Source: Affinundibacterium nitidum (lineage in GTDB: Bacteria; Pseudomonadota; Gammaproteobacteria; Burkholderiales; Burkholderiaceae_D). From it: 64,000 nt of DNA. The notes under the pieces were generated by a model. That model was given only the letters and a program-made list of their open reading frames with translations, did no database searches and had not been told where the DNA came from. The translations under genes were made by a program, and so were the position numbers. The stretch spans positions 434,001 through 498,000 of the forward strand of contig NZ_JACOFZ010000001.1 of assembly GCF_014284155.1 (NCBI RefSeq), read 5' to 3'. Positions 1-64,000 of the stretch are shown here, piece by piece; position 1 is the first letter of the stretch, and the number at the start of each line of letters is the position of its first letter.

Positions 1-2
1 TG

Positions 3-377
3 ACTGATGAGGAGAATCATAATTCCTTAACCGCTTTACAAGTCGACCTATACGATGCCACTGCAAAAGGCCCAGTCCTCGATTCCACCGAGTTCTACCA
101 AGCTTGTGCAAATTGTCTCAAAGAAGATGGCGTAATGACAGTGAATCTGTTTGGAGACCATCCCAGCTTCGCGAAAAATATGAAAGTTCTAAAGTATGTG
201 TTTGGCACGGTTTTTTGCCTACCCGAGGTTCATGATGGCAATGTTGTCGCCATCGCGTTCAAACATCGACTTAAGCTTGATTTTGAGATCCTTTATCGCC
301 GCGCTGATGAGATTTTTGCACAAACCAAACTGCCGGCGAAAACATGGGTGGACGGTTTAGCAAAGTCAAAGGCATAA
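3..377 (+). CDS. Spermidine synthase-like aminopropyltransferase, C-terminal part
   Basis: Open from the left window edge, so only the last ~124 residues are visible; the true start lies outside. The visible part contains VDLYDAT, a GPVLD-STEFY stretch and GVMTVNLFGDHPSF, which match the C-terminal half of the SAM-type Rossmann fold in spermidine/spermine synthase-like proteins of Burkholderiales. An internal ATG at 135 is not the start, because the frame is open and conserved upstream of it. The catalytic N-terminal half cannot be inspected, so true aminopropyltransferase activity is not shown. The next gene is 60 bp downstream on the same strand. Confidence 0.72.
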   Translation, partial: TDEENHNSLTALQVDLYDATAKGPVLDSTEFYQACANCLKEDGVMTVNLFGDHPSFAKNMKVLKYVFGTVFCLPEVHDGNVVAIAFKHRLKLDFEILYRRADEIFAQTKLPAKTWVDGLAKSKA

Positions 378-437
378 TCGAATACGAGCATTTTAACTAT
401 CCAGTCCAAACTTCATTGACCAGGAATATTACTGAAC

Positions 438-2216
438 ATGAGCAATCAACATAAACATTTCAACATGCAACAATTGTTCACCTGGCTCATGGAAGATGGG
501 ATCATTAAAAAAGACGACGCTAAAATCGCATTCAATCACGCACGAGGTTTGCAAAAAAATGGACCTCCTGACATGCATCCATTAACCGCAATTGCACAAT
601 CAAAACTCTATTCAGCAATCAAACCACAGCAACTTTTGACTTTAGACTATCTCACAGAATGGGCCGCCAAGAAAGCAGGCGTTCCCTTCTACCGTATTGA
701 TCCACTGAAAATTGACTTTACCAAAGTCGCGGACATCATGTCGTCGACCTATGCGACACGCTTCAATATTCTACCGGTAGATGCGACAAATGAGACCGTC
801 ATTGTGGCAACGACCAATCCATTTGATAATGAATGGCTGGACGAAATTGGTCGGATCACCCAAAAAGAAATTCAATTGGTATTAGCGAACCCGCTCGACA
901 TCGCTCAATACACCGCGCAATTTTTTTCATTAGCTAAATCGATTAAGGATGCACGCAAGACTAATAGCAACGACGTCGCTCTGCGCAATAACTTTGAGCA
1001 ATTGGTGGAGTTGGGCAAGTCGAATAAGGCGGTTGATGCCAATGATCAGCACATCATCAACATTGTCGACTGGCTATGGCAGTTTGCTTTTGATCAACGT
1101 GCTTCGGATATTCACTTAGAACCAAAACGCGATATGGCAGCCATACGCTTCCGTATCGATGGCGTCTTACACCAAGTGTATCAAGTCCCTGCGACAGTAA
1201 TGATTGCAATGACAGCCCGCATCAAGTTACTAGGCCGCATGGACGTCATTGAAAAACGACGTCCTCAAGATGGTCGCGTCAAGACCCGCACAGCCGACGG
1301 CCAAGAAGTCGAATTACGTTTATCAACGCTACCAACGGCTTTTGGTGAAAAAGTCGTGATGCGTATTTTCGACCCAGAAGTCGTGGTAAAAACTTTGCCT
1401 GAACTCGGCTTCCCCGAAAACGATGCCATACGCTGGGACCATCTTACCAAGAAGCCTCATGGGATTATTTTGGTAACAGGTCCAACCGGTTCAGGAAAGA
1501 CGACGACGCTCTACACAACTTTGAAAGCCTTAGCAACATCGGATGTTAACGTATGTACCGTCGAAGATCCGATAGAAATGGTGGAATCTTCATTTAACCA
1601 AATGCAAGTGCAAGCGAACATTGATTTGACTTTTGCGGATGGAATTCGTGCACTCATGCGACAAGATCCAGACATTATCATGGTCGGGGAAATTCGAGAT
1701 TTGCCCACCGCAGAAATGGCGATTCAAGCCGCACTAACAGGTCATTTGGTGCTCTCAACTTTGCATACAAACGACGCTCCCTCTGCAATCATGCGCTTAC
1801 TTCAACTCGGGGTTCCATACTACCTCCTTGAAGCGACAATCATCGGTATTCTCGCACAACGCTTGGTAAGAACACTCTGCCCTCATTGCAAGTCTGACGA
1901 CGGTGAACTTGCAGATCCTGTTTGGGCAGCATTAGTCGACGAAACACAATTAGAAAAACCGAGAAAGATTTACCGCCCTATCGGTTGTATTGAATGCCGT
2001 CAGACTGGCTTTAAAGGGCGTACTGGTATCTATGAATTACTCACAGTAACTCAGACCTTTAGCAAAATGATTCAAGCTGACTCTGATATTCACGCACTAC
2101 GTGCGCAAGCGATGCTCGATGAGATGAAGCCGTTGCGCTTGGCTGGCGCCTATAAAATCATTGACGGTGTGACTACAGCAGACGAAGTACTTAAAGTGAC
2201 CTCAGCACTCTTTTAG
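438..2216 (+). CDS. GspE/PilB-family secretion or pilus assembly ATPase
   Basis: A 592-residue cytoplasmic ATPase of the type II secretion / type IV pilus superfamily, which drives pseudopilus or pilus assembly by ATP hydrolysis. An N-terminal MshEN/T2SSE_N-like domain covers about residues 1-170. It is followed by the core ATPase with Walker A GPTGSGKTTT near residue 348, Walker B DPDIIMVGEIRD near 411-422, a HLVLSTLHTND His box, and a four-Cys zinc motif (CPHC at 481-484 and CIEC at 517-520), all typical of GspE/PilB. Length is normal. No gspF, gspG or pil genes lie nearby, so the partner machine must be encoded elsewhere. The family is clear; whether it serves T2SS, a type IV pilus or an MSHA-like system cannot be decided here. 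Confidence 0.88.
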   Translation: MSNQHKHFNMQQLFTWLMEDGIIKKDDAKIAFNHARGLQKNGPPDMHPLTAIAQSKLYSAIKPQQLLTLDYLTEWAAKKAGVPFYRIDPLKIDFTKVADIMSSTYATRFNILPVDATNETVIVATTNPFDNEWLDEIGRITQKEIQLVLANPLDIAQYTAQFFSLAKSIKDARKTNSNDVALRNNFEQLVELGKSNKAVDANDQHIINIVDWLWQFAFDQRASDIHLEPKRDMAAIRFRIDGVLHQVYQVPATVMIAMTARIKLLGRMDVIEKRRPQDGRVKTRTADGQEVELRLSTLPTAFGEKVVMRIFDPEVVVKTLPELGFPENDAIRWDHLTKKPHGIILVTGPTGSGKTTTLYTTLKALATSDVNVCTVEDPIEMVESSFNQMQVQANIDLTFADGIRALMRQDPDIIMVGEIRDLPTAEMAIQAALTGHLVLSTLHTNDAPSAIMRLLQLGVPYYLLEATIIGILAQRLVRTLCPHCKSDDGELADPVWAALVDETQLEKPRKIYRPIGCIECRQTGFKGRTGIYELLTVTQTFSKMIQADSDIHALRAQAMLDEMKPLRLAGAYKIIDGVTTADEVLKVTSALF

Positions 2217-2490
2217 TGCATAGAAGAGCCCATAAAATAGTATTTTGTGTTGATATTTATTTATGGCGACAACATCGGTTCATCACCAAATCGCTTGGAA
2301 TCAGGTTTTTTTTCTCTGATTGTGCCGCGTTGAAATCCTTTATGTTAAATTGCCCTAAATCAATGTTTTGATTCAATCGCGCTAAGAATAATATCAAGCT
2401 TACTGCGGCATACCATCAAGATCTATCGGTGATGGAGGGCAAGTACCTGATATAAGCAATGAGTGCGACACAACCAACTGATTGAAGGCG

Positions 2491-5262
2491 ATGACGGACT
2501 TGTACACCTCTGACGACGAGATCTTTGCACTAGAATCAAAGTTATCCCTATTGGAGGGAACTCCTCGCCTTGCCGTACTCGTGCCACTCGCATGGCATCT
2601 TCGCCAACGCAACTGCGAACGTAGCAAGCTACTGGCTGATGAAGCCACAATTTTGTTAACGCAAGCGTCAAACGATGACGTTTGGTTCAGACGCAACATG
2701 GCGCGTATCGCCCTCATCCATGCTGAAATTAATTGGCTAAAAGGTGAGTTGGAATTTGCTGAGCACTACACCAATGAGGCCAAACAGACTTTCCTAGAAT
2801 TAAGAGACAAAGTCGGTTTAGGTGACAGTTATTTTCTTCTCTCATCGATTAAGCGCGATCTTGGTGATATTCCCGAGAGAGATGCTTGCTTACAGAAAGC
2901 TCTTGAACATTTTCTCGAGGTGGGTGAATTCGAACGACATTTGATTTGTGTCGCGCGCAGCATGCACAACAGTGCCATGCGAGATCCACAATTGACCCTC
3001 CAAAAAATTGTCCAAAACTTCGACAATGATCGCAACTACCCAGCGAGCGTCAATGCTTGGCTACTCAGTGCAAAAGCCATTGTTGCCAACAAAATTGGAG
3101 ACATGGGTGAATCATGTCGCCTTCATATCTTAGCTCACAGAGCAGCCTTCGAAACCGGACAAATTCGCCAAGCAATTCTGACAGCTACAAATGCGGGCGA
3201 TTCGTTCGCCACTCTCGGTGATCTCGATGCAGCACTTGAGTGGGATGAAATTGCGTTAGCGCTCGCGCGTAATAACAACTGGCCTGGGTCTTTAGCAACC
3301 GCGCTACTTCAAACGGGGAATGCATTACGCTTATTACATCGCTATGCAGACGCAAGAGAAAAATTGGTTGAGTCACTAGCGGTACAAACCAAGATTGCGG
3401 GCTCTCGCACCTATGCCCACACGCTTTGCTACCTAGGCGACCTGGCAATTGATCTAAGTGCTCCCGAAGATGCCTTGGGATTTTTTCAAAGCGCTGCTGA
3501 CAAAATTATCGAACACAATGAGCCGGTATTTTTATCGGATTGCTGGAGAGGCCAAGCAATCGCTTATTGTCGACTCGGCCAAGCGCAAGAAGCCCAAGAA
3601 AAAATTCGTGATGCTCTTAAAATCGCACAAGACCACCACAATCTAGATGAACAGATTAAGTGTTTTCGCGTACTTGCTGAACTTGCAAAACGATTCCACA
3701 CTGACAAAGCAGAGCAAATTGCCGCCCCGACTCTCAACTTACACTATTTACTTAAAGCCTACGACCTCTGCAAAACAATCAAAGACATCACGGTACCAGC
3801 GGATCTTCTAGACGATATTGCGAATAGTTACGCTGACCTTGATGATTTTCAAAGCGCCTTCGCTTATGCAAAATTATCAGCCAAAGCAAAAGAAAGCAGA
3901 CGTCTCGTTGACGCACAAAATCGCGCTGTTGCCTTGCAGGTCAAGCACGACAACGAAAGACACAGGGCAGAAGCAGAACATCTCAGAAGAATAGCCAAAA
4001 GTGAAGCCGAAAGAGCGGCTAGCCTTCAAGAATCTAGTAACACGCTTGAAACTTTGGGCTTAATCGGGCGCGAAATTACTGCAAATCTAAATGCTGAAGC
4101 AGTATTTGAGTCGCTACATAGACATGTCAACGATCTGCTCGACGCAACAAGCTTCGGCATTTCGTTACTCGCAGGCGACGCACGCTCATTGCATTTTGTA
4201 TTCGGTATGGAGAACGGTGAATTAATTCCTCCATTTACCACCCCGATTGATCACCCTATTTCCTCGTTCGCACGTTGCGCCAGAGAGCGAGAAGAGTTCG
4301 TCCTTGAACGCGAGCCAGGTACTGAAGGTCGATTCATCATTCCGGGCACCATGGAAACCTTGAGTCTTCTTTACACGCCATTGATGATCGGAGACAGACT
4401 CTTAGGGGTTATGTCGATCCAATCAACTCGTCCACACGTTTATGGGGAGCGGGAACGATCTATTTTGCGCACACTCGCCGCTTACGGTGCGATTGCGCTG
4501 GATAACGCCTATGCTTACAAACAATTACAAGCGACGCTCAACACACTGCGCGAAACACAAAATCAGCTGGAAGAAGTCAGTATCACTGATCCATTGACAG
4601 GGATGCGTAATCGTCGCTTTTTACTTCAAAATATCGAAGCAGATGTCGCCCGTGTTTTACGATTTTATGAAGACCAAATTCAAGCTGGTGAAGCCGTTTC
4701 CCCCGGAGATGAAGATATCGTCTTTTTTATGGTGGACCTCGATCATTTCAAATCGGTTAACGACACATATGGACACGCCTGCGGTGACATGGTGTTGATT
4801 CAAATGCGTGATCGATTACAACACGTGTTTAGGGAATCTGACTACCTCATTCGATGGGGCGGCGAAGAGTTTTTGGTCGTTGCACGAAGCTGCAACAGGC
4901 GTGATGCGCCTACAGTGGCCGAACGGATTCGACACATCATTTCAAGTACTACCTTTAAGTTGATCGACGACATCGAAATTTCTCGAACCTGCTCGGTCGG
5001 TTTTGCAAGTTTCCCTTTCTTACCAACACAGCCTCATCTGTTGAGTTGGGCACAAGTTGTCAATTTTGCAGACCAAGGCTTGTATATGGTGAAAAAAAGT
5101 GGACGGAACGCATGCATTGGCATTAGTCATACAAGCGCCGAGCAAGGCGAAGAGTTTTACAATCGTGTCATGCGCCACCCGCAGAATGCAGCTGATAACG
5201 GGATGATTGAAATCATTCAACAAAAAACGCACAGTCTCGATGACACGATCATGCCGAGCTAA
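2491..5262 (+). CDS. Soluble TPR-GAF-GGDEF diguanylate cyclase
   Basis: Predicted to make cyclic di-GMP from two GTP. From the ATG at 2491 it has 923 residues; an in-frame TTG at 2482 would add three, and neither has a strong Shine-Dalgarno. Order: helical TPR-like repeats (about 40-440), a charged coiled coil rich in Arg/Glu/Ala (about 470-510), a GAF domain (about 530-685), then GGDEF (about 700-880). The active-site loop reads RWGGEEF, and the product-inhibition I-site RESD sits exactly five residues before it, so the enzyme should be both active and feedback-inhibited. No transmembrane segment or signal peptide is seen, which suggests a cytoplasmic sensor. It follows the GspE-like ATPase by 274 bp and converges with the dehydrogenase gene downstream. 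Confidence 0.88.
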   Translation: MTDLYTSDDEIFALESKLSLLEGTPRLAVLVPLAWHLRQRNCERSKLLADEATILLTQASNDDVWFRRNMARIALIHAEINWLKGELEFAEHYTNEAKQTFLELRDKVGLGDSYFLLSSIKRDLGDIPERDACLQKALEHFLEVGEFERHLICVARSMHNSAMRDPQLTLQKIVQNFDNDRNYPASVNAWLLSAKAIVANKIGDMGESCRLHILAHRAAFETGQIRQAILTATNAGDSFATLGDLDAALEWDEIALALARNNNWPGSLATALLQTGNALRLLHRYADAREKLVESLAVQTKIAGSRTYAHTLCYLGDLAIDLSAPEDALGFFQSAADKIIEHNEPVFLSDCWRGQAIAYCRLGQAQEAQEKIRDALKIAQDHHNLDEQIKCFRVLAELAKRFHTDKAEQIAAPTLNLHYLLKAYDLCKTIKDITVPADLLDDIANSYADLDDFQSAFAYAKLSAKAKESRRLVDAQNRAVALQVKHDNERHRAEAEHLRRIAKSEAERAASLQESSNTLETLGLIGREITANLNAEAVFESLHRHVNDLLDATSFGISLLAGDARSLHFVFGMENGELIPPFTTPIDHPISSFARCAREREEFVLEREPGTEGRFIIPGTMETLSLLYTPLMIGDRLLGVMSIQSTRPHVYGERERSILRTLAAYGAIALDNAYAYKQLQATLNTLRETQNQLEEVSITDPLTGMRNRRFLLQNIEADVARVLRFYEDQIQAGEAVSPGDEDIVFFMVDLDHFKSVNDTYGHACGDMVLIQMRDRLQHVFRESDYLIRWGGEEFLVVARSCNRRDAPTVAERIRHIISSTTFKLIDDIEISRTCSVGFASFPFLPTQPHLLSWAQVVNFADQGLYMVKKSGRNACIGISHTSAEQGEEFYNRVMRHPQNAADNGMIEIIQQKTHSLDDTIMPS

Positions 5263-5302
5263 GCGAACGTTCCTTACTCGCTTCGATATTGGCTGAATTA
5301 CG

Positions 5303-6220
5303 CTATGGGGCAACGCCTCGCTCTTTCATCTTTTGCAAACAAACTTCGACAGTCGGAAACATCAACTGCGCGCCTAATTCAATTTTGATTCGCTCATTCT
5401 TGAGGCGGCGTGATTCCGACATAAACGACAAGAGCATCGGCGACACCACAAGCGCCAAGTCTTTACGACTCAAGCGCTGAGGCTTGGTCATTTGAAAATA
5501 AGATGCGACCAAATCAAAATAATCACCCATTTTCATCGCACTATCATCGACCGCATGGTAGACGCGGTTTGGTCTGCCCCGAAACAATGCCAATTTACTC
5601 AGGTAGGCAAGATCATTGGCATGAATATGGTTCGTAAAAACATCTTCTTTTTCGCACAAAGCAGGTGTACCCTTTTGCAAGCGATCCACTGGTAACCGAT
5701 CTTCTGCATAGATGCCTGGCACTCGCAAAATACTCAAGCGTGATTGCTGCCTTGTCGCCCAGGCGCGCAAACACTGTTCAGCATCAACACGTCGTTTGGC
5801 TCGTGCGTTCACAGGATTCACTGATCGAGTCTCGTCAAACAAAGCACCACTACAGTCACCATACACCCCAGTCGTACTGATATAAACAAGACGAGTCTTC
5901 TCAGGTAAAATAGCGGCTAATCGCTTCGTCCTTGGGTCATGTGAACCATTTTGCGGCGGCGGTGCTAGGTGTATGACAGTAGGCGCCAGCCCTGCTAGCT
6001 TCCTCAGTGTATGAGTTTGATCAAGATCTGCATATATTGGGGTTGCCCCAGCAGCACGTAGTTGCGAAAAACGTGCCGAACCTTGGACTTGGCTAGTTAC
6101 AGCAAAAACACGAAATCTGTGGACTAGCATAGGCAACAAACGCATACCTACATCGCCACAGCCAATGATCAGAATTCGTGGCTTGGCAAATCGTGCAACT
6201 GGTGACGAACTTAATTTCAT
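5303..6220 (-). CDS. Atypical NAD(P)-dependent SDR / epimerase (YeeZ-like)
   Basis: A 305-residue Rossmann-fold protein starting MKLSSS at the ATG at 6220; an upstream TTG at 6235 is a less likely start. The nucleotide-binding motif is G-C-G-D-V-G at residues 20-25 in the sequence ILIIGCGDVG. A VYISTTGVYGDC segment occupies the usual active-site strand, but no Lys follows four residues after that Tyr, as in atypical extended SDRs of the YeeZ type. The substrate cannot be inferred. The gene is divergent from the ferredoxin reductase gene with a 65-bp intergenic region. Confidence 0.75.
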   Translation of the reverse strand: MKLSSSPVARFAKPRILIIGCGDVGMRLLPMLVHRFRVFAVTSQVQGSARFSQLRAAGATPIYADLDQTHTLRKLAGLAPTVIHLAPPPQNGSHDPRTKRLAAILPEKTRLVYISTTGVYGDCSGALFDETRSVNPVNARAKRRVDAEQCLRAWATRQQSRLSILRVPGIYAEDRLPVDRLQKGTPALCEKEDVFTNHIHANDLAYLSKLALFRGRPNRVYHAVDDSAMKMGDYFDLVASYFQMTKPQRLSRKDLALVVSPMLLSFMSESRRLKNERIKIELGAQLMFPTVEVCLQKMKERGVAP

Positions 6221-6285
6221 ATCGATCTCAGGCAATAGAGTTTGCCTGCATTTGTATTTGTAGGAACTAATTTTTCAGGACAATC

Positions 6286-7314
6286 ATGACGTTTCAAATT
6301 AGCATTACACCCAGCGGTCGCCAATTCGAATGCGAAGAAGATGAGAGCATTTTAACAGCAGCCTTACGCCAAGGCCTTATTTTGCCATATGGCTGTAAGA
6401 ATGGTGCGTGTGGTTCCTGTAAAGGAAAAGTCCTCAGTGGCAACGTCGTTCATGGACCACACCAACAACGGGCGCTGCCAGACGACGAAGCAGCCCAAGG
6501 CGGTGCACTGTTTTGCTGTGCAAAACCACAAAGCAATGTCACGATTGAAGCAAGAGAGCAATTGGCAGACGACGAGTATCCGATCAAAAAACTGCCAACA
6601 CGCGTCGCCAAATTAGAAAAACTATCTGATGATGTGATGCTGATGGCGCTACAGATGCCAGCGAATGAGAAGCTCAAATATCGTGCCGGCCAATACATTG
6701 AATTCTTATTGAAAGATGGCAAACGTCGCAGCTACAGTTTGGCCAATGCCCCGCATTCCGAAGAACACCTGACTTTACACCTGCGCCATATGCCTGGTGG
6801 CTTTTTTACAGATCAGGTTTTTTCGACACTGAAAGAGCGGGACATTATGCGCATTGAAGGTCCGCAAGGCAGTTTTTATTTGCGTGAAGACAGCGAAAAA
6901 CCCGTCATCCTACTCGCTTCGGGTACTGGCTTCGCCCCAATTAAAGCAATAATGGAACATCTGATTCATTTGCAATCGACTCGTCCAGTAAAGCTGTATT
7001 GGGGTGGTCGTCGCCCACAAGATTTGTATATGCAACTTCTGTGCGAAGAGTGGAGCAAAAACATTTCCCATTTCGAATACATCCCAGTGGTATCAGATGC
7101 CCTCGCCGAAGATCAATGGCAAGGCCGCACAGGTTTTGTTCATCAAGCAGTACTACAAGACCACCCTGATCTCTCGAGATATCAAGTCTACGCTTGTGGT
7201 GCGCCTATTGTGGTCGAGTCTGCAAAACGCGATTTCGTTGCACAAAGTGGTCTGCCTATTGATGAGTTCTTTGCTGATTCCTTCACCTCAGAAGCGGACT
7301 TAGCGAAAAATTAA
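6286..7314 (+). CDS. 2Fe-2S/FAD/NAD(P) oxidoreductase (CDP-6-deoxyglucoseen reductase-like)
   Basis: A 342-residue electron-transfer flavoprotein. The N-terminal plant-type ferredoxin domain has cluster cysteines C37, C42 and C45 (GCKNGACGSCKG) and a fourth at C77/78. The C-terminal ferredoxin-NADP reductase module has the FAD motif RRSYSLANAP, the nucleotide-binding GTGFAP and a late CGAP. This order is shared by CDP-6-deoxy-delta-3,4-glucoseen reductase-type proteins and by reductase components of oxygenases; Burkholderiales copies usually carry the first name although no dideoxysugar pathway is present. None of the neighbours suggests a partner oxygenase. It passes electrons from NAD(P)H to an unknown acceptor. 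Confidence 0.83.
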   Translation: MTFQISITPSGRQFECEEDESILTAALRQGLILPYGCKNGACGSCKGKVLSGNVVHGPHQQRALPDDEAAQGGALFCCAKPQSNVTIEAREQLADDEYPIKKLPTRVAKLEKLSDDVMLMALQMPANEKLKYRAGQYIEFLLKDGKRRSYSLANAPHSEEHLTLHLRHMPGGFFTDQVFSTLKERDIMRIEGPQGSFYLREDSEKPVILLASGTGFAPIKAIMEHLIHLQSTRPVKLYWGGRRPQDLYMQLLCEEWSKNISHFEYIPVVSDALAEDQWQGRTGFVHQAVLQDHPDLSRYQVYACGAPIVVESAKRDFVAQSGLPIDEFFADSFTSEADLAKN

Positions 7315-7322
7315 TACCATTC

Positions 7323-7377
7323 TGCGCACCAAAAAAATTTTTCAAATTATTTGGAAATTTCTTTATTGCGGTGCGCA
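7323..7377. repeat. 8-bp perfect inverted repeat flanking an AT-rich spacer
   Basis: TGCGCACC at 7323-7330 is repeated in inverted form as GGTGCGCA at 7370-7377, with a 39-bp very AT-rich spacer. It lies just after the ferredoxin-reductase stop codon and before the arginine leader. It could form a long-loop RNA hairpin at the end of the reductase transcript or be a protein-binding site. No T-run follows, so it is not a standard intrinsic terminator. Confidence 0.45.
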
Positions 7378-7395
7378 AAACCCAAAAAAAACCGT

Positions 7396-7401
7396 TACAC
7401 T
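7396..7401 (+). promoter_or_regulatory. Candidate -10 box of the arg leader transcript
   Basis: TACACT fits a sigma-70 -10 element. Six bases later is the A of the ATG at 7408, the expected +1 position, so the leader peptide might be translated from a leaderless transcript. No good -35 is found at the proper distance (TTGCGG at 7366 is 24 bases away). The call is therefore tentative. Confidence 0.35.
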
Positions 7402-7407
7402 ACGTTT

Positions 7408-7491
7408 ATGCAAAATTTTACTGACATGTCTTCCCCAAATATCGCTCGACGTCGCCGTTCGCACTCCGAGCCTGGGAAGTCCTGCGCGTAA
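7408..7491 (+). CDS. Arginine-rich leader peptide of the argDFG attenuator
   Basis: A 27-codon frame ending in TAA, located 101 bp before argD. Codons at 7447-7458 are CGA CGT CGC CGT, giving four consecutive arginines in the context NIARRRRSHS, and the peptide ends PGKSCA. An internal ATG at 7426 would give 21 residues with the same Arg run. No Shine-Dalgarno precedes either ATG; a -10-like box places the transcript start at 7408, which would make it leaderless. The position before arginine genes, the Arg run and the following terminator are the hallmarks of a regulatory leader peptide whose translation senses charged tRNA-Arg. The peptide itself probably has no function. Coding is inferred, not proven by conservation. 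Confidence 0.75.
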   Translation: MQNFTDMSSPNIARRRRSHSEPGKSCA

Positions 7492-7543
7492 AGAAAGCAA
7501 GGACACATGAAAACCACAGGCTCAACCCCTGTGGTTTTTTTTT
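7430..7543 (+). promoter_or_regulatory. Arg ribosome-mediated attenuator (alternative RNA structures)
   Basis: Three competing pairings can be read. Segment 1:2 pairs CTTCCC (7430-7435) with GGGAAG (7474-7479). Segment 2:3, the antiterminator, pairs GAGCCTG (7468-7474) with CAGGCTC (7517-7523), extendable by two G-C pairs after a bulged A. Segment 3:4 is the terminator hairpin. A ribosome stalled at the Arg codons (7447-7458) would leave segment 2 free and allow 2:3, so argDFG is transcribed. A ribosome that reaches the TAA at 7489-7491 covers segment 2, and 3:4 terminates transcription. This is the logic of the his and trp attenuators, inferred here from sequence only. Confidence 0.75.
7510..7543 (+). 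terminator. Intrinsic terminator (attenuator stem 3:4) before argD
   Basis: AACCACAGG (7512-7520) pairs perfectly with CCTGTGGTT (7528-7536) around a 7-base loop, and A-U pairs can extend the stem to 11 bp. A run of nine T ends at 7543. It starts 18 bases after the leader-peptide stop and lies 49 bases before the argD ATG, so it can only serve to stop transcription entering argD. Confidence 0.9.
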
Positions 7544-7592
7544 GCCTCTCACATTTTTAATTGGTCTGCCCTCATCCTCAAGGAGTCTAGAA

Positions 7593-8813
7593 ATGGAATT
7601 TAGTCAGTACAACGTCAACGCCCTGATGTACATCACACCACGCCCAGAATTGGTGTTCACAGAAGGCCGAGGCATGTGGATGACTGATCATAATGGCAAA
7701 CGCTATCTCGACTATCTGCAAGGCTGGGCGGTCAATTGCTTAGGTCATTCACCGAAATGCATCGAAGACGCCATCGTTGCCCAAGCGGGAAAACTATTGA
7801 ACCCTTCCCCTGCTTTTTACAATGAGAATATGGTGAAGTTGGCCGACTTGCTGACTCAACATTCTTGCTTCGATCGCGTGTTCTTCGCCAATAGTGGTGC
7901 GGAAGCCAACGAAGGTGCGATCAAACTTGCACGTAAGTGGGGACAAAAGAATAAGAATGGTGCGTTCGAAATCATCACCTTCGACCATGGTTTTCATGGC
8001 CGCACCTTGGCAACGATGTCGGCCTCCGGCAAACCAGGCTGGGATACGATTTTTGCACCACAAGTCACTGGTTTCCCGAAAGCAGACTTGAACGACATCG
8101 GGTCCGTTGAGAAGCTAATCAACGAAAAAACTGTGGCTGTGATGCTTGAACCAGTGCAAGGCGAAGGCGGTGTTATTCCTGCGAGTCGTGAGTTTATGCA
8201 AGCATTGCGTGCACTGACGCAAAAACACAATATTCTATTGATCGTCGACGAAGTACAAACCGGCATGGGCCGTACTGGCGAACTCTTTGGCTATCAACTA
8301 TCCGGTATCGAGCCTGACATCATGACGCTCGGCAAAGGCATAGGCGGTGGAGTACCACTGGCGGCATTGCTGGCGAAAGAAGCGGTGTCTTGTTTCGTAC
8401 CGGGTGACCAAGGCGGTACTTACAATGGTGCGCCATTAATGACGGCTGCCGGTATCGCAGTGATCAATGCACTGACCGCGCCAGGTTTCCTCGATGAAGT
8501 GAAAGCCAAGGCGGCTTATTTAAGTAAAGCTTTGTTCGCTCTTTCAGACAAGTTTCAAATGGAAGGCGAACGTGGCGAGGGCTTACTACGCGCACTCAAG
8601 CTAGGTAGTGACATCGGCCCTCGCCTAGTTGAAGTGGCGCGTGACCTCGAACCTATCGGCTTATTGATTAACTCGCCACGTCCTAATTTATTACGTTTCA
8701 TGCCCGCACTCAATGTCAGCTACGAAGAAATCGACACCCTGATTTCTATGTTAAGCCAAGTCATCCAACAGGTGAAAGACGAGCAAGCGGCAGCACCAGC
8801 AGCACAATCTTAA
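7593..8813 (+). CDS. argD: Acetylornithine aminotransferase
   Basis: A PLP-dependent class III aminotransferase of 406 residues that converts N-acetylglutamate semialdehyde to N-acetylornithine with glutamate as amino donor. ATG 7593 is chosen because AGGAG at 7581-7585 lies 7 bases upstream; a longer frame back to a TTG at 7542 would run into the terminator. The PLP lysine is K248 in the LGKGIGGG motif, preceded by the VDEVQTGMGRTG signature, with NSGAEANEGAIKLAR in the cofactor-phosphate region. It is the first gene of argD-argF-argG and sits directly behind the attenuator. Close paralogues act on ornithine or succinyldiaminopimelate, but the neighbours favour arginine synthesis. Confidence 0.93.
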   Translation: MEFSQYNVNALMYITPRPELVFTEGRGMWMTDHNGKRYLDYLQGWAVNCLGHSPKCIEDAIVAQAGKLLNPSPAFYNENMVKLADLLTQHSCFDRVFFANSGAEANEGAIKLARKWGQKNKNGAFEIITFDHGFHGRTLATMSASGKPGWDTIFAPQVTGFPKADLNDIGSVEKLINEKTVAVMLEPVQGEGGVIPASREFMQALRALTQKHNILLIVDEVQTGMGRTGELFGYQLSGIEPDIMTLGKGIGGGVPLAALLAKEAVSCFVPGDQGGTYNGAPLMTAAGIAVINALTAPGFLDEVKAKAAYLSKALFALSDKFQMEGERGEGLLRALKLGSDIGPRLVEVARDLEPIGLLINSPRPNLLRFMPALNVSYEEIDTLISMLSQVIQQVKDEQAAAPAAQS

Positions 8814-8862
8814 AGGCACAACGATGGACACATTCGTAAGCCAAACATTATAAAAAACGACT

Positions 8863-9780
8863 ATGACGATCAAACACTTTTTACAAGTAAGCGACTTGAG
8901 TCTAGATGAATACAACTACCTCATGCAGAGGGCTCGTATCATTAAAGACCGATTCAAGCGTTACGAACCCTACCATCCGCTGCTCGACAGAACGCTGGTC
9001 ATGGTTTTCGAAAAAAATTCAACCCGTACCCGCTTGAGCTTCGAAGCCGGCATGCATCAATTGGGCGGCGCGGCGATTTATCTCAACACACGCGATAGCC
9101 AACTGGGCCGCGGCGAGCCAGTGGAAGACGCCGGTCAAGTGATGTCACGCATGTGCGACATTATTATGATTCGTACCTTTGAACAATCGATGATAGAGCG
9201 CTTCGCAGCGAACTCACGGGTACCGGTCATCAATGGTTTAACCAATCAACACCATCCTTGCCAAGTATTTGCCGATGTTTTCACCTACATCGAACATCGT
9301 GGTTCTATCGCTGGTAAGAAAGTCGCTTGGATTGGTGATGCCAACAATATGCTGTACTCCTGGATGCAAGCGGCCAAAGTATTTGGTTTCCATTTACACA
9401 TTTCCACACCAAAAGGCTATGACATCGATCCTGCCTGCGTGACTGTCGAGGATACCTATTACACGGTGTTTGCGAATCCATCTGATGCTTGTGAGGGTGT
9501 GCACCTCGTCAATACTGACGTCTGGACCAGCATGGGTTACGAAGCTGAAAACCAAGCGCGCTTGAAAGCCTTTGATGGCTGGATCGTGGACGAAGCCAAA
9601 ATGGGTCGCGCTGATCCTCAGGCGTTATTCATGCACTGCTTGCCAGCGCACCGTGGCGAAGAGGTGTCCGCCGGTGTCATCGACGGCCCGCAATCTGTGG
9701 TCTGGGATGAAGCTGAGAACCGACTACATGTCCAAAAAGCCTTACTCGAATATTTAGTCATCGGCAAAGTCGACAACTAA
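8863..9780 (+). CDS. argF: Ornithine carbamoyltransferase
   Basis: A 305-residue enzyme that makes citrulline from ornithine and carbamoyl phosphate. The carbamoyl-phosphate motif STRTR is at residues 53-57, the HPCQ motif near 131-134, and the ornithine-binding HCLP at 258-261 followed by AHRGEE. Length matches the anabolic family. It lies 49 bp after argD and 49 bp before argG on the same strand, so it is probably part of one transcript controlled by the upstream attenuator. HCLP separates it from aspartate carbamoyltransferase. Confidence 0.96.
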
Positions 9781-9829
9781 ATTCAGAAAAACACATTTCC
9801 ACTTACTTTTCAAATACAGAAAGCACACT

Positions 9830-11059
9830 ATGAGCGACGTAAAAAAAGTAGTTTTAGCCTATTCCGGTGGTCTCGATACTTCCGTCATTTTGAAGTGGTT
9901 ACAAGATAATTATCAATGTGAAATCGTGACTTTCACCGCTGACCTCGGTCAAGGCGAAGAGCTCGAACCAGCACGTGCAAAAGCGATCAAGTTTGGCATC
10001 AAACCAGAGAATATTTTCATTGATGACTTGCGTGAAGAATTTGTGCGCGATTTCGTATTTCCTATGTTCCGTGCCAATACCGTATACGAAGGTGAATATC
10101 TGCTCGGCACGTCAATCGCGCGTCCACTAATTGCAAAACGATTGATTGAAATCGCCAAGCTGACTGGCGCAGATACGATTTCACACGGTGCTACGGGCAA
10201 AGGCAATGACCAAGTTCGTTTTGAATTGGGTGCCTATGCATTGATGCCAAATGTCAAAGTTATCGCACCGTGGCGTGAATGGGATTTACTCTCTCGTGAA
10301 AAATTACTGAAATATGCAGAAGATGCCGGTATTGCGATCGATATGAAACACAAAAATGGTGGCGCACCGTACTCGATGGATGCCAACCTCTTGCATATCA
10401 GTTTTGAAGGCCGTCATTTGGAAAACCCAAGTGCGGAAGCGGAAGAATCGATGTGGCGCTGGACAGTCAGCCCAGAAGCTGCACCAGATACGCCTGAGTA
10501 TTTGGATATCGAATATGAAAAAGGCGATATCGTGGCACTGAATGGCGTACGCATGTCACCTGCCGCAGTCTTAACCGAGCTCAATCGTTTGGGCGGTAAG
10601 CACGGCATTGGTCGTTTGGATTTGGTAGAAAACCGCTACGTCGGCATGAAGTCGCGCGGCTGCTACGAAACACCTGGCGGCACTATTATGCTCCGTGCTC
10701 ACCGCGCAATCGAATCGATTACTTTGGATCGTGAAGTCGCGCATTTGAAAGATGATTTGATGCCTCGTTACGCAAGCTTGATCTATAACGGTTACTGGTG
10801 GGCACCAGAACGCGTGGCACTGCAAACCTTGATCGACCACACGCAACAAACGGTCAATGGTTGGGTACGTGTCAAGCTTTACAAAGGCAACGTCATCACG
10901 GTCTCACGAGATTCCAAAACCGACTCGCTATTTGACATGAACATCGCAACCTTTGATGAAGATGGTGGTGCATACAACCAAGCGGATGCAGGCGGCTTCA
11001 TCAAATTGAATGCGCTACGTATGCGCATCGCTGCGAACGCCAAAATTAAACGTTCCTAA
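9830..11059 (+). CDS. argG: Argininosuccinate synthase
   Basis: A 409-residue ATP-dependent ligase joining citrulline and aspartate. The N-terminal P-loop AYSGGLDTS is at residues 10-18; EGRHLENP and [18 protein letters not shown] are characteristic internal segments. Length is that of the common approximately 400-residue type. It is the last gene of the arg cluster and is followed by an intrinsic terminator. argH, which would complete arginine synthesis from argininosuccinate, is not in the window. Confidence 0.97.
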
Positions 11060-11081
11060 ACGCGACATTAAATATTAAATC

Positions 11082-11120
11082 ATAGCCAGATGAGTGCAAG
11101 CTTCTCTGGCTATATTTTTT
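11082..11120 (+). terminator. Intrinsic terminator after argG
   Basis: ATAGCCAGA (11082-11090) pairs perfectly with TCTGGCTAT (11105-11113) around a 14-base loop, followed by T6 at 11115-11120. It closes the argDFG transcript and separates it from ppnP. Confidence 0.85.
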
Positions 11121-11154
11121 AAAAACTAACTAAAAACTACCAATAATCAACATC

Positions 11155-11469
11155 ATGAGTACACAATTCGATCTAGTCAGCGTCATCAAAAAAGCTAACA
11201 TTTACTTCGATGGCAAATGCGTTTCCCATACTGTTTTATTTGCGGACGGAAGTAAAAAGACCATCGGTATTATTTTTCCGTCAGCCCTCACCTTTAACAC
11301 AGCAGCGGCTGAAATCATGGAGATCAATGCAGGTAAATGTCGCGTTACGCTTGCAGGTGAAGCAACCAGTAAAGAATATGGTAGTGGCGAGCAGTTTTCA
11401 GTCCCAGCGAACTCTAGCTTCCAGATTGAGACGATTGAAACTGTCGATTACGTCTGCCATTTCATTTAA
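11155..11469 (+). CDS. ppnP: Pyrimidine/purine nucleoside phosphorylase PpnP
   Basis: A 104-residue protein of the former DUF1255 family, a small cupin-like fold that phosphorolyses several nucleosides to base plus ribose-1-phosphate. The GxxFxVPANSSFxIE segment near the C-terminus and the [20 protein letters not shown] segment in the middle are typical, and the length agrees with E. coli PpnP (YaiE). It stands alone after the arg terminator and is convergent with the chemoreceptor gene. Confidence 0.9.
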
Positions 11470-11475
11470 TGAAGT

Positions 11476-11516
11476 ACGAGCATCAGAGCACGTGAGAAAC
11501 TTGCGCTGATGCTCGT
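11476..11516. repeat. 11-bp inverted repeat between convergent ppnP and chemoreceptor genes
   Basis: ACGAGCATCAG (11476-11486) and CTGATGCTCGT (11506-11516) are perfect inverted copies with a 19-base spacer. The hairpin could protect or end both convergent transcripts, but no T-run follows on either strand, so it is not a textbook intrinsic terminator. Confidence 0.6.
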
Positions 11517-11522
11517 CGCCAG

Positions 11523-13175
11523 TTACGCTCTCGCTAATTTCGGCAAATTCAAATCTGACCTCTCTCGAACACTCTGTACTCTTTTCGGGATCACGCGAGC
11601 AGCATGAGTCAAAGTTTCAATCTTAAAAGTGTGCACAAGTTCACTCAAGTTTGAAGCTTGATTTTCCAATGCCTCTGCCGCAGCTGCTGCTTCTTCGACC
11701 AGGGCCGCATTTTGTTGGGTCACCTGATCCATTTGTATAACAGCGACATTAATTTGATCTATCCCGTTCGTTTGCTCATGACTTGCGTTGGCGATCTCAT
11801 TGATCACACTCGAGACGCGACGAATACTGTCAACCACTTCATGCATCGCGATTCCTGCCTGATCAACGATTCGAGTGCCATTACCAACCTGCTCTACAGA
11901 ATTAGCAATGAGCACTTTGATCTCCTTGGCAGCGGCTGCACTGCGCTGAGCCAGGCTTCGAACCTCGCTCGCCACGACGGCGAAGCCACGACCCTGCTCT
12001 CCAGCACGAGCCGCTTCCACTGCAGCATTTAAAGCGAGAATATTGGTTTGAAAAGCGATGCCGTCAATCACGGAGATAATCTCAACGATTTGCTTCGATG
12101 CTTCGTTGATACCCTCCATCGTCATTACCGCACGATTGACCATATCACCGCCATTTACCGCGACTGACGATGCTTGTTTAGCAAGCGTATCGGCCTCGCG
12201 TGCATTCTCGGCGTTATGCTTAACTGTAGACGTGAGCTCTTCTAAGGACGCCGCAGTTTCCTCCAAGGAGGCGGCTTGCTCTTCTGTCCGAGAAGATAAA
12301 TCGAGATTACCATGGGCGATTTCGCGCGAGGCGGATGCAATTGTCTCAGCACTCAGGTTAACGGCACCCACTAAATGACTTAGTTTGTCACGCATGTCAC
12401 GAAGAGCGAAAATCAAACTACTTTGATCTTTTGGATGTACCTCCACATCGACACACAAATTGCCCTTAGCAATTTGATACGCGACAGCTATCGCATAGTT
12501 CGGCTCGCAGCCTAGCTGCCGTGTCAACGAACGGCTGATGGCGACCGCTAGGAAAGACGACAAAGAAATTACAGTAAGTGATAACAAGATCAACTCATTA
12601 CGCGCTTCCGCGTAATACTCTTCAGTTAACCTTGCAGCCACGACATTTTTTTCGCGCTGAAGTAGGATAAATTCATGAATGCCATCCTGCCATTTAGTGA
12701 CAGCAGGATTAACTTGCTCCATTAAGAGGCGGACTGCAGATGTTCTATCACTTTTTTCTAATAAGAGAAAATCATCATTGAGTTTTCTTGCGGCGACCTT
12801 CTCCAGATCAATTTCACGAACAAACTCTTGGCCTCGTTTATCTAGCGGCATCTTCTGCAATCGTTCAAATGCGGCGTCGTAGTGTTGTCTCGCTTCCGTA
12901 ATCTTGATTTTCTGCGCATCTGCCGGCTCACGGTTTGCACCTTCGCCATCCAATAGCGCTATCGTTCTCACCACGCGTGAAGTGATATGAACCGCATTCG
13001 ACATATCTTCTAGCAATGCCATCTTCTTGACATTAATGTCGACGATTTGATGCATTGCTTCATTTTCTCGCATCATTCCAACAAGCCCAACTACAGAGAT
13101 CGCCATCACGAAGATCAAAATAGAACCAAAACCCGCTATCATGCGATTACGCACTTTCATATTCGCTAGTTTCAT
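11523..13175 (-). CDS. Methyl-accepting chemotaxis protein
   Basis: A 550-residue inner-membrane chemoreceptor. TM1 spans about residues 12-34, followed by a periplasmic four-helix-bundle (4HB_MCP-like) domain. TM2 is at about 190-214, then HAMP, then a long cytoplasmic signalling helix pair. The hairpin tip carries the conserved [19 protein letters not shown] that binds CheA and CheW. Methylation-helix Glu/Gln residues are present ([20 protein letters not shown]). The C-terminus ends LPKLARA, without a CheR-tethering NWETF-type pentapeptide. The ligand is unknown. It lies away from the main chemotaxis cluster, 157 bp downstream of the phosphopantetheinyl transferase gene. Confidence 0.93.
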
Positions 13176-13332
13176 GATCGTCTCCGCTTAGCATCAAAAA
13201 ATTTATATCGAAGGATGCCTGCAGTCTAGGTGGTAGTTCTGATGAGCGATATAAGATGTCACAGTGTTTAACCATTTGAACCGAGTCATCCGCATTCAAG
13301 ACCAGATGTCCCGGAGTCAAAGACACTCGATT

Positions 13333-13932
13333 CTAAACATGTAATCTTGCTTGGGCTAGAACATAGCGACTTCCGATAGACATAAACTCAACAATCATGT
13401 CATTGGGAAGACAAGGATCGTTTTGAGTCCACTCGATGATTGGAAGACCAAGACATTTCAAGCTCGCTTCGCGTTTGGCCCATTCAACACCAAAGTTAAA
13501 ACGAAATTCATGTCGATTAGAATGGGCTAAAGAAGTGGCGATACTCGGCGACAAAAACAACTTTGCTGTTTGGAGTAAATCATCCTCCGCACTGATTTCA
13601 TTAAGGTCAACGAGATCGACGCCTATCTTCGTATCCAAGGATAGCGCAGCACAGGAGACTCCAGAAGCATGTGAGATGGAAACGTGAATCTGCCGGCCAT
13701 TGACGAACAAAGTTGGCACCATGCCACGCTGATTATCAATACACACATTTTCAGGACTAGTCTCTGCGTATAACACGAGAAGGTGACGGAGTAACTCGCG
13801 AACGTGCTTTCTTATTATGGAACGATCAATTGTGGACGAACTAGCACAGTAAATGAGGACGTGCCGCTTTTGACGAAAGGCCGTCAACGCATCATACACT
13901 TGTGACGGCAATTCAAAGGCAACTAAACTCAT
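13333..13932 (-). CDS. 4'-phosphopantetheinyl transferase, Sfp-like
   Basis: A 199-residue protein with the two core motifs of this superfamily: VSISHASG followed by IGVDLVDL (about 95-116), where the Asp binds Mg2+, and EWAKREASLK (about 148-158), corresponding to WxxKEAxxK with Arg in place of the first Lys. The size is nearer to Sfp/EntD-like enzymes than to AcpS. It starts 13 bp after the stop of the peptide synthetase gene and so is almost certainly cotranscribed; its likely job is to transfer phosphopantetheine from CoA to Ser579 of that synthetase. Overall similarity to well-known members is weak, so confidence rests on motifs and position. Confidence 0.8.
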   Translation of the reverse strand: MSLVAFELPSQVYDALTAFRQKRHVLIYCASSSTIDRSIIRKHVRELLRHLLVLYAETSPENVCIDNQRGMVPTLFVNGRQIHVSISHASGVSCAALSLDTKIGVDLVDLNEISAEDDLLQTAKLFLSPSIATSLAHSNRHEFRFNFGVEWAKREASLKCLGLPIIEWTQNDPCLPNDMIVEFMSIGSRYVLAQARLHV

Positions 13933-13945
13933 TTACAAATTAGCT

Positions 13946-16900
13946 TTAGCCAATAGAAGCTGGGCATCCGCGCCAGCTAGAACCAGCAGGAATAAATTCC
14001 CCCTTCATCACTAAAGTCAGCGATCCAAGCTTTGCATCATCTCCCACCTGTGCCCCATACAGGACAAAACTCCGGGGCCCAAGATAGACACGGTCACCAA
14101 TCTTAACATGGTCGACTTTCATGACACGGTCTTCAAACAAATGGGTTTGGGGGCAGGCAGCAGCATTAATTTCGCTGTAATCACCGATCGACACGCAATC
14201 GAATTCCGTGATATCCGTAGTATCCATATAAACGCCCTTCCCTATTTTCGCACCTAGCAAATTGAATGCTAACGGCAACCAAGGTGTGCCCTTCAAATAG
14301 CGCATGAAATTAGGTACTGTAATCCCCTCATAGAGATTTGTGATTGCTTCTGAAGACCAGACAAACCAAGTCCACATCGGATGACTACTTTGTTTGTATT
14401 TAAAAATCAAAATCCACTTCAAGGCAGCAACAAATACAAAACAGCCAGCGCCATATAAGAGGCCCGACACCACCAAATAATAAAAAACTTCAGCCCAACG
14501 TTCTTCCGCGGCTAAAGGCATCAAATCGAGCACAATGACATATCCAATAGCAATTACCAGCGCATGCGGCGCGATGATGCGGAAAGCCTCAATCAGGCCG
14601 CGTGCAAGCTTGCGCCATAAAGACGGTTTGAACGTCAGATTTTCAGCGAAGCCTTTCACTTCTTCACGGGCGGGTAGTAACATGGCCGGTGACCCGATCC
14701 AAGTATCTCCCGGTTTCATCTTTGCATTCGTAGGTGCACTCGTATGAACACCAATCAAAACATTTTCCGGTATTACCGTACCATCGGGCACGTAAGCGCC
14801 ATTACCTACAAAGCTGCGACGGGAAACAGTCGTCGCCTGCACCGTCATCCAGCCTTGATCAATTTCCTCATCACCTAGCATGACCGCATCGGCGATAAAA
14901 CATTCATCGCCAAGCGTCAGCATATCTGGAACGACACCTAGTGCGGTAGAAACCTCTGCACCTTTACCAACCTTGGCACCCAAGAGGCGATACCAAAATG
15001 GCGAATAGATAGTGGCATATACACCGTGCAATACATTCAAACTGGATTCTTGAATTTGGTTGACGAACCATTTGCGGCAATACGTATTGCTATGTACTGG
15101 ATAACTGCCTGGCTTAAGCCTACCCAGGAAAGCCCATCGAATTCCTGCTGACAGCAAGGCGGTGCAAATCACAAGAACAGCAGTCGCTGGAAATGCAAGC
15201 ATAAAATAGTCAATCAACTGCACTTCGACATTGGCTTTTTGAATAAACTCCAGTGACTCCATCGAATCAAAGAAATCGATCAACATAAAACTAGGGAAGA
15301 CTGGCAGGAAAAACAAAGCCGTGACAAGCAAAGAACCCAGAAGAAAATAGATCCCTTCACCTAACTTGCGTACTCCACTCACCTCAGCCCTTGGTTTATC
15401 TGTATCGAGTACAAAAGCGCCCACATCGCGAGCAGGCGAACCGCTCCAAATTCGCCCTTGTGGCACGCATTGAGTCTCTACCAAAGCTGACTGACCTTCG
15501 AGATGCGCGAATGCTTCTAACGTCGTATCGCCTTCGAGCACAGAGTAAGATCCAACGTAAGCATTTTGTCCAAGGCAAATTTGTCCCACACGCATTTCGC
15601 CGTGCTCAACACGAACATTCTCGAAATTACAGGCGTTACCAATACTCACTCCATCATCGAGTTGCAAACAATCGGGTGCGCGCAATGTCATCGAACCTAC
15701 GAGCACTTCCTTACCTAACTTTGCCCCCATTGCTCGCAACCACCAGTTGTAGAGCGAGGAACCATTCAACATATAAATCGGTACGGCCTCGATAATACGA
15801 TCGACCAGCCACCATCTAAAATACGTCACACCCCACATCGGATAAATACCAGGCTTTAAACGACCTAGGATCACCCACTTCGCCGCTATCGCAAAGAAAA
15901 ACTCAGCAACTGTCACACCGAGAAAAATCAGAATCGAAAAACCAATTGCCACAGGAATCGAATCGCTTGGTTCACCAGTGAAGAAGTGATAGGCAAAGAA
16001 AGGAGCTAGCCATTGCAGCATCCGAATCGCCACTAAGCAAGGAATCATCACTGCTTGCGCGGCACCACATATCCAACGCTTCAAGTCACTGACTGGCGCC
16101 CAAGTCAACTGAGCGTCTTTCGCTATGTTGACGTCGATTGCACCCGCTTGCATCACAGACGCAATTTTCCCTAACGAACGAGATTGATAAATATCACTGA
16201 TCTTAAAATAAGCGTAACGTGGATCTTGACGGAGGGCTGATACCAAACGCGCTGCCATCAATGAATGGCCACCGAGGTCATCAAAAAAATCCGCACCACG
16301 CCGCAAGGCCTGACCAGGAAACAATCTAGCGAGAGAATCAAACAGAAGCTGCTCTGCCTCATTCTCTGGTACATCACCATCAGTAGCTTTTTCTTGTACC
16401 GTGAGTGGACTTGCCTTCAAAGTCTTACGATCAATCTTGCCGGAGCTTAGGCGTGGCATCTCATCGAGAAATTCATAGCGACTCGGCACCATATATGCAG
16501 GCAACACTTGACTCAAGGCGAGACGTAAACGGTGGATACTTTCAGCAATAGTTTCAAGGTCAAAACCCGACTCGCGAACGATGAATGCAATTAATTGATC
16601 GATGCCTTGCTCTTGACGTAAAATCACCGCGACAGTGCCAATCCCCTCTTGCTTCGCCAAGACGGCTTCAATTTCACCAAGCTCCACCCGAAAACCACGA
16701 ATCTTCACTTGATCGTCAGCGCGCCCCAAACATTGCACACTGCCATCTTCACCTATACGCGCAAGATCACCAGTTCGATATAAACGTTGATACTTTTCAC
16801 TCGTCGCCCATGGGTTATCTAAAAACTTTTCTGCCGTCAGATCAGGCCGTCCCAGATAACCCGCAGAGACACCTGGTCCGAAAATACAAAGTTCACCCGT

Positions 16901-17998
16901 TTCACCACGAGGCAATAGTCGCAGTCCATTACCAGAGTTAAGATCGACTTCAGGATCAATCACTAATAAGCCGTAGTTAGGAAGCGGGATGCCAATCGTG
17001 ACAGGCGCACCAGCCGACAAAGGTGCTAGGCTAGCGGAAACAGTCGCTTCGGTTGGCCCGTAGGTATTAAACATTTGTCTTTGCGGAGTTGCCCACCGTT
17101 CTACCAAACTAGGCGGACACATTTCCCCCCCCAAATTGATCAAACGTAAGCACGGCACATCAATGCTAAACAAGGCAAGCAGAGTCGGCACCGCATGCAA
17201 TACAGTAATTTGATTCTCAATCAAAGCCCGCGGCAAGGCATCCGGATCCAATGCCACTTCTTTTGGCGCGATCCATAATGTCGCACCGACCAAATAACTG
17301 ATCCAAATCTCTTCGAAGGACATATCGAATGCCACAGAAAAGCCTTGGTAAACGCGATCGCTGCTGCAAATACCGAGAACACTGTTTTCGCTTCTCAAGA
17401 ACTGACAAATACTACCTTGGGTAATGACGATACCTTTAGGCTTTCCGGTTGAACCTGATGTATAAATCACATAAGCAGGATCACTTTCCTTCGCCCTCGG
17501 CAATTCCAAGTTTTGATCGATATTCTGTGCCAGCAAATCTTCAGCAATAAAAATCGTAAAACTCAAAGAAGCTAAGTCATGTAATGACGAATGCTGTGTG
17601 AGCAGACCAAAGGCATTCGCGTCTTGTAGGCAAACTTCAATACGATCTACTGGAACGTCGGCATCAAACGGCAACCAAGCCGCTCCGGTTTTGGCAATGG
17701 CTGCTTGCATCACTAAGAGATCGACGCCCCTAGCCATCCATAAGCCAATAATGTGACCTGGGCGCAATCCGGCCTTGAATAAATGCGCCGCAACACGATC
17801 GGTAAGTTGTCCAAGTTCAGCATATGTCAGCGTCCGTTCTCCGGACGACAATGCGATCTTCTGTGGATACTGCTTCACGCTCACGTTGATCAAATCTGCC
17901 AAACATTCGTCGCGCAATAAATCAGGGCGATCTGGGCCGTACAAGATTGCTGTGGCCGTGTCGGCTTTTTGTTGCTGTTGATTTTCTGGTTGGTTCAT
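13946..17998 (-). CDS. Pls/PosA-family single-module peptide synthetase with membrane LbH repeats
   Basis: A 1350-residue protein with an adenylation domain, a carrier domain and a membrane-bound C-terminal half. The A domain has A3 TSGSTGKPKG near 176-189, YGPTE at 313-317, A8 DDQVKIRGFRVELGEIE near 425-445 and A10 SGKIDRKTL near 518. The carrier motif GGHSLMA has its phosphopantetheine Ser at 579. The rest holds three similar units, each with paired transmembrane helices followed by a left-handed beta-helix (hexapeptide acyltransferase-like) domain; a GAK-x-GK motif starts each. There is no condensation or thioesterase domain. This is the layout of epsilon-poly-lysine synthetase Pls, whose C-terminal domains form a homopolymer of a basic amino acid. 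The product here is unknown. A phosphopantetheinyl transferase gene follows by 13 bp. Confidence 0.9.
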   Translation of the reverse strand: MNQPENQQQQKADTATAILYGPDRPDLLRDECLADLINVSVKQYPQKIALSSGERTLTYAELGQLTDRVAAHLFKAGLRPGHIIGLWMARGVDLLVMQAAIAKTGAAWLPFDADVPVDRIEVCLQDANAFGLLTQHSSLHDLASLSFTIFIAEDLLAQNIDQNLELPRAKESDPAYVIYTSGSTGKPKGIVITQGSICQFLRSENSVLGICSSDRVYQGFSVAFDMSFEEIWISYLVGATLWIAPKEVALDPDALPRALIENQITVLHAVPTLLALFSIDVPCLRLINLGGEMCPPSLVERWATPQRQMFNTYGPTEATVSASLAPLSAGAPVTIGIPLPNYGLLVIDPEVDLNSGNGLRLLPRGETGELCIFGPGVSAGYLGRPDLTAEKFLDNPWATSEKYQRLYRTGDLARIGEDGSVQCLGRADDQVKIRGFRVELGEIEAVLAKQEGIGTVAVILRQEQGIDQLIAFIVRESGFDLETIAESIHRLRLALSQVLPAYMVPSRYEFLDEMPRLSSGKIDRKTLKASPLTVQEKATDGDVPENEAEQLLFDSLARLFPGQALRRGADFFDDLGGHSLMAARLVSALRQDPRYAYFKISDIYQSRSLGKIASVMQAGAIDVNIAKDAQLTWAPVSDLKRWICGAAQAVMIPCLVAIRMLQWLAPFFAYHFFTGEPSDSIPVAIGFSILIFLGVTVAEFFFAIAAKWVILGRLKPGIYPMWGVTYFRWWLVDRIIEAVPIYMLNGSSLYNWWLRAMGAKLGKEVLVGSMTLRAPDCLQLDDGVSIGNACNFENVRVEHGEMRVGQICLGQNAYVGSYSVLEGDTTLEAFAHLEGQSALVETQCVPQGRIWSGSPARDVGAFVLDTDKPRAEVSGVRKLGEGIYFLLGSLLVTALFFLPVFPSFMLIDFFDSMESLEFIQKANVEVQLIDYFMLAFPATAVLVICTALLSAGIRWAFLGRLKPGSYPVHSNTYCRKWFVNQIQESSLNVLHGVYATIYSPFWYRLLGAKVGKGAEVSTALGVVPDMLTLGDECFIADAVMLGDEEIDQGWMTVQATTVSRRSFVGNGAYVPDGTVIPENVLIGVHTSAPTNAKMKPGDTWIGSPAMLLPAREEVKGFAENLTFKPSLWRKLARGLIEAFRIIAPHALVIAIGYVIVLDLMPLAAEERWAEVFYYLVVSGLLYGAGCFVFVAALKWILIFKYKQSSHPMWTWFVWSSEAITNLYEGITVPNFMRYLKGTPWLPLAFNLLGAKIGKGVYMDTTDITEFDCVSIGDYSEINAAACPQTHLFEDRVMKVDHVKIGDRVYLGPRSFVLYGAQVGDDAKLGSLTLVMKGEFIPAGSSWRGCPASIG

Positions 17999-18077
17999 TT
18001 CTTATTCTTGAACGATGTATTCGTTCTTTATATCGGTAAAAAGTGAATTACTTGTTGCGATTTCTATTTTGGCAATG

Positions 18078-19112
18078 CTATACAAAGACCGGTTCAACTT
18101 CCAAATTCACAGAAAAATTTTCGGCTACATCAGCTTGAATTTGCGCTGCCAATGCACGCACATCTTTACCGGTTGCGCCACCTAAGTTCACCAAGACCAA
18201 TGCTTGCTTCTCGTAGACACCAACTCTTTCCAAACGCTTTCCTTTCCAGCCACATTGTTCAATGAGCCAGCCTGCTGCCAATTTGAAATTTCCGTCATCG
18301 AGTGGATAGCTCACACAGTTTGGATGGCTTCGCAAAATTTGCTCGCGTAATGCAGGGCTCACAACCGGATTCTTAAAAAAGCTACCAGCGTTCCCTATTA
18401 TGGCTGGGTCAGGCAATTTACTCTGCCGAATAGCACAAATCACGTCACTCACATCCTGAGGTTTTGGTTTATGGATACCACGTTGTTGCAACTGCTGGGC
18501 AACATCACCGTAACTCAATTCCGGTTTCCACAACCGAGGTAACGCAAACTGGACCTCCGTAATGAGGAATCGGTCTTTAAACTCGCGTTTAAAGATGCTA
18601 TCGCGATAAGCAAATTGGCATTCCGCTTTTGTGAACGTACGAAATTCACCAAGCTCAAAATCGAAAGCAGTAAGTTGGTGAAAGAAATCTTTAAGCTCGC
18701 GGCCATATGCTCCAATATTCTGTATTGGAGACGCCCCGACAGTTCCAGGAATTAATGAGAGATTTTCTAAGCCACCCAAACCTTGTGCAAGAGTCCATTG
18801 CACGAACTCATGCCAATTCTCGCCAGCAGCCCCGGAGACGATAGTCGTTTCCTCACCTTGTTCAAGGATCTGCTTTCCAGTCAGAGCGACTTGAATCACC
18901 AACGCTGCGAGTCTGTCCGACAGAATGAGGTTGCTACCACCGCCCAAAAATAAACGTGGTATTGCCTCTGGCAAGAGTTTTAATGATTGCTGAAGTTCCG
19001 CGAGTTGCTGGGGGCTTTCGAGACGAAAAAATTGATCTGCAACGGCGTCGATGCCAAAACTGTTACTCGTTTTGAGTGAAACCTGATGCTGAAAGGGAGA
19101 AAGCGTATTCAT
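18078..19112 (-). CDS. murB: UDP-N-acetylenolpyruvoylglucosamine reductase
   Basis: A 344-residue cytoplasmic FAD enzyme that reduces UDP-GlcNAc-enolpyruvate to UDP-MurNAc for peptidoglycan. The start MNTLSPFQHQ at 19112 is chosen because TSNSFGIDAVA just after it is the conserved N-terminus; a frame back to an ATG at 19163 adds an unconserved stretch. FAD-binding LGGGSNLIL, the catalytic FAYRDSIF Arg, the proton-donor Ser in GNAGSFFKNP and the C-terminal Glu in LEVEPVF are all present. The LSYGDV region and length match type I (E. coli-like) MurB. It is downstream of nothing related; yajQ is divergent. Confidence 0.95.
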   Translation of the reverse strand: MNTLSPFQHQVSLKTSNSFGIDAVADQFFRLESPQQLAELQQSLKLLPEAIPRLFLGGGSNLILSDRLAALVIQVALTGKQILEQGEETTIVSGAAGENWHEFVQWTLAQGLGGLENLSLIPGTVGASPIQNIGAYGRELKDFFHQLTAFDFELGEFRTFTKAECQFAYRDSIFKREFKDRFLITEVQFALPRLWKPELSYGDVAQQLQQRGIHKPKPQDVSDVICAIRQSKLPDPAIIGNAGSFFKNPVVSPALREQILRSHPNCVSYPLDDGNFKLAAGWLIEQCGWKGKRLERVGVYEKQALVLVNLGGATGKDVRALAAQIQADVAENFSVNLEVEPVFV

Positions 19113-19291
19113 AAGTACAAGATTATAGTCGCTAAACCTTAGGTAACGACACAAAAAGCACATTAAGAGGGCCGGAGTTTTTGTTAAAATGCTCGCTGAA
19201 TTCGATTCCGCTGCTCTTTGCTCTTTTTGACTCTCATTTGAAGAAAAAATGAAGTAATAGCACGCAACAAACTTATAAAATAGGAAACATC

Positions 19292-19783
19292 ATGCCATCA
19301 TTTGATACCGTCTCAGAAGCAAACATGGAAGAGGTTAAGAACGCTATTAACCAAACCAATAAAGTTGTCACCAATCGTTTCGATCTAAAAGGCACAAGCG
19401 CCAAAGTTGAACTCAAGGACAAAGAGCGCGAGATCATTTTATTTGGAGATTCGGAATTCCATCTCGATCAAATTATGATTGAAGTAAAACAGACTTTAGG
19501 CAAACGCAATGTGGACGTTCGTTTTTTGGATGTTGGCGATGTCGAAAAGATTGGTGGAGATAAAGTCAAACAAGTATTGAAAGTAAAGAACGGTATTCAA
19601 ACGGAAGACGCGAAGAAAATCGTTAAAGTTATCAAAGACAGCAAAATGAAAGTACAAGCAAGCATTCAAGGCGATGCTGTACGTGTAACTGGCGCCAAGC
19701 GCGATGATCTGCAAGCGGCAATGGCTTTACTACGCAAAGAGATCAAAGACTTGCCATTAGAATTCAATAACTTCCGTGACTAA
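19292..19783 (+). CDS. yajQ: YajQ-family cyclic di-GMP/nucleotide-binding protein
   Basis: A 163-residue protein of the YajQ/UPF0234 family, with two ferredoxin-like subdomains. It starts MPSFDTVSE, contains [10 protein letters not shown] and ends [10 protein letters not shown], all nearly invariant in the family. Members bind cyclic di-GMP in Xanthomonas and Pseudomonas and act with transcription regulators; E. coli YajQ has been linked to nucleic-acid binding. A diguanylate cyclase is encoded 14 kb away in this window, but no direct link is shown. Confidence 0.93.
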
Positions 19784-19851
19784 GTCTGGGTGTCGATAAG
19801 AATGAGCGATCCCCAATTGCAGCAACGTTTTTGGATGTCAATGGAGTGCGG

Positions 19852-20526
19852 ATGAGTTTGTTTGAAGTTATTCGGCCTTTGTTTCCATGTCGCAAATTCG
19901 CCGTCCTTTTGTTGTTGAGCGTAACGGCTCACGCACACGGAACAGACATCGATTTGGTTGCACTAAGCAATGGCAAAGCCATGCTGATCGTGGATGGCAA
20001 AGCACCAAAAAACTATACGATTGGTACCAATATCACGTCGACTATCAAATTAATTGCTGCAGATCGGGATAGTGCGACAATTGAAATCGATGGTAAAAAA
20101 CAGTTACTACAACTTGGGCGAACATCTCTCCAGCCGAGTATGGATACCGGAAATAAGAAGATTATCCTACAGGCAAACGAACTCGGTCATTTCTTAACGA
20201 ATGGGCAGATCAATGGTGGAAGTTCGGTGCGAATGTTAGTCGATACAGGTGCTAGCTTTATCGCCCTACCCGCCAGCGAAGCCCAACGTCTGGGTATTGA
20301 TTATAGAAACAAAGGGATACTTGCTAGAACATCGACAGCCAATGGTGTTGTGCCAATTTATCGAGTAAGACTCGACTCAGTCAAGATTGGTGAGATCGAA
20401 ATTTTACAAGTCGATGCTGCGGTTCATGAGGGGGACCTGCCGATAACCCTCCTCGGCATGTCATTTCTCAAACGTGTTACGATGCTACGCGAGGGTCAGC
20501 AGATGACGCTAACCAAAAAAAATTAA
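19852..20526 (+). CDS. Exported retropepsin-like aspartic protease (TIGR02281 type)
   Basis: A 224-residue protein. ATG 19852 is preferred because GGAG at 19843-19846 precedes it; the frame is open back to a TTG at 19831. Residues 1-29 form a signal peptide ending in AHA, so the protein is probably periplasmic or membrane-associated. The catalytic motif is VDTGASF with D131, and LLGMSFL near the end is the second family signature (a hydrophobic-Gly loop). One Asp per chain implies a homodimer, as in retroviral proteases. The N-terminal half is a small beta-rich domain with LVDGKAPKNY. The substrate is unknown. Confidence 0.83.
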   Translation: MSLFEVIRPLFPCRKFAVLLLLSVTAHAHGTDIDLVALSNGKAMLIVDGKAPKNYTIGTNITSTIKLIAADRDSATIEIDGKKQLLQLGRTSLQPSMDTGNKKIILQANELGHFLTNGQINGGSSVRMLVDTGASFIALPASEAQRLGIDYRNKGILARTSTANGVVPIYRVRLDSVKIGEIEILQVDAAVHEGDLPITLLGMSFLKRVTMLREGQQMTLTKKN

Positions 20527-20547
20527 CGCCCCATGCAACACGGGGCG
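20515..20547 (-). terminator. Intrinsic terminator of aroG
   Basis: On the minus strand, CGCCCC (20547-20542) pairs with GGGGCG (20532-20527) around a 9-base loop and is followed, after TTAA, by a run of eight T at 20522-20515. The T-run overlaps the last codons of the convergent protease gene. It lies 14 bases after the aroG stop. Confidence 0.85.
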
Positions 20548-20561
20548 CAGATTAGACAATG

Positions 20562-21620
20562 TTATTTACGTGAACTACGACGCTGCTTCACGGCGTCTGC
20601 CAAACCTTGCAATACGCCTTCACTGTCAGCCCAATCGATACATCCGTCGGTAATTGATTGACCATAGACCAGCTCTTTGCCCGGCACCACATCTTGACGG
20701 CCCGCGACCAGATTCGATTCAATCATGACACCGACAATTCGATCATCACCATTGGCGATTTGTGTTGCAATATCGGCGCACACTGGAATCTGGTTCATCG
20801 GATTTTTCGAACTATTAGCGTGTGAGGCATCGATCATGATGCGTGCTTCTAAGCCATTGGCGACGATGCTCTTGGCAGCTGCATCAACACTCTCCGCATC
20901 ATAGTTAGGCGTCTTACCACCGCGCAAAATAATATGGCAGTCTTCATTTCCGTTGGTAGAGACAATCGCTGAATGGCCACCTTTGGTTACCGATAAGAAG
21001 TGATGCGGTTGCGAAGAAGCTTTGATCGCGTCAACCGCGATTTTGACATTTCCATCGGTACCATTTTTGAAGCCAACTGGGCACGACAAACCCGACGCTA
21101 ATTCGCGATGCACTTGAGACTCTGTAGTACGGGCGCCAATCGCTCCCCAGCTGATCAAGTCCGCAATATATTGCGGACTAATCATATCCAAATATTCTGT
21201 ACCAGCCGGCAAACCGAGTTCATTAATATTCAACAACAATTCACGCGCAATTCGCAAACCGTCGTTGATACGGAAACTGTTATCCATGTAAGGATCATTG
21301 ATTAAGCCCTTCCAACCAACGGTAGTGCGCGGTTTTTCAAAGTAGACACGCATAACGATTTCCAATTCACCAGCAAATTTCACTCGCGCTTCTGCAAGTT
21401 TCTTCGCATAGTCCATTGCCGCTTTGGTGTCATGAATGGAACAAGGTCCGATAACAACCATAACACGATCATCTTTAGCATGAAGAATATTATGAAGAGC
21501 GGTACGTGCATTCGCTGTCACCTCCGAAGCTTTGTCCGAGCATGAGAATTCTCGGATCAAATGCGAAGGAGGAAGCAATTCTTTCATTTCGCGAATGCGT
21601 AAGTCATCAGTACGTTGCAT
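20562..21620 (-). CDS. aroG: 3-deoxy-7-phosphoheptulonate synthase, class I alpha
   Basis: A 352-residue enzyme that condenses phosphoenolpyruvate and erythrose-4-phosphate, the first step of the shikimate pathway to Phe, Tyr and Trp. Family motifs: VVIGPCSIHD, MRVYFEKPRTTVGWKG, GARTTESQVHRELASG, GFKNGTDG, and DASHANSSKNP with metal- and substrate-binding residues. Length and sequence match the E. coli AroF/AroG/AroH type. E. coli isoenzymes are feedback-inhibited by Phe, Tyr or Trp; which ligand applies here cannot be read. The 5' region holds a Phe/Tyr-rich leader peptide and a terminator, so expression is probably attenuated in response to Phe and Tyr supply. Confidence 0.95.
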   Translation of the reverse strand: MQRTDDLRIREMKELLPPSHLIREFSCSDKASEVTANARTALHNILHAKDDRVMVVIGPCSIHDTKAAMDYAKKLAEARVKFAGELEIVMRVYFEKPRTTVGWKGLINDPYMDNSFRINDGLRIARELLLNINELGLPAGTEYLDMISPQYIADLISWGAIGARTTESQVHRELASGLSCPVGFKNGTDGNVKIAVDAIKASSQPHHFLSVTKGGHSAIVSTNGNEDCHIILRGGKTPNYDAESVDAAAKSIVANGLEARIMIDASHANSSKNPMNQIPVCADIATQIANGDDRIVGVMIESNLVAGRQDVVPGKELVYGQSITDGCIDWADSEGVLQGLADAVKQRRSSRK

Positions 21621-21679
21621 AAGAGTTTCCGTCGTTAGATTAAGTAAGTGTTAAATTGAAATCGTTAAAATCTTCGCGC

Positions 21680-21706
21680 AAAAAAAAACCGCCAGTTCGG
21701 CGGTTT
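21680..21706 (-). terminator. Attenuator terminator before aroG
   Basis: On the minus strand, AAACCGCC (21706-21699) pairs with GGCGGTTT (21693-21686) around a 5-base loop, and T continues to 21680. It lies 59 bases before the aroG start codon and 51 bases after the leader-peptide stop. It could also end read-through from the nitroreductase gene, but its 5' arm is complementary to a segment inside the leader frame (GGCGGT, 21776-21771), which points to an attenuator. Confidence 0.88.
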
Positions 21707-21776
21707 CTTTGGGATCGGTTTGGGTTCTGTTTTGCTTTATTTCGCTTCTACGTGAACTTACCGCTTCTCCACCGCC
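21699..21776 (-). promoter_or_regulatory. Phe/Tyr attenuator: antiterminator pairing
   Basis: GGCGGT of the leader frame (minus strand, 21776-21771) can pair with ACCGCC (21704-21699), the 5' arm of the terminator. The two structures exclude each other. Segment 2 starts about 12 bases after the last Tyr codon of the run, so a ribosome stalled on Phe or Tyr codons leaves it free and aroG is read. A ribosome that reaches the stop codon at 21760-21758 covers it and the terminator forms. I see no strong separate protector (1:2) stem. The mechanism is inferred from the pairing. Confidence 0.72.
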
Positions 21777-21829
21777 TTTGGGTTGGAATAGCTAAAGTAA
21801 AAGTGAAAGTAAAATCGTACAGCAAACAT
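21758..21829 (-). CDS. Phe/Tyr-rich leader peptide of aroG
   Basis: A 23-residue frame beginning MFAVRFYFHFYFSYS and ending PKAVEKR, then TAA. It holds five Phe (all TTT) and three Tyr codons, concentrated between codons 6 and 14. The ATG at 21829 follows GAGG (21839-21836) with 6 bases between; another in-frame ATG at 21835 is too close to that site. A plausible promoter lies just upstream, and a terminator lies between the peptide and aroG. The arrangement mirrors the known pheA and pheST leader peptides of enteric bacteria. The peptide probably acts only in cis through its translation. Confidence 0.82.
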   Translation of the reverse strand: MFAVRFYFHFYFSYSNPKAVEKR

Positions 21830-21855
21830 GAGCATCCTCGTGATCGAATGGATCG

Positions 21856-21885
21856 ACTATAACAACATCTAACGACAATTGGCAA
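21856..21885 (-). promoter_or_regulatory. Candidate sigma-70 promoter of the aroG leader
   Basis: On the minus strand, TTGCCA (21885-21880) and TATAGT (21861-21856) are separated by 18 bases. The predicted start near 21849 leaves a short 5' end of about 20 bases with a Shine-Dalgarno before the leader peptide. The fit is good and the position is right, but promoter calls by eye are uncertain. Confidence 0.6.
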
Positions 21886-21942
21886 GCTTTTTATCGAAAA
21901 TGCAGAGAAAGCTTAACATCAGACAAATTTTCCGCTTGTACA

Positions 21943-22632
21943 TTAAAGAAAACTGGCGATTTGTTCCAAAGGCTTCTTACGAATATTCGGCACCATGCAA
22001 TGTGTCGCGGGATGCCCTACCACCAATAAGATATAAGGTTTCTCATTGTCTGGACGCCCAAGCAATTGGTTCAGGAAGCCCATCGGGCTCGGTGTATGTG
22101 TCAGAGTCGCCAGACCGGCGTGATGTAAGGCTGCAATCAAGAATCCCGTTGCTATCGATACCGATTCCGGAACGTAGTAATTTTTCACTGCAGTGCCATC
22201 GTCCATCAAGGTACTTTTCTGGCCAAAGATGGCAATCAAGTAAGGCGCGTCTTCGAGAAACGGTTTATTTGAATCGGTACCAAGCGGCGCCAAGGCATCT
22301 TTCCATTCTTGTGGTGCGCGTCGTTCATAGAACTCACGCTCTTCAATCTCTGCTTCGATACGAATCTTGTGCTTTAAAGCTGGATCTGCGACCACCGCGA
22401 AGTGCCAAGGCTGATGATTCGCGCCTGACGGTGCTGTTCCAGCTGCTAACAAACATTGCTCAATGATTTCTCGCGACACGGGAGTCGAAGAAAATTCACG
22501 GATGGTCTTACGACGAGACAATTCTTGATAGAAAGCTTTAGCGCGTTGCGCCATTTCTTCAGGCGGATAAGCGCGATACGTGGACAAGGGTACAAACTGT
22601 GGCGTACCTTGATTGAATGAAAGCTTGGACAT
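21943..22632 (-). CDS. Nitroreductase-family flavoprotein
   Basis: A 229-residue FMN-dependent oxidoreductase. The N-terminal half has [13 protein letters not shown], the FMN-phosphate-binding Arg/Ser region, and [12 protein letters not shown], the family's second signature. The C-terminal part has LVVGHPA. The sequence is closest in layout to the BluB/iodotyrosine-deiodinase-like branch (long insert [12 protein letters not shown] and [15 protein letters not shown]), but the substrate is not known. It lies between tldD and the aroG leader on the same strand; no functional link is evident. Confidence 0.85.
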
Positions 22633-22776
22633 ATGAACCTTTCTTGCGAAAGGCCCTACTCTAATACCAAGCTAAGACCGACTCAATAGCTTCGAAAAAC
22701 TTCCGTATAAAGCGGTCGCCGGGTGTTAAAAAGTATAAATAAATGCGGAAAAATATGTATATACAAGAGGATCTTC

Positions 22777-22804
22777 GGAGGGCAGTGTAAATGTCTAGCC
22801 CTCC
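22777..22804 (-). repeat. 7-bp stem-loop just after tldD
   Basis: GGAGGGC (22777-22783) and GCCCTCC (22798-22804) are inverted copies with a 14-base spacer, 11 bases past the tldD stop. No T-run follows on the minus strand, so this may be a 3'-end stabilising hairpin or a weak terminator. Confidence 0.45.
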
Positions 22805-22815
22805 ACCATTAGCCC

Positions 22816-24276
22816 TTACGCCGTTCCACCCACAACAAGCCCATCAATACGTAAAGTTGGTTGACCAACACCGACCGGTACGCTCTGCCCCTCTTTGCCG
22901 CAAACACCAACACCGGAATCGAGACGCATGTCGTTACCGATCATCGATACACGATTTAAGACATCAGGACCATTGCCGATCAAAGTAGCGCCTTTCACAG
23001 GATAGGTCACTTTACCGTCTTCAATCATGTAGGCTTCGCTGGCAGAAAACACAAATTTACCGTTCGTGATATCAACCTGCCCACCACCGAAGTTAACGGC
23101 GTACAAACCATTTTTGACCGAAGCCAATATTTCCGCGGGATCTTTGTCGCCAGCCAGCATATAAGTGTTTGTCATGCGCGGCATAGGCAAATGCGCGAAT
23201 GATTCGCGACGTGCATTGCCCGTCACCGGCATCTTCATCAAGCGAGCATTCATCGTATCCTGAATATATCCCTTCAAAATACCATCTTCAATCAACGTGG
23301 TGCACTGGGTAGGATTACCTTCATCATCGATATTCAACGAACCACGACGGTTCGCCAAGGTACCGTCATCGACCACCGTAACACCTTTGGCAGCCACACG
23401 ATCACCAATGCGTCCTGCAAAAGTGCTGGAGCCCTTACGATTAAAATCACCTTCTAAGCCATGACCGATTGCCTCATGCAATAACACACCCGGCCATCCA
23501 GAGCCTAAGACCACGGTCATCGGTCCCGCCGGTGCTGGGCGCGAATCTAAATTCACCAGGGCGGAGTGCACCGCATCTTGCGCATACTGTTCGAGAATTG
23601 CATCAGTAAAATAAGAAAAATTGTAGCGACCACCACCGCCACTAGAACCCGTCTCACGGCGACCATTCTGTTCAGCGATAACAGTCAAGGACATACGCAC
23701 CAGCGGACGAACATCAGCGGCAATAACACCGTCGCTACGTGCGACTAAAACCACATCGTATTCGCCAGCTAAACTTGCCATTACTTGGACTACACGAGGA
23801 TCTTTCGCACGCGCGATTTTTTCAATGCGCTCCAGCAAAGCCACTTTTTGATTAGCGTCCAAGGAGGCTAAAGGATCATCTTGCAAATACAATTGATGGC
23901 CTTGCAATCCTTGCATACTGCTAGCGACTTTAATCTTACCCGCGCCTGCCCTAGCGATCGTGCGAGTGGCGGCAGCAGCCTCGAGCAATGCATGTTCAGA
24001 GATTTCGTCGGAATAAGAAAACGCAGTTTTATCACCTGACACAGCGCGAACACCAACACCTTGATCAATAGAAAAACTGCCAGTCTTAACAATACCCTCT
24101 TCTAAACTCCACCCCTCATTTTTGGTGAATTGAAAGTACATATCGGCATAATCAATCTTATGAGAAAACATAGTTTTCAATGCCGAATTCAACTTTGTCT
24201 CATCCAAACCAAAAGGAGTGAGCAAAATATCGCGAGCGATCGCGAGGTGTTTTAAGTTGGTGTCAAACGGTGTCAT
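22816..24276 (-). CDS. tldD: Metalloprotease TldD
   Basis: A 486-residue zinc metalloprotease subunit starting MTPFDTNLKH; an upstream TTG at 24297 is less likely. The active-site helix is LLHEAIGHGLEGDF, the HExxxH zinc motif, preceded by VVLGSGWPGV. TldD works as a heterodimer with TldE (PmbA), degrading unfolded peptides and processing small modified peptides such as microcin B17 or CcdA. TldE is not in this window. It is the last gene of the yhdP, nitrilase, tldD series, an order conserved in many Beta- and Gammaproteobacteria. Confidence 0.95.
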   Translation of the reverse strand: MTPFDTNLKHLAIARDILLTPFGLDETKLNSALKTMFSHKIDYADMYFQFTKNEGWSLEEGIVKTGSFSIDQGVGVRAVSGDKTAFSYSDEISEHALLEAAAATRTIARAGAGKIKVASSMQGLQGHQLYLQDDPLASLDANQKVALLERIEKIARAKDPRVVQVMASLAGEYDVVLVARSDGVIAADVRPLVRMSLTVIAEQNGRRETGSSGGGGRYNFSYFTDAILEQYAQDAVHSALVNLDSRPAPAGPMTVVLGSGWPGVLLHEAIGHGLEGDFNRKGSSTFAGRIGDRVAAKGVTVVDDGTLANRRGSLNIDDEGNPTQCTTLIEDGILKGYIQDTMNARLMKMPVTGNARRESFAHLPMPRMTNTYMLAGDKDPAEILASVKNGLYAVNFGGGQVDITNGKFVFSASEAYMIEDGKVTYPVKGATLIGNGPDVLNRVSMIGNDMRLDSGVGVCGKEGQSVPVGVGQPTLRIDGLVVGGTA

Positions 24277-24303
24277 AGCTTTCAACGTTTCTTTCAATAT
24301 TGT

Positions 24304-25104
24304 TTAGCAAGCGAGTTTTCTATGCTTCAAAGCTGGTAAATTCGTGCGGATTTTTTCCATCTGTATCGGATCGATATCTCCAATGCAGTACCCCTCGCCT
24401 TGCTCTACACAATCGAGTATCTTGCCCCATGGATCAATCAACATACTATGCCCCCAAGTTCGGCGGCCGTTTTGATGTAAACCACCTTGAGCAGAAGCTA
24501 GAACATAGCATTGATTCTCAATGGCCCTAGCTCTCAGGAGAACCTCCCAATGGGCTTGACCAGTCACATGCGTAAAGGCGGCAGGAAGTATCATCAGACC
24601 ACATTGTCCCATACTTCTAAAAAGCTCGGGGAAACGTAAGTCATAGCAGATTCCTAGACCAACATCGCCAATGGCACTTGGAAAATGCACCACCTCGGCT
24701 CCAGGAGTAATCGTGTTCGATTCTTGATACGATTCATCACCATTACTAAAACCAAACAAATGAATTTTGTCGTAGCGCGTGAGCAAATTACCATCCTGAC
24801 CAAATACCAGGCAGGCATTGAAAATCTTAGTTTCGGTGTCAGACTTCAAAGGAATTGTGCCGCCAACGAGAATCACATCTAGCTCTTGGGCTAATTTTGA
24901 CAAAAATTGTTGCAACGATCCTCGACCAAATTCTTCTGCACAATTGACTTTATCTGTATCACGTAAGCCCATGATGGACCAGTATTCTGGGAGCACCAAC
25001 AACTCAGCGCCCGCTTCTTTCGCTTGGCGCAGTAATTTTGCAGCTACCACCATATTTTCTTCTGGTGTTGGGCTGGAGACCATTTGAATCGCGGCGACTT
25101 TCAT
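24304..25104 (-). CDS. Nitrilase-superfamily carbon-nitrogen hydrolase (Nit1-like)
   Basis: A 266-residue enzyme starting MKVAAIQMVS at 25104, with GAAGGA at the right distance upstream; a longer frame from a GTG at 25140 lacks support. The catalytic triad is visible: Glu in LPEYWS, Lys in YDKIHLF and Cys in GICYDLRFPE. The sequence is typical of the Nit1/NitFhit branch, whose members act as deaminated-glutathione amidases. It sits between yhdP and tldD, as in related genomes, with 27-32 bp gaps, so it is probably cotranscribed. Confidence 0.88.
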   Translation of the reverse strand: MKVAAIQMVSSPTPEENMVVAAKLLRQAKEAGAELLVLPEYWSIMGLRDTDKVNCAEEFGRGSLQQFLSKLAQELDVILVGGTIPLKSDTETKIFNACLVFGQDGNLLTRYDKIHLFGFSNGDESYQESNTITPGAEVVHFPSAIGDVGLGICYDLRFPELFRSMGQCGLMILPAAFTHVTGQAHWEVLLRARAIENQCYVLASAQGGLHQNGRRTWGHSMLIDPWGKILDCVEQGEGYCIGDIDPIQMEKIRTNLPALKHRKLAC

Positions 25105-25136
25105 ATTCTTACGTCCTTCATTCATCAATCTATAGT

Positions 25137-28100
25137 TCACTTCTCAGAGACATGTTCTGGATTGGGTAAATTCGACTCTTTCTTGCTTTGTTCAGTCTTT
25201 AGCTTATCTGCCTTTTGCTTTTCTAAAATCGTTTGGCGTTCTTTATTTTCCAACTCGGTCACGACTGGATTTTGCCAGGTCCCCGTAATTTTCAGTTCTT
25301 CGGTTGCAGCTCGTTTAAGCGGATCTTTAAATAGGAGTTGTGCCAAGAAGGTACTTACTCCTATCGCTGGATTTGCAATTAAACCGTACACCACTGAGGC
25401 AGCACCGAAATTCAAGTTAGCGATCCGCGCCACATGCAAATCTTGTGTTTCCTTAACGATATTGGCAGACCCCTCAGCAAGTACAGTCGCGCTAACGCTA
25501 CTCATCTTAAAATTATCCGTAGTTGCAACACCGTTGACAATATTGGCGGTCCCATTCACCGTATCAAAAGCAAAGCCTTCTGCAAACACATCGCGAAAAT
25601 CAAGAAATAAACGTCGTGGTAAAGACTGCATATTTAATACGCCAATCAATTTCGCCACACCGCCATCAACCTTCAGAAATTGGCCCGCATTCAGCTTCAA
25701 TTCCAGCTTCCCCGAAAGACTCGGCAAATCCAGTTCAAAAGGAAGTCCGGTCCAACGCAAATCTCCCTCAAGCTTACCCTTCCCTGAGCGTAGAAAATCA
25801 ACAAAGCCCAAGCGATCCAATAATTTTCCGGCATTACTAATGTCGAGCGAGTAATTCAACTGGGTTTGACTTAAGTCTTTGATCGCGGTCCATTTACCAG
25901 TTGCATTTAGTTCAGCATCCTCATTTTTCAAATGTAAGCGATCAATATTCCATTCTCGCCCTTCTGGGGTCACCGTATTACTCGCAGAAAGATCGGCCCG
26001 GCCGAATTTTTTGCCAAGTAACTCGAATTGATCTGCGTGAATTTCCAAAGCGGGCAACTGCTTAGTTGTATTTTTCGCTTGCAGAAGCTCACTCACATCA
26101 GCGGCCGCAGAGCGAGGAATGTACAAGCGTCCTAGTTTCGCAGAAATGAGGCCATTCTGATGCTTCTCGTTAGGTGGGATCCACTCAATCGAACCAGAAG
26201 CTTGCTTTGATTCCACATTGGCTTGCCATAGCTTACCCGACCGTGATCCGCCCAACACGATCTTCTCTATCTTCTTACCGAATATCTGTAATTCATCGGT
26301 CACCAAAGACACTCTATTAGGAAAAATATACTGCATCATTTCAGAATTGAGGACTGCATTATTGTCGGCCACAAGGTTTAGCTTATTTGGTGTGGAAACT
26401 AAGTTTTTCCAATCATCGAGATTGAGATTTTTTGACTCGACTTGCAGTGACAAACCATCTTCAGCCAAACTTGGCGTTGCATTAACGGCGACAGCCCCAC
26501 GCAAAACTTGGAATTTTGCGTTTCTATCAGTCAATCGTTTGCGCTGATAAACCGCCTGCAATAGTTCACCAGCACTCAATCGTATCGTATCGCGAGTCTC
26601 ACTTAATTCGCCAGAAGCGTCTGGTTGCATTTCGAAATGAAGCGGCAAATGTTCGGTTGGATTCTTATTAAATGGCGCCGGAAAATCGATACCAAAACCT
26701 TGTAGGTTACTATCGACTTGTAGCTCTAGTTGCCGACGTTTTACATTGATTTGAGCGAGGTAACGACTGTTTCCTGAAAGACGTTCAAGCAAGGGTGAAA
26801 AGTCAGCACCCTCGAAATGCTTTTGAATACCGTCGCTGGTGGCCAATCCATCTAACTTAATACGAATGACACCATCTTTTTGCGTACCTCCAGTTGCCGT
26901 TAAAGGCCCACCTAGAGCATTCGCTTTTAAAGTATTTAGATTTAATCCTCGTTCATTAAAATCAAGCTTGCCCGTCAATCCTGTAATTAGCGGCAATCCC
27001 GGTTGCAGGACCGTATCGTTAGCATTCAAAGTCAATACACCATTCACTTTCGAATCGATGATGGAATGCAAAGGTAACTGCAATTTCAAGGCCAATTGCG
27101 CAGCACCGTTGGCGCTTGAGTCATGTAAAAAATTTCCGATCCAATCATCGACAGGACTTGCTTTAACGTAGTTGAACATTGTTTGTAACGAACCAACAGC
27201 ATTTCCATCAATCACCAAGATAGACTCATGACTCGCTAAATCAGGGATCACAGCCAACACTTTGGACAAGGGAACTTGATTTGTTTGTGCTGTCTCAGCC
27301 CGAATTTCCATGCGAGCCTTGTCAAACACAAAGCTGCCCTTGATGTTATCGATCACGGGCCAAAACGGCGAGACACCGTCTTTCGACATCACACCAGGTA
27401 AGAAATTTAACTTGCCGTCGGCAATACTTCCTCGTACAACAAATTCACCCGTACTTTTTTGCTTGGAGTCCAGACTGGTAAATGGAAAATCCTGTAGGCG
27501 TCCCTTTAGACGTAAACTCACATTGTTTGCTTTACCCTCGAGCAAAGCATTGGCCAGCCAATGGCGCAGATGCTCCGGTGCTTTCTCTGGTATGAAACGA
27601 GCAATTGTTTTAACATCAAAGCCAGTCAAGTCGCCATTCAAGTCGACCTCGCCAAGATCGACTTGGCGCATATTTCGATGATGACTTCCATGTAAATGCG
27701 CGGTTGCGCCATTTTGCTCGAAACTTAAGTCTTGTATTTCAAAGCGGAAATCTTCGTTATTCTGCAGTTCCCATTTAGCGTTCATGCGTAACGAATCAAA
27801 CGGCATATCTGGATCGACAAAGTAACTGGGCAATTGCAAATGCAGTGCTTTGGAATCTAACGTCAGGCGGCCTGATTTTTCGTTGGCACTAATCCGACCA
27901 CTCACATTATCGAAGCCGGGGGTTGCCGGAAAACCAGCTTTCGCAGGCTGCTTGCCAATTTTTGGGCGCGCCAACTGCGCCTTAAGAGGTCGCATCTGTA
28001 GTTCAATGAATTCACCTTCGATCCTATAGGTCGAAATTTCTGGGAAAGTACCCTGCCAACTTGCCGTGAAATCGCGGAGTAAGCCTTTTGGTGCAACATC

Positions 28101-29405
28101 GATCAAAATCTGCCGTTGATCTGCAGGAATGGGCAAATGCTCAGCGAAATTTGCCAATGAATGCAAGTCCAACGACTTTGCATGAATTTCCACTTTTTCC
28201 GCTTGACCTTTACTCGCAGGGATATAGGTTTCGCGCAAACTGGTCGCTGGAAGTACAAGACCACTACGGGTCTTCATCGTCAAATTTTCAACCGCTAAAC
28301 TATGACCCGTTTGACCAAAAATATTAGGTAGGTAAGGATAGTCCTTGATTACACGCTCAGAAGCAATAATGCGCCCACTCACGCTTGCCATATCAAGTTC
28401 AGGCAAGTCACGACGAAAACGTCCAAAAACATCGAAAAGCTGAACATCTGCAGTGAAGTCGGACAAGTGCCCTGCTTCAATACGCAACCAGCAACGTAGG
28501 GCACCAAGGCCCTTGTCTAACTTAATGGGAAAAGGGAAATAGCGATGAATCGCTGGAATATCAGCCGCTTTGAGATCTGCATACATTTCGCCAGACCATG
28601 ACGCCAAATCCAAACGTTTTTTGGCAAAAACCGACTGTTTAAGAGAACCACGAATATCCAATGGAGCGGCCATTTGCGATGGAGGTGTTGCCTGCAAGGC
28701 GAATTGGTGAGTGCGCCACTGATTCTGCACGCGAAGATGTAAATCTTTAAGCTCAATCAGGGGCAAACCAGATAAGCGATCGTCCCAACTAATTGATCCG
28801 CCATTGATACTCAATTCAGATTGCGCCAATAGCCATTCGATGATGTGCTCATTACTACCGCTACCGCCCTTTGGATCAATTCGAAATCCTGCTACCTCTA
28901 TCAAACCAGCGCTATTGCGGGCAATTTGCAGGTGAGGTGAAACGATCTCAATACGTGAAAAACGCAAATCAAATACGAATAACGACCACCAAGATATCTG
29001 CGTATGAATCTCTGGCAAAGATAAATCTGCAATCCCTTGATCATTTAAGATTCGGAACTCTTTGATATTGATCTCGGGATGCCAACCACGCCACTCCGCT
29101 TGAAGACTCGCAAGCTTCACTTGGCGTTTTAGCTGGGTAGAGGCATATTGCTCAATTTCGGGTTTGTAACGTTCTACATTTGGCAAAGCCACGAAACGCA
29201 AAAACAAGAAAAGTAAGGCGAAGAAAAAATAGGCAAAGACTAAAAACTTGAAACACAAACGCGCGGCATGACGCGCTCCCCGCCCACTATGCAAGGCGGT
29301 GATCAAACAAAAACCTCGCAATGTACGCCAGAATTTTTTGAATCTAGAGTTTGAGGGTAAATCTGTTACCGATTGATCTCCCGATTTTTTTTCACCGGTT
29401 GACAT
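25137..29405 (-). CDS. yhdP: YhdP-family AsmA-like envelope protein
   Basis: A 1422-residue protein starting MSTGEKKSGD at the ATG at 29405; a TTG at 29417 is a less likely start. One N-terminal transmembrane helix (about residues 48-70) follows a basic cytoplasmic segment and anchors a very long periplasmic part of repeating beta strands, ending in an AsmA-like region and a charged Lys/Glu-rich tail. This is the DUF3971/TIGR02099 family. In E. coli YhdP, TamB and YdbH share a role in phospholipid transport between the inner and outer membranes. It is the first gene of the yhdP-nitrilase-tldD series and is divergent from glnE. Confidence 0.92.
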   Translation of the reverse strand: MSTGEKKSGDQSVTDLPSNSRFKKFWRTLRGFCLITALHSGRGARHAARLCFKFLVFAYFFFALLFLFLRFVALPNVERYKPEIEQYASTQLKRQVKLASLQAEWRGWHPEINIKEFRILNDQGIADLSLPEIHTQISWWSLFVFDLRFSRIEIVSPHLQIARNSAGLIEVAGFRIDPKGGSGSNEHIIEWLLAQSELSINGGSISWDDRLSGLPLIELKDLHLRVQNQWRTHQFALQATPPSQMAAPLDIRGSLKQSVFAKKRLDLASWSGEMYADLKAADIPAIHRYFPFPIKLDKGLGALRCWLRIEAGHLSDFTADVQLFDVFGRFRRDLPELDMASVSGRIIASERVIKDYPYLPNIFGQTGHSLAVENLTMKTRSGLVLPATSLRETYIPASKGQAEKVEIHAKSLDLHSLANFAEHLPIPADQRQILIDVAPKGLLRDFTASWQGTFPEISTYRIEGEFIELQMRPLKAQLARPKIGKQPAKAGFPATPGFDNVSGRISANEKSGRLTLDSKALHLQLPSYFVDPDMPFDSLRMNAKWELQNNEDFRFEIQDLSFEQNGATAHLHGSHHRNMRQVDLGEVDLNGDLTGFDVKTIARFIPEKAPEHLRHWLANALLEGKANNVSLRLKGRLQDFPFTSLDSKQKSTGEFVVRGSIADGKLNFLPGVMSKDGVSPFWPVIDNIKGSFVFDKARMEIRAETAQTNQVPLSKVLAVIPDLASHESILVIDGNAVGSLQTMFNYVKASPVDDWIGNFLHDSSANGAAQLALKLQLPLHSIIDSKVNGVLTLNANDTVLQPGLPLITGLTGKLDFNERGLNLNTLKANALGGPLTATGGTQKDGVIRIKLDGLATSDGIQKHFEGADFSPLLERLSGNSRYLAQINVKRRQLELQVDSNLQGFGIDFPAPFNKNPTEHLPLHFEMQPDASGELSETRDTIRLSAGELLQAVYQRKRLTDRNAKFQVLRGAVAVNATPSLAEDGLSLQVESKNLNLDDWKNLVSTPNKLNLVADNNAVLNSEMMQYIFPNRVSLVTDELQIFGKKIEKIVLGGSRSGKLWQANVESKQASGSIEWIPPNEKHQNGLISAKLGRLYIPRSAAADVSELLQAKNTTKQLPALEIHADQFELLGKKFGRADLSASNTVTPEGREWNIDRLHLKNEDAELNATGKWTAIKDLSQTQLNYSLDISNAGKLLDRLGFVDFLRSGKGKLEGDLRWTGLPFELDLPSLSGKLELKLNAGQFLKVDGGVAKLIGVLNMQSLPRRLFLDFRDVFAEGFAFDTVNGTANIVNGVATTDNFKMSSVSATVLAEGSANIVKETQDLHVARIANLNFGAASVVYGLIANPAIGVSTFLAQLLFKDPLKRAATEELKITGTWQNPVVTELENKERQTILEKQKADKLKTEQSKKESNLPNPEHVSEK

Positions 29406-29637
29406 CAGTAATGACAAATATATATTAGGGACAAATTAAACCTCAATTGAACAAACCTTCAACAGACACCGAAACAATTCAGGCTGTTCTATTTCACAAG
29501 CTTTTTAGGCATTTACACCAAGTCAACGTCAATTAACGAAGGCGACAGAATCACAATCGCTTACAATTCTCTCAAACCGCACGAAAACGACGCATTTTCG
29601 AATACCCAGACATTAGCATTTTGCAAGCATAAATTCA

Positions 29638-32358
29638 ATGAACGCCAATCATATTCAAAGCCTAGAGGGCTACCAATCCTCCCGATTTCTTAATCGTTGG
29701 CTTGCGGCAAAATCAGAACGATTGCCATCGTTAATCGAACAATCAGCATTATCAATGACGAAGCAAGATTTTGCGCAAATTTTACAAAATGAAATAGATT
29801 CGGGAGCAATCCTCAATGCAGCCATGCGCCGCACCCGCAATCTAGTCATGGCAAGTTTAATCAAACGCGATCTCGAAGGACAGGCAGAATTGCATGAGGT
29901 AGTGACCACAGTCAGCGAATTTGCCGACTTCGTGGTGCAAACCCATCTCCAATCTCTGATGGAAGAAATGGTGACAAACCACGGGGATCCGATTGGAGAG
30001 GAATCTGGTGAAAAGCAGGAACTGATTGTTTTGGGAATGGGCAAGCTCGGAGGCTTTGAACTCAATGTCTCTTCTGACATTGATCTCATCTTCTGCTACA
30101 ACGAAGATGGCGAAACCAAGGCCAGCGGCGAACAACGCCAACTTTCAAATCACGAATTCTTTAGTCGACTTGGAAAAAAACTGATCGCTGCGATTTCCGA
30201 AATTACCGAAGATGGTTTTTCATTCAGGGTAGACATGGCGCTGCGCCCGAATGGCGCATCCGGCCCACTCGTGGCTAGCTTCGGCATGATTGAAGATTAC
30301 TTCCTCGTACAAGGACGCGAATGGGAGCGTTACGCATGGGTGAAAGCACGTGCGCTTACTGGTAAACCATCTGACATCAACGTACTTGATAAAATGATCT
30401 TTCCCTTTGTATATCGCCGCTATCTCGACTATGGTGTTATCGATTCTCTTCGCAATATGCATCATCAGATCCGAGCAGAAGTAATACGGCAAGAGACACG
30501 GCATCCAGATCGAGGCATCAATGTCAAACTGGGTCGCGGCGGGATACGCGAAGTTGAGTTTCTAGCGCAAGTCTTTCAGTTGATTCGTGGAGGGCGAGAA
30601 GCACATCTACGAGATCGCTCCACTAGAGCCACTTTGCTTTGCCTTGCCGAGAAAGGCATCCTCGATGGCCTGTTAGTCGATCAATTGCTACAAGCCTACA
30701 ACTTTTTACGCAATGTAGAACATCGATTGCAATATCTGGACGATGCGCAAACCCATATTTTCCCCGCCAAATTAGACGACCAAACGATAGTCGCACGAAT
30801 GATGGGCTATCCCAGTGTTGAAGCACTCAATCAAGTCCTGGTGCCATACATGCAGTTTGTCGCCGAACAATTCGATGCCATTTTCAAAGAAAAATCTGAC
30901 AATGAGGAACATCAACTAGACGCTTCCACGATGTCAGATCAAGAGGCACATGAAAATATCGTTAGCCATCTGCAATCACTGCAGTTCCACGATATGAAGG
31001 ATGTCGCTACGCGTATCGCAACAACTTGGCAATCCACCAAAATACAAGCACTGAGCGAATCTACCCAACAAAAAATGGCAGGACTCATCAACGCCGCGCT
31101 GCTCACGATAGCAAAACAAAAAGAAGCGCAATTAGAGACGATCAGTCGCTTCCTCGATTTCCTCGAGCAAATTGCTAGGCGTACCGCCTATCTTTCTTTG
31201 CTTACAGAGTTTCCTCATGCACTTGAACGAGTCGTGCGCATGATGGCCGCAAGCGATTGGGCTGCAAAATTCCTCAATCGCCACCCAATTCTCCTAGATG
31301 AACTTTTAGACGAATCGGTATTACACCAAGTGCCCGACTGGATAGAATTTGAAAGCGAGTTGATGCAGGCGCTCCAAGCGCATGAAGGCGATATTGAAAG
31401 CCAATTAGATACACTTAGGGAATATCATCATGCACTACTGTTTCGTCTATTGGCGCAAGATCTTGAAGGTCGCGTTTCAGTTGAACACTTGGCAGATCTG
31501 TTATCGAAATTAGCAGACATTATGGTCGAAGCAGTGGTGCAAAGCGTATGGAAAACCATACCCAATCGCCATCTTGAGCGACCACAGTTTGCTGTCATTG
31601 CCTATGGTAAGTTAGGTGGTAAAGAGCTCAGCTATGCCTCAGATCTAGATGTGATTTTTCTCTACGATGATGAAGACCAAGAAGCGCCGGCATTGTATGC
31701 AAAACTTGCGCAGCGTTTTATTACTTGGATGACGACCCATACATCATCTGGCATTTTATTCGACATCGATATCGCGCTTAGACCTGATGGCGCAAGCGGA
31801 CTAATGGTTTCTTCGTTGGCAGCATTTGAACGCTATCAAGAAAAGTCGGCTTGGTTGTGGGAGCACCAAGCCCTGACAAGAGCACGTTTCTGTGCTGGCG
31901 ATCACTCCATTGGCGAGAAATTTGAACAGATACGTCGACAAGTCCTCAGTCAAATTCGAGAGCCTCAAAAGTTACGCGAAGAAGTGATACACATGCGCAA
32001 ACGTATGCGCGATGCCAATGTCAATCGTAGCAAATTGTTTGACCTCAAACATGACGAAGGCGGCATGATTGATATCGAGTTTATCGTGCAGTATCTCATC
32101 CTCATGCATGCAAACAAGTATCCAGAACTAACCGGCAACTTGGGTAATATCGCGCTACTTAAACGTTGTGGGCAGCTCGGTTTAATTGATGAAAAGCTCG
32201 CCAATGAGACCGCAAACACTTATCGCGTCCTTCGCAAATACCAGCATAATATTCGTTTACAAGGTGAAGAAAAAGCACGCGTCGCGAAAGAAAAACTTGC
32301 CGATGTCTGCATGGCTAGCCTTCAACTGTGGAGCAGTTTATTTTCTCCTGAGGGATAA
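29638..32358 (+). CDS. glnE: Bifunctional glutamine synthetase adenylylase/deadenylase
   Basis: A 906-residue enzyme with two nucleotidyltransferase domains that attach AMP to or remove it from glutamine synthetase in response to PII. The first catalytic site is LGGFELNVSSDIDLIF near residues 138-150 and the second is LGGKELSYASDLDVIFLYDDE near 660-675. Both Asp pairs are intact. The linker has a GRGGIREVEF motif and the C-terminal part HDEGGMIDIEF. It is slightly shorter than the E. coli protein (about 945) but collinear. It is divergent from yhdP, with 232 bp between starts, and is closed by a bidirectional terminator. Confidence 0.96.
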   Translation: MNANHIQSLEGYQSSRFLNRWLAAKSERLPSLIEQSALSMTKQDFAQILQNEIDSGAILNAAMRRTRNLVMASLIKRDLEGQAELHEVVTTVSEFADFVVQTHLQSLMEEMVTNHGDPIGEESGEKQELIVLGMGKLGGFELNVSSDIDLIFCYNEDGETKASGEQRQLSNHEFFSRLGKKLIAAISEITEDGFSFRVDMALRPNGASGPLVASFGMIEDYFLVQGREWERYAWVKARALTGKPSDINVLDKMIFPFVYRRYLDYGVIDSLRNMHHQIRAEVIRQETRHPDRGINVKLGRGGIREVEFLAQVFQLIRGGREAHLRDRSTRATLLCLAEKGILDGLLVDQLLQAYNFLRNVEHRLQYLDDAQTHIFPAKLDDQTIVARMMGYPSVEALNQVLVPYMQFVAEQFDAIFKEKSDNEEHQLDASTMSDQEAHENIVSHLQSLQFHDMKDVATRIATTWQSTKIQALSESTQQKMAGLINAALLTIAKQKEAQLETISRFLDFLEQIARRTAYLSLLTEFPHALERVVRMMAASDWAAKFLNRHPILLDELLDESVLHQVPDWIEFESELMQALQAHEGDIESQLDTLREYHHALLFRLLAQDLEGRVSVEHLADLLSKLADIMVEAVVQSVWKTIPNRHLERPQFAVIAYGKLGGKELSYASDLDVIFLYDDEDQEAPALYAKLAQRFITWMTTHTSSGILFDIDIALRPDGASGLMVSSLAAFERYQEKSAWLWEHQALTRARFCAGDHSIGEKFEQIRRQVLSQIREPQKLREEVIHMRKRMRDANVNRSKLFDLKHDEGGMIDIEFIVQYLILMHANKYPELTGNLGNIALLKRCGQLGLIDEKLANETANTYRVLRKYQHNIRLQGEEKARVAKEKLADVCMASLQLWSSLFSPEG

Positions 32359-32375
32359 ATAGAGTATCAAGAAAT

Positions 32376-32408
32376 AAAAAAGGCTTTGAATCAATCAAAG
32401 CCTTTTTT
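32376..32408. terminator. Bidirectional intrinsic terminator between glnE and pbpG
   Basis: GGCTTTGA (32382-32389) pairs with TCAAAGCC (32395-32402) around a 5-base loop. It is flanked by A6 on the left and T6 on the right, so it works for glnE on the plus strand and for the convergent endopeptidase gene on the minus strand. Confidence 0.92.
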
Positions 32409-32439
32409 ACGTTTTAATGTCATTACGTTTTAATGTCAT
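32408..32439. repeat. Perfect 16-bp tandem duplication
   Basis: TACGTTTTAATGTCAT occurs twice in direct succession, at 32408-32423 and 32424-32439, just after the shared terminator and 10 bases before the pbpG stop. It looks like a recent slippage duplication. No function is apparent. Confidence 0.85.
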
Positions 32440-32448
32440 CCAGCCAAA

Positions 32449-33549
32449 TTACATGTACTGTTTTGCCTGTGGGTGCATAGTATTTTGTATCCACTTCTTA
32501 ATGCGTCCCGCATCTGCTAAGCGAGAATACTTGCCTTTGGAGTCAAGGAAAACCATCACTACAGCACGTCCTTCAATAATCGCCTGCATCACGAGGCAAC
32601 GTCCCGCTTCAGCAATATAACCGGTCTTCTGCAGACCGATTTGCCATTCGGAGTCAGCCACCAATTTATTTGTTGTGCCATATTCCAAAGTACGGCGACC
32701 ATTCGGATTTGGTGTGACGACATATTTCGAATCAGTCGAGTATTCGCGAATCAATGGATACTGATATGCCGCATTAATCAATTTCACCAAATCTCGGGCA
32801 GATGCCACATTCTTACTGGAGAGACCACTTGAATCGACATAACTCGTGTCGTTCATTCCTAATTGTTTCGCTTTCGCATTCATCGCATTAACGAAGGCGG
32901 CTAAACCGCCGGGATAGTTGCGTCCCAAAGCAGAGGCTGCGCGATTCTCTGAGCTCATCAAAGCAATATGAAGTAAATCTGCACGCGACAACTTCGCGCC
33001 AACTTGGAGTCGAGAGCCTGTGCCTTTCTCCTTGTCCAAATCTTCATTCGTAATTTCAATGACTTCATCGAGATCTTGTTTCGCTTCAACCACGACCAAG
33101 CTAGTCATTAACTTCGTAATCGAAGCAATAGGTAATGAAACCTCAGAATTCTTCTCGAACAGAACTTTTGAACTATCTTGATCGACAACAAAAGCGACAT
33201 TTGACGCTAACGCCAATGGATCATCAGAGTGTTTAAGGCCAGCACGATCGCCGTTACTAGGACGATCTTCAACCTCGACTCTATGAGCGGCAACTTGCTT
33301 CTTGCCACGATGTTTTGTTGACTTCGCGAGCGTAGCGCCGTGTTTTTGACGTTTACTCGCTTTACTTGCCACTTGTTTTGACTTTGCAGAGGCTGATTTC
33401 GCTACATGTTTTTTATGGTGCGCGGCATTCGCTTCAGACATCATTCCCAAAGTTAATGCTGGAACGAGCGCGACAATGGCAAAAAGTGAGGCCCCGCTGG
33501 TGAATGTAAACATCGACTTCCCCATCGACTTCAGCTTTAATGCAAGCAT
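32449..33549 (-). CDS. pbpG: D-alanyl-D-alanine endopeptidase (PBP7-like, S11)
   Basis: A 366-residue periplasmic serine peptidase cutting peptidoglycan cross-links. AAGGAG precedes the ATG at 33549. After a hydrophobic signal segment (about residues 12-42) comes a Lys/His-rich low-complexity linker (about 43-100), then the S11 domain. The three active-site motifs are SITK (S143, K146), SEN (S200) and KTG (308-310). There is no C-terminal amphipathic anchor helix of the PBP5 type, in line with PBP7. Overall assignment is firm; endopeptidase versus carboxypeptidase follows from the family. Confidence 0.92.
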   Translation of the reverse strand: MLALKLKSMGKSMFTFTSGASLFAIVALVPALTLGMMSEANAAHHKKHVAKSASAKSKQVASKASKRQKHGATLAKSTKHRGKKQVAAHRVEVEDRPSNGDRAGLKHSDDPLALASNVAFVVDQDSSKVLFEKNSEVSLPIASITKLMTSLVVVEAKQDLDEVIEITNEDLDKEKGTGSRLQVGAKLSRADLLHIALMSSENRAASALGRNYPGGLAAFVNAMNAKAKQLGMNDTSYVDSSGLSSKNVASARDLVKLINAAYQYPLIREYSTDSKYVVTPNPNGRRTLEYGTTNKLVADSEWQIGLQKTGYIAEAGRCLVMQAIIEGRAVVMVFLDSKGKYSRLADAGRIKKWIQNTMHPQAKQYM

Positions 33550-33737
33550 GAATTGCTCCTTCTAACAAAAAAATTCCTAACGGAAAGAAGTTTAACAAAT
33601 TTGCGATAATTCGCAAGAAAATTAAACACTTAGCGCAACTTCTTCAGCAAATACCTTCGCAGATGTGGTTCATCATATCAAAGGATTCCTAAAGAGCAAG
33701 AAAATTTATCACCCGCCTCAATCGTAAACCACTGTCC

Positions 33738-34457
33738 TTAATCAAGAAATTTCGTAAATTCTGTCAAGTCTGCGCGCTCCGTCACAAGCGAATTTTCAAT
33801 CTTGTCGAGATCGGCGTAACCAAGCGCCATGCCGCAAACGACCATTTCTTCTTCGGGCATGTCTAAAACCGATCGAATGATTTTATGATATTGAGTAAAA
33901 GCCGCCTGCGGACAGGTATCCAAACCTCTGCCCCGGGCCGCGATCATGATATTTTGCAAGAACATGCCATAGTCTAACCATGAACCCTGCTCCATGATTC
34001 GGTCGATAGTAAAGATTAATCCAACTGGCGCGTCAAAAAATAGGTAATTCCGACCATGCTGCGCATGCATCCCTGCCTTATTTTCTCGTCCTAATCCGAG
34101 TAAAGCATACAGATCCCACCCCACTTTTCGGCGCCGATCAATATATGGACTACGCCACTCAACCGGATAGTATTTGTATTCTTCCGTGTGGGTTTTAGCG
34201 ACTTCAGGTGCATTATGCACAGCTAAGATTTCTTGCTCAAGTTTCGCTTTTGTCGCGCCTGTCAAGACATAGACTTTCCATGGTTGCGTATTGGTGCCAG
34301 ACGGTGCTCGCGATGCGACCTTGATTAATTCGGCGATATCTTCGTGCGCTATGGTTTTAGGCAAGAAAGCACGAATTGATCGACGACTTGTGATCGCTTG
34401 GTCGACCGTGTTTTGTTGTTCAGTCCGAATCATCATCATCCCTTTACTGTTTATCAT
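33738..34457 (-). CDS. Nitroreductase-family flavoprotein (second copy)
   Basis: A 239-residue FMN oxidoreductase with SRRSIRAFLPKTI and APSGTNTQPWKVYVL, the two FMN-binding signatures, and VCGMALGYAD near the C-terminus. It resembles PnbA-like nitroreductases and differs clearly from the nitroreductase at 22 kb. Its ATG at 34457 overlaps the TGA of the DinG-like helicase gene by 4 bases (ATGA), so the two are translationally coupled. The physiological substrate is unknown. Confidence 0.88.
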   Translation of the reverse strand: MINSKGMMMIRTEQQNTVDQAITSRRSIRAFLPKTIAHEDIAELIKVASRAPSGTNTQPWKVYVLTGATKAKLEQEILAVHNAPEVAKTHTEEYKYYPVEWRSPYIDRRRKVGWDLYALLGLGRENKAGMHAQHGRNYLFFDAPVGLIFTIDRIMEQGSWLDYGMFLQNIMIAARGRGLDTCPQAAFTQYHKIIRSVLDMPEEEMVVCGMALGYADLDKIENSLVTERADLTEFTKFLD

Positions 34458-36511
34458 CCGACTGACGCAGGGACAGTTAAATGACTAAAAAATTGAATTG
34501 CTACAGCCTGTTCACGGGTTCGAGAAAAAGGAGGCAAACTCTGCCAGATTCGCTTACCGTATGGTTTGGAAATCAAGCGGGGGTCACAAATCATCAAAAC
34601 ACCGCGATCTGTTTCGTCTCGAATTAAGCGCCCTGCTCCTTGCTTCAAATTAATGATAGCTTCTGGTAACTGATGGTGCACAAACCCGTTCAGGCCCTTT
34701 TTCTCCATGGCTTCAATTCTTGCTGCAAGTACCGGATCATCTGGAGGAGCAAACGGCAATTTATCAATCACGACTAAAGAAAGTGCGTCACCTCGTACAT
34801 CGACCCCCTCCCAAAAACTCTGACTCCCGATCAATACCCCATTGCCTGCGGCGCGGAAGCGATCAAGCAGTTCAGTACGTCCGGCATCGCCCTGCACAAA
34901 CAAAGGAAATGCCAAACCTCGTTTTTCAAACTCGTCACGCAAACGCTCTGCACAATGTTTGACCGCTTTGTTCGTAGTGCACAGAATGAATGTACGCCCT
35001 CCTGCCGCTTCGATTAGCGGTAAGGCTGCGTCAACCACTGCATCGGTATACTCCCAAGAGTTTGGTTGCGGCATATTTTCAGGGACGTAGAGCAAGCCCT
35101 GATCTTGATAGTTGAAGGGACTTGGCCAAGTTTTGGCAGGCTCATCCCATAAACCCATCTGAGACACATAATGACTGAAGTCATTCTTAACTGCCATCGT
35201 TGCGGAGGCAAATATCCACGCTCGGGGCATGCCTTCCCGTTGCTTATTGAAAATTGGGGCAATCGACAACGGTGTTTTATGCAGCTGCAAAGAACTCGAA
35301 TACGCTTCAACCCACAAGACGCAATCTGGCTTTCCTTTTGCCTCTTTCGAATTTGGGTCGAGCTCTCTCCAATCCTCTAACGACGAATGCAAATCGATTG
35401 CGCGCACCCGACATTGTTCAATCGTTTCAGCGCGTTCTGCCTGCTTTTCTAATGTCGCAATCAGGTCTTCCAAACTATCCTTCAGCGCTTCCAAGTGTTC
35501 AAAGAATGGACTCGATGGCGCAATCTGTGCCAGAGAAAGCCGGATCGAATCTTGGGGAAAAGCCAAACGTAAATCTCGAGCCGCACGTTCGACCGGCGCC
35601 ACAATCTTCGCCCACTCTGCGCCATCTCTGGCATGAGATAAGCCCTCAGCTAAACTATCTCGACAAAGTTCCAAGATCTGTGAGGTCGAGACCGCATCCC
35701 CGAAAAACAAAGTAGCGGTCTCGGGCAACTGATGCGCCTCATCAAAAATGACAGTGTTTGCTGAGGGAAGAAGCTCGGCAATACCAGTGTCCTTAAGGGC
35801 TAGATCAGCAAAAAACAAATGGTGATTGACGACCACAACATCGGCCTGCTGCGCTTCTTTTCGCGCCTTCATAACAAAGCAGTCTTGATAGTATTGGCAC
35901 TCTGACCCCATACAAGTGTCTTTAGTCGAAGTAACCAAATTCCAAACTGGGGCAGTTTCAGGCACTCGCGCTAACTCAGACTTATCGCCGCTCATCGTCG
36001 TTTTGATAAAACGTGAAATATCACGAAGATACCCAACATCTTCTCGGGAAGTTAAGCGACCATTTTGTAGCGTACGTTCCAAATGAAAATGGCAAAGATA
36101 GTTGCCGCGTCCCTTGAGTAACGCGACCGATACCGGAGCCTTCAATACTTTCTTGATTGTTGGGATATCGCGTAAATACAGTTGATCCTGCAGATTCTTG
36201 GTTCCCGTGGAAACGATAGTTTTGCCACCCCATAGCAAAGCGGGAATCAAGTAAGCATAGGTTTTACCTGTTCCTGTACCTGCTTCAGCCAGCAAAGTGC
36301 TCTGCCCCTCGATGGCCAGAGCGATCGACTTTGCCATCTCAATTTGGGCCGCACGTGGACGATAACCGGGAATAGAAGAACTGAGTAAGCCCGTTTCGCC
36401 GAAAATCTGTTCGACTTCGCGGTCATGAATACCTTGGGCATTCGAATTTGATTGAATTTCTGTCAAAATAAGTGGTATGTAAAAAACACGAAGGAATTTT
36501 CCTAGACGCAA
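34454..36511 (-). CDS. DinG/YoaA-family ATP-dependent DNA helicase
   Basis: A superfamily 2 helicase of the XPD/DinG type, about 685 residues. Walker A GTGTGKTYAYL lies near residue 77-87 and the DEAH box in VIFDEAHQLP. Four cysteines that could hold a 4Fe-4S cluster sit between the motor motifs (LCHFH, DTCMGSECQYYQDC). The C-terminal half has IGSQSFWEGVDVRG and QGAGRLIRDETDRG, helicase motifs V and VI. The annotated TTG start at 36511 is weak, and a TTG at 36466 or others are possible; the first internal ATG would lose conserved sequence. The missing exonuclease domain places it with YoaA/DinG rather than Gram-positive DinG. Confidence 0.9.
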   Translation of the reverse strand: MRLGKFLRVFYIPLILTEIQSNSNAQGIHDREVEQIFGETGLLSSSIPGYRPRAAQIEMAKSIALAIEGQSTLLAEAGTGTGKTYAYLIPALLWGGKTIVSTGTKNLQDQLYLRDIPTIKKVLKAPVSVALLKGRGNYLCHFHLERTLQNGRLTSREDVGYLRDISRFIKTTMSGDKSELARVPETAPVWNLVTSTKDTCMGSECQYYQDCFVMKARKEAQQADVVVVNHHLFFADLALKDTGIAELLPSANTVIFDEAHQLPETATLFFGDAVSTSQILELCRDSLAEGLSHARDGAEWAKIVAPVERAARDLRLAFPQDSIRLSLAQIAPSSPFFEHLEALKDSLEDLIATLEKQAERAETIEQCRVRAIDLHSSLEDWRELDPNSKEAKGKPDCVLWVEAYSSSLQLHKTPLSIAPIFNKQREGMPRAWIFASATMAVKNDFSHYVSQMGLWDEPAKTWPSPFNYQDQGLLYVPENMPQPNSWEYTDAVVDAALPLIEAAGGRTFILCTTNKAVKHCAERLRDEFEKRGLAFPLFVQGDAGRTELLDRFRAAGNGVLIGSQSFWEGVDVRGDALSLVVIDKLPFAPPDDPVLAARIEAMEKKGLNGFVHHQLPEAIINLKQGAGRLIRDETDRGVLMICDPRLISKPYGKRIWQSLPPFSRTREQAVAIQFFSHLTVPASVG

Positions 36512-36559
36512 TCACGATTTGGACCGAGGCAGTAGCCAAACCGACCGCCAAGCGGAAAT

Positions 36560-36760
36560 TTAAGCCGGAATATCGGGTGACAATTGCATCTTGAGCAAAG
36601 CGATGTAATCCTTTAATTGCAATTTTCGCTTTTTCAATCGTCGAAGTTGCAACTCATCATGATTTGGATCTTTCACAATCGCCTCAATGACGGAGTCGAG
36701 GTCACGATGTTCCACCTCCAACTCACAAATGCGCATTCTAATTTGATTTGTATGATCCAT
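36560..36760 (-). CDS. YdcH-family small helical protein (DUF465)
   Basis: A 66-residue protein almost entirely alpha-helical. It has HRDLDSVIEAI in the first helix and LRRLKKRKLQLKDYI in the second, the pattern of the DUF465/YdcH family of short coiled-coil hairpins. Function is unknown. It starts 78 bp from the divergent phosphatase gene. Confidence 0.8.
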   Translation of the reverse strand: MDHTNQIRMRICELEVEHRDLDSVIEAIVKDPNHDELQLRRLKKRKLQLKDYIALLKMQLSPDIPA

Positions 36761-36838
36761 AAGCTTTAAGAACGAGTAAAATAAGACGAATTAATTAAGT
36801 ATTTCGGAAATACCGACTAGTGTAATCTACCCAGACGT

Positions 36839-37636
36839 ATGAGCCAATATAAGATCGAAGCAGGTACCGCCCAACACATCGGCGATCGCAAAGAACAACA
36901 AGACCGTGTCGCGCTCTTCGCTGCCCCCAATGCCCCTGGCCACATGATGGCCGTGGTGGCAGATGGTATGGGCGGAAAAAGTGGCGGCGCCATTGCCGCA
37001 GAACAAGTTATTCGTTCCGCAAAAATGCTATTTGATGAGTTTTTCCCAGGTAATGACATCAAGGCGATGCTAGAAGCAATCGTCCACGAAGCTCACACGG
37101 TGATTAAACTGTCTGCTGTTTCTTCGGAAAAAGAACCTCACAGCACATTCGCAGCACTGGTCATATCTCCACAGAAAGCCGTTTGGGCACACGTCGGTGA
37201 TTCTCGCCTATACCGTTTCTCTGGCCCGAATTTTGCCGAGCGTACCAAAGACCACTCTTATGTTGAGCGCTTGGTTGACGAAGGCATGATTACACCAGAA
37301 GAGGCCAAGAATCATAAAATGTCGAACGTCTTAGTGAACGTATTGGGTTCAAAAAATGCGATCCCTTATGTCACCTTCGGCGAGAAAGACAACCTCGTTG
37401 CAGGGGATTCCTTTTTACTTTGTTCAGACGGCCTCTGGCATTACTTCAGCGATATTGAGTTATCGGTTGCGGTTGGCGCGAGCACTCCGAGACAAGCGTC
37501 TGAGCTGATGATTCGGAAGGCGCGAGAACGAGCAAACTCGCATGGCGATAATGTTTCTTTCGCTATTGTTAAACTTGCTCCTCAGCCGGTTGAACAAAAA
37601 ACCTATGTTGCTGAAAAAATGACAAGAGTGATTTAA
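36839..37636 (+). CDS. PP2C-family serine/threonine protein phosphatase
   Basis: A 265-residue metal-dependent phosphatase. The order of motifs is typical: GDRKEQQDRVALF, VADGMGGKSGG (metal-binding Asp-Gly), VWAHVGDSRLYRF, LLCSDGLWHY, and DNVSFAIVKL, whose Asp is a metal ligand. There is no transmembrane segment or regulatory extension, so it is a soluble single-domain enzyme. No protein kinase gene is next to it. It converges with flgL across a bidirectional terminator. Confidence 0.92.
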   Translation: MSQYKIEAGTAQHIGDRKEQQDRVALFAAPNAPGHMMAVVADGMGGKSGGAIAAEQVIRSAKMLFDEFFPGNDIKAMLEAIVHEAHTVIKLSAVSSEKEPHSTFAALVISPQKAVWAHVGDSRLYRFSGPNFAERTKDHSYVERLVDEGMITPEEAKNHKMSNVLVNVLGSKNAIPYVTFGEKDNLVAGDSFLLCSDGLWHYFSDIELSVAVGASTPRQASELMIRKARERANSHGDNVSFAIVKLAPQPVEQKTYVAEKMTRVI

Positions 37637-37661
37637 CGACCCAAATCAAGATCACAGTAAT

Positions 37662-37691
37662 AAAAAAAGGATGCTACGGCATCCTTTTTTT
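37662..37691. terminator. Bidirectional intrinsic terminator between phosphatase gene and flgL
   Basis: GGATGC (37669-37674) pairs with GCATCC (37679-37684) around a TACG tetraloop, flanked by A7 and T7. It can end both the phosphatase transcript and the flgKL transcript. Confidence 0.93.
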
Positions 37692-37715
37692 GTGGCACTT
37701 GGATTTCAAAAGAAA

Positions 37716-38939
37716 CTAGTTCATATAACTGAACAAGGACAAAGAAGTCGCCTTTACAAACGATTGTTGCGCAGCTTGCAACACCACTTGATTTTGATTT
37801 AGCTCAGTGATTGCTTTCGCATAGTCGAGATCTTGAATATCGGAAAGCTCTTGCTTATAAATCAAACCTAAACTATCACCTGCACTATTGAGTTCGTCTA
37901 GCTCTTTCAAACTAGTCCCAAAGTTAGTCCGCGCCGTTAGAACGTTCGACAATGATTTATCGACATTGCTATTCGCTTGATTCAAACGCCAATTAAGCTC
38001 AAGCTTCCCCTGCGACGTGGTCGCAGATGTTCGCAATGCGTTAATGACGTCAGTCAAGGTTTCGAAAATATTCTGATTTCCAGGTTGAACTGTATATTTA
38101 TCGTTTGGTCCTGGAGCAGCGCTCGGTCCTGCGCCATTGGCAACAGTAATGTCCATTCCATCCACTGTCACAGTCGTTGGATTAGTATATGCCGTCGACG
38201 GTACGACAGTATTTCCTGTTGTCGTGTTTTTGACACTAAAATTCAAACCTGTGGAATCAAATGCAACTTCATAGTTATTGCCAGTGAGGTTCGCTGTCGT
38301 CGGCACATTAATCGCAACGGCTGTTGTAGCAGTTCCAGTATTTGACGGATTGGGAACGACGTTAAATTGGTTTGTTGACGTCCGTATATTTCCAAAAATG
38401 GCGTTTCCGGACTCGCTAATTGGAATCTGGCGCGAAGTGTCTACCTGAATCGATCGAACCCCTTGATCACCATTATAAGACGCCCCACCCTGTGTCTTGG
38501 TGTAAGGCGCAACCGTCGAAGAAAATCCAGAAAAAAGATAGGCTTCCGTACCATCGGTAGAATTTGCGAGGCCCAATAATTGATCCAAGTTACCTTGAAG
38601 CTCATTGGCGATGTATGAACGTTCTTGATCGCTGAGAACGCCATTTCCTGCACTGACCATGAGTGTTTTGACATTGTGCAAAACATCAGTCACATTGCCG
38701 AGCGTGTTTTCCGCAACGCTCAAGGTATTTATCGCATTTTTGCGGTTTGTTGCATATTGATCATTAACCGCATCAGACTGGGAAATAACTAGCGCACGAG
38801 CTGAACCAATTGGATCATCTGAGGGCGACAAGATGCGACGACCTGCAGCGATCTGCTGCTGAGTACGATTCAATGCAACTTGAAGGTCGCTAATACGGCC
38901 GCCACCGTTCTGAAAAATTGTCGTAGTACTGATACGCAT
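37716..38939 (-). CDS. flgL: Flagellar hook-filament junction protein FlgL
   Basis: A 407-residue junction protein exported to the hook tip, between FlgK and the filament. N-terminal MRISTTTIFQNGG and the heptad region QQQIAAGRRILSPSDDPIGSARAL match flagellin-type D0/D1 domains, and the C-terminus (ELNQNQVVLQAAQQSFVKATSLSLFSYM) supplies the partner helix. The middle part (about 170-290) is a variable, Thr/Asn-rich domain. It lies 11 bp after flgK and shares the sigma-28 promoter upstream of flgK. Confidence 0.95.
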   Translation of the reverse strand: MRISTTTIFQNGGGRISDLQVALNRTQQQIAAGRRILSPSDDPIGSARALVISQSDAVNDQYATNRKNAINTLSVAENTLGNVTDVLHNVKTLMVSAGNGVLSDQERSYIANELQGNLDQLLGLANSTDGTEAYLFSGFSSTVAPYTKTQGGASYNGDQGVRSIQVDTSRQIPISESGNAIFGNIRTSTNQFNVVPNPSNTGTATTAVAINVPTTANLTGNNYEVAFDSTGLNFSVKNTTTGNTVVPSTAYTNPTTVTVDGMDITVANGAGPSAAPGPNDKYTVQPGNQNIFETLTDVINALRTSATTSQGKLELNWRLNQANSNVDKSLSNVLTARTNFGTSLKELDELNSAGDSLGLIYKQELSDIQDLDYAKAITELNQNQVVLQAAQQSFVKATSLSLFSYMN

Positions 38940-38950
38940 AATTAAACCTC

Positions 38951-41254
38951 TTATCTACCCAATGCCAAGAGCGCATCAAACAACTGACTCGCAATCTGCA
39001 TTAACTTTCCTGCAGCTTGATATGCCTGCTGATACCGCAATAAATTTGCAGCTTCTTCATCCAAGTTAACACCTGACTCAGCTTGTTGCGCTTGCAAAGC
39101 CTGATCTAAAAGTTTGGTCTCAGCAGAATTGGTCACTTCTAATTCATGAGCCTTATTACCGATGAGGCTTACGAACTGGCCGTAGGCACCTTGAAAACTG
39201 GTCGAACCAGACGACATCGTATTTTTCGTTTGAAGACCCGCTAATAAAACCGCATTACGATTGTCACCCGTACCTGAAGCATTATTAGAGATATTAATGA
39301 CATCTCCATTCCGATACGCACCTGAAACAACAAAACTTAAACCGTTATAACTAATCGTTGACCCTTCCACATAGGGGATAGCAGCGCCCGCGACATACGA
39401 TGTCGTCGTGTTGCCATTTTTTACGGTCACATTCGCTGTCGCCGGAAAACCAGAGAATGAATTCGTTACTGAATTGTAGGTCAATGTTGACGCCGTCACT
39501 GGCGTTGACGAAGCCAAAGTGAATGTCTCACCCGCTGTTGGCGCAGTTGGATTGTCCTTGATCACAAAACTGATGCCTGCATAGGTGACCGTTGCACCGC
39601 TTGTATATGGCACATTGACGACTTTAGGGGGTGTCGCAGAGGGAGCCGCCGCAGCCGCGACTTCATAATTGGAAGTTACCCCACCGCTAGTCACCGATAC
39701 CAGAGCCCCGACAGGAAATCCAGCGAGAGAATTCGGCGCTGAGGCGAAGCTTAGATTCAATGGCGATGATAATGTTGTAGAGAGATATGAATCTGCCACA
39801 ACCACAGAACCAATACTCGCTGTTAATGAATTGCTTTTCACAGCGACAGGAGCATCAATAACGCCTGGAGTTATTTTCCCTGTGCCTAAGTTTGTTGCTG
39901 GCGTGGTTGTCGACAACGGAGTACCTGCAGCGATCTTAGAAACATCCGAAATTGCCACACGAAGCGACGAAGCTCCAGCTGCGGTGGGCTTAACTAAAAA
40001 TTCATCGTTGACTGCTGGCAGAACGGCGCTAGACTTCAAATTGAAGGTAATGCCATCAATCACCGCTGGCAAAGTATTCGATGTTTGCGCATTCCCATCT
40101 GACAGCCGTGTGATCTTGAAATAGTTCGGTGCAGGTGATGTACCTGCTAAATACTGGACACGATAGTCACTAAGCGTTAGCGCCCCAACATCTGCGAAAC
40201 TTGCTGCGATATTTGCCGTTCCAGTATTGGCACTACTTGGTGTTGAGCTTGGACCTGCAATCGAGAAAAAGTCATTGCCGATTTGCCCATTGAGGTCCTG
40301 CCCTAGTTTGTGCTGAGCATTAAACTCAGTCGCAATGGCAATTGAAATACGGCCTATAGAATTACGTGACGCGTCAAGCGAGTTTGTTCTAAAAGCAAAC
40401 AAACCACCCAATTCACCACCGGTAATACTCTTTTCGTTCAGCTGAATTAGGGTTCCATTGCTTTCATAGGAAGCTTGAATTCGACTTGGATCTGTAAGGG
40501 AACTTGTTGGTTGCAAAACACTGACTTTTGCACCAAGAACTAGAGGTTGCCCGGTTCCCATAAAAATATTGAACTTGCCGCTCTGTTCAACGACGGTGAC
40601 ATTCACAAGGCGACTCAGTTGAGTGACCGCATAATCTCGCTGGTCAAGCAAGTCGTTCGGCGTTGCGCCACCGGAAATACTCTCCGCTGTCTCAATTGAA
40701 TCGTTGAGTTGCGAAATTTGTTTTGCATAACCATTGATATCAGTAATTGTCTGAGAAATTCGACTATTCACTTCCTCAGACACCTGATCAAGTTGCGCAC
40801 CGAGGCCAGCGAGTCTCGTAGTAAGTGCAGCTCCTGTTGACAACACAGATTGTCTCGCTGCAGAACCAGCAGTTCCATTCGGTGTCGATGCTAAATTTTG
40901 GATTGCACTAAAGAATTCCTGAAGTGAAGGGGAAATGCCAGCTGTCTGATCTGCAACGAGATTGTTGATTCTTTGGACCTGATTCAAATACGCTGCAGAG
41001 TAATTCTGAGCAGATTGGGTAACGTTGACTTGTTGACCAATAAATTCATTGTAAATGCGCTTCACTTCGCCAATTTTGGTGCCTTGTCCAATGAAACTAC
41101 CCCCGTCATTTTGAGCTGCAGCAGCGCTTTGTAGCAGCACCTGCCGGCTATAACCAGGTGTATTGGCATTGGCAATATTATGTCCAGTCGTCGCAATTCC
41201 CATCTGGGCAGCCGCTAATGCGCTTTGTCCGATACCGAGAATACTGGTGCCCAT
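38951..41254 (-). CDS. flgK: Flagellar hook-associated protein FlgK
   Basis: A 767-residue junction protein placed on the hook before FlgL. N-terminal SALAAAQMGIATTGHNIANANTPGYSRQ and the C-terminal LLRYQQAYQAAGKLMQIASQLFDALLALG helix are conserved. It is much longer than the 547-residue E. coli protein; the extra sequence is a Ser/Thr/Ala-rich variable region (about 340-660). This contains two related units about 90 residues apart, near 505-585 and 595-660, each with a GFP-x-x-A-x-V-x-V start and a Y-x-x-G-x-T-x-x-Y-x-G-x-S-F-V core. A sigma-28 promoter lies upstream. Confidence 0.96.
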   Translation of the reverse strand: MGTSILGIGQSALAAAQMGIATTGHNIANANTPGYSRQVLLQSAAAAQNDGGSFIGQGTKIGEVKRIYNEFIGQQVNVTQSAQNYSAAYLNQVQRINNLVADQTAGISPSLQEFFSAIQNLASTPNGTAGSAARQSVLSTGAALTTRLAGLGAQLDQVSEEVNSRISQTITDINGYAKQISQLNDSIETAESISGGATPNDLLDQRDYAVTQLSRLVNVTVVEQSGKFNIFMGTGQPLVLGAKVSVLQPTSSLTDPSRIQASYESNGTLIQLNEKSITGGELGGLFAFRTNSLDASRNSIGRISIAIATEFNAQHKLGQDLNGQIGNDFFSIAGPSSTPSSANTGTANIAASFADVGALTLSDYRVQYLAGTSPAPNYFKITRLSDGNAQTSNTLPAVIDGITFNLKSSAVLPAVNDEFLVKPTAAGASSLRVAISDVSKIAAGTPLSTTTPATNLGTGKITPGVIDAPVAVKSNSLTASIGSVVVADSYLSTTLSSPLNLSFASAPNSLAGFPVGALVSVTSGGVTSNYEVAAAAAPSATPPKVVNVPYTSGATVTYAGISFVIKDNPTAPTAGETFTLASSTPVTASTLTYNSVTNSFSGFPATANVTVKNGNTTTSYVAGAAIPYVEGSTISYNGLSFVVSGAYRNGDVINISNNASGTGDNRNAVLLAGLQTKNTMSSGSTSFQGAYGQFVSLIGNKAHELEVTNSAETKLLDQALQAQQAESGVNLDEEAANLLRYQQAYQAAGKLMQIASQLFDALLALGR

Positions 41255-41306
41255 ATATCAACCTATCTGTAAAAATTGCAAACTTTTAACTGCTACCGTC
41301 ATTCAG

Positions 41307-41333
41307 TTATCGGGTGAGTTAGCGAAAACTTTA
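41307..41333 (-). promoter_or_regulatory. Sigma-28 (FliA) promoter of flgKL
   Basis: On the minus strand, TAAAGTTT (41333-41326), an 11-base spacer and CCCGATAA (41314-41307) match the FliA consensus TAAAGTTT-N11-GCCGATAA in all but one base. The predicted start is about 45 bases before the flgK ATG. It makes flgKL a late class under FliA, separate from the flgB-flgJ transcript. Confidence 0.88.
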
Positions 41334-41349
41334 ATCAAGTGCAAGATCA

Positions 41350-42264
41350 TCAAGATGCGCCAAATGAGTGGCGAATGATGCTATTGAGCTTTTGTGCATA
41401 ATGAGGATCAGTTGCATAACCTGCTTTTTGCAATGCCTGGGCGAAACGGGTTGGATCTCCGGCGCTTTCCATTACATTTTGATATCGCGGATTATTACTG
41501 ATGAGACGCGCATAGTCTTTAAAAGCATCGCTGTAACTATCATATGCCCTAAATTTTTCGACACGTTGTTGCGGAACACCATTAATGTACTCGGTGGTTA
41601 TTGCTTCGACCGTGCGACCTTTCCAAGACGCTGTAGCTTTGATGCCAAACACATTGTGACTACTGGTGCCATCTAAAGCCTTAATCTCACGTTTTCCCCA
41701 ACCGCTCTCCAGTGCTGCCTGTCCCAACATAAATTTTGCTGGAATTCCAGTCTCGGCACTCGCAGCTTGCGCCTCAGCACCAAGGCGCTGGGTGAACTCT
41801 TGTACATGTTTAAGGCCTGAGTTACTAACAATAGGCTGTGTATTTTCGACTAACTTCGCAGCCCGAATGCTCTGCTTCTGCTGTTGTAAGTATTGATCAA
41901 TCCCTGCCATACCACCCAATGCAGGAGGAGACTGAACTTCACTTTGGACAACTTGAGACATAGCATTGTTTGACATCTGTCTTACCATGGCATCGGCCAA
42001 GCCCAAACCGCGACTTGCCATTTTTTGCGACAATTGCTGATCCAACATCGAGGTGTACATGCGACTCTGTTCGCTATCAAACATTCCATCCTGACTTCCT
42101 GCCTGGCGCATTGACTTCATGAGCATATTGACAAACAAAGCCTCAAACTGAGTTGCAGCAGCCTTTAATGCCTCCGGAGAGTTATTGTGCGCAGACTGCC
42201 TTAACGCATCTAAACCTTTGGTATCAAATGCGAGGTTTTCTGAGATATCGGCTTTACCTATCAT
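41350..42264 (-). CDS. flgJ: Flagellar rod assembly protein/peptidoglycan hydrolase FlgJ
   Basis: A 304-residue periplasmic protein starting MIGKADISEN at 42264, where GAGG lies 7 bases upstream; a TTG at 42276 is rejected. The N-terminal half (about 30-110) is the rod-capping domain with FEALFVNMLMKSMRQA. The C-terminal half (about 150-300) is a glucosaminidase domain that opens the peptidoglycan, with the catalytic Glu in AALESGWGKREI. The two-domain form is typical of Beta- and Gammaproteobacteria. It starts 8 bp after flgI. Confidence 0.95.
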   Translation of the reverse strand: MIGKADISENLAFDTKGLDALRQSAHNNSPEALKAAATQFEALFVNMLMKSMRQAGSQDGMFDSEQSRMYTSMLDQQLSQKMASRGLGLADAMVRQMSNNAMSQVVQSEVQSPPALGGMAGIDQYLQQQKQSIRAAKLVENTQPIVSNSGLKHVQEFTQRLGAEAQAASAETGIPAKFMLGQAALESGWGKREIKALDGTSSHNVFGIKATASWKGRTVEAITTEYINGVPQQRVEKFRAYDSYSDAFKDYARLISNNPRYQNVMESAGDPTRFAQALQKAGYATDPHYAQKLNSIIRHSFGAS

Positions 42265-42272
42265 GAACGGCC

Positions 42273-43394
42273 TCAAATAATTTCAAGATCAGCACGTAAT
42301 GCACCGGAAGCCTTCATCGCTTGCAAAATAGCAAGAAGGTCTTGTGGAGTTGCGCCGATTGAATTGAGCGCTTTCACTACGTCGGCTAGAGAAGCTCCCG
42401 CTTTTAGCATAAGCAGTTGACCTCCTTCTTTAGTAATTGAAACGTTCGAATTCCCAGTCGTAGTCGTTTGTCCATCTGACAGCGCATTTGGTTGACTTAC
42501 CGTGTTTTCAGTATTTATAACGACCGACAGATTGCCATGTGCAACAGCACAAGTGTCGAGACTGACCGCTTGATTCATCACAATCGAACCGGTACGCGCG
42601 TTCAAAATGACCTTCGCCGCATTTTGTGCAGGTGATACATCCAAACTTTCTAATGCACCTAAAAACGCCACCCGTTGGTCGTTCACCATGGGTGCTTTGA
42701 CTTGTATCACACGTCCATCAACTGCAGCAGCTGTATCAGCGCCAAACTTCTTATTGATCGCCTCAACTACTTTAGACGCAGTGGAGAAATCAGCAGTATT
42801 CAATTCCAACTGTATTGTATTGCCCTGCCCTAAAGGAGATGGCACAGCACGTTCGACAGTCGCCCCGCCAGATATCTTCCCAACGCTTAAATGATTAATC
42901 TGGGCTTTACTTCCATTTGCAGAAGCACCCACACCGCCAACCAACAAGTTACCCTGTGCCATCGCATAAATTTGGTTGTCAGCACCTTTCAACGGTGTCA
43001 TCAGCAATGTCCCACCACGCAAACTTTTTGCATTCCCCATGGAGGACACTGTCACATCAAGGGTTTGCCCCGGTTGAGAAAATGGCGGCAAGGAGGTCGT
43101 GACCATCACCGCGGCAACATTCTTTAACTGTAAGCTCGTGCCCACTGGAATACTGACACCCATTTGCTGCATCATACTGATAATGCTCTGTACGGTAAAA
43201 GGTGTCTGGGTCGTCTGATCACCACTGCCATCAAGTCCAACGACTAAGCCATATCCCATCAGTTGATTCTGGCGAACCCCTTGAATTCCTGCGATATCTT
43301 TAAGACGTTCAGCATGTGCAGTAGCAAGGAAGAAAGGAGAGCAGGCACAACAAAGAACACTTGTCACAACGATTTTTTTCATCAATTTACGCAT
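42273..43394 (-). CDS. flgI: Flagellar P-ring protein FlgI
   Basis: A 373-residue periplasmic protein that forms the P ring around the rod. A signal peptide with a hydrophobic core ends at AHA (about residue 28). After it come ERLKDIAGIQGVRQNQLMGYGLVVGLDGSGDQT and the end LLAILQAMKASGALRADLEII, both near-invariant in the family. Two cysteines in the signal peptide have no known significance. It is 11 bp after flgH. Confidence 0.97.
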   Translation of the reverse strand: MRKLMKKIVVTSVLCCACSPFFLATAHAERLKDIAGIQGVRQNQLMGYGLVVGLDGSGDQTTQTPFTVQSIISMMQQMGVSIPVGTSLQLKNVAAVMVTTSLPPFSQPGQTLDVTVSSMGNAKSLRGGTLLMTPLKGADNQIYAMAQGNLLVGGVGASANGSKAQINHLSVGKISGGATVERAVPSPLGQGNTIQLELNTADFSTASKVVEAINKKFGADTAAAVDGRVIQVKAPMVNDQRVAFLGALESLDVSPAQNAAKVILNARTGSIVMNQAVSLDTCAVAHGNLSVVINTENTVSQPNALSDGQTTTTGNSNVSITKEGGQLLMLKAGASLADVVKALNSIGATPQDLLAILQAMKASGALRADLEII

Positions 43395-43405
43395 GATGAA
43401 TATCC

Positions 43406-44077
43406 CTAAAAAGGAAGAAAGCTTAAGAAGAAACGTGTCAATAATGAATTCGCTTCCGCTAAATCGACACGCGACGTTGATCTATATTCAAAACGCGCTT
43501 CAGCGACTTGCGTAGAGGACACTGTATTAGCAGCAGTAATCGTTTGTGGATTAACGACACCTGAAAAACGCACATATTCCGCGCCTTTGTTGAACGCGAT
43601 TTGTTTTTCTCCACTAACGAGTAGATTGCCATTGGGAAGCACATCAACGACCGTAACAGCAATCGTACCTGTAAAGGTGTTGCTCGCTGTTTCTGCACCT
43701 TTCTCATCGAATTTTGACGACGCTGTTGTTGATATCGAGGCTTTTGCCGTTGTCGTCGTTGGAATACCAAATAAAGTTGGCGCCGCAAAGCTCGCGCCGC
43801 CCGCTTTACTTCCTGAAGATGCTGCCGCTTTCGCTGCTGAGGTATTTTCGCTGATGGCAATCGTCAAGACATCACCTACCAAGCGAGCCTTGTAGTCTTC
43901 GAACAATGGCCGATAGGACGCTGCCTGGAAAATCGCACCATTCGCTTCTTTTTGGTTTTTCGCAGTTTGCGCACGTACCATACCGGGTTGCTGAACGATC
44001 GGCGTTGGCGTAATCGCACAAGCCGTCAATCCCAACACGCTGAGGACCATCACGAGTCGCTGAAAACACTTCATCAT
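43406..44077 (-). CDS. flgH: Flagellar L-ring lipoprotein FlgH
   Basis: A 223-residue outer-membrane lipoprotein forming the L ring. The lipobox LTAC ends at C20. GDVLTIAISENTSA and the C-terminal LLTRFFLSFLPF are typical. A central Ala/Ser/Thr-rich variable loop is present (SAKAAASSGSKAGGASF). It lies 31 bp after flgG. Confidence 0.96.
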   Translation of the reverse strand: MMKCFQRLVMVLSVLGLTACAITPTPIVQQPGMVRAQTAKNQKEANGAIFQAASYRPLFEDYKARLVGDVLTIAISENTSAAKAAASSGSKAGGASFAAPTLFGIPTTTTAKASISTTASSKFDEKGAETASNTFTGTIAVTVVDVLPNGNLLVSGEKQIAFNKGAEYVRFSGVVNPQTITAANTVSSTQVAEARFEYRSTSRVDLAEANSLLTRFFLSFLPF

Positions 44078-44108
44078 AAGTACTCCCTCAATTAATGCAG
44101 GCTATGCT

Positions 44109-44891
44109 TTAAAGTTGCGACAATCGTTGCAACATTTGATCTGAAGTCGTAATGGCTTTGCTGTTGATTTCATACGCACGTTGCGTTTGAATCATACTCA
44201 CCAATTCTTCTGCAACATTCACATTAGAGGTCTCAACCGTCCCTTGCACGATCAGCCCTGCGCCGTTTGTGCCTGGCGTATTGGTACCCGGATTACCGGA
44301 AGCTGCAGTCTCAACGTAAAGATTCTCACCCAACGCCAACAGCCCAGCTGGGTTAATAAATGTAGACAATTGAATTGATCCGACTTGTACAGGTGCGGTA
44401 GATCCTGGTTGGGTAACAGATACGGTTCCATCTCTCCCCACAGTGATTGACTGGGCATTCGCTGGAATCGTGATAGCAGGTTGAATTACAAAGCCACTGG
44501 AAGTAACCAATTGACCTTGATTATCGACCTGAAACGAGCCGTCGCGTGTATAACCTGTTGTACCATCAGGCATCAACACTTGAAAAAATCCTTGACCATT
44601 AATCGCCAAGTCTTTGCTATTACCGGTTTGCTGTAAGTTCCCTTGGGTAAATATCCGCTCAGTGGCAACAGGTCTCACGCCAACACCTAGCTGCAGACCG
44701 GAAGGCAGTTGAGTTTGTTGCGAACTCTGCGCACCTGGCTGGCGCACTGTTTGATACAGAAGATCTTCAAACACAGCACGTGAACGTTTAAAACCATTCG
44801 TACTGACATTCGCCAAATTATTGGTGATCACGTCCATCTGCGTTTGCTGCGCATCGAGACCTGTTTTCGCTACCCATAATGAACGTATCAT
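44109..44891 (-). CDS. flgG: Flagellar distal rod protein FlgG
   Basis: A 260-residue axial protein. The N-terminal [22 protein letters not shown] and the [21 protein letters not shown] motif are characteristic of FlgG, as is the C-terminal [25 protein letters not shown]. Length equals that of E. coli FlgG. It is exported by the flagellar type III apparatus, without a cleaved signal. It lies 54 bp after flgF. Confidence 0.97.
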
Positions 44892-44945
44892 TTTTTTCTC
44901 CTGTGGAGGGCCACATTACTTAATTCTATTATGCGCCAACAAATA

Positions 44946-45686
44946 TCAACCTAAAGTGAGGATCTGACTGGCTTTTGTCTCGTTACTCTCTGCATTACTT
45001 AAGAGTTTCATTTGCATTTCGAACTGACGGGCAAGGTTAATCATAGTCACCATGGAGTCCACCACATTGACGTTACTTCCCTCTAAGCTTCCGTGCGTTA
45101 CCGTGACTGCAGCATCTGCATCAGGAATAACTCCATCTTTGGTCTTGAATAAGCCATCGTCGCCGCGCACCAAGTTGCTTTCGGGCGGATTCACCAGCTT
45201 TAGTCGGCCAATGGTTTGCACAGCGTTAGGCTTTGTTCCCATTGGAATGGTAGAAATCGTGCCGTCTTTCGCAATCGCTATTGTGACTTCGGGTGGGATA
45301 GTGATTGGACCTCCTTCGCCCACGACTTGCAAACCATTTTGAGTTTGCAAAATACCGTTTTCACTTATCTTCAGGCTGCCATGACGAGTCATCTTCTCGG
45401 TTCCATCTTCACCTTGAACGACTAGCCACCCCTTTCCTTGCACAGCAACATCAAGGTCTCGTCCTGTATGTTGCAAGACACCGGTCGAAAAATCAGTACC
45501 GACAGTCGCATCGACCACAAAAGCCCGCGTAGGGAGACCTTCACTGATCACAGGCACCGCACGAAAAGAATCGAGTTGTGCTTTAAAACCAGTTGTAGTC
45601 GCATTGGCTAAGTTGTGCGCATTTGTGGTCTGTTGCTCCAACAAATGTTTAGCACCTGTCATGGCCGTGTAAATCAATCTATCCAT
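44946..45686 (-). CDS. flgF: Flagellar proximal rod protein FlgF
   Basis: A 246-residue rod protein with the shared axial-protein N-terminus MDRLIYTAMTGAKHLLEQQ and NLANATTTGFKAQLDSFR, and the C-terminal GSLEGSNVNVVDSMVTMINLARQFEMQMK. Order and length fit FlgF rather than FlgG. It lies 31 bp after flgE. Confidence 0.96.
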   Translation of the reverse strand: MDRLIYTAMTGAKHLLEQQTTNAHNLANATTTGFKAQLDSFRAVPVISEGLPTRAFVVDATVGTDFSTGVLQHTGRDLDVAVQGKGWLVVQGEDGTEKMTRHGSLKISENGILQTQNGLQVVGEGGPITIPPEVTIAIAKDGTISTIPMGTKPNAVQTIGRLKLVNPPESNLVRGDDGLFKTKDGVIPDADAAVTVTHGSLEGSNVNVVDSMVTMINLARQFEMQMKLLSNAESNETKASQILTLG

Positions 45687-45717
45687 AGAGCCTCCCCCAG
45701 CGACAATACTTTACTCA

Positions 45718-47073
45718 TCAACGCAAGTTCACCAAGGTCTGTAAAATTTGATCTTGAGTTTTGATAGTCTGCGCGTTCGCTTGATATACACGTTGTGCAG
45801 TAATCATATTTACCAACTCGCCAGTCAAGTCCGTATTGGAGTCTTCGGTTGCATTTGAAGTCAATACACCCATACTGCCCGAACCTGGAGGCCCAACCAA
45901 CGCAGGGCCCGAGGTCGCAGTCTCCGTCCATTGGTTGTCACCTAACGATTGCAAACCATTTGGGTTCGTAAAATTTGCCAACGCTATTTGTCCAAGCACG
46001 GCCGTTTTACCATTGGTATAGCTGCCGACAATCGTGCCGTCTTTTGCAGTATTAAACTTGGAGAGTTTGCCAGAGGTATAACCATCTTGTTTAATCGAAT
46101 TGACACTAAATGCCGAGCCGTATTGGGTCATACCTGTCATATCGTATTTGATCGTCGGTGTGGAAATTGGGGTAACGGCACCGGTCGAGACAGGGATTGC
46201 AATCGCAAACGCATTGGGATCTGTTGTAGCAAAGTTTGGTGTTGCAGCCACTAACTTACCCATATTATCGAAACCGACTTTACCAATAGAATTAGTCGGC
46301 GCAGGTGCGGTTGCAGGACCATTGATCAATACCCCATCAACAGCGGCAAAAACGTCCCACTCAGCGGTCACGGTGCCAGTTGGCACACGCGGCACAGGCG
46401 CAGTCGGAGAAGGGTCAACACGCACGAAGAAGGTTTGCAAGACATGGGAATTACCCAAACTATCAAAGACAGCAACGGAAGTCGCGTTATTATAAGAAAG
46501 TGGATCTGTTAAAGAGAATGCCACCGGAATAATCACAGGTGGATTGGCGACTGGTACTTGAGTTCCCGGAACCAAAGATCGGGAATCCAAATTCAGAAGT
46601 GCATTTACCGTATCAGTTTGTTTTGGGGCGATATCAGATGTATTAATCGTCAATGGTACTGCAGCACCGGTAGACAAAACGCCATTTGTGTCAGCGGCAT
46701 AACCTGTAAGGCTAGCACCTTGTGAGTTCACAATGTTTCCGCTCTTATCCAGTGAAAACTGACCATTTCGGCTGTAAGTGATCGCACCGTTCGTCGACAT
46801 CCTAAAGAAACCTGAGCCGTTGATCGCAATGTCCAAAGGATTATTCGTCGAGCTGATATTCCCTTGTGTGAAAAGCTGATTCACACTTTGCACTTTCACA
46901 CCAATCCCAACTCCACTTGTCCCAGCGCCACTCAGAGAATTCGCAAAAACGTCAGCGAATTGCGCTTGCGCCATCTTAAAGCCAACAGTATTGGCGTTCG
47001 AAATATTATTACCAATCACGTCAAGTGATTTTGATGCAGCGTTAAGACCGCTTAAACCCTGTTGAAAACCCAT
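45718..47073 (-). CDS. flgE: Flagellar hook protein FlgE
   Basis: A 451-residue hook subunit. N-terminal MGFQQGLSGLNAASKSLDVI with NNISNANTVGFK and the C-terminal DLTGELVNMITAQRVYQANAQTIK are family hallmarks. The variable central region (about 130-330) is Pro/Thr/Ala-rich. AGGAG precedes the ATG. It lies 105 bp after flgD. Confidence 0.97.
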   Translation of the reverse strand: MGFQQGLSGLNAASKSLDVIGNNISNANTVGFKMAQAQFADVFANSLSGAGTSGVGIGVKVQSVNQLFTQGNISSTNNPLDIAINGSGFFRMSTNGAITYSRNGQFSLDKSGNIVNSQGASLTGYAADTNGVLSTGAAVPLTINTSDIAPKQTDTVNALLNLDSRSLVPGTQVPVANPPVIIPVAFSLTDPLSYNNATSVAVFDSLGNSHVLQTFFVRVDPSPTAPVPRVPTGTVTAEWDVFAAVDGVLINGPATAPAPTNSIGKVGFDNMGKLVAATPNFATTDPNAFAIAIPVSTGAVTPISTPTIKYDMTGMTQYGSAFSVNSIKQDGYTSGKLSKFNTAKDGTIVGSYTNGKTAVLGQIALANFTNPNGLQSLGDNQWTETATSGPALVGPPGSGSMGVLTSNATEDSNTDLTGELVNMITAQRVYQANAQTIKTQDQILQTLVNLR

Positions 47074-47178
47074 GAGATTTCTCCTCTAGCTTCGATAAAT
47101 TAGATCGCGGACCGCGACTGCCACCGGAACCAAACAAAAAATATTTTTTATCTTTATTCCGATCAAAACACACCTGTC

Positions 47179-47847
47179 TTAAAATACCTGCCGAACATCG
47201 GCCATCGCGACGTCACCGACGTTGGAAATGGACAATTGAGCACCCTGCTTTCCAAACGTGACGCTAGACACCATGCCAAAACTGAGACTTGTCGTCGTCA
47301 ATTTTTTATCTCCCGAACTCGCATCAACGACAAACTCATAGTTACCATTGCCAAGCAAAGTTCCACTATCATTCTTTCCATCCCAAGTCATCGAATTCAT
47401 TCCGGCAGACATATTATTGGAAGTTAGTGTTCTGACTACGGAACCTGATACATCCTTGATTTGAACTCGAACAGCATCAGCGGACTGAGGAAGATCAAAA
47501 CCGAATACTGATTTACCGTCTTTAAGTTCGACATTATTGCCCGGCACAACTACGCCATGCCCAATCATATTGGCGGCCTGCAAGCCCTGGCTGCTCTGGA
47601 AATTACCACTCATTGCAGACACAGTTTCATTCAACTTATCGATACCAGTTACTGTTGAGAGCTGCGCCAACTGGCTTGTGACTTGTGCGTTATCAAGCGG
47701 ATTTAGTGGGTCTTGATTTTTCATCTGAGTCACCAAGAGTGTCATGAATCGGTCTTGGGCAGCTTGCGCAGCAGACTTAGTCGAAGACCCACCATTCATT
47801 GTTGACAGCAAGGTCGGATCAACCGATTGTGTAGTGATCGTATTCAT
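47179..47847 (-). CDS. flgD: Flagellar hook capping protein FlgD
   Basis: A 222-residue scaffold needed for hook growth. The N-terminal part has DRFMTLLVTQMKNQDPLNPLDNAQVTSQLAQLSTV, the FlgD signature. The C-terminal half holds a FlgD-Ig-like domain (SMTWDGKNDSGTLLGNGNYEF) and the Tudor-like end. Length matches the family. It lies 21 bp after flgC. Confidence 0.97.
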   Translation of the reverse strand: MNTITTQSVDPTLLSTMNGGSSTKSAAQAAQDRFMTLLVTQMKNQDPLNPLDNAQVTSQLAQLSTVTGIDKLNETVSAMSGNFQSSQGLQAANMIGHGVVVPGNNVELKDGKSVFGFDLPQSADAVRVQIKDVSGSVVRTLTSNNMSAGMNSMTWDGKNDSGTLLGNGNYEFVVDASSGDKKLTTTSLSFGMVSSVTFGKQGAQLSISNVGDVAMADVRQVF

Positions 47848-47868
47848 TCTAATTACCTTTCATTGGCA

Positions 47869-48273
47869 TCACTGTCCAAGACTTAAGGTCTTGAGCAGCA
47901 TCGACTTCGCTGCATTCATCGTTTCAACATTGGTTTGATATGAGCGCGAAGCTGAAATCATATTCACCATTTCTTCGACAACATTTACGTTTGGCATCGC
48001 GACATAACCTTTTTCATCTGCCAGTGGATGCTTAGGGTCGTACATCAATTTCGCAGGGGTCGTGTCTTCAACAACCTGGCTAACTTTGACACCGGTAGAC
48101 GAAGGGTCGGCACTTTGCATAGCGCTGAACACAACCTGTTTAGCCTTATACGCTTGACCATTCGAGCTCGTGACACTATCGGCGTTCGCCAGATTGCTCG
48201 CGACTACATTGAGACGCTGTGATTGAGCACTCATGGCTGAACCAGAGACATCGAAAATTTTAAAAAGAGACAT
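47869..48273 (-). CDS. flgC: Flagellar proximal rod protein FlgC
   Basis: A 134-residue rod protein: [29 protein letters not shown] and the C-terminal [24 protein letters not shown]. It lies 27 bp after flgB and is read in the same transcript. Confidence 0.97.
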
Positions 48274-48300
48274 GATTTACCCCTATTTCCAACCCAAATT

Positions 48301-48696
48301 TCAGCCTTGAATCGCTGCAAGAATGCCCTTGATTTGCATGTTAATCATGGTCAGGCTTGCTTCATAACGAAGCGCATTATCTGTAAAAGCATTGCGCTCC
48401 TCGTCCATATTTACCGTATTCCCATCGACGTTACCTTGTGACTCCTGACGATACCCAGGTACTACACCAGCGACAGTCCCCTTGGCTTCCAAATGGGAGG
48501 AATCGCTCTTCTTTAGAGAGTTTGGAGGTGTTGCTTTCTCCAGGGCTGCGCTCATCGCCTTTCCGAAGTCGATATCGCGCGCTTTGTAATTTGGCGTATC
48601 GGCGTTAGCGATATTCGATGCCAACAATTGTTGGCGCTGACCACGAACAGATAAAGCGGATTCATGGAAACGCAGGTAATCATCAAGTTTAGTCAA
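48301..48696 (-). CDS. flgB: Flagellar proximal rod protein FlgB
   Basis: A 131-residue rod protein with the LASNIANADTPNYKARDIDFGKAM motif split over the first half and NTVNMDEERNAFTDNALRYEASL near the end. The start appears to be TTG at 48696, with AGGAG 7 bases upstream; no in-frame ATG lies close. It is the first gene of the flgB-flgJ transcript and is divergent from flgA. Confidence 0.95.
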   Translation of the reverse strand: MTKLDDYLRFHESALSVRGQRQQLLASNIANADTPNYKARDIDFGKAMSAALEKATPPNSLKKSDSSHLEAKGTVAGVVPGYRQESQGNVDGNTVNMDEERNAFTDNALRYEASLTMINMQIKGILAAIQG

Positions 48697-48881
48697 TTTA
48701 CACTCCTGCTAAATCACTTCGAAATCGATTCAAATTACGGTTTTTGATGAATGCATAGTAGTCCTCTGAAAGTCAATTCGATATGCAGATCAGACCACGA
48801 AAAACCCATCTATTCATTTAATTGCTTTGCGCGCGTGAGGCTACAATTTCAGCAATGTCACTACTCCTAAGGAGTAAGCTA

Positions 48882-49568
48882 ATGTTGAGAAATACTTTCA
48901 TTTTGTTGATCATGTTTTTGTGCTGCATTGACACTTTTGCACAATCTCAGGACCACGAACAAATCCGAGAATTGACGAAATCATTTCTTGCTAAAACAGC
49001 AGAAGAGTTCGGTGACAATGCCCAAATTGAGGTGAGCAATATCGACACCCGCTTAAAATTGAACAACTGTGATAGTGCAGAAGCCTTCCTTCCCCCAGGC
49101 AGTAAGGCGTGGGGAAAATTGACCGTAGGCGTCCGATGCAATGCACCAAAACCTTGGCAAATTTATATTTCTGCTCAAGTAAGAATCAAAGGTAGTTATT
49201 TTGTTGCAGCCAATAACTTAAGTAATGCGCAAGTTATGACTGCCTCAGACTTAATCAAAGTCAACGGAGAGTTGAGCAATCTACCTGGAGGCGCGATAAC
49301 AAATTCACAGCAAGTGATCGGAAAAACAATCCAAGGTAGCTACACCGCCGGCACAGCCTTGAGAGCGGATATGTTTCGCAGTCCTCAGGTGGTTCAACAA
49401 GGACAAACTGTCAAAGTAATTAGCAATGGCAAAGGCTTTAGCGTATCAACTGAGGCAACAGCAATGACAAACGCCAACGAAGGACAAATTGCACGAGTGA
49501 AAACAAATAATGGACAACTTATCACTGGGATTGCTAAACTTGGTGGCATTATAGAAATACAAAATTAA
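48882..49568 (+). CDS. flgA: Flagellar P-ring assembly chaperone FlgA
   Basis: A 228-residue periplasmic chaperone for FlgI. ATG 48882 is chosen for the AAGGAG at 48869-48874; a longer frame has other starts at 48855 and a TTG at 48822. A signal peptide with core FILLIMFLCC ends near the FAQS. The SAF-like C-terminal domain includes GQTVKVISNGKGFSVSTEA. It is divergent from flgB, as is usual. Confidence 0.94.
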   Translation: MLRNTFILLIMFLCCIDTFAQSQDHEQIRELTKSFLAKTAEEFGDNAQIEVSNIDTRLKLNNCDSAEAFLPPGSKAWGKLTVGVRCNAPKPWQIYISAQVRIKGSYFVAANNLSNAQVMTASDLIKVNGELSNLPGGAITNSQQVIGKTIQGSYTAGTALRADMFRSPQVVQQGQTVKVISNGKGFSVSTEATAMTNANEGQIARVKTNNGQLITGIAKLGGIIEIQN

Positions 49569-49608
49569 CTTATTGGACTACACATCTCTCGTTTTCTCAA
49601 AATAAGGT

Positions 49609-49635
49609 TAAAGTTTAAAATAAGAGAGCCGTTAC
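49609..49635 (+). promoter_or_regulatory. Sigma-28 (FliA) promoter of flgMN
   Basis: TAAAGTTT (49609-49616), an 11-base spacer and GCCGTTAC (49628-49635) match the FliA consensus with a perfect -35 and 6 of 8 bases in the -10. It lies 44 bases before the flgM start, giving the usual feedback loop in which FliA drives its own inhibitor. Confidence 0.88.
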
Positions 49636-49678
49636 AGAAGGTGTAGATGTATGTAAATCCAACCATAGAGGTATCGCC

Positions 49679-49993
49679 GTGAAAATTAACGACTCACTCA
49701 GTTCCACCCAAGGGCTACCAAATAGCCCTCCCGCACCGCGTGCGGACAAGGCTGGTGATAATGCGAAAGTGGCGACCACACCTTCGCACAATGTACAAAT
49801 ATCGCCAATGTCAGTGCAATTGCAAGCAATGCAAAATACACAAGCCAGCGGTGCTGTTTTTGAAGCCAAAAAGGTTGAAGAAATTAAATTGGCAATCTCT
49901 GAAGGGCGTTTTCAAGTCGATGCTGAAAAGGTTGCGGATGGTTTATTGGAAACCGTTAAAGATTTATTAAATTCGAGAAGACAGCCAACATGA
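49679..49993 (+). CDS. flgM: Anti-sigma-28 factor FlgM
   Basis: A 104-residue protein that binds and blocks FliA until the hook is complete and it is exported. The start is GTG at 49679 with GAGG 7 bases upstream. The N-terminal part is disordered and rich in Ser/Pro/Ala; the C-terminal helices KVEEIKLAISEGRFQVDAEKVADGLLETV are the FliA-binding region. It is preceded by a sigma-28 promoter, and its last four bases overlap flgN (ATGA). Confidence 0.93.
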   Translation: MKINDSLSSTQGLPNSPPAPRADKAGDNAKVATTPSHNVQISPMSVQLQAMQNTQASGAVFEAKKVEEIKLAISEGRFQVDAEKVADGLLETVKDLLNSRRQPT

Positions 49994-50478
49994 ACGAAAA
50001 TCTGACCAACGCACAAAATATTGCGAACATCGTTGCGCAAGAAGTCGAACTTATGTCGGCGTTGGTACAGTTATTAAAGAAAGAAGAAGAAGTCTTAGTT
50101 GATAACACTCCTGACAAACTAGAGACTATCGTTCTTGAAAAAAATACTCTTTTGACACAGATTATTGCATTAGAAAAAAATCGTAATTCTTCTCTATCAC
50201 AAAGCGGGCTGAGCCCAGATGCTGAAGGGATGAACCTTCTATTCTCGCAGCTTAGTACTTCAAGTGACGTTCAAAACAATTGGGAGCGATTGCTTAATTT
50301 GTCTTCGGCTGCCAAAGAGAACAATCGAACGAATGGTATTCTGATTAACCGCCACATGGTACGCAATCAGACTACTCTCAATATACTGCAGCAGAACGAT
50401 CAAACCGCATCTGTATATGGTGCAGATGGTCAATCACGCGTAAATTCAAATAGCGGCCGCGGCATTATTGCTGGCTGA
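49990..50478 (+). CDS. flgN: Flagellar export chaperone FlgN
   Basis: A 162-residue, mostly helical cytoplasmic chaperone for FlgK and FlgL. The first ~100 residues hold long heptad helices (QEVELMSALVQLLKKEEEVL, then LEKNTLLTQIIALEKNR), matching the FlgN family. The C-terminus is flexible and Ser/Asn-rich. ATGA overlap couples it to flgM. Sequence conservation in this family is low, so position adds much to the call. Confidence 0.88.
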   Translation: MNENLTNAQNIANIVAQEVELMSALVQLLKKEEEVLVDNTPDKLETIVLEKNTLLTQIIALEKNRNSSLSQSGLSPDAEGMNLLFSQLSTSSDVQNNWERLLNLSSAAKENNRTNGILINRHMVRNQTTLNILQQNDQTASVYGADGQSRVNSNSGRGIIAG

Positions 50479-50576
50479 CCTACGCACCAAATCACAAGCC
50501 GAGCCTTTCCTCTAGGGACGATGACAGGGTTCCAACTAACTGTCCTCGAAAATCATTAAGCGTTCAAAAGGTTTGA

Positions 50577-51356
50577 CTAACGTTGAGTTCCGCTAGAGAC
50601 TGGCACTTCTACCGGAGTTTCAGGCAGCAAAGACAAAATCGTGATTGTCACTCTACGATTACGGGCACGTCCTTCTATCGTTTCGTTCGAACTTACAGGA
50701 GACTTCGGTCCTTGCCCAACAGCAGTCATTCGACTTTCATCGACACCATTCTCCATGAAAAGCCGTGCAACAGTACTCGCCCGAACTGCAGATAGCTCCC
50801 AATTGGATGGGAAAACAGAATTCCTAATGGGTAAGTTATCGGTGAAACCCTCAACTTGAATAGCATGATTATCAGTCTTCAACACTTCAGCAATTGCTTT
50901 GAGTGCTTGAATAGAATCTGTATTGAGTTTGGCTTCGCCTGGAGCGAATAGAAGGCTCGCATTAATTTCAATTGAGACCCCACGACTAGTCTGCGTCACT
51001 TTAACTTTCCCTTCCCGCACCAAAGGCTCGAGTACTAGCAAAATATCTTTTGCCACTCCAGTCATCTTCTCCCGCTCTTTTTTTAGAGGCTCAGGTGGTT
51101 TAGGACGAATATTAGGTATCGGTTCGAGTACGTTTGTTTGATTTAATTTTGGATCTGGAATGGCACCCGATGCCATCATTGAAGTGCCGAAAGCACCGGT
51201 AAGGGAATTAGATAAGACTTTATACTTACCCACATTAAGAGAAGAAATAGCATACATCACAACAAAAAAAGCAAAAAGCAAGGTCATGAAATCGGCATAA
51301 GATACAAGCCAACGCTCATGGTTATCAGGCTCTTCAATGTACTTCTTACGCGCCAT
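50577..51356 (-). CDS. motD: Flagellar motor stator subunit MotD (MotB family)
   Basis: A 259-residue inner-membrane protein. One transmembrane helix (about 17-40) contains the ion-conducting Asp22 in SYADFMTLLFAFFVV. A plug/linker segment follows, then a C-terminal OmpA-like peptidoglycan-binding domain with VEGFTDNLPI and ARNRRVTI. With the MotA-like neighbour 11 bp upstream it forms a stator. Its place after flhG-fliA matches the MotCD pair of Pseudomonas more than a MotAB operon beside cheA. Confidence 0.92.
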   Translation of the reverse strand: MARKKYIEEPDNHERWLVSYADFMTLLFAFFVVMYAISSLNVGKYKVLSNSLTGAFGTSMMASGAIPDPKLNQTNVLEPIPNIRPKPPEPLKKEREKMTGVAKDILLVLEPLVREGKVKVTQTSRGVSIEINASLLFAPGEAKLNTDSIQALKAIAEVLKTDNHAIQVEGFTDNLPIRNSVFPSNWELSAVRASTVARLFMENGVDESRMTAVGQGPKSPVSSNETIEGRARNRRVTITILSLLPETPVEVPVSSGTQR

Positions 51357-51367
51357 TTCGCTCTGCT

Positions 51368-52108
51368 TTACTTGCGGTGATTGGAAAGCCGCTCTTCTAC
51401 GATACGAGGGCTATCCCCTTGTGCAATACTATAGAAAATATCGGCTAACATTTCTCGACGAACTACTTCACGCCCAACTATCTCCTTAAGTTTATTGGCG
51501 ACTGGCAGAAAAAAAAGATTGGCCAAGCCCACGCCATAAATCGTCGCCACAAAGGCAACAGCAATGCCGCTGCCAAGTTTATTTGGGTCACTCAAATTTT
51601 CCATCACATGGATCAAGCCTAACACCGCACCGAGAATACCTATTGTCGGAGAGTATCCACCAGCAGCATCCCAAATTTTGATTGCTTGTCGTTGTTCCAT
51701 TTCATAGAAAGAAATATCAACATCTAAGATTTCTTTCAGTCTTTCTGGATCGACACCATCGATCACTAATTTGAGCCCCTTTTCAATGAATGCATCTTTG
51801 GCCGAGTCAATATAACGTTCTAGACTCAAAAAACCCTCACGTCTGGCAACCACACTCCACACCAATGCATCTTGAACATTTTTACGATTTTTATCTTCGG
51901 GCATAAATGCTATCCACTTCAGCATTTTTATGCCGCGAATGAAAACTGGCAGCCGACTTTGCAGTAATACTGCACCAATCGTGCTAACAACTACGATGGT
52001 GAAGGCAGCAGGCTGCAACAAGGAAGAAAGATGTCCACCTTCCAGCGTTTGACCGGCGAGAATGCCGACCAAGACAAGAACAATACCAATTAAGCTAGCC
52101 CGGTCCAC
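51368..52108 (-). CDS. motC: Flagellar motor stator subunit MotC (MotA family)
   Basis: A 246-residue protein with four transmembrane helices (about 3-22, 30-48, 148-170 and 180-200) and a cytoplasmic loop with charged residues for rotor contact. ARREGFLSLERYI and GGYSPTIGILGAVLGLIHVM are typical MotA/MotC segments. The start is GTG at 52108, inside the end of fliA, with 19 bp overlap. The stop is 11 bp before the MotD gene. Confidence 0.93.
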   Translation of the reverse strand: MDRASLIGIVLVLVGILAGQTLEGGHLSSLLQPAAFTIVVVSTIGAVLLQSRLPVFIRGIKMLKWIAFMPEDKNRKNVQDALVWSVVARREGFLSLERYIDSAKDAFIEKGLKLVIDGVDPERLKEILDVDISFYEMEQRQAIKIWDAAGGYSPTIGILGAVLGLIHVMENLSDPNKLGSGIAVAFVATIYGVGLANLFFLPVANKLKEIVGREVVRREMLADIFYSIAQGDSPRIVEERLSNHRK

Positions 52109-52824
52109 GCGCGCTCCCTCAGCGATGCACGTAACCGCGCCACCGCTTGACTATGTAATTGCGAAACACGTGATTCGGAAACGCCCATCACGGCACCAAT
52201 TTCTTTTAGATTGAGTTCCTGTTCATAATAAAGCCCCATCAACAGCTTTTCCCGTTCAGGCAAGGCGTTAATCGCATACACCACAGCATCACGAAAATCA
52301 CCATGAAGCAAATCTTGGAGAGGGTCACCCGAGCGTTCGTCATTGCAGAAATGATCAAGAAAATGTTCTTTGGTGTCAGCATCGTGAAAATCTTCGTAAT
52401 ACAACAACTGATGCCCACCGCTCTCGCCTAATAATTCTTGATAATCAATTAAAGAAAGCTTCAAATGCTTTGCCACTTCAGTCTCGAGTGGAGGACGACC
52501 TAAGCGCTGCTGCAGTTCATTCATTGCATTCTCGATCTTACGCATATTCTGACGAACGCCGCGTGGCAACCAATCACTGCTTCGCAATTCATCCAACATC
52601 GCACCACGGATCCGCTGAATCGCATAGGTTTCAAACTGCGCACCATGAGTTTCCTCATATCGATTTACGGCATCTAACAAACCGATCATGCCTGCCTGCA
52701 CCAAGTCATCTACTTCTACACTAGGGGGAAGTCTCGCTTTTAACTGATATGCCAAACGCTTTACCAACGGAGCATGCTCAGTGAGTATTGAGTTTTTATC
52801 TGACTTACCACTTGCTGTGTACAT
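52090..52824 (-). CDS. fliA: RNA polymerase sigma factor FliA (sigma-28)
   Basis: A 244-residue sigma factor for late flagellar genes. Region 2 has VDDLVQAGMIGLLDAVNRYE and FETYAIQRIRGAMLDELRSSDWLPR. Region 4 has LKEIGAVMGVSESRVSQLHSQA, the helix-turn-helix that reads the -35. Two promoters of matching sequence are visible, before flgM and before flgK. Its end overlaps the GTG start of motC. It starts 7 bp after flhG. Confidence 0.97.
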   Translation of the reverse strand: MYTASGKSDKNSILTEHAPLVKRLAYQLKARLPPSVEVDDLVQAGMIGLLDAVNRYEETHGAQFETYAIQRIRGAMLDELRSSDWLPRGVRQNMRKIENAMNELQQRLGRPPLETEVAKHLKLSLIDYQELLGESGGHQLLYYEDFHDADTKEHFLDHFCNDERSGDPLQDLLHGDFRDAVVYAINALPEREKLLMGLYYEQELNLKEIGAVMGVSESRVSQLHSQAVARLRASLRERAWTGLA

Positions 52825-52831
52825 AAATTAA

Positions 52832-53674
52832 TTAATATTCCAATTGCGCACCTACCATAGGAGCAGAGTTAAATCTCAAACTACTTGTCGCAGTAGATAT
52901 GAGTTTATCAGCAATGCGCACAAATGCATTGGATGCCTTTGATAAAGGGAACGCTTCTACAACAGAGCGCCCTAATTCAGTAGCACGTTTCAAATACAAA
53001 TCTTCCGGAATGTAGCCGACAAGATCAAGATCTACCGCCAAGTAACGTTTCGCGGTCATTGAAAGATTAGCAAATATAAGTTCCGCTTGCGCTTGATTCA
53101 CGTTCGTTACAACAATACCGAATTCACGAATACCCAAACTACTTTGCAAGCGTTTAATTAAGCCATAAGCAATTTTGATGGTAGATGGATCAGCCGATAA
53201 CTGAATAATTACGTCGCTATCGTCAAAAGACGATAAGAGAAATGTATCATCAGCATTCAATTCGCAATCAACCACGACGACATCAGAACGACTTGCGGCG
53301 ATGTCAAACACCTTTGAAAGCTCGCGAAATCCGCTTTTTGGTAGTTGTAAAGATTGCGGCGTCGAGTGGCTTACTTTGGTCACGGATAAGCCAGGCGAAA
53401 CCTCTTTAATTACAAATTCCATTGTACGCTTTTGTCGTGCCACATCCAACAAAGTCTGATCAGCTTGTAAGTTGAGCCACGCGCTCAAACTTGACGCCGA
53501 AGTTTTCGCATCCACCATCAACGTATGCTTTCCTTTACGAGCCAAACTTGCTGACAAATTAATTACTGTGCCATTTCGTTCTGATTCAGGCAAAGCAGAC
53601 AAAAAGGTAAGGACCCTCTTTTGCGGCAATTCCAACATACGACGAAGGCCTTCGGCCTGATCAAAGTTAGCCAA
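52832..53674 (-). CDS. flhG: FlhG/FleN-like protein with degenerate P-loop
   Basis: About 280 residues from a TTG start at 53674, chosen because GGAGGT lies 5 bases upstream and the sequence ANFDQAEGLRRML directly after it is the FlhG N-terminus; a longer frame from ATG 53710 overlaps flhF by 44 bases. Residues 5-11 are DQAEGLR, the DQAxxLR helix that activates FlhF GTPase. Where MinD-type ATPases have KGGVGKT, this protein reads LPESERNGT (about 28-36), without the Lys or Gly pattern. The Walker B-like strand VVVVDCE remains. FlhG controls flagellar number and placement with FlhF. Here ATP binding is probably lost or altered. Confidence 0.88.
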   Translation of the reverse strand: MANFDQAEGLRRMLELPQKRVLTFLSALPESERNGTVINLSASLARKGKHTLMVDAKTSASSLSAWLNLQADQTLLDVARQKRTMEFVIKEVSPGLSVTKVSHSTPQSLQLPKSGFRELSKVFDIAASRSDVVVVDCELNADDTFLLSSFDDSDVIIQLSADPSTIKIAYGLIKRLQSSLGIREFGIVVTNVNQAQAELIFANLSMTAKRYLAVDLDLVGYIPEDLYLKRATELGRSVVEAFPLSKASNAFVRIADKLISTATSSLRFNSAPMVGAQLEY

Positions 53675-54926
53675 GAGACACCTCCAGTCGTGCTGTATCG
53701 CCGTTGCCATTTGCCATTAACAATGGAAGTTCATCATTTTGTAGCTTATAGGCAGAAGTTTCACGTTTTAATTTAAAGGCACGATCTACGAGGTATTGTT
53801 TATTCGCGATATGCAGATCCTCAGGAACACGCTGTCCACTTGCAACATAGTAGATATGTAGTTTCTGCCTAATGGCAATATCGAGTGCGCCACCAATCGT
53901 CGCTGCTTCATCTAGCTTGGTCAAAATGCAACCTGACAAACCCGCACCAGCATACGCTCTCACAACTTCACTGAGCGTCTCCCCTGTTGATGTCGCATTT
54001 AGGCATAGCAAACGCTTTACATCTAAACCGCTACCAGACAACATCGCTACCTGCTCAGTCACCATCTTGTCTCGTTGACTGACCCCAACGGTATCGATCA
54101 AAACAGTATGCTTATTCTTTAATTCAGCAAGCGCTATTCTTAGGTCCGCTTCATCCTTCACTGAATGGACCATCACACCTAGAATCTTGCCGTAGATGCG
54201 CAGTTGTTCATAAGCACCAATACGATAACCATCCGTCGTAATCAACGCGAGCTTTGAAGGACCATGGCGCATCACACAACGTGCAGCAAGTTTTGCCGTT
54301 GTCGTCGTTTTACCAACTCCAGTCGGGCCCACCAAAGCATATACGCCACCTTTCTCTAAGATCTCACTTTCGTTTGAGATCGTCGACAGGTTGCGGCTCA
54401 AAATACTCTTAATCCAATCTAAACCATTATTAGATTGTTCGGTTTCAGGGAGTTTTTCGATCACATGACGGGCTAAACTTGCACTAAATCCCGTTGCCAA
54501 CATTTCTCGCATCAACTCTGCTTTTCGTGGTTCACGTTGTTGAGTATTGATCCAAGAAATTTCTGAAATCTTGTTTTCAAGGATACTGCGCATAGAACGA
54601 ATTTCACGCATCATCTGTGCGACCTCGCCTGGACTCACCAAACTTTCCATCTCTAAACCAGATTTCAATCCATGCAAAATTTCCGTACTTTGGGCTCTTG
54701 CTTTTAAACCTGCACCTTGCGGATTAAAGCGCAATTCCGAATCATTATGTTTTGGTTTCGCTGGCTCTGGTGAAATCGACCCGAGACTACTGTCGTCCAT
54801 CGCCAAAATCTCTACATTTCCATCGACGTTTTTATTCGACAAGATCACTGCGTCGACACCTAGGGCATCACGCACTTTACGCAATGCCTCGCGAGAAGTT
54901 GGTGCAGTAAATTTTTTAACGTTCAT
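53667..54926 (-). CDS. flhF: Flagellar biosynthesis GTPase FlhF
   Basis: A 419-residue SRP-type GTPase that places the flagellum, usually at the pole. The basic N-terminal B domain starts MNVKKFTAPTSREALRKVRD. The NG domain has G1 GPTGVGKTTTTAKLAAR near residue 198, TTDGYRIGAYEQLRIYG, VLIDTVGVSQRD (G3) and LTKLDEAATIGG (G4). Its ATG overlaps the flhA TGA (ATGA), and its end overlaps the FlhG start by 8 bp. Confidence 0.96.
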   Translation of the reverse strand: MNVKKFTAPTSREALRKVRDALGVDAVILSNKNVDGNVEILAMDDSSLGSISPEPAKPKHNDSELRFNPQGAGLKARAQSTEILHGLKSGLEMESLVSPGEVAQMMREIRSMRSILENKISEISWINTQQREPRKAELMREMLATGFSASLARHVIEKLPETEQSNNGLDWIKSILSRNLSTISNESEILEKGGVYALVGPTGVGKTTTTAKLAARCVMRHGPSKLALITTDGYRIGAYEQLRIYGKILGVMVHSVKDEADLRIALAELKNKHTVLIDTVGVSQRDKMVTEQVAMLSGSGLDVKRLLCLNATSTGETLSEVVRAYAGAGLSGCILTKLDEAATIGGALDIAIRQKLHIYYVASGQRVPEDLHIANKQYLVDRAFKLKRETSAYKLQNDELPLLMANGNGDTARLEVSLG

Positions 54927-57007
54927 AATTGACCTCCGACCAGGCTAGTCACCCGGATAGTTTTATTTTCTGGTAGTTCAGAATGCGACAAGACTTTGAC
55001 TTGCGGTAATGTGCGACGTAAGAATCGTGACAACAAAAGTCGTAGTGGGCCAGGCACTAACAGCACAGGAGTCAAGCCGAGCTGTTGTTGATGTTGTGCG
55101 GCTGATTCGGTCTGCAATGCAATGGTATCGGCCAAACCAGGTTCCATTGTTGCGCCATCAACGCCACCACCTTGAAGGGTTTGCATGAGCAATCTTTCCA
55201 GCTTCGTGTCTAGAGTCATCACCGACAGCTCATTCCCAGTTGGGAAGATTTGCTGCACAATCGCACGTCCCAAGGCGATTCTTACCTGCGCGGTCAGTTC
55301 AGTTGGATCTTGTGTCTGCGCACCAAACTCGGCAAGTGTTTCGACAATAGTCCGCATGTCACGGATATGGACACCTTCTATCAGTAAGTTCTGCAAGACT
55401 TTCTGTATTGCTGAAAGAGAAAGCAAACGTGGCGTTAAGTCTTCAATCAATTTAGGCGAATCTTTTCCTAAATGATCAAGCAATTGTTGAACCTCATGAC
55501 GTCCAAGTAACTCGGCAGCGTTCGATGTGATGAGGTGATTCAAATGTGTTGCGACCACCGTACCAGCATCAACTACTGTATAACCAAGTGATTGGGCCAA
55601 TTCACGCGTTGAAGCGTCAATCCATACCGCGGGCAAACCGAATGCAGGGTCAGTTGTCGGTACGCCAGGTACGGTGCCCGAAACCATGCCAGGGTCAATC
55701 GCCAAGTATTGCCCCATGTTTGCTTCGCCGGTCCCTATCTCAACACCTTTCAAGCTAATTCTATAGGCGGATGGCTTGAGTTCAAGATTATCGCGAATGT
55801 GAACCGGTGGTGATAAAAATCCTATCTCTTGCGCGAATTTTTTTCGAATCCCTTTAATACGACGCAGCAGTTCTCCACCTTGGGTTTTGTCTACTAAAGG
55901 TATGAGTCGGTAGCCAACTTCTAGTCCTAAAGTATCAACAGGTAAAATGTCTTGCCAGGTCGCTTCTTCCATTTCTGGAGCCGCACTTGCTTGCTCGACT
56001 TTATTCTCAGTAGGAACTTCAGCTTCTTTACGATGACTCATCATATATGCTGCACCCGCCATGGCCGACGCCAATAATAAGAACGCAAAGTGCGGCATAC
56101 CTGGAATGATTCCCAAACCACCAATAATGCCCGCGGTGATATACATGACCTGAGGTTTAGCGAAAAGCTGGCTGACGAATTGGTTACCGATATCTTCTTC
56201 ACTCGCGACTCGAGAGACAACGATACCGGCAGCGGTTGAAATGATTAATGAAGGAATTTGAGCCACCAAACCATCACCAATTGCAAGCAAGGTGTATATT
56301 TTTGACGCGTTTGAAAAATCCAAATCGTGTTGGACCATACCAACAATCAAGCCACCCACAATATTGATCAAGGTAACCATAATGCCTGCAACCGCGTCAC
56401 CTTTTACATATTTACTTGCACCATCCATAGCGCCGTAAAACTCGGCTTCTTGGGCCACTTCGGTACGGCGACGACGCGCCTCCTGTTCAGCGATAAGACC
56501 AGCATTTAAGTCTGCATCAATCGCCATTTGCTTACCCGGCATCGCATCCAATGCGAATCGTGCACCAACTTCGGCAATACGACCGGCACCTTTGGTCACC
56601 ACAGTAAAGTTAATGATAGTCAAAATAACGAAGACGACGATACCGACGGTATAGTTCCCCCCAATCAGAAAGTGTCCAAATGCTTCGATGACTTTGCCAG
56701 CAGCATCGGGACCGGTGTGCCCTTCCGTCAAAACGACACGTGTTGAGGCTACGTTTAGCGAAAGGCGTAGCATTGTACTGACCAGCAAAACAGTCGGAAA
56801 TACCATGAAGTCGAGTGGCTTCACCGTATAAAGACTCGTTAATAAAATAATGATCGACAGGGCAATATTGAAGCTAAAAAAAATGTCTAGGGCGAACGGT
56901 GGCAAGGGCAATATCATCATCGCAAGCATCATGATGATCAAAATAGGCGCCGCGATCGCCTTCGATCCTGGGCCACTAATCCAAGCACTAACTTTCATCC
57001 AATTCAT
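54923..57007 (-). CDS. flhA: Flagellar type III export protein FlhA
   Basis: A 694-residue inner-membrane export gate component. Eight transmembrane helices lie in the first ~320 residues, with LSLNVASTRVVLTEG and the cytoplasmic FHIPEP-type loop (RFALDAMPGKQMAIDADLNAG). The C-terminal cytoplasmic domain (about 340-694) forms the docking ring. Overlaps of 4 bp with flhB and with flhF show coupling. Confidence 0.97.
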   Translation of the reverse strand: MNWMKVSAWISGPGSKAIAAPILIIMMLAMMILPLPPFALDIFFSFNIALSIIILLTSLYTVKPLDFMVFPTVLLVSTMLRLSLNVASTRVVLTEGHTGPDAAGKVIEAFGHFLIGGNYTVGIVVFVILTIINFTVVTKGAGRIAEVGARFALDAMPGKQMAIDADLNAGLIAEQEARRRRTEVAQEAEFYGAMDGASKYVKGDAVAGIMVTLINIVGGLIVGMVQHDLDFSNASKIYTLLAIGDGLVAQIPSLIISTAAGIVVSRVASEEDIGNQFVSQLFAKPQVMYITAGIIGGLGIIPGMPHFAFLLLASAMAGAAYMMSHRKEAEVPTENKVEQASAAPEMEEATWQDILPVDTLGLEVGYRLIPLVDKTQGGELLRRIKGIRKKFAQEIGFLSPPVHIRDNLELKPSAYRISLKGVEIGTGEANMGQYLAIDPGMVSGTVPGVPTTDPAFGLPAVWIDASTRELAQSLGYTVVDAGTVVATHLNHLITSNAAELLGRHEVQQLLDHLGKDSPKLIEDLTPRLLSLSAIQKVLQNLLIEGVHIRDMRTIVETLAEFGAQTQDPTELTAQVRIALGRAIVQQIFPTGNELSVMTLDTKLERLLMQTLQGGGVDGATMEPGLADTIALQTESAAQHQQQLGLTPVLLVPGPLRLLLSRFLRRTLPQVKVLSHSELPENKTIRVTSLVGGQL

Positions 57008-58155
57008 ACTTCAACCTCGTTCACTTTATTAAGTGGATCTAATTCTTTTGGAACTTCAACATTACTCGGCTCTGTTGGACGCAATCCACCATTTTTCTTG
57101 AAAGTACGAAGTTGAAATACGTAAGCCAATACTTCAGCAACTGCGGCGTATAAGGCTTCTGGAATTTGATCACCTAACTCCGTATGCTTGTGCAATGCGC
57201 GCGCTAGTGGTGGCGCCTCCAAGATTGGAACGTTATGTTCTTTCGCCAATTCCCGAATTTTGGCTGCGACTTCATCGACGCCCTTTGCCACAACCCGGGG
57301 TGCACCATTTCCATCCGAGTATTTCAATGCGACGGAAAAATGTGTCGGGTTAGTGACAACGACATCTGCGGTTGGAACTTCTGCCATCATGCGGCGTCTC
57401 GCCATCTCACGTTGTTGTTGACGAATCTTCGCTTTGATTTGTGGATTACCATTAGCTTCTTTTGACTCTTGCACCACCTCTTGATGCGTCATTTTTAGCT
57501 TTTCGGCATAGGACCACATTTGATAAGGCGCGTCGATCGCAGCAATCAGAACCAATCCCGCTACGATTGCCAAAAATGAGAAACCGAGCATACTTCCCAG
57601 ATGTTGCGGGCCGCTATCAATGGTCTCCAACACCAAACCAAAAATTGCTTCTTTCTGGCGATTAATGACAACCCAGGCGATAGCACCAATCAGAATGGTT
57701 TTTAAGATTGCTTTCACGAGTTCCACCCCAGCCCGCGCCGAGATAATGTTTCCAAGACCGCTCAGTGGGTCCATACGTTCGAACTTCGGCTGAAACGCCT
57801 TTGCGCTGAATAACCAACCACCAATCAATAAAGGTGATCCAATCGCTGCGATAATAAATAGCAGTGCAATTGGAGTAAATGCGATGAACACGTCGGCGAT
57901 CATTGCCGCAATCTTAGAGGTAAGAAAGCTTGGATCAAATGCAGCGGCCCGTTCAAAACCAAGGCCGCTAGTCAATACCGATCCTAGTCGATGTGATAAG
58001 CTCCCCCCCATAGCGTATAAGCCACCACCAGCTGCTAGTAACACCAAGCATGTGGAAAGCTCACGCGAACGCGGAACGTCCCCCTCTTCCCTTGCTTTCT
58101 CAAGCCTCTGGGGTGACGCCTCTTCGGTTCGTTCTAGTCCGCTATCTTCTGCCAT
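57004..58155 (-). CDS. flhB: Flagellar type III export protein FlhB
   Basis: A 383-residue export-switch protein with four transmembrane helices and a cytoplasmic domain. The self-cleavage motif NPTH is at residues 269-272, next to HFSVALKY, and the length and position match E. coli FlhB. The N-terminal GLERTEEASPQRLEKAREEGDVPRS is typical. It is the first gene of flhB-flhA-flhF-flhG-fliA-motC-motD; upstream lies a terminator at 58345. Confidence 0.97.
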   Translation of the reverse strand: MAEDSGLERTEEASPQRLEKAREEGDVPRSRELSTCLVLLAAGGGLYAMGGSLSHRLGSVLTSGLGFERAAAFDPSFLTSKIAAMIADVFIAFTPIALLFIIAAIGSPLLIGGWLFSAKAFQPKFERMDPLSGLGNIISARAGVELVKAILKTILIGAIAWVVINRQKEAIFGLVLETIDSGPQHLGSMLGFSFLAIVAGLVLIAAIDAPYQMWSYAEKLKMTHQEVVQESKEANGNPQIKAKIRQQQREMARRRMMAEVPTADVVVTNPTHFSVALKYSDGNGAPRVVAKGVDEVAAKIRELAKEHNVPILEAPPLARALHKHTELGDQIPEALYAAVAEVLAYVFQLRTFKKNGGLRPTEPSNVEVPKELDPLNKVNEVEV

Positions 58156-58344
58156 TACCGTGACCTATCACAAATACTCAACACTACTTCTGTCATAGCT
58201 GAGATTATTCGCGAAATCATCGGAAAGGGATCGTCTGAATAGACCGAGTTTCCACCCTTATTTCCCAAGAACAAGTATTTTAAGCTGCTCATTTTGCCCG
58301 GTAAATGCTGGCTCAACGCGCTTTGATTGACATTGTTAGTACAT

Positions 58345-58371
58345 TAAAAAAGCCGTCGAGACGACGGCTTT
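58345..58371 (-). terminator. Intrinsic terminator after the HDOD gene
   Basis: On the minus strand, AAAGCCGTC (58371-58363) pairs with GACGGCTTT (58357-58349) around a 5-base loop, and T continues to 58346. It ends the transcript coming from the chemotaxis/HDOD genes before the flhB promoter region. Confidence 0.9.
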
Positions 58372-58421
58372 CGGGGGAAGATACTGGCTTTGAAGAGAAT
58401 GTTGTAGTGTGGGCTAAGACA

Positions 58422-59636
58422 CTAGGCGGAAATAATATTTTTCGACCAAACTAAAGAGGACAAATGGGCTTTGTTCACATCCCCAGGCGCAATTTTCAAT
58501 GTTTCAGACAAAGACTGTACCAACATGCTATTGAGTTCACAGGCCTCTGCAAGAGCCAGATAAGGCCCATAAATACCGCCGCGAGACACCAATGCTTCAA
58601 CCACACTCTCCGGTAATTGAATGGTCGACAAGACCTCTTCCATTGGCAATCCAAGCAAACGATCTAACAGCGAAAACATACCAGCAACAAACAAATTTTC
58701 AGCTTCGGTCTTGGACATAAATGGTTGTCCAAGCAATTCCGCGAAACGCCCGCGCACAATCGCGGTTTCTAATAACACCGGAGAATTACCGTTAGTACTA
58801 GCGGTTGCCAACAGCAGAGAAAGCCAACGGTATAACGGACTGTAACCTAGAATCGTCACCGCATGCTTCAGAGATTGCACTTCTGTGCGCAAACCAAACC
58901 CAGCAGAGTTAATATAACGCAAGAGCTTATATGCGAGCGCAGCATCGCGCTTAACGACCGTTTCTAACTGCTGGATATCTGCATTTTTGCGAATCATCTC
59001 CATCAACTGGAGAATTGTTGTTTGCGTGGTATTGAGTCCTTTATGACTTGGATTTGGTCTCGGAGTTAGGTGTAATTTTCCGACAAAACTGCTCAATCCC
59101 AAGGCGGCGCAAGCTTCAAAACTCTGCCAACTTCCCACATTTCTTGCCACCATTTGTACGTTGGATTGCTTCAGTGCCGCATAGGTTTTTGCCTGAGCAG
59201 CCAGATTCGCTCCATCGATTTGAACTTCGAAATGGGTAATTAATGAGAAAATTGAACGGTCAAGAGCTGTGGCATCAGCGTTTCTCAAACAAATACCAAA
59301 TCCTAACTGCCTCAATTCTTTGATCGCATCTAGAGATTGTTGGTCTCCAAAATATCGTTTCGAAAAAATCAGTACCGTATTTGCAGGTGCTAATTTTTTT
59401 AAGCTCGCTGCTTGAAGCAACCCAGGAACTGCCTCTAAGAAAATAATGCTATCCCCAAGGAGAAAACCGTTTTCTTCATCGTTAAGCTCGTCAGCCACAA
59501 AGGCGATTAGAGCGTCGATCGCAGGGACGTCGACCTCACCACTAGCACTCTTACTTTGCCAAGATAACTGAAAACCAACTACACGCTGCGCTGGATCTAA
59601 AAGAGGTTCTCGAACGATGAAATTTGGCTGACTCAT
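58422..59636 (-). CDS. Degenerate EAL-HDOD signalling protein (YuxH-like)
   Basis: A 404-residue cytoplasmic protein. The N-terminal ~200 residues resemble an EAL domain but the EAL, Asp and Glu catalytic motifs are missing (the usual start appears as REPLLDPAQRVVGFQL), so no phosphodiesterase activity is expected. The C-terminal half is HDOD, with RDAALAYKLLRYINSAGFG and YSPLYRWLSLLLATA. It may bind cyclic di-GMP or act in protein interaction. It sits between cheZ and flhB on the same strand, 24 bp after cheZ, and probably shares its transcript. Confidence 0.85.
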   Translation of the reverse strand: MSQPNFIVREPLLDPAQRVVGFQLSWQSKSASGEVDVPAIDALIAFVADELNDEENGFLLGDSIIFLEAVPGLLQAASLKKLAPANTVLIFSKRYFGDQQSLDAIKELRQLGFGICLRNADATALDRSIFSLITHFEVQIDGANLAAQAKTYAALKQSNVQMVARNVGSWQSFEACAALGLSSFVGKLHLTPRPNPSHKGLNTTQTTILQLMEMIRKNADIQQLETVVKRDAALAYKLLRYINSAGFGLRTEVQSLKHAVTILGYSPLYRWLSLLLATASTNGNSPVLLETAIVRGRFAELLGQPFMSKTEAENLFVAGMFSLLDRLLGLPMEEVLSTIQLPESVVEALVSRGGIYGPYLALAEACELNSMLVQSLSETLKIAPGDVNKAHLSSLVWSKNIISA

Positions 59637-59660
59637 AAATTTTGTATTGAAGGTGAAACG

Positions 59661-60290
59661 CTAAAACCCGAGACTATCTAACAAGTCATCAACCTGTCCT
59701 TGGTTTGCAACCACGTCAGACTTACCCTCAGGGTTTACTTGCGGGCCGTTCAGCAAACCATCTTGCTGAGGACGCTTAATTTGTTCGGGAGAATACTCGA
59801 TAAGCAGCTGTACCAATTGCTGCTCTAAGTGTTGGGCTAATTCGGTGACTTTCTTGATTACTTGGCCAGTCAAGTCTTGGAAATCTTGAGCCATCATAAT
59901 TTCAATTAGATGAGCCTTTGTTTCCTTCGTATGGGTATTGGTCGACTCCAAAAACCCCAATGTCCTTTCTAATTGCGCCCGGTATTGTTCTTGGGACGCA
60001 TTAGCAGCAAGAAGTGACTTAATCTGTATCGCCAGATCTTTTGCTCCATCATCGAGCGACTCTTGCAAAGGAATCGCAGCATCGGTAGCGTTTAGTACAC
60101 GCTGTGCAGCACGCTCTGACAACTTTGCCACATAATCGAGTCGATCACGTGCGTCAGGAATATCCTCAGCCGCGCGTTCAAGGAGTTTATCTAGTCCCAG
60201 ACCACGCAGGCTGTCATGCAAAAGGCGTGTCATATGTCCAACACGAACCAAAAGCTCGTCGTGTTGAGAGTGTTCAACTCTGGTGTTCAT
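59661..60290 (-). CDS. cheZ: CheY-P phosphatase CheZ
   Basis: A 209-residue helical protein that removes phosphate from CheY-P. The active-site helix has QDFQDLTGQVIKKV, including the catalytic Gln. The last residues, QVDDLLDSLGF, match the CheY-binding C-terminal helix of E. coli CheZ almost exactly. It starts 27 bp after cheY. Confidence 0.96.
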   Translation of the reverse strand: MNTRVEHSQHDELLVRVGHMTRLLHDSLRGLGLDKLLERAAEDIPDARDRLDYVAKLSERAAQRVLNATDAAIPLQESLDDGAKDLAIQIKSLLAANASQEQYRAQLERTLGFLESTNTHTKETKAHLIEIMMAQDFQDLTGQVIKKVTELAQHLEQQLVQLLIEYSPEQIKRPQQDGLLNGPQVNPEGKSDVVANQGQVDDLLDSLGF

Positions 60291-60317
60291 ATCGACTCCG
60301 AAAGATCTCGATTTGAT

Positions 60318-60713
60318 TTAAGCGGGCTTGCCTAACTTTTCGAAAATCTTTTGTAGCTTCTCGTCCAAGGTTGCGGCAGTAAATGGTTTAACGACGTAAC
60401 CATTTGCACCTGCTTGTGCGGCAGCGATAATGTTTTCTTTCTTCGCTTCTGCAGTGACCATCAAAACAGGTAATTTAGCCAAAGCAGGGTCAGCACGAAT
60501 ATGCTGCAACATCGTCAAACCATCCATATTTGGCATGTTCCAGTCCGAGATAACAAAGTCAAAGTCCCCACTCTTCAACTTAGCCAAACCCAGAGCTCCA
60601 TCTTCCGCCTCATCAACGTTTGAATATCCGAGCTCCTTGAGCAAATTTCTCACAATGCGACGCATCGTTGAAAAATCGTCAACAACTAAAAACTTGAGGT
60701 TTTGATCAGCCAT
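60318..60713 (-). CDS. cheY: Chemotaxis response regulator CheY
   Basis: A 131-residue single-domain response regulator. The acidic pocket is D12/D13, the phosphorylated Asp is D57 in ISDWNMP, followed by the Thr in MVTAEA and the Lys in VVKPF. These residues and length match E. coli CheY. It binds FliM to switch rotation. cheZ is 27 bp downstream. Confidence 0.97.
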
Positions 60714-60811
60714 AAATTACTCCATGATTTCTAAAGGACGGGTAATACACATTATCGGTTATATAAACAAATTTGGGGAAGCAAAATACAACAACAGTCA
60801 ACAATAAGACA

Positions 60812-61888
60812 CTAAACACGCAACGCTCTGCTACCGTGTTGCTCCAAATACCCAAGGACACGTGTAGGTAAATCGTTCAAGGCCGCGACTTCATGCACCG
60901 CACCCACGGCAATAGCTTCCCGTGGCATTCCAAATACCACGCAGGTGGCTTCGTCTTGAGCAAAGTTAAAGGCGCCCGCTGCCTTCATTTCCAACATACC
61001 CTCCGCACCATCTTTTCCCATGCCAGTCAAAATGACACCGACTGCATTCTTCCCTGCAAATTTTGCCGCAGAACGAAACAAGACATCAACCGAAGGACGA
61101 TGACGATTAACCGGTTCCGACGCGTCCAATTCAGTGACGTAATTCGCACCACTACGAGCCAACTTCAGATGAGAATGTCCAGGTGCGATATAGGCATGAC
61201 CTGGCAGAATCCGCTCACCACCTTGTGCCTCAGAGACGGAAATCTTACAAATTCCGTCCAGACGTTTAGCAAAAGATTTCGTAAAACCCTCAGGCATATG
61301 TTGAGTAATCAAGATACCCGGACAATCGGAAGGCATTTGACAGAGAAAACTCTTGATCGCTTCTGTACCACCTGTCGATGCACCAACAATAATAAGCTTC
61401 TCACTACTCAACAATGGGTTTTTCATTGCTGGCAACACGCTAGAGCTAGGTGCTGCACTTGCTACAGAACTCACTGCGCGCGTACGCACTTTTGCTTTTG
61501 ATGCCGCGCGAATTTTGTCAGTGATGACATGTGCATATTCAAGCATGCCACTTTGAATTGAAAGTTTTGGCTTGGTCACGAAATCGACCGCTCCCAGCTC
61601 CAGCGCACGCATGGTAATTTCCGACCCTCGTTCGGTCAGAGATGAAACCATGATGACTGGCATTGGCCTTAGACGCATCAATTTCTCGAGAAAATCTAAG
61701 CCGTCCATTTTCGGCATTTCGACATCCAAAGTTAGGACATCAGGATTTGTTTGTTTAATGAGTTCACGCGCAACTAAAGGATCGGGAGCAACGCCAATAA
61801 CCTCCATATCACTTTCATTTCGAATGATCTCAGACAAAATACTGCGAATAAGCGCTGAATCATCGATGATGAGAACTTTAATTTTCAT
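60812..61888 (-). CDS. cheB: Chemotaxis methylesterase/deamidase CheB
   Basis: A 358-residue protein with an N-terminal receiver (phosphorylated Asp near D55 in [11 protein letters not shown]) and a C-terminal esterase. The catalytic triad is Ser in [10 protein letters not shown], His in ITQHMPEGF and Asp in [11 protein letters not shown] Ser/Ala-rich linker (about 140-165) separates the domains. It lies 61 bp after cheD. Confidence 0.97.
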
Positions 61889-61949
61889 TGTGTTTCTCCG
61901 TACGAACGCCTATTCACCCAATGTAGAAGGAGCTGAGAAATCATTTTAA

Positions 61950-62558
61950 TCAAAACAAATCCACGTCACCACCAACTGGTGCACTCTTGAGCCTGCTCGC
62001 GTAATCGAGTTCGCGTTTTTTGAGCGTGTCGTTGTGTTCGACTTTGAGTTTTTTGACTAAAACCTTTCCTGTACGCGGAAAAAAATAAACTTTTCTTGGA
62101 TAGATATCGTTAAGATCTTCTGCGATTACTCGCATTCTCTCCATGCGCAGGTAGTCCAATACAAACTTCGCATTACGCTCGCCCACGTTGATCGATGTAA
62201 ACCCCCGAAGAACGTTACCACCACCGAATACTTTGGCTTCCATGTTCTCTCGCTTTGCTCCCGCCTTCAACAACTCATTGATCAATACCTCCATTGCATA
62301 GGTACCATAACGCATGGAAGCAGAGACAGGATTCTCAGAATTTTCCCCTCCGTCGGGCAACATAAAATGATTCATTCCACCAACGCCGGAAACACGATCA
62401 CGGATGCAAGCAGAAACACATGAACCGAGCACGGTCACAATCAGCATATCTTTACCGGTGAAATAATATTCTCCAGGTAGAATTTTCGCCGCATCGCAAT
62501 CAAAAGTGCGATCGTAATAAACATTCGTCGCAAAGTGTTCTTCACTAAACTGACTCAT
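61950..62558 (-). CDS. cheD: Chemoreceptor glutamine deamidase CheD
   Basis: A 202-residue enzyme with the Cys-His-Thr-type site: [11 protein letters not shown] supplies Cys, and GGMNHFMLP supplies His. It deamidates chemoreceptor glutamines. It lies 3 bp after cheR. The C-terminal Lys/Arg tail is longer than average (about 25 residues). Confidence 0.95.
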
Positions 62559-62561
62559 GGA

Positions 62562-63449
62562 TCACCCTTTATTTAATTCGTGTGAATTCATTTTTTTTCG
62601 TTTTTCTTCTGCGGTCGCTAAAACATAAACCGTCTTACCACGCAGCTTAAAATCATCCGAGACATAAAGAAAATTTTCAGAATGTCCGGCAAAAAGTAAC
62701 GCGTCCGATTTCATCAATGGCACAAACTTCCTGAGAATTCCTGACTGCGTTGGCTTATCAAAGTAAATCATGACATTCCGACAAAAAATGGCATCAAAGT
62801 CGCCTTGTATATGCCATCGATCGTCTAACAAATTAAGCGGTTCAAAGGTAATTAGATTCCGTATTTCCGGTCTAACCATCACACTTCCATCATTCCGACC
62901 TTTGCCACGCAAGAAAAATTTCCTGACGCGCTCTTGCGACATTTTTTCGACGCGATCAATGTTATATACGCCCTTTGCAGCAACAGCCAACACATTGGTA
63001 TCAATGTCAGTTGCGACAATTTCGAGGTGCGGAGACATCGTCCCCAAAGCCTCACATACAGTCATGGCTATCGAATAAGGTTCTTCCCCTGTGGAACTTG
63101 CGGAGCACCAAATACGTAAGGGGCCATGCTTCTTTTTCACATGTTCAGCGAGGATAGGAAAATGATGTTCCTCCCGAAAAAACGAAGTTAAATTGGTGGT
63201 CAATGCATTCGTGAATGACTCCCATTCTTGGCTCTCAGTTTCTCGTTCCAACATATTCAAATATGTCGCAAAAGAATTAATTCCTGTTGCTCGCAAGCGG
63301 CGTGCCAAACGGCTATAAACCATCTCTTGCTTGCTCTCAGAAAGCGAAATCCCGGCGCGTTTATAAATCAGTTCGCGAACTCGATCAAAATCACGATGAT
63401 TAAACTCAAACTCTTTTTCGCCGTCACTGCGCTCAGATTGTTTTGCCAT
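62562..63449 (-). CDS. cheR: Chemoreceptor methyltransferase CheR
   Basis: A 295-residue SAM-dependent methyltransferase. N-terminal helical domain, then SAM motif RIWCSASSTGEEPYSIAM and FDAIFCRNVMIYFD (with the Asn-Val). The end LFAGHSENFLYVSDDFKL is typical. It modifies receptor glutamates in opposition to CheB. It lies 61 bp from cheW. Confidence 0.97.
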   Translation of the reverse strand: MAKQSERSDGEKEFEFNHRDFDRVRELIYKRAGISLSESKQEMVYSRLARRLRATGINSFATYLNMLERETESQEWESFTNALTTNLTSFFREEHHFPILAEHVKKKHGPLRIWCSASSTGEEPYSIAMTVCEALGTMSPHLEIVATDIDTNVLAVAAKGVYNIDRVEKMSQERVRKFFLRGKGRNDGSVMVRPEIRNLITFEPLNLLDDRWHIQGDFDAIFCRNVMIYFDKPTQSGILRKFVPLMKSDALLFAGHSENFLYVSDDFKLRGKTVYVLATAEEKRKKMNSHELNKG

Positions 63450-63510
63450 TATTGGTATTCGCTTTCAGCACTCAGGCATCAACACTTTCTCAATTTTTTC
63501 GAGCTCAATC

Positions 63511-64000
63511 TTATTCCGCATGATCCAGTAGTCCCATTTCTGGGCTCGACATCAGCTTCTCGATATCAACAAGTATCAGCATACGTTCATCTAACGTACC
63601 CAAACCGATTAAAAAATCATCATTGAAAGTTGTATTCATTTCTGGCGCAGGGCGCACTTGCTCCGGCATCAATGTCATCACGTCTGAGACACTATCGACC
63701 ACCATACCAACGACTCGCGTTCCAATATTCAAGATAATGACTACAGTGAGTTGATCGTACGTCGGCGTTCCGAGATTAAACTTAATCCGCATGTCAACAA
63801 TCGGCACAATTATCCCGCGAAGATTAATTACGCCTTTCAGGAATTCTGGCGCATTTGCGATTCGAGTGACAGCTTCATAACCTCGAATCTCCTGCACTTT
63901 CAAAATATCAATGCCGTATTCCTCGCTGCCCAACGTAAATGCCAAGAACTCGTGTCTGGTGATGTCACCGTCTGCTGGTTCACCAGATGCATTTTTGGTG
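63511..64000 (-). CDS. cheW: Chemotaxis coupling protein CheW (5' end outside the window)
   Basis: The frame is open to the right window edge, so the start is missing; about 163 codons are visible. An internal TTG at 63945 is not the start, because [20 protein letters not shown] reads upstream of it in the same frame. [29 protein letters not shown] is the CheW core that contacts CheA and the receptor, and [11 protein letters not shown] follows. Length is close to a full CheW, so only a few residues are lost. Confidence 0.95.

Follow-up and report, generated by a model that had tools for sequence, protein, structure and literature searches.

An arginine-codon leader before argDFG of Affinundibacterium nitidum as a probable ribosome-mediated attenuator, and its occurrence in related families

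How do Affinundibacterium nitidum and its relatives adjust the expression of their arginine biosynthesis genes to the supply of arginine? The question is raised by the leader that precedes argD, argF and argG in the 64,000-nucleotide stretch of DNA analysed here (the window). Transcription attenuators are textbook knowledge for tryptophan, histidine, leucine, threonine and phenylalanine, and the textbook regulator for arginine is ArgR. In the present study, we consider it highly probable, on the comparison of sequences, that the argDFG leader acts as a ribosome-mediated transcription attenuator, which would sense charged tRNA-Arg and control argDFG. The basis for this is a conserved frame, its Arg codons, a terminator, two helices that appear to co-vary, and the failure to find ArgR. 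The parts expected of an attenuator, namely a short frame, a run of codons for the end product, an intrinsic terminator and an antiterminator exclusive of it, were all found by computation. This reading had been put forward in a preliminary description of the locus, together with a check to be made in relatives. When this check was run, the Arg run, the terminator and the alternative pairing were found to be conserved and co-varying, which supports it.

The positions of the features are given in Table 1. Direct reading of the sequence confirmed the four Arg codons that had been noticed in the short frame, and the terminator before argD was recovered with both arms and its T run, leaving a gap of 49 nt to the argD start (7593). 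The complementarity claimed between the frame and the terminator is exact, GAGCCTG at 7468-7474 being the complement of CAGGCTC in the terminator arm and loop at 7517-7523, and the antiterminator helix is further extended by GG 7475-7476 with CC 7514-7515, with a bulged A between. In stability, the leader fold of the window RNA exceeds shuffles by 3.4 sd, and the attenuator-like layout is real and far from chance. In a DNA search of the own genome, which a diverged copy would escape, only this copy of the element stood above noise.

Table 1. Positions of the leader, its RNA segments and the arg genes in the window, and of the RF02884 matches in three other loci
Feature	Position	Strand	Basis or remark
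-10 box TACACT	7396..7401	+	about 6-7 nt before leader ATG
Leader peptide frame MQNFTDMSSPNIARRRRSHSEPGKSCA, 27 aa + stop	7408..7491	+	ATG 7408, stop 7489-7491, read from sequence; no Shine-Dalgarno site
Regulatory Arg codons CGA CGT CGC CGT	7447..7458	+	read from sequence
Hairpin 1:2 (7458-7461 with 7467-7470)	7458..7470	+	pair counts in 22 genus leaders; cognate pairing test
Segment 2, antiterminator 5' strand GAGCCTGGG	7468..7476	+	sequence, pairing test, folding
Segment 3, antiterminator 3' strand CCACAGGCTC	7514..7523	+	terminator 5' arm and part of loop
Intrinsic terminator	7512..7543	+	arms AACCACAGG 7512-7520 and CCTGTGGTT 7528-7536; T run 7535-7543
argD, acetylornithine transaminase	7593..8813	+	NF002985 738 bits, cut-off 568
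argF, ornithine carbamoyltransferase	8863..9780	+	TIGR00658 342 bits, cut-off 281
argG, argininosuccinate synthase	9830..11059	+	NF001770 619 bits, cut-off 334
RF02884 match, locus L308	1287-1453		leader and terminator upstream of argD
RF02884 match, locus L309	2757-2908		leader and terminator upstream of argD
RF02884 match, locus L312	1282-1435		leader and terminator upstream of argD

Within the genus, a search with the leader peptide matched 22 of 25 genomes at E <= 4e-4, the own genome included, and the three genomes without a match are 73-89% complete; all 27 genus genomes of the family sample were matched by the leader search. The distance to the argD start is 167-300 nt in the 22 genus leaders, the point of reference being the second ATG for 20 of them and the Arg codons for the other 2. 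Beyond the genus, the search gave no match separable from noise, a match in genome G055 at E 0.125 adjoining its argD. The leader peptide is too variable for such a search and therefore argD was used as the anchor. With a criterion of E <= 1e-140, this argD was present in 149 of 295 family genomes, from each of which one upstream region was taken (a second copy in G086 was omitted). Leader and terminator were found before argD in 126 of the 149, distributed over 21 of 23 genera; this number is made up of 123 parsed leaders, L156 with a single Arg, L344, and G158 (via L035). They were not found in the other 23, 13 of which were inspected by eye and 10 by search pattern: 17 in genus g21 (17/17 loci, for example L057, L128 and L129), four in genus g29 (4/4 loci), L175 and L195. 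In the g21 loci inspected, argD begins about 4-110 bases after the upstream gene, and because it follows so closely, promoter and leader were probably lost in this genus. Loci L062 and L124-L126 are listed with the g21 examples in this loss from two genera. Upstream of argF (320 nt, by eye, in 20 genomes), no Arg leader with a terminator was found; most of these genomes are without this argD, and G044, G052 and G401 have it. Six of the 20 carry an argD-like gene before argF, and no leader was seen by eye in the 70-270 nt before it.

Judged by its substitutions, the leader frame is under coding selection, with a pN/pS of 0.25 vs 3.0 and 1.7 in the other two frames (codons 2-13, 22 genus leaders; a simpler rule was used in the control frames for codons with several changes). 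Successive Arg codons counted from CGA number three in 98 of the 123 family leaders, two in 15 and four in 10. The first of them is CGA in 123/123, these rows having been selected for CGACG, a motif present in 123 of 124 terminator loci. At L156, leader and terminator are present with a single Arg at the site of the Arg codons. The run is also opened by CGA in 19 of 22 leaders from other families, and the share of CGA among the Arg codons in the long frames of the window is 15%. This constant first CGA suggests that a single tRNA is what the sensor responds to; a demand of RNA pairing could also account for it. Two smaller observations concern the end of the frame. In L117, L112 and L155 there is an early stop codon, 21-24 nt after the first Arg codon, and the downstream RNA segments are still present. 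Of 26 genus leaders, 15 have a TGCGCG-like element (7483-7491 of the window; relatives L076-L095) after the stop, which in these leaders has shifted upstream; in 10 the element is inside the frame, and one was unmatched by the loose pattern used. The element seems to be kept for RNA reasons and perhaps closes hairpin 1:2.

The start of the leader was analysed in 121 of the 123 family leaders, two rows without a clear start being omitted. The distance from the end of the best -10 hexamer to the ATG is 7 nt in 85 and 6 nt in 18 (103/121 together). SD-like 4-mers were found before 0/121 leader ATGs vs 113/123 argD starts. Outside the family, 2 of 22 leaders have such a 4-mer and in 17 of 22 the best -10 hexamer has its end 6-7 nt before the ATG. 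Because the -10 box is close to the ATG and a Shine-Dalgarno site is missing, the leader transcript is probably leaderless, with its 5' end at the AUG. From the position of its -10 box, the start of transcription in the window is likewise expected at or beside the leader ATG. According to the available part of PMC7298713, the 5' end of the trpL (rnTrpL) attenuator RNA of Sinorhizobium meliloti is the ATG of the leader frame. It is a precedent for a start at the leader AUG, although it has tryptophan codons and belongs to an alphaproteobacterium. Upstream of the promoter, the window contains a TTGCGGTGCGCAA stretch at 7365-7380; in other relatives, GTGCGCAAAA is found behind a TTGACG -35 hexamer and nearer to the -10 box by about 10 bp, and a good -35 at the usual spacing is absent in the window itself. 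The stretch may be bound by a protein or be what is left of a promoter.

Just 3' of the Arg codons there is a hairpin in which the letters change and the pairing stays, for example CTCAT/ATGAG in L012 and CTCAC/GTGAG in L013. Its sequences vary widely, and the reading frame and the Arg codons are kept. The 3' part of this hairpin 1:2 and the bases that follow it are able to pair with the 5' arm and the loop of the terminator. For hairpin 1:2, the share of paired cells in the genus alignment is 87.3%, vs 84.1% in shuffles and no more than 45.5% after sliding. Of five pairing measures, three exceeded all or nearly all shuffles, and two were not clearly above them (pairs changed on both sides, 32/500; further pair types, 417/500). 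In addition, a cognate pairing test was carried out with 40 representatives more than 20% apart, in which the duplex energy with the own partner was compared with 2000 permutations of partners, in windows set after inspection of the sequences. Hairpin 1:2 had a mean of -7.69 with own vs -6.69 kcal/mol with permuted partners (1/2000 permutations as low), and the antiterminator -11.47 vs -10.46 kcal/mol (0/2000 as low). When the partner of segment 2 was confined to the loop and the end of the arm, the values were -8.67 vs -7.50 (0/2000). The control pairings had no gain, with -6.83 vs -7.57 for segment 2 with the spacer and -5.11 vs -5.23 for segment 1 with the arm. Hairpin 1:2 and the antiterminator thus appear to be two alternative helices that co-vary. 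A third stem, 7430-7435 with 7474-7479, had also been described. It is indeed found in the minimum-energy fold of the window RNA, but just 8 of 22 genus leaders retain its six pairs in full; it was rejected on this count as a general segment 1, and hairpin 1:2 fills the role.

The competition of these helices was followed by equilibrium folding of the nascent RNA, ended just before the terminator can close. The RNA was taken as free from 13 nt past the first base of the A-site, with a ribosome footprint from general knowledge. With the ribosome on Arg codon 2, 106 of 123 family loci had a P>0.5 for pairing between segment 2 and the terminator 5' arm; the number was 15/123 with no ribosome and 0/123 with the ribosome at the stop codon. 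Among the 40 representatives, the corresponding numbers were 33 stalled, 5 free and 0 at the stop. When the stretch between ribosome and terminator was shuffled, the mean P fell from 0.79 to 0.43 and 0/40 shuffled sets reached the real value; the arm was paired at P>0.5 in 34/40 real vs 42% of shuffled-spacer cases. In the window itself, P for the arm with segment 2 is 0.79 in the stalled state and 0.36 in the free state, this last value marking its own hairpin 1:2 as weak, and P for the arm with anything upstream is 0.08 with the ribosome at the stop. In the 22 loci outside the family, the arm was paired to some upstream partner in 22 with the ribosome stalled, in 10 without a ribosome and in 4 with the ribosome at the stop. 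At equilibrium, the three-state folding matches the needs of a trp-type attenuator.

In the mechanism that we propose, RNA polymerase would start at or beside the leader AUG, and a ribosome would load on the 5' end and read the leader. When charged tRNA-Arg is ample, the ribosome would pass CGA-CGY-CGN to the stop and cover segment 2, so that the terminator forms. When it is scarce, the ribosome would stall on the Arg codons, hiding the 5' arm of hairpin 1:2 and freeing segment 2, which would then take the terminator 5' arm and loop and let transcription continue into argD. With no ribosome, hairpin 1:2 would favour termination in most family members. The leaderless start, the stalling, the direction of the response and the co-transcription of argD, argF and argG are what we infer in this scheme. 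Against the attenuator reading stand the leaders with two Arg codons (15/123), the single Arg of L156, the residues DMSSPNI that the genus keeps although codon sensing does not call for them, and the family genomes that have argD without the element (23/149).

The preliminary description had looked to Oxalobacteraceae, but the element also occurs in other families. In an order sample of 300 genomes, argD was found at E <= 1e-110 in 46, of which 40 are outside the family. With one locus taken from each genome (a second copy in G517 was omitted), an Arg-rich leader with a terminator was present in 22 of the 40 loci, in eight families, and no leader was found in 18. L341 was added by eye, since it has no RR and so was missed by the automatic leader finder. 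L319, flagged by the same finder, was rejected for want of a fitting -10 box and an Arg run and is among the 18. Terminators and peptides outside the family differ from the family versions. On these comparisons, the element is spread over nine families. ArgR (PF01316) was over the cut-off in 0/40 chosen genomes (31 of the family, 9 of other families) and in 0/300 genomes of the order, the own genome included, and weak matches under the cut-off were seen in 1/40 and 6/300. As a control, 8 of 14 known genomes were over the cut-off. By their listed handles, the 300 scanned genomes appear to include the 40 outside-family argD genomes. By the part of PMC5343134 available, many groups of Gammaproteobacteria have a conserved ArgR, which other classes lack. 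An arginine attenuator offers an answer to arginine sensing in these bacteria, because the element stands before argD in nine families and ArgR was over the cut-off in none of the 300 genomes.

The Rfam scan of the window gave no match, T-box included, and RF02884 (BcKCsr7) did not match it even at E<=5. This model, which is filed as a Burkholderia sRNA with no function given, matches the leaders of L308, L309 and L312 with 163.7, 143 and 92.6 bits (gathering 59), all in family f31. Among the 300 order genomes only those three pass the threshold, nine weaker matches remaining below it. Judged by these matches, RF02884 is the f31 version of the arginine leader. It is alike in having a leader and a terminator upstream of argD, and its consensus encodes MNRFLSALRRRR; it differs in being typed as an sRNA without attenuator function and in that its model does not reach the window. 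As stated in the available part of PMC10987360, Bc_KC_sr7 is the same as nc5U30 and RIT34, lies at 2,967,641-2,967,787 on chromosome 1 of B. cenocepacia and is expressed, so that, on this source, RNA of the BcKCsr7 family is expressed in one relative. No function for Bc_KC_sr7 appears in the accessible part of the review PMC6321483, and the parts available of PMC4603805 and PMC10175445 do not name one for the RNA. Sass 2017 (PMC5688073) reported 82 short transcripts of 5'UTRs that arise by processing or attenuation, and arginine and argD do not occur in its main text. An orphan Rfam RNA family thus gains a proposed function.

The preliminary description had also held that the device may be new. 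This stands for the attenuator account, which was not found in the searchable literature, but a homologous form had already been catalogued as the sRNA RF02884. Among the open-licence PMC records listed, titles and abstract starts contained no arginine leader-peptide attenuator of arginine biosynthesis. The main text of Naville and Gautheret 2010 (PMC2965389) is without arginine or argD, that of PMC13236596 is without arginine, and PMC8632094, in the part available, describes other uORF motifs. As far as the open-licence literature was searched, the explanation of BcKCsr7 as an arginine attenuator is new.

Leader-peptide attenuators of the trp, his, leu and thr type are known in enteric bacteria. 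They resemble the arg leader in the end-product codon run in a short frame and in the 1:2 hairpin, the 2:3 antiterminator and the 3:4 terminator; the arg leader differs from them in its Arg codons, in having no Shine-Dalgarno site and in an antiterminator that takes in both the 5' arm and the loop of the terminator. A T-box RNA binds tRNA directly, and in this respect arginine T-boxes, which also act on arginine genes at the RNA level, differ from the leader described here. Such T-boxes are named in PMC1262725, where the available part reports no conserved RNA element before the arginine operons of Actinobacteria. The carAB leader peptide of Pseudomonas aeruginosa, described as pyrimidine attenuation in the available part of PMC4997734, likewise precedes a gene that contributes to arginine synthesis as well, but the gene is another one.

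The same layout could be read in other ways. In nascent-peptide arrest, of which fungal AAP and enteric SpeFL are examples, the leader peptide itself would stall the ribosome with free arginine or ornithine as the ligand. The strong conservation of DMSSPNI-RRR in the genus would suit this, the DMSSPNI residues being conserved there beyond the need of codon sensing. However, between genera the Arg run alone stays and the flanking residues vary freely, and with the same RNA layout an arrest by arginine would switch the pathway on at arginine plenty, so that we regard this mechanism as very improbable. A related case, the Salmonella speF leader frame orf34 (SpeFL), has consecutive Arg codons and responds to arginine, according to the available part of PMC6386406. 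It differs in working through Rho and RNase G and not an intrinsic terminator, in serving a polyamine pathway and in having a Shine-Dalgarno site, and by eye the arg leader peptides look unlike its HIRRT core (DUF2618, PF10940).

We give an equally small chance to the terminated leader (Rfam BcKCsr7) being, as a trans-acting small RNA, the functional product. RF02884 is filed as an sRNA and matches the leaders of three f31 genomes, and Bc_KC_sr7 is expressed in B. cenocepacia by the available part of PMC10987360, but argD lies downstream in 78 of the 80 named loci listed and what is conserved is a coding frame, Arg codons and a switch pairing. A role as sRNA and a role as attenuator are compatible and not mutually exclusive. 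The stable leader fold would also be in keeping with a metabolite-binding riboswitch or a protein-binding leader; with hairpin letters that vary widely, a frame and Arg codons that are kept and no Rfam match in the window, this is the least credible of the readings. The arginine attenuator could also be part of a broader arrangement, in which attenuation by a leaderless peptide would be the ancestral arg control in much of the order, replacing ArgR, and in which the terminated leader (BcKCsr7) or the Arg-rich peptide would in addition act in trans, as has been reported for rnTrpL and peTrpL of S. meliloti. We regard this combination as rather unlikely, and put it forward tentatively.

A DNA pattern of the family form matched 106 stretches in the named-species collection. 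Among the matches listed (80 of the 106) are Undibacterium, Herbaspirillum, Herminiimonas, Collimonas, Noviherbaspirillum, Oxalicibacterium, Glaciimonas and Keguizhuia, one Duganella MAG, and records whose names give a family, an order or a phylum only. The distance from the element to argD was 22-261 nt in 78 of the 80 listed loci; of the other two, L249 stops at the element, and in L270 a different gene follows. In L270, the Arg leader and terminator at 1711-1875 stand before this different gene, with the start MTEISTDRARLDVPLIHRFLSEES, in place of argD. We take the gene to resemble a GNAT acetyltransferase, and the attenuator at this locus may have been moved or copied.
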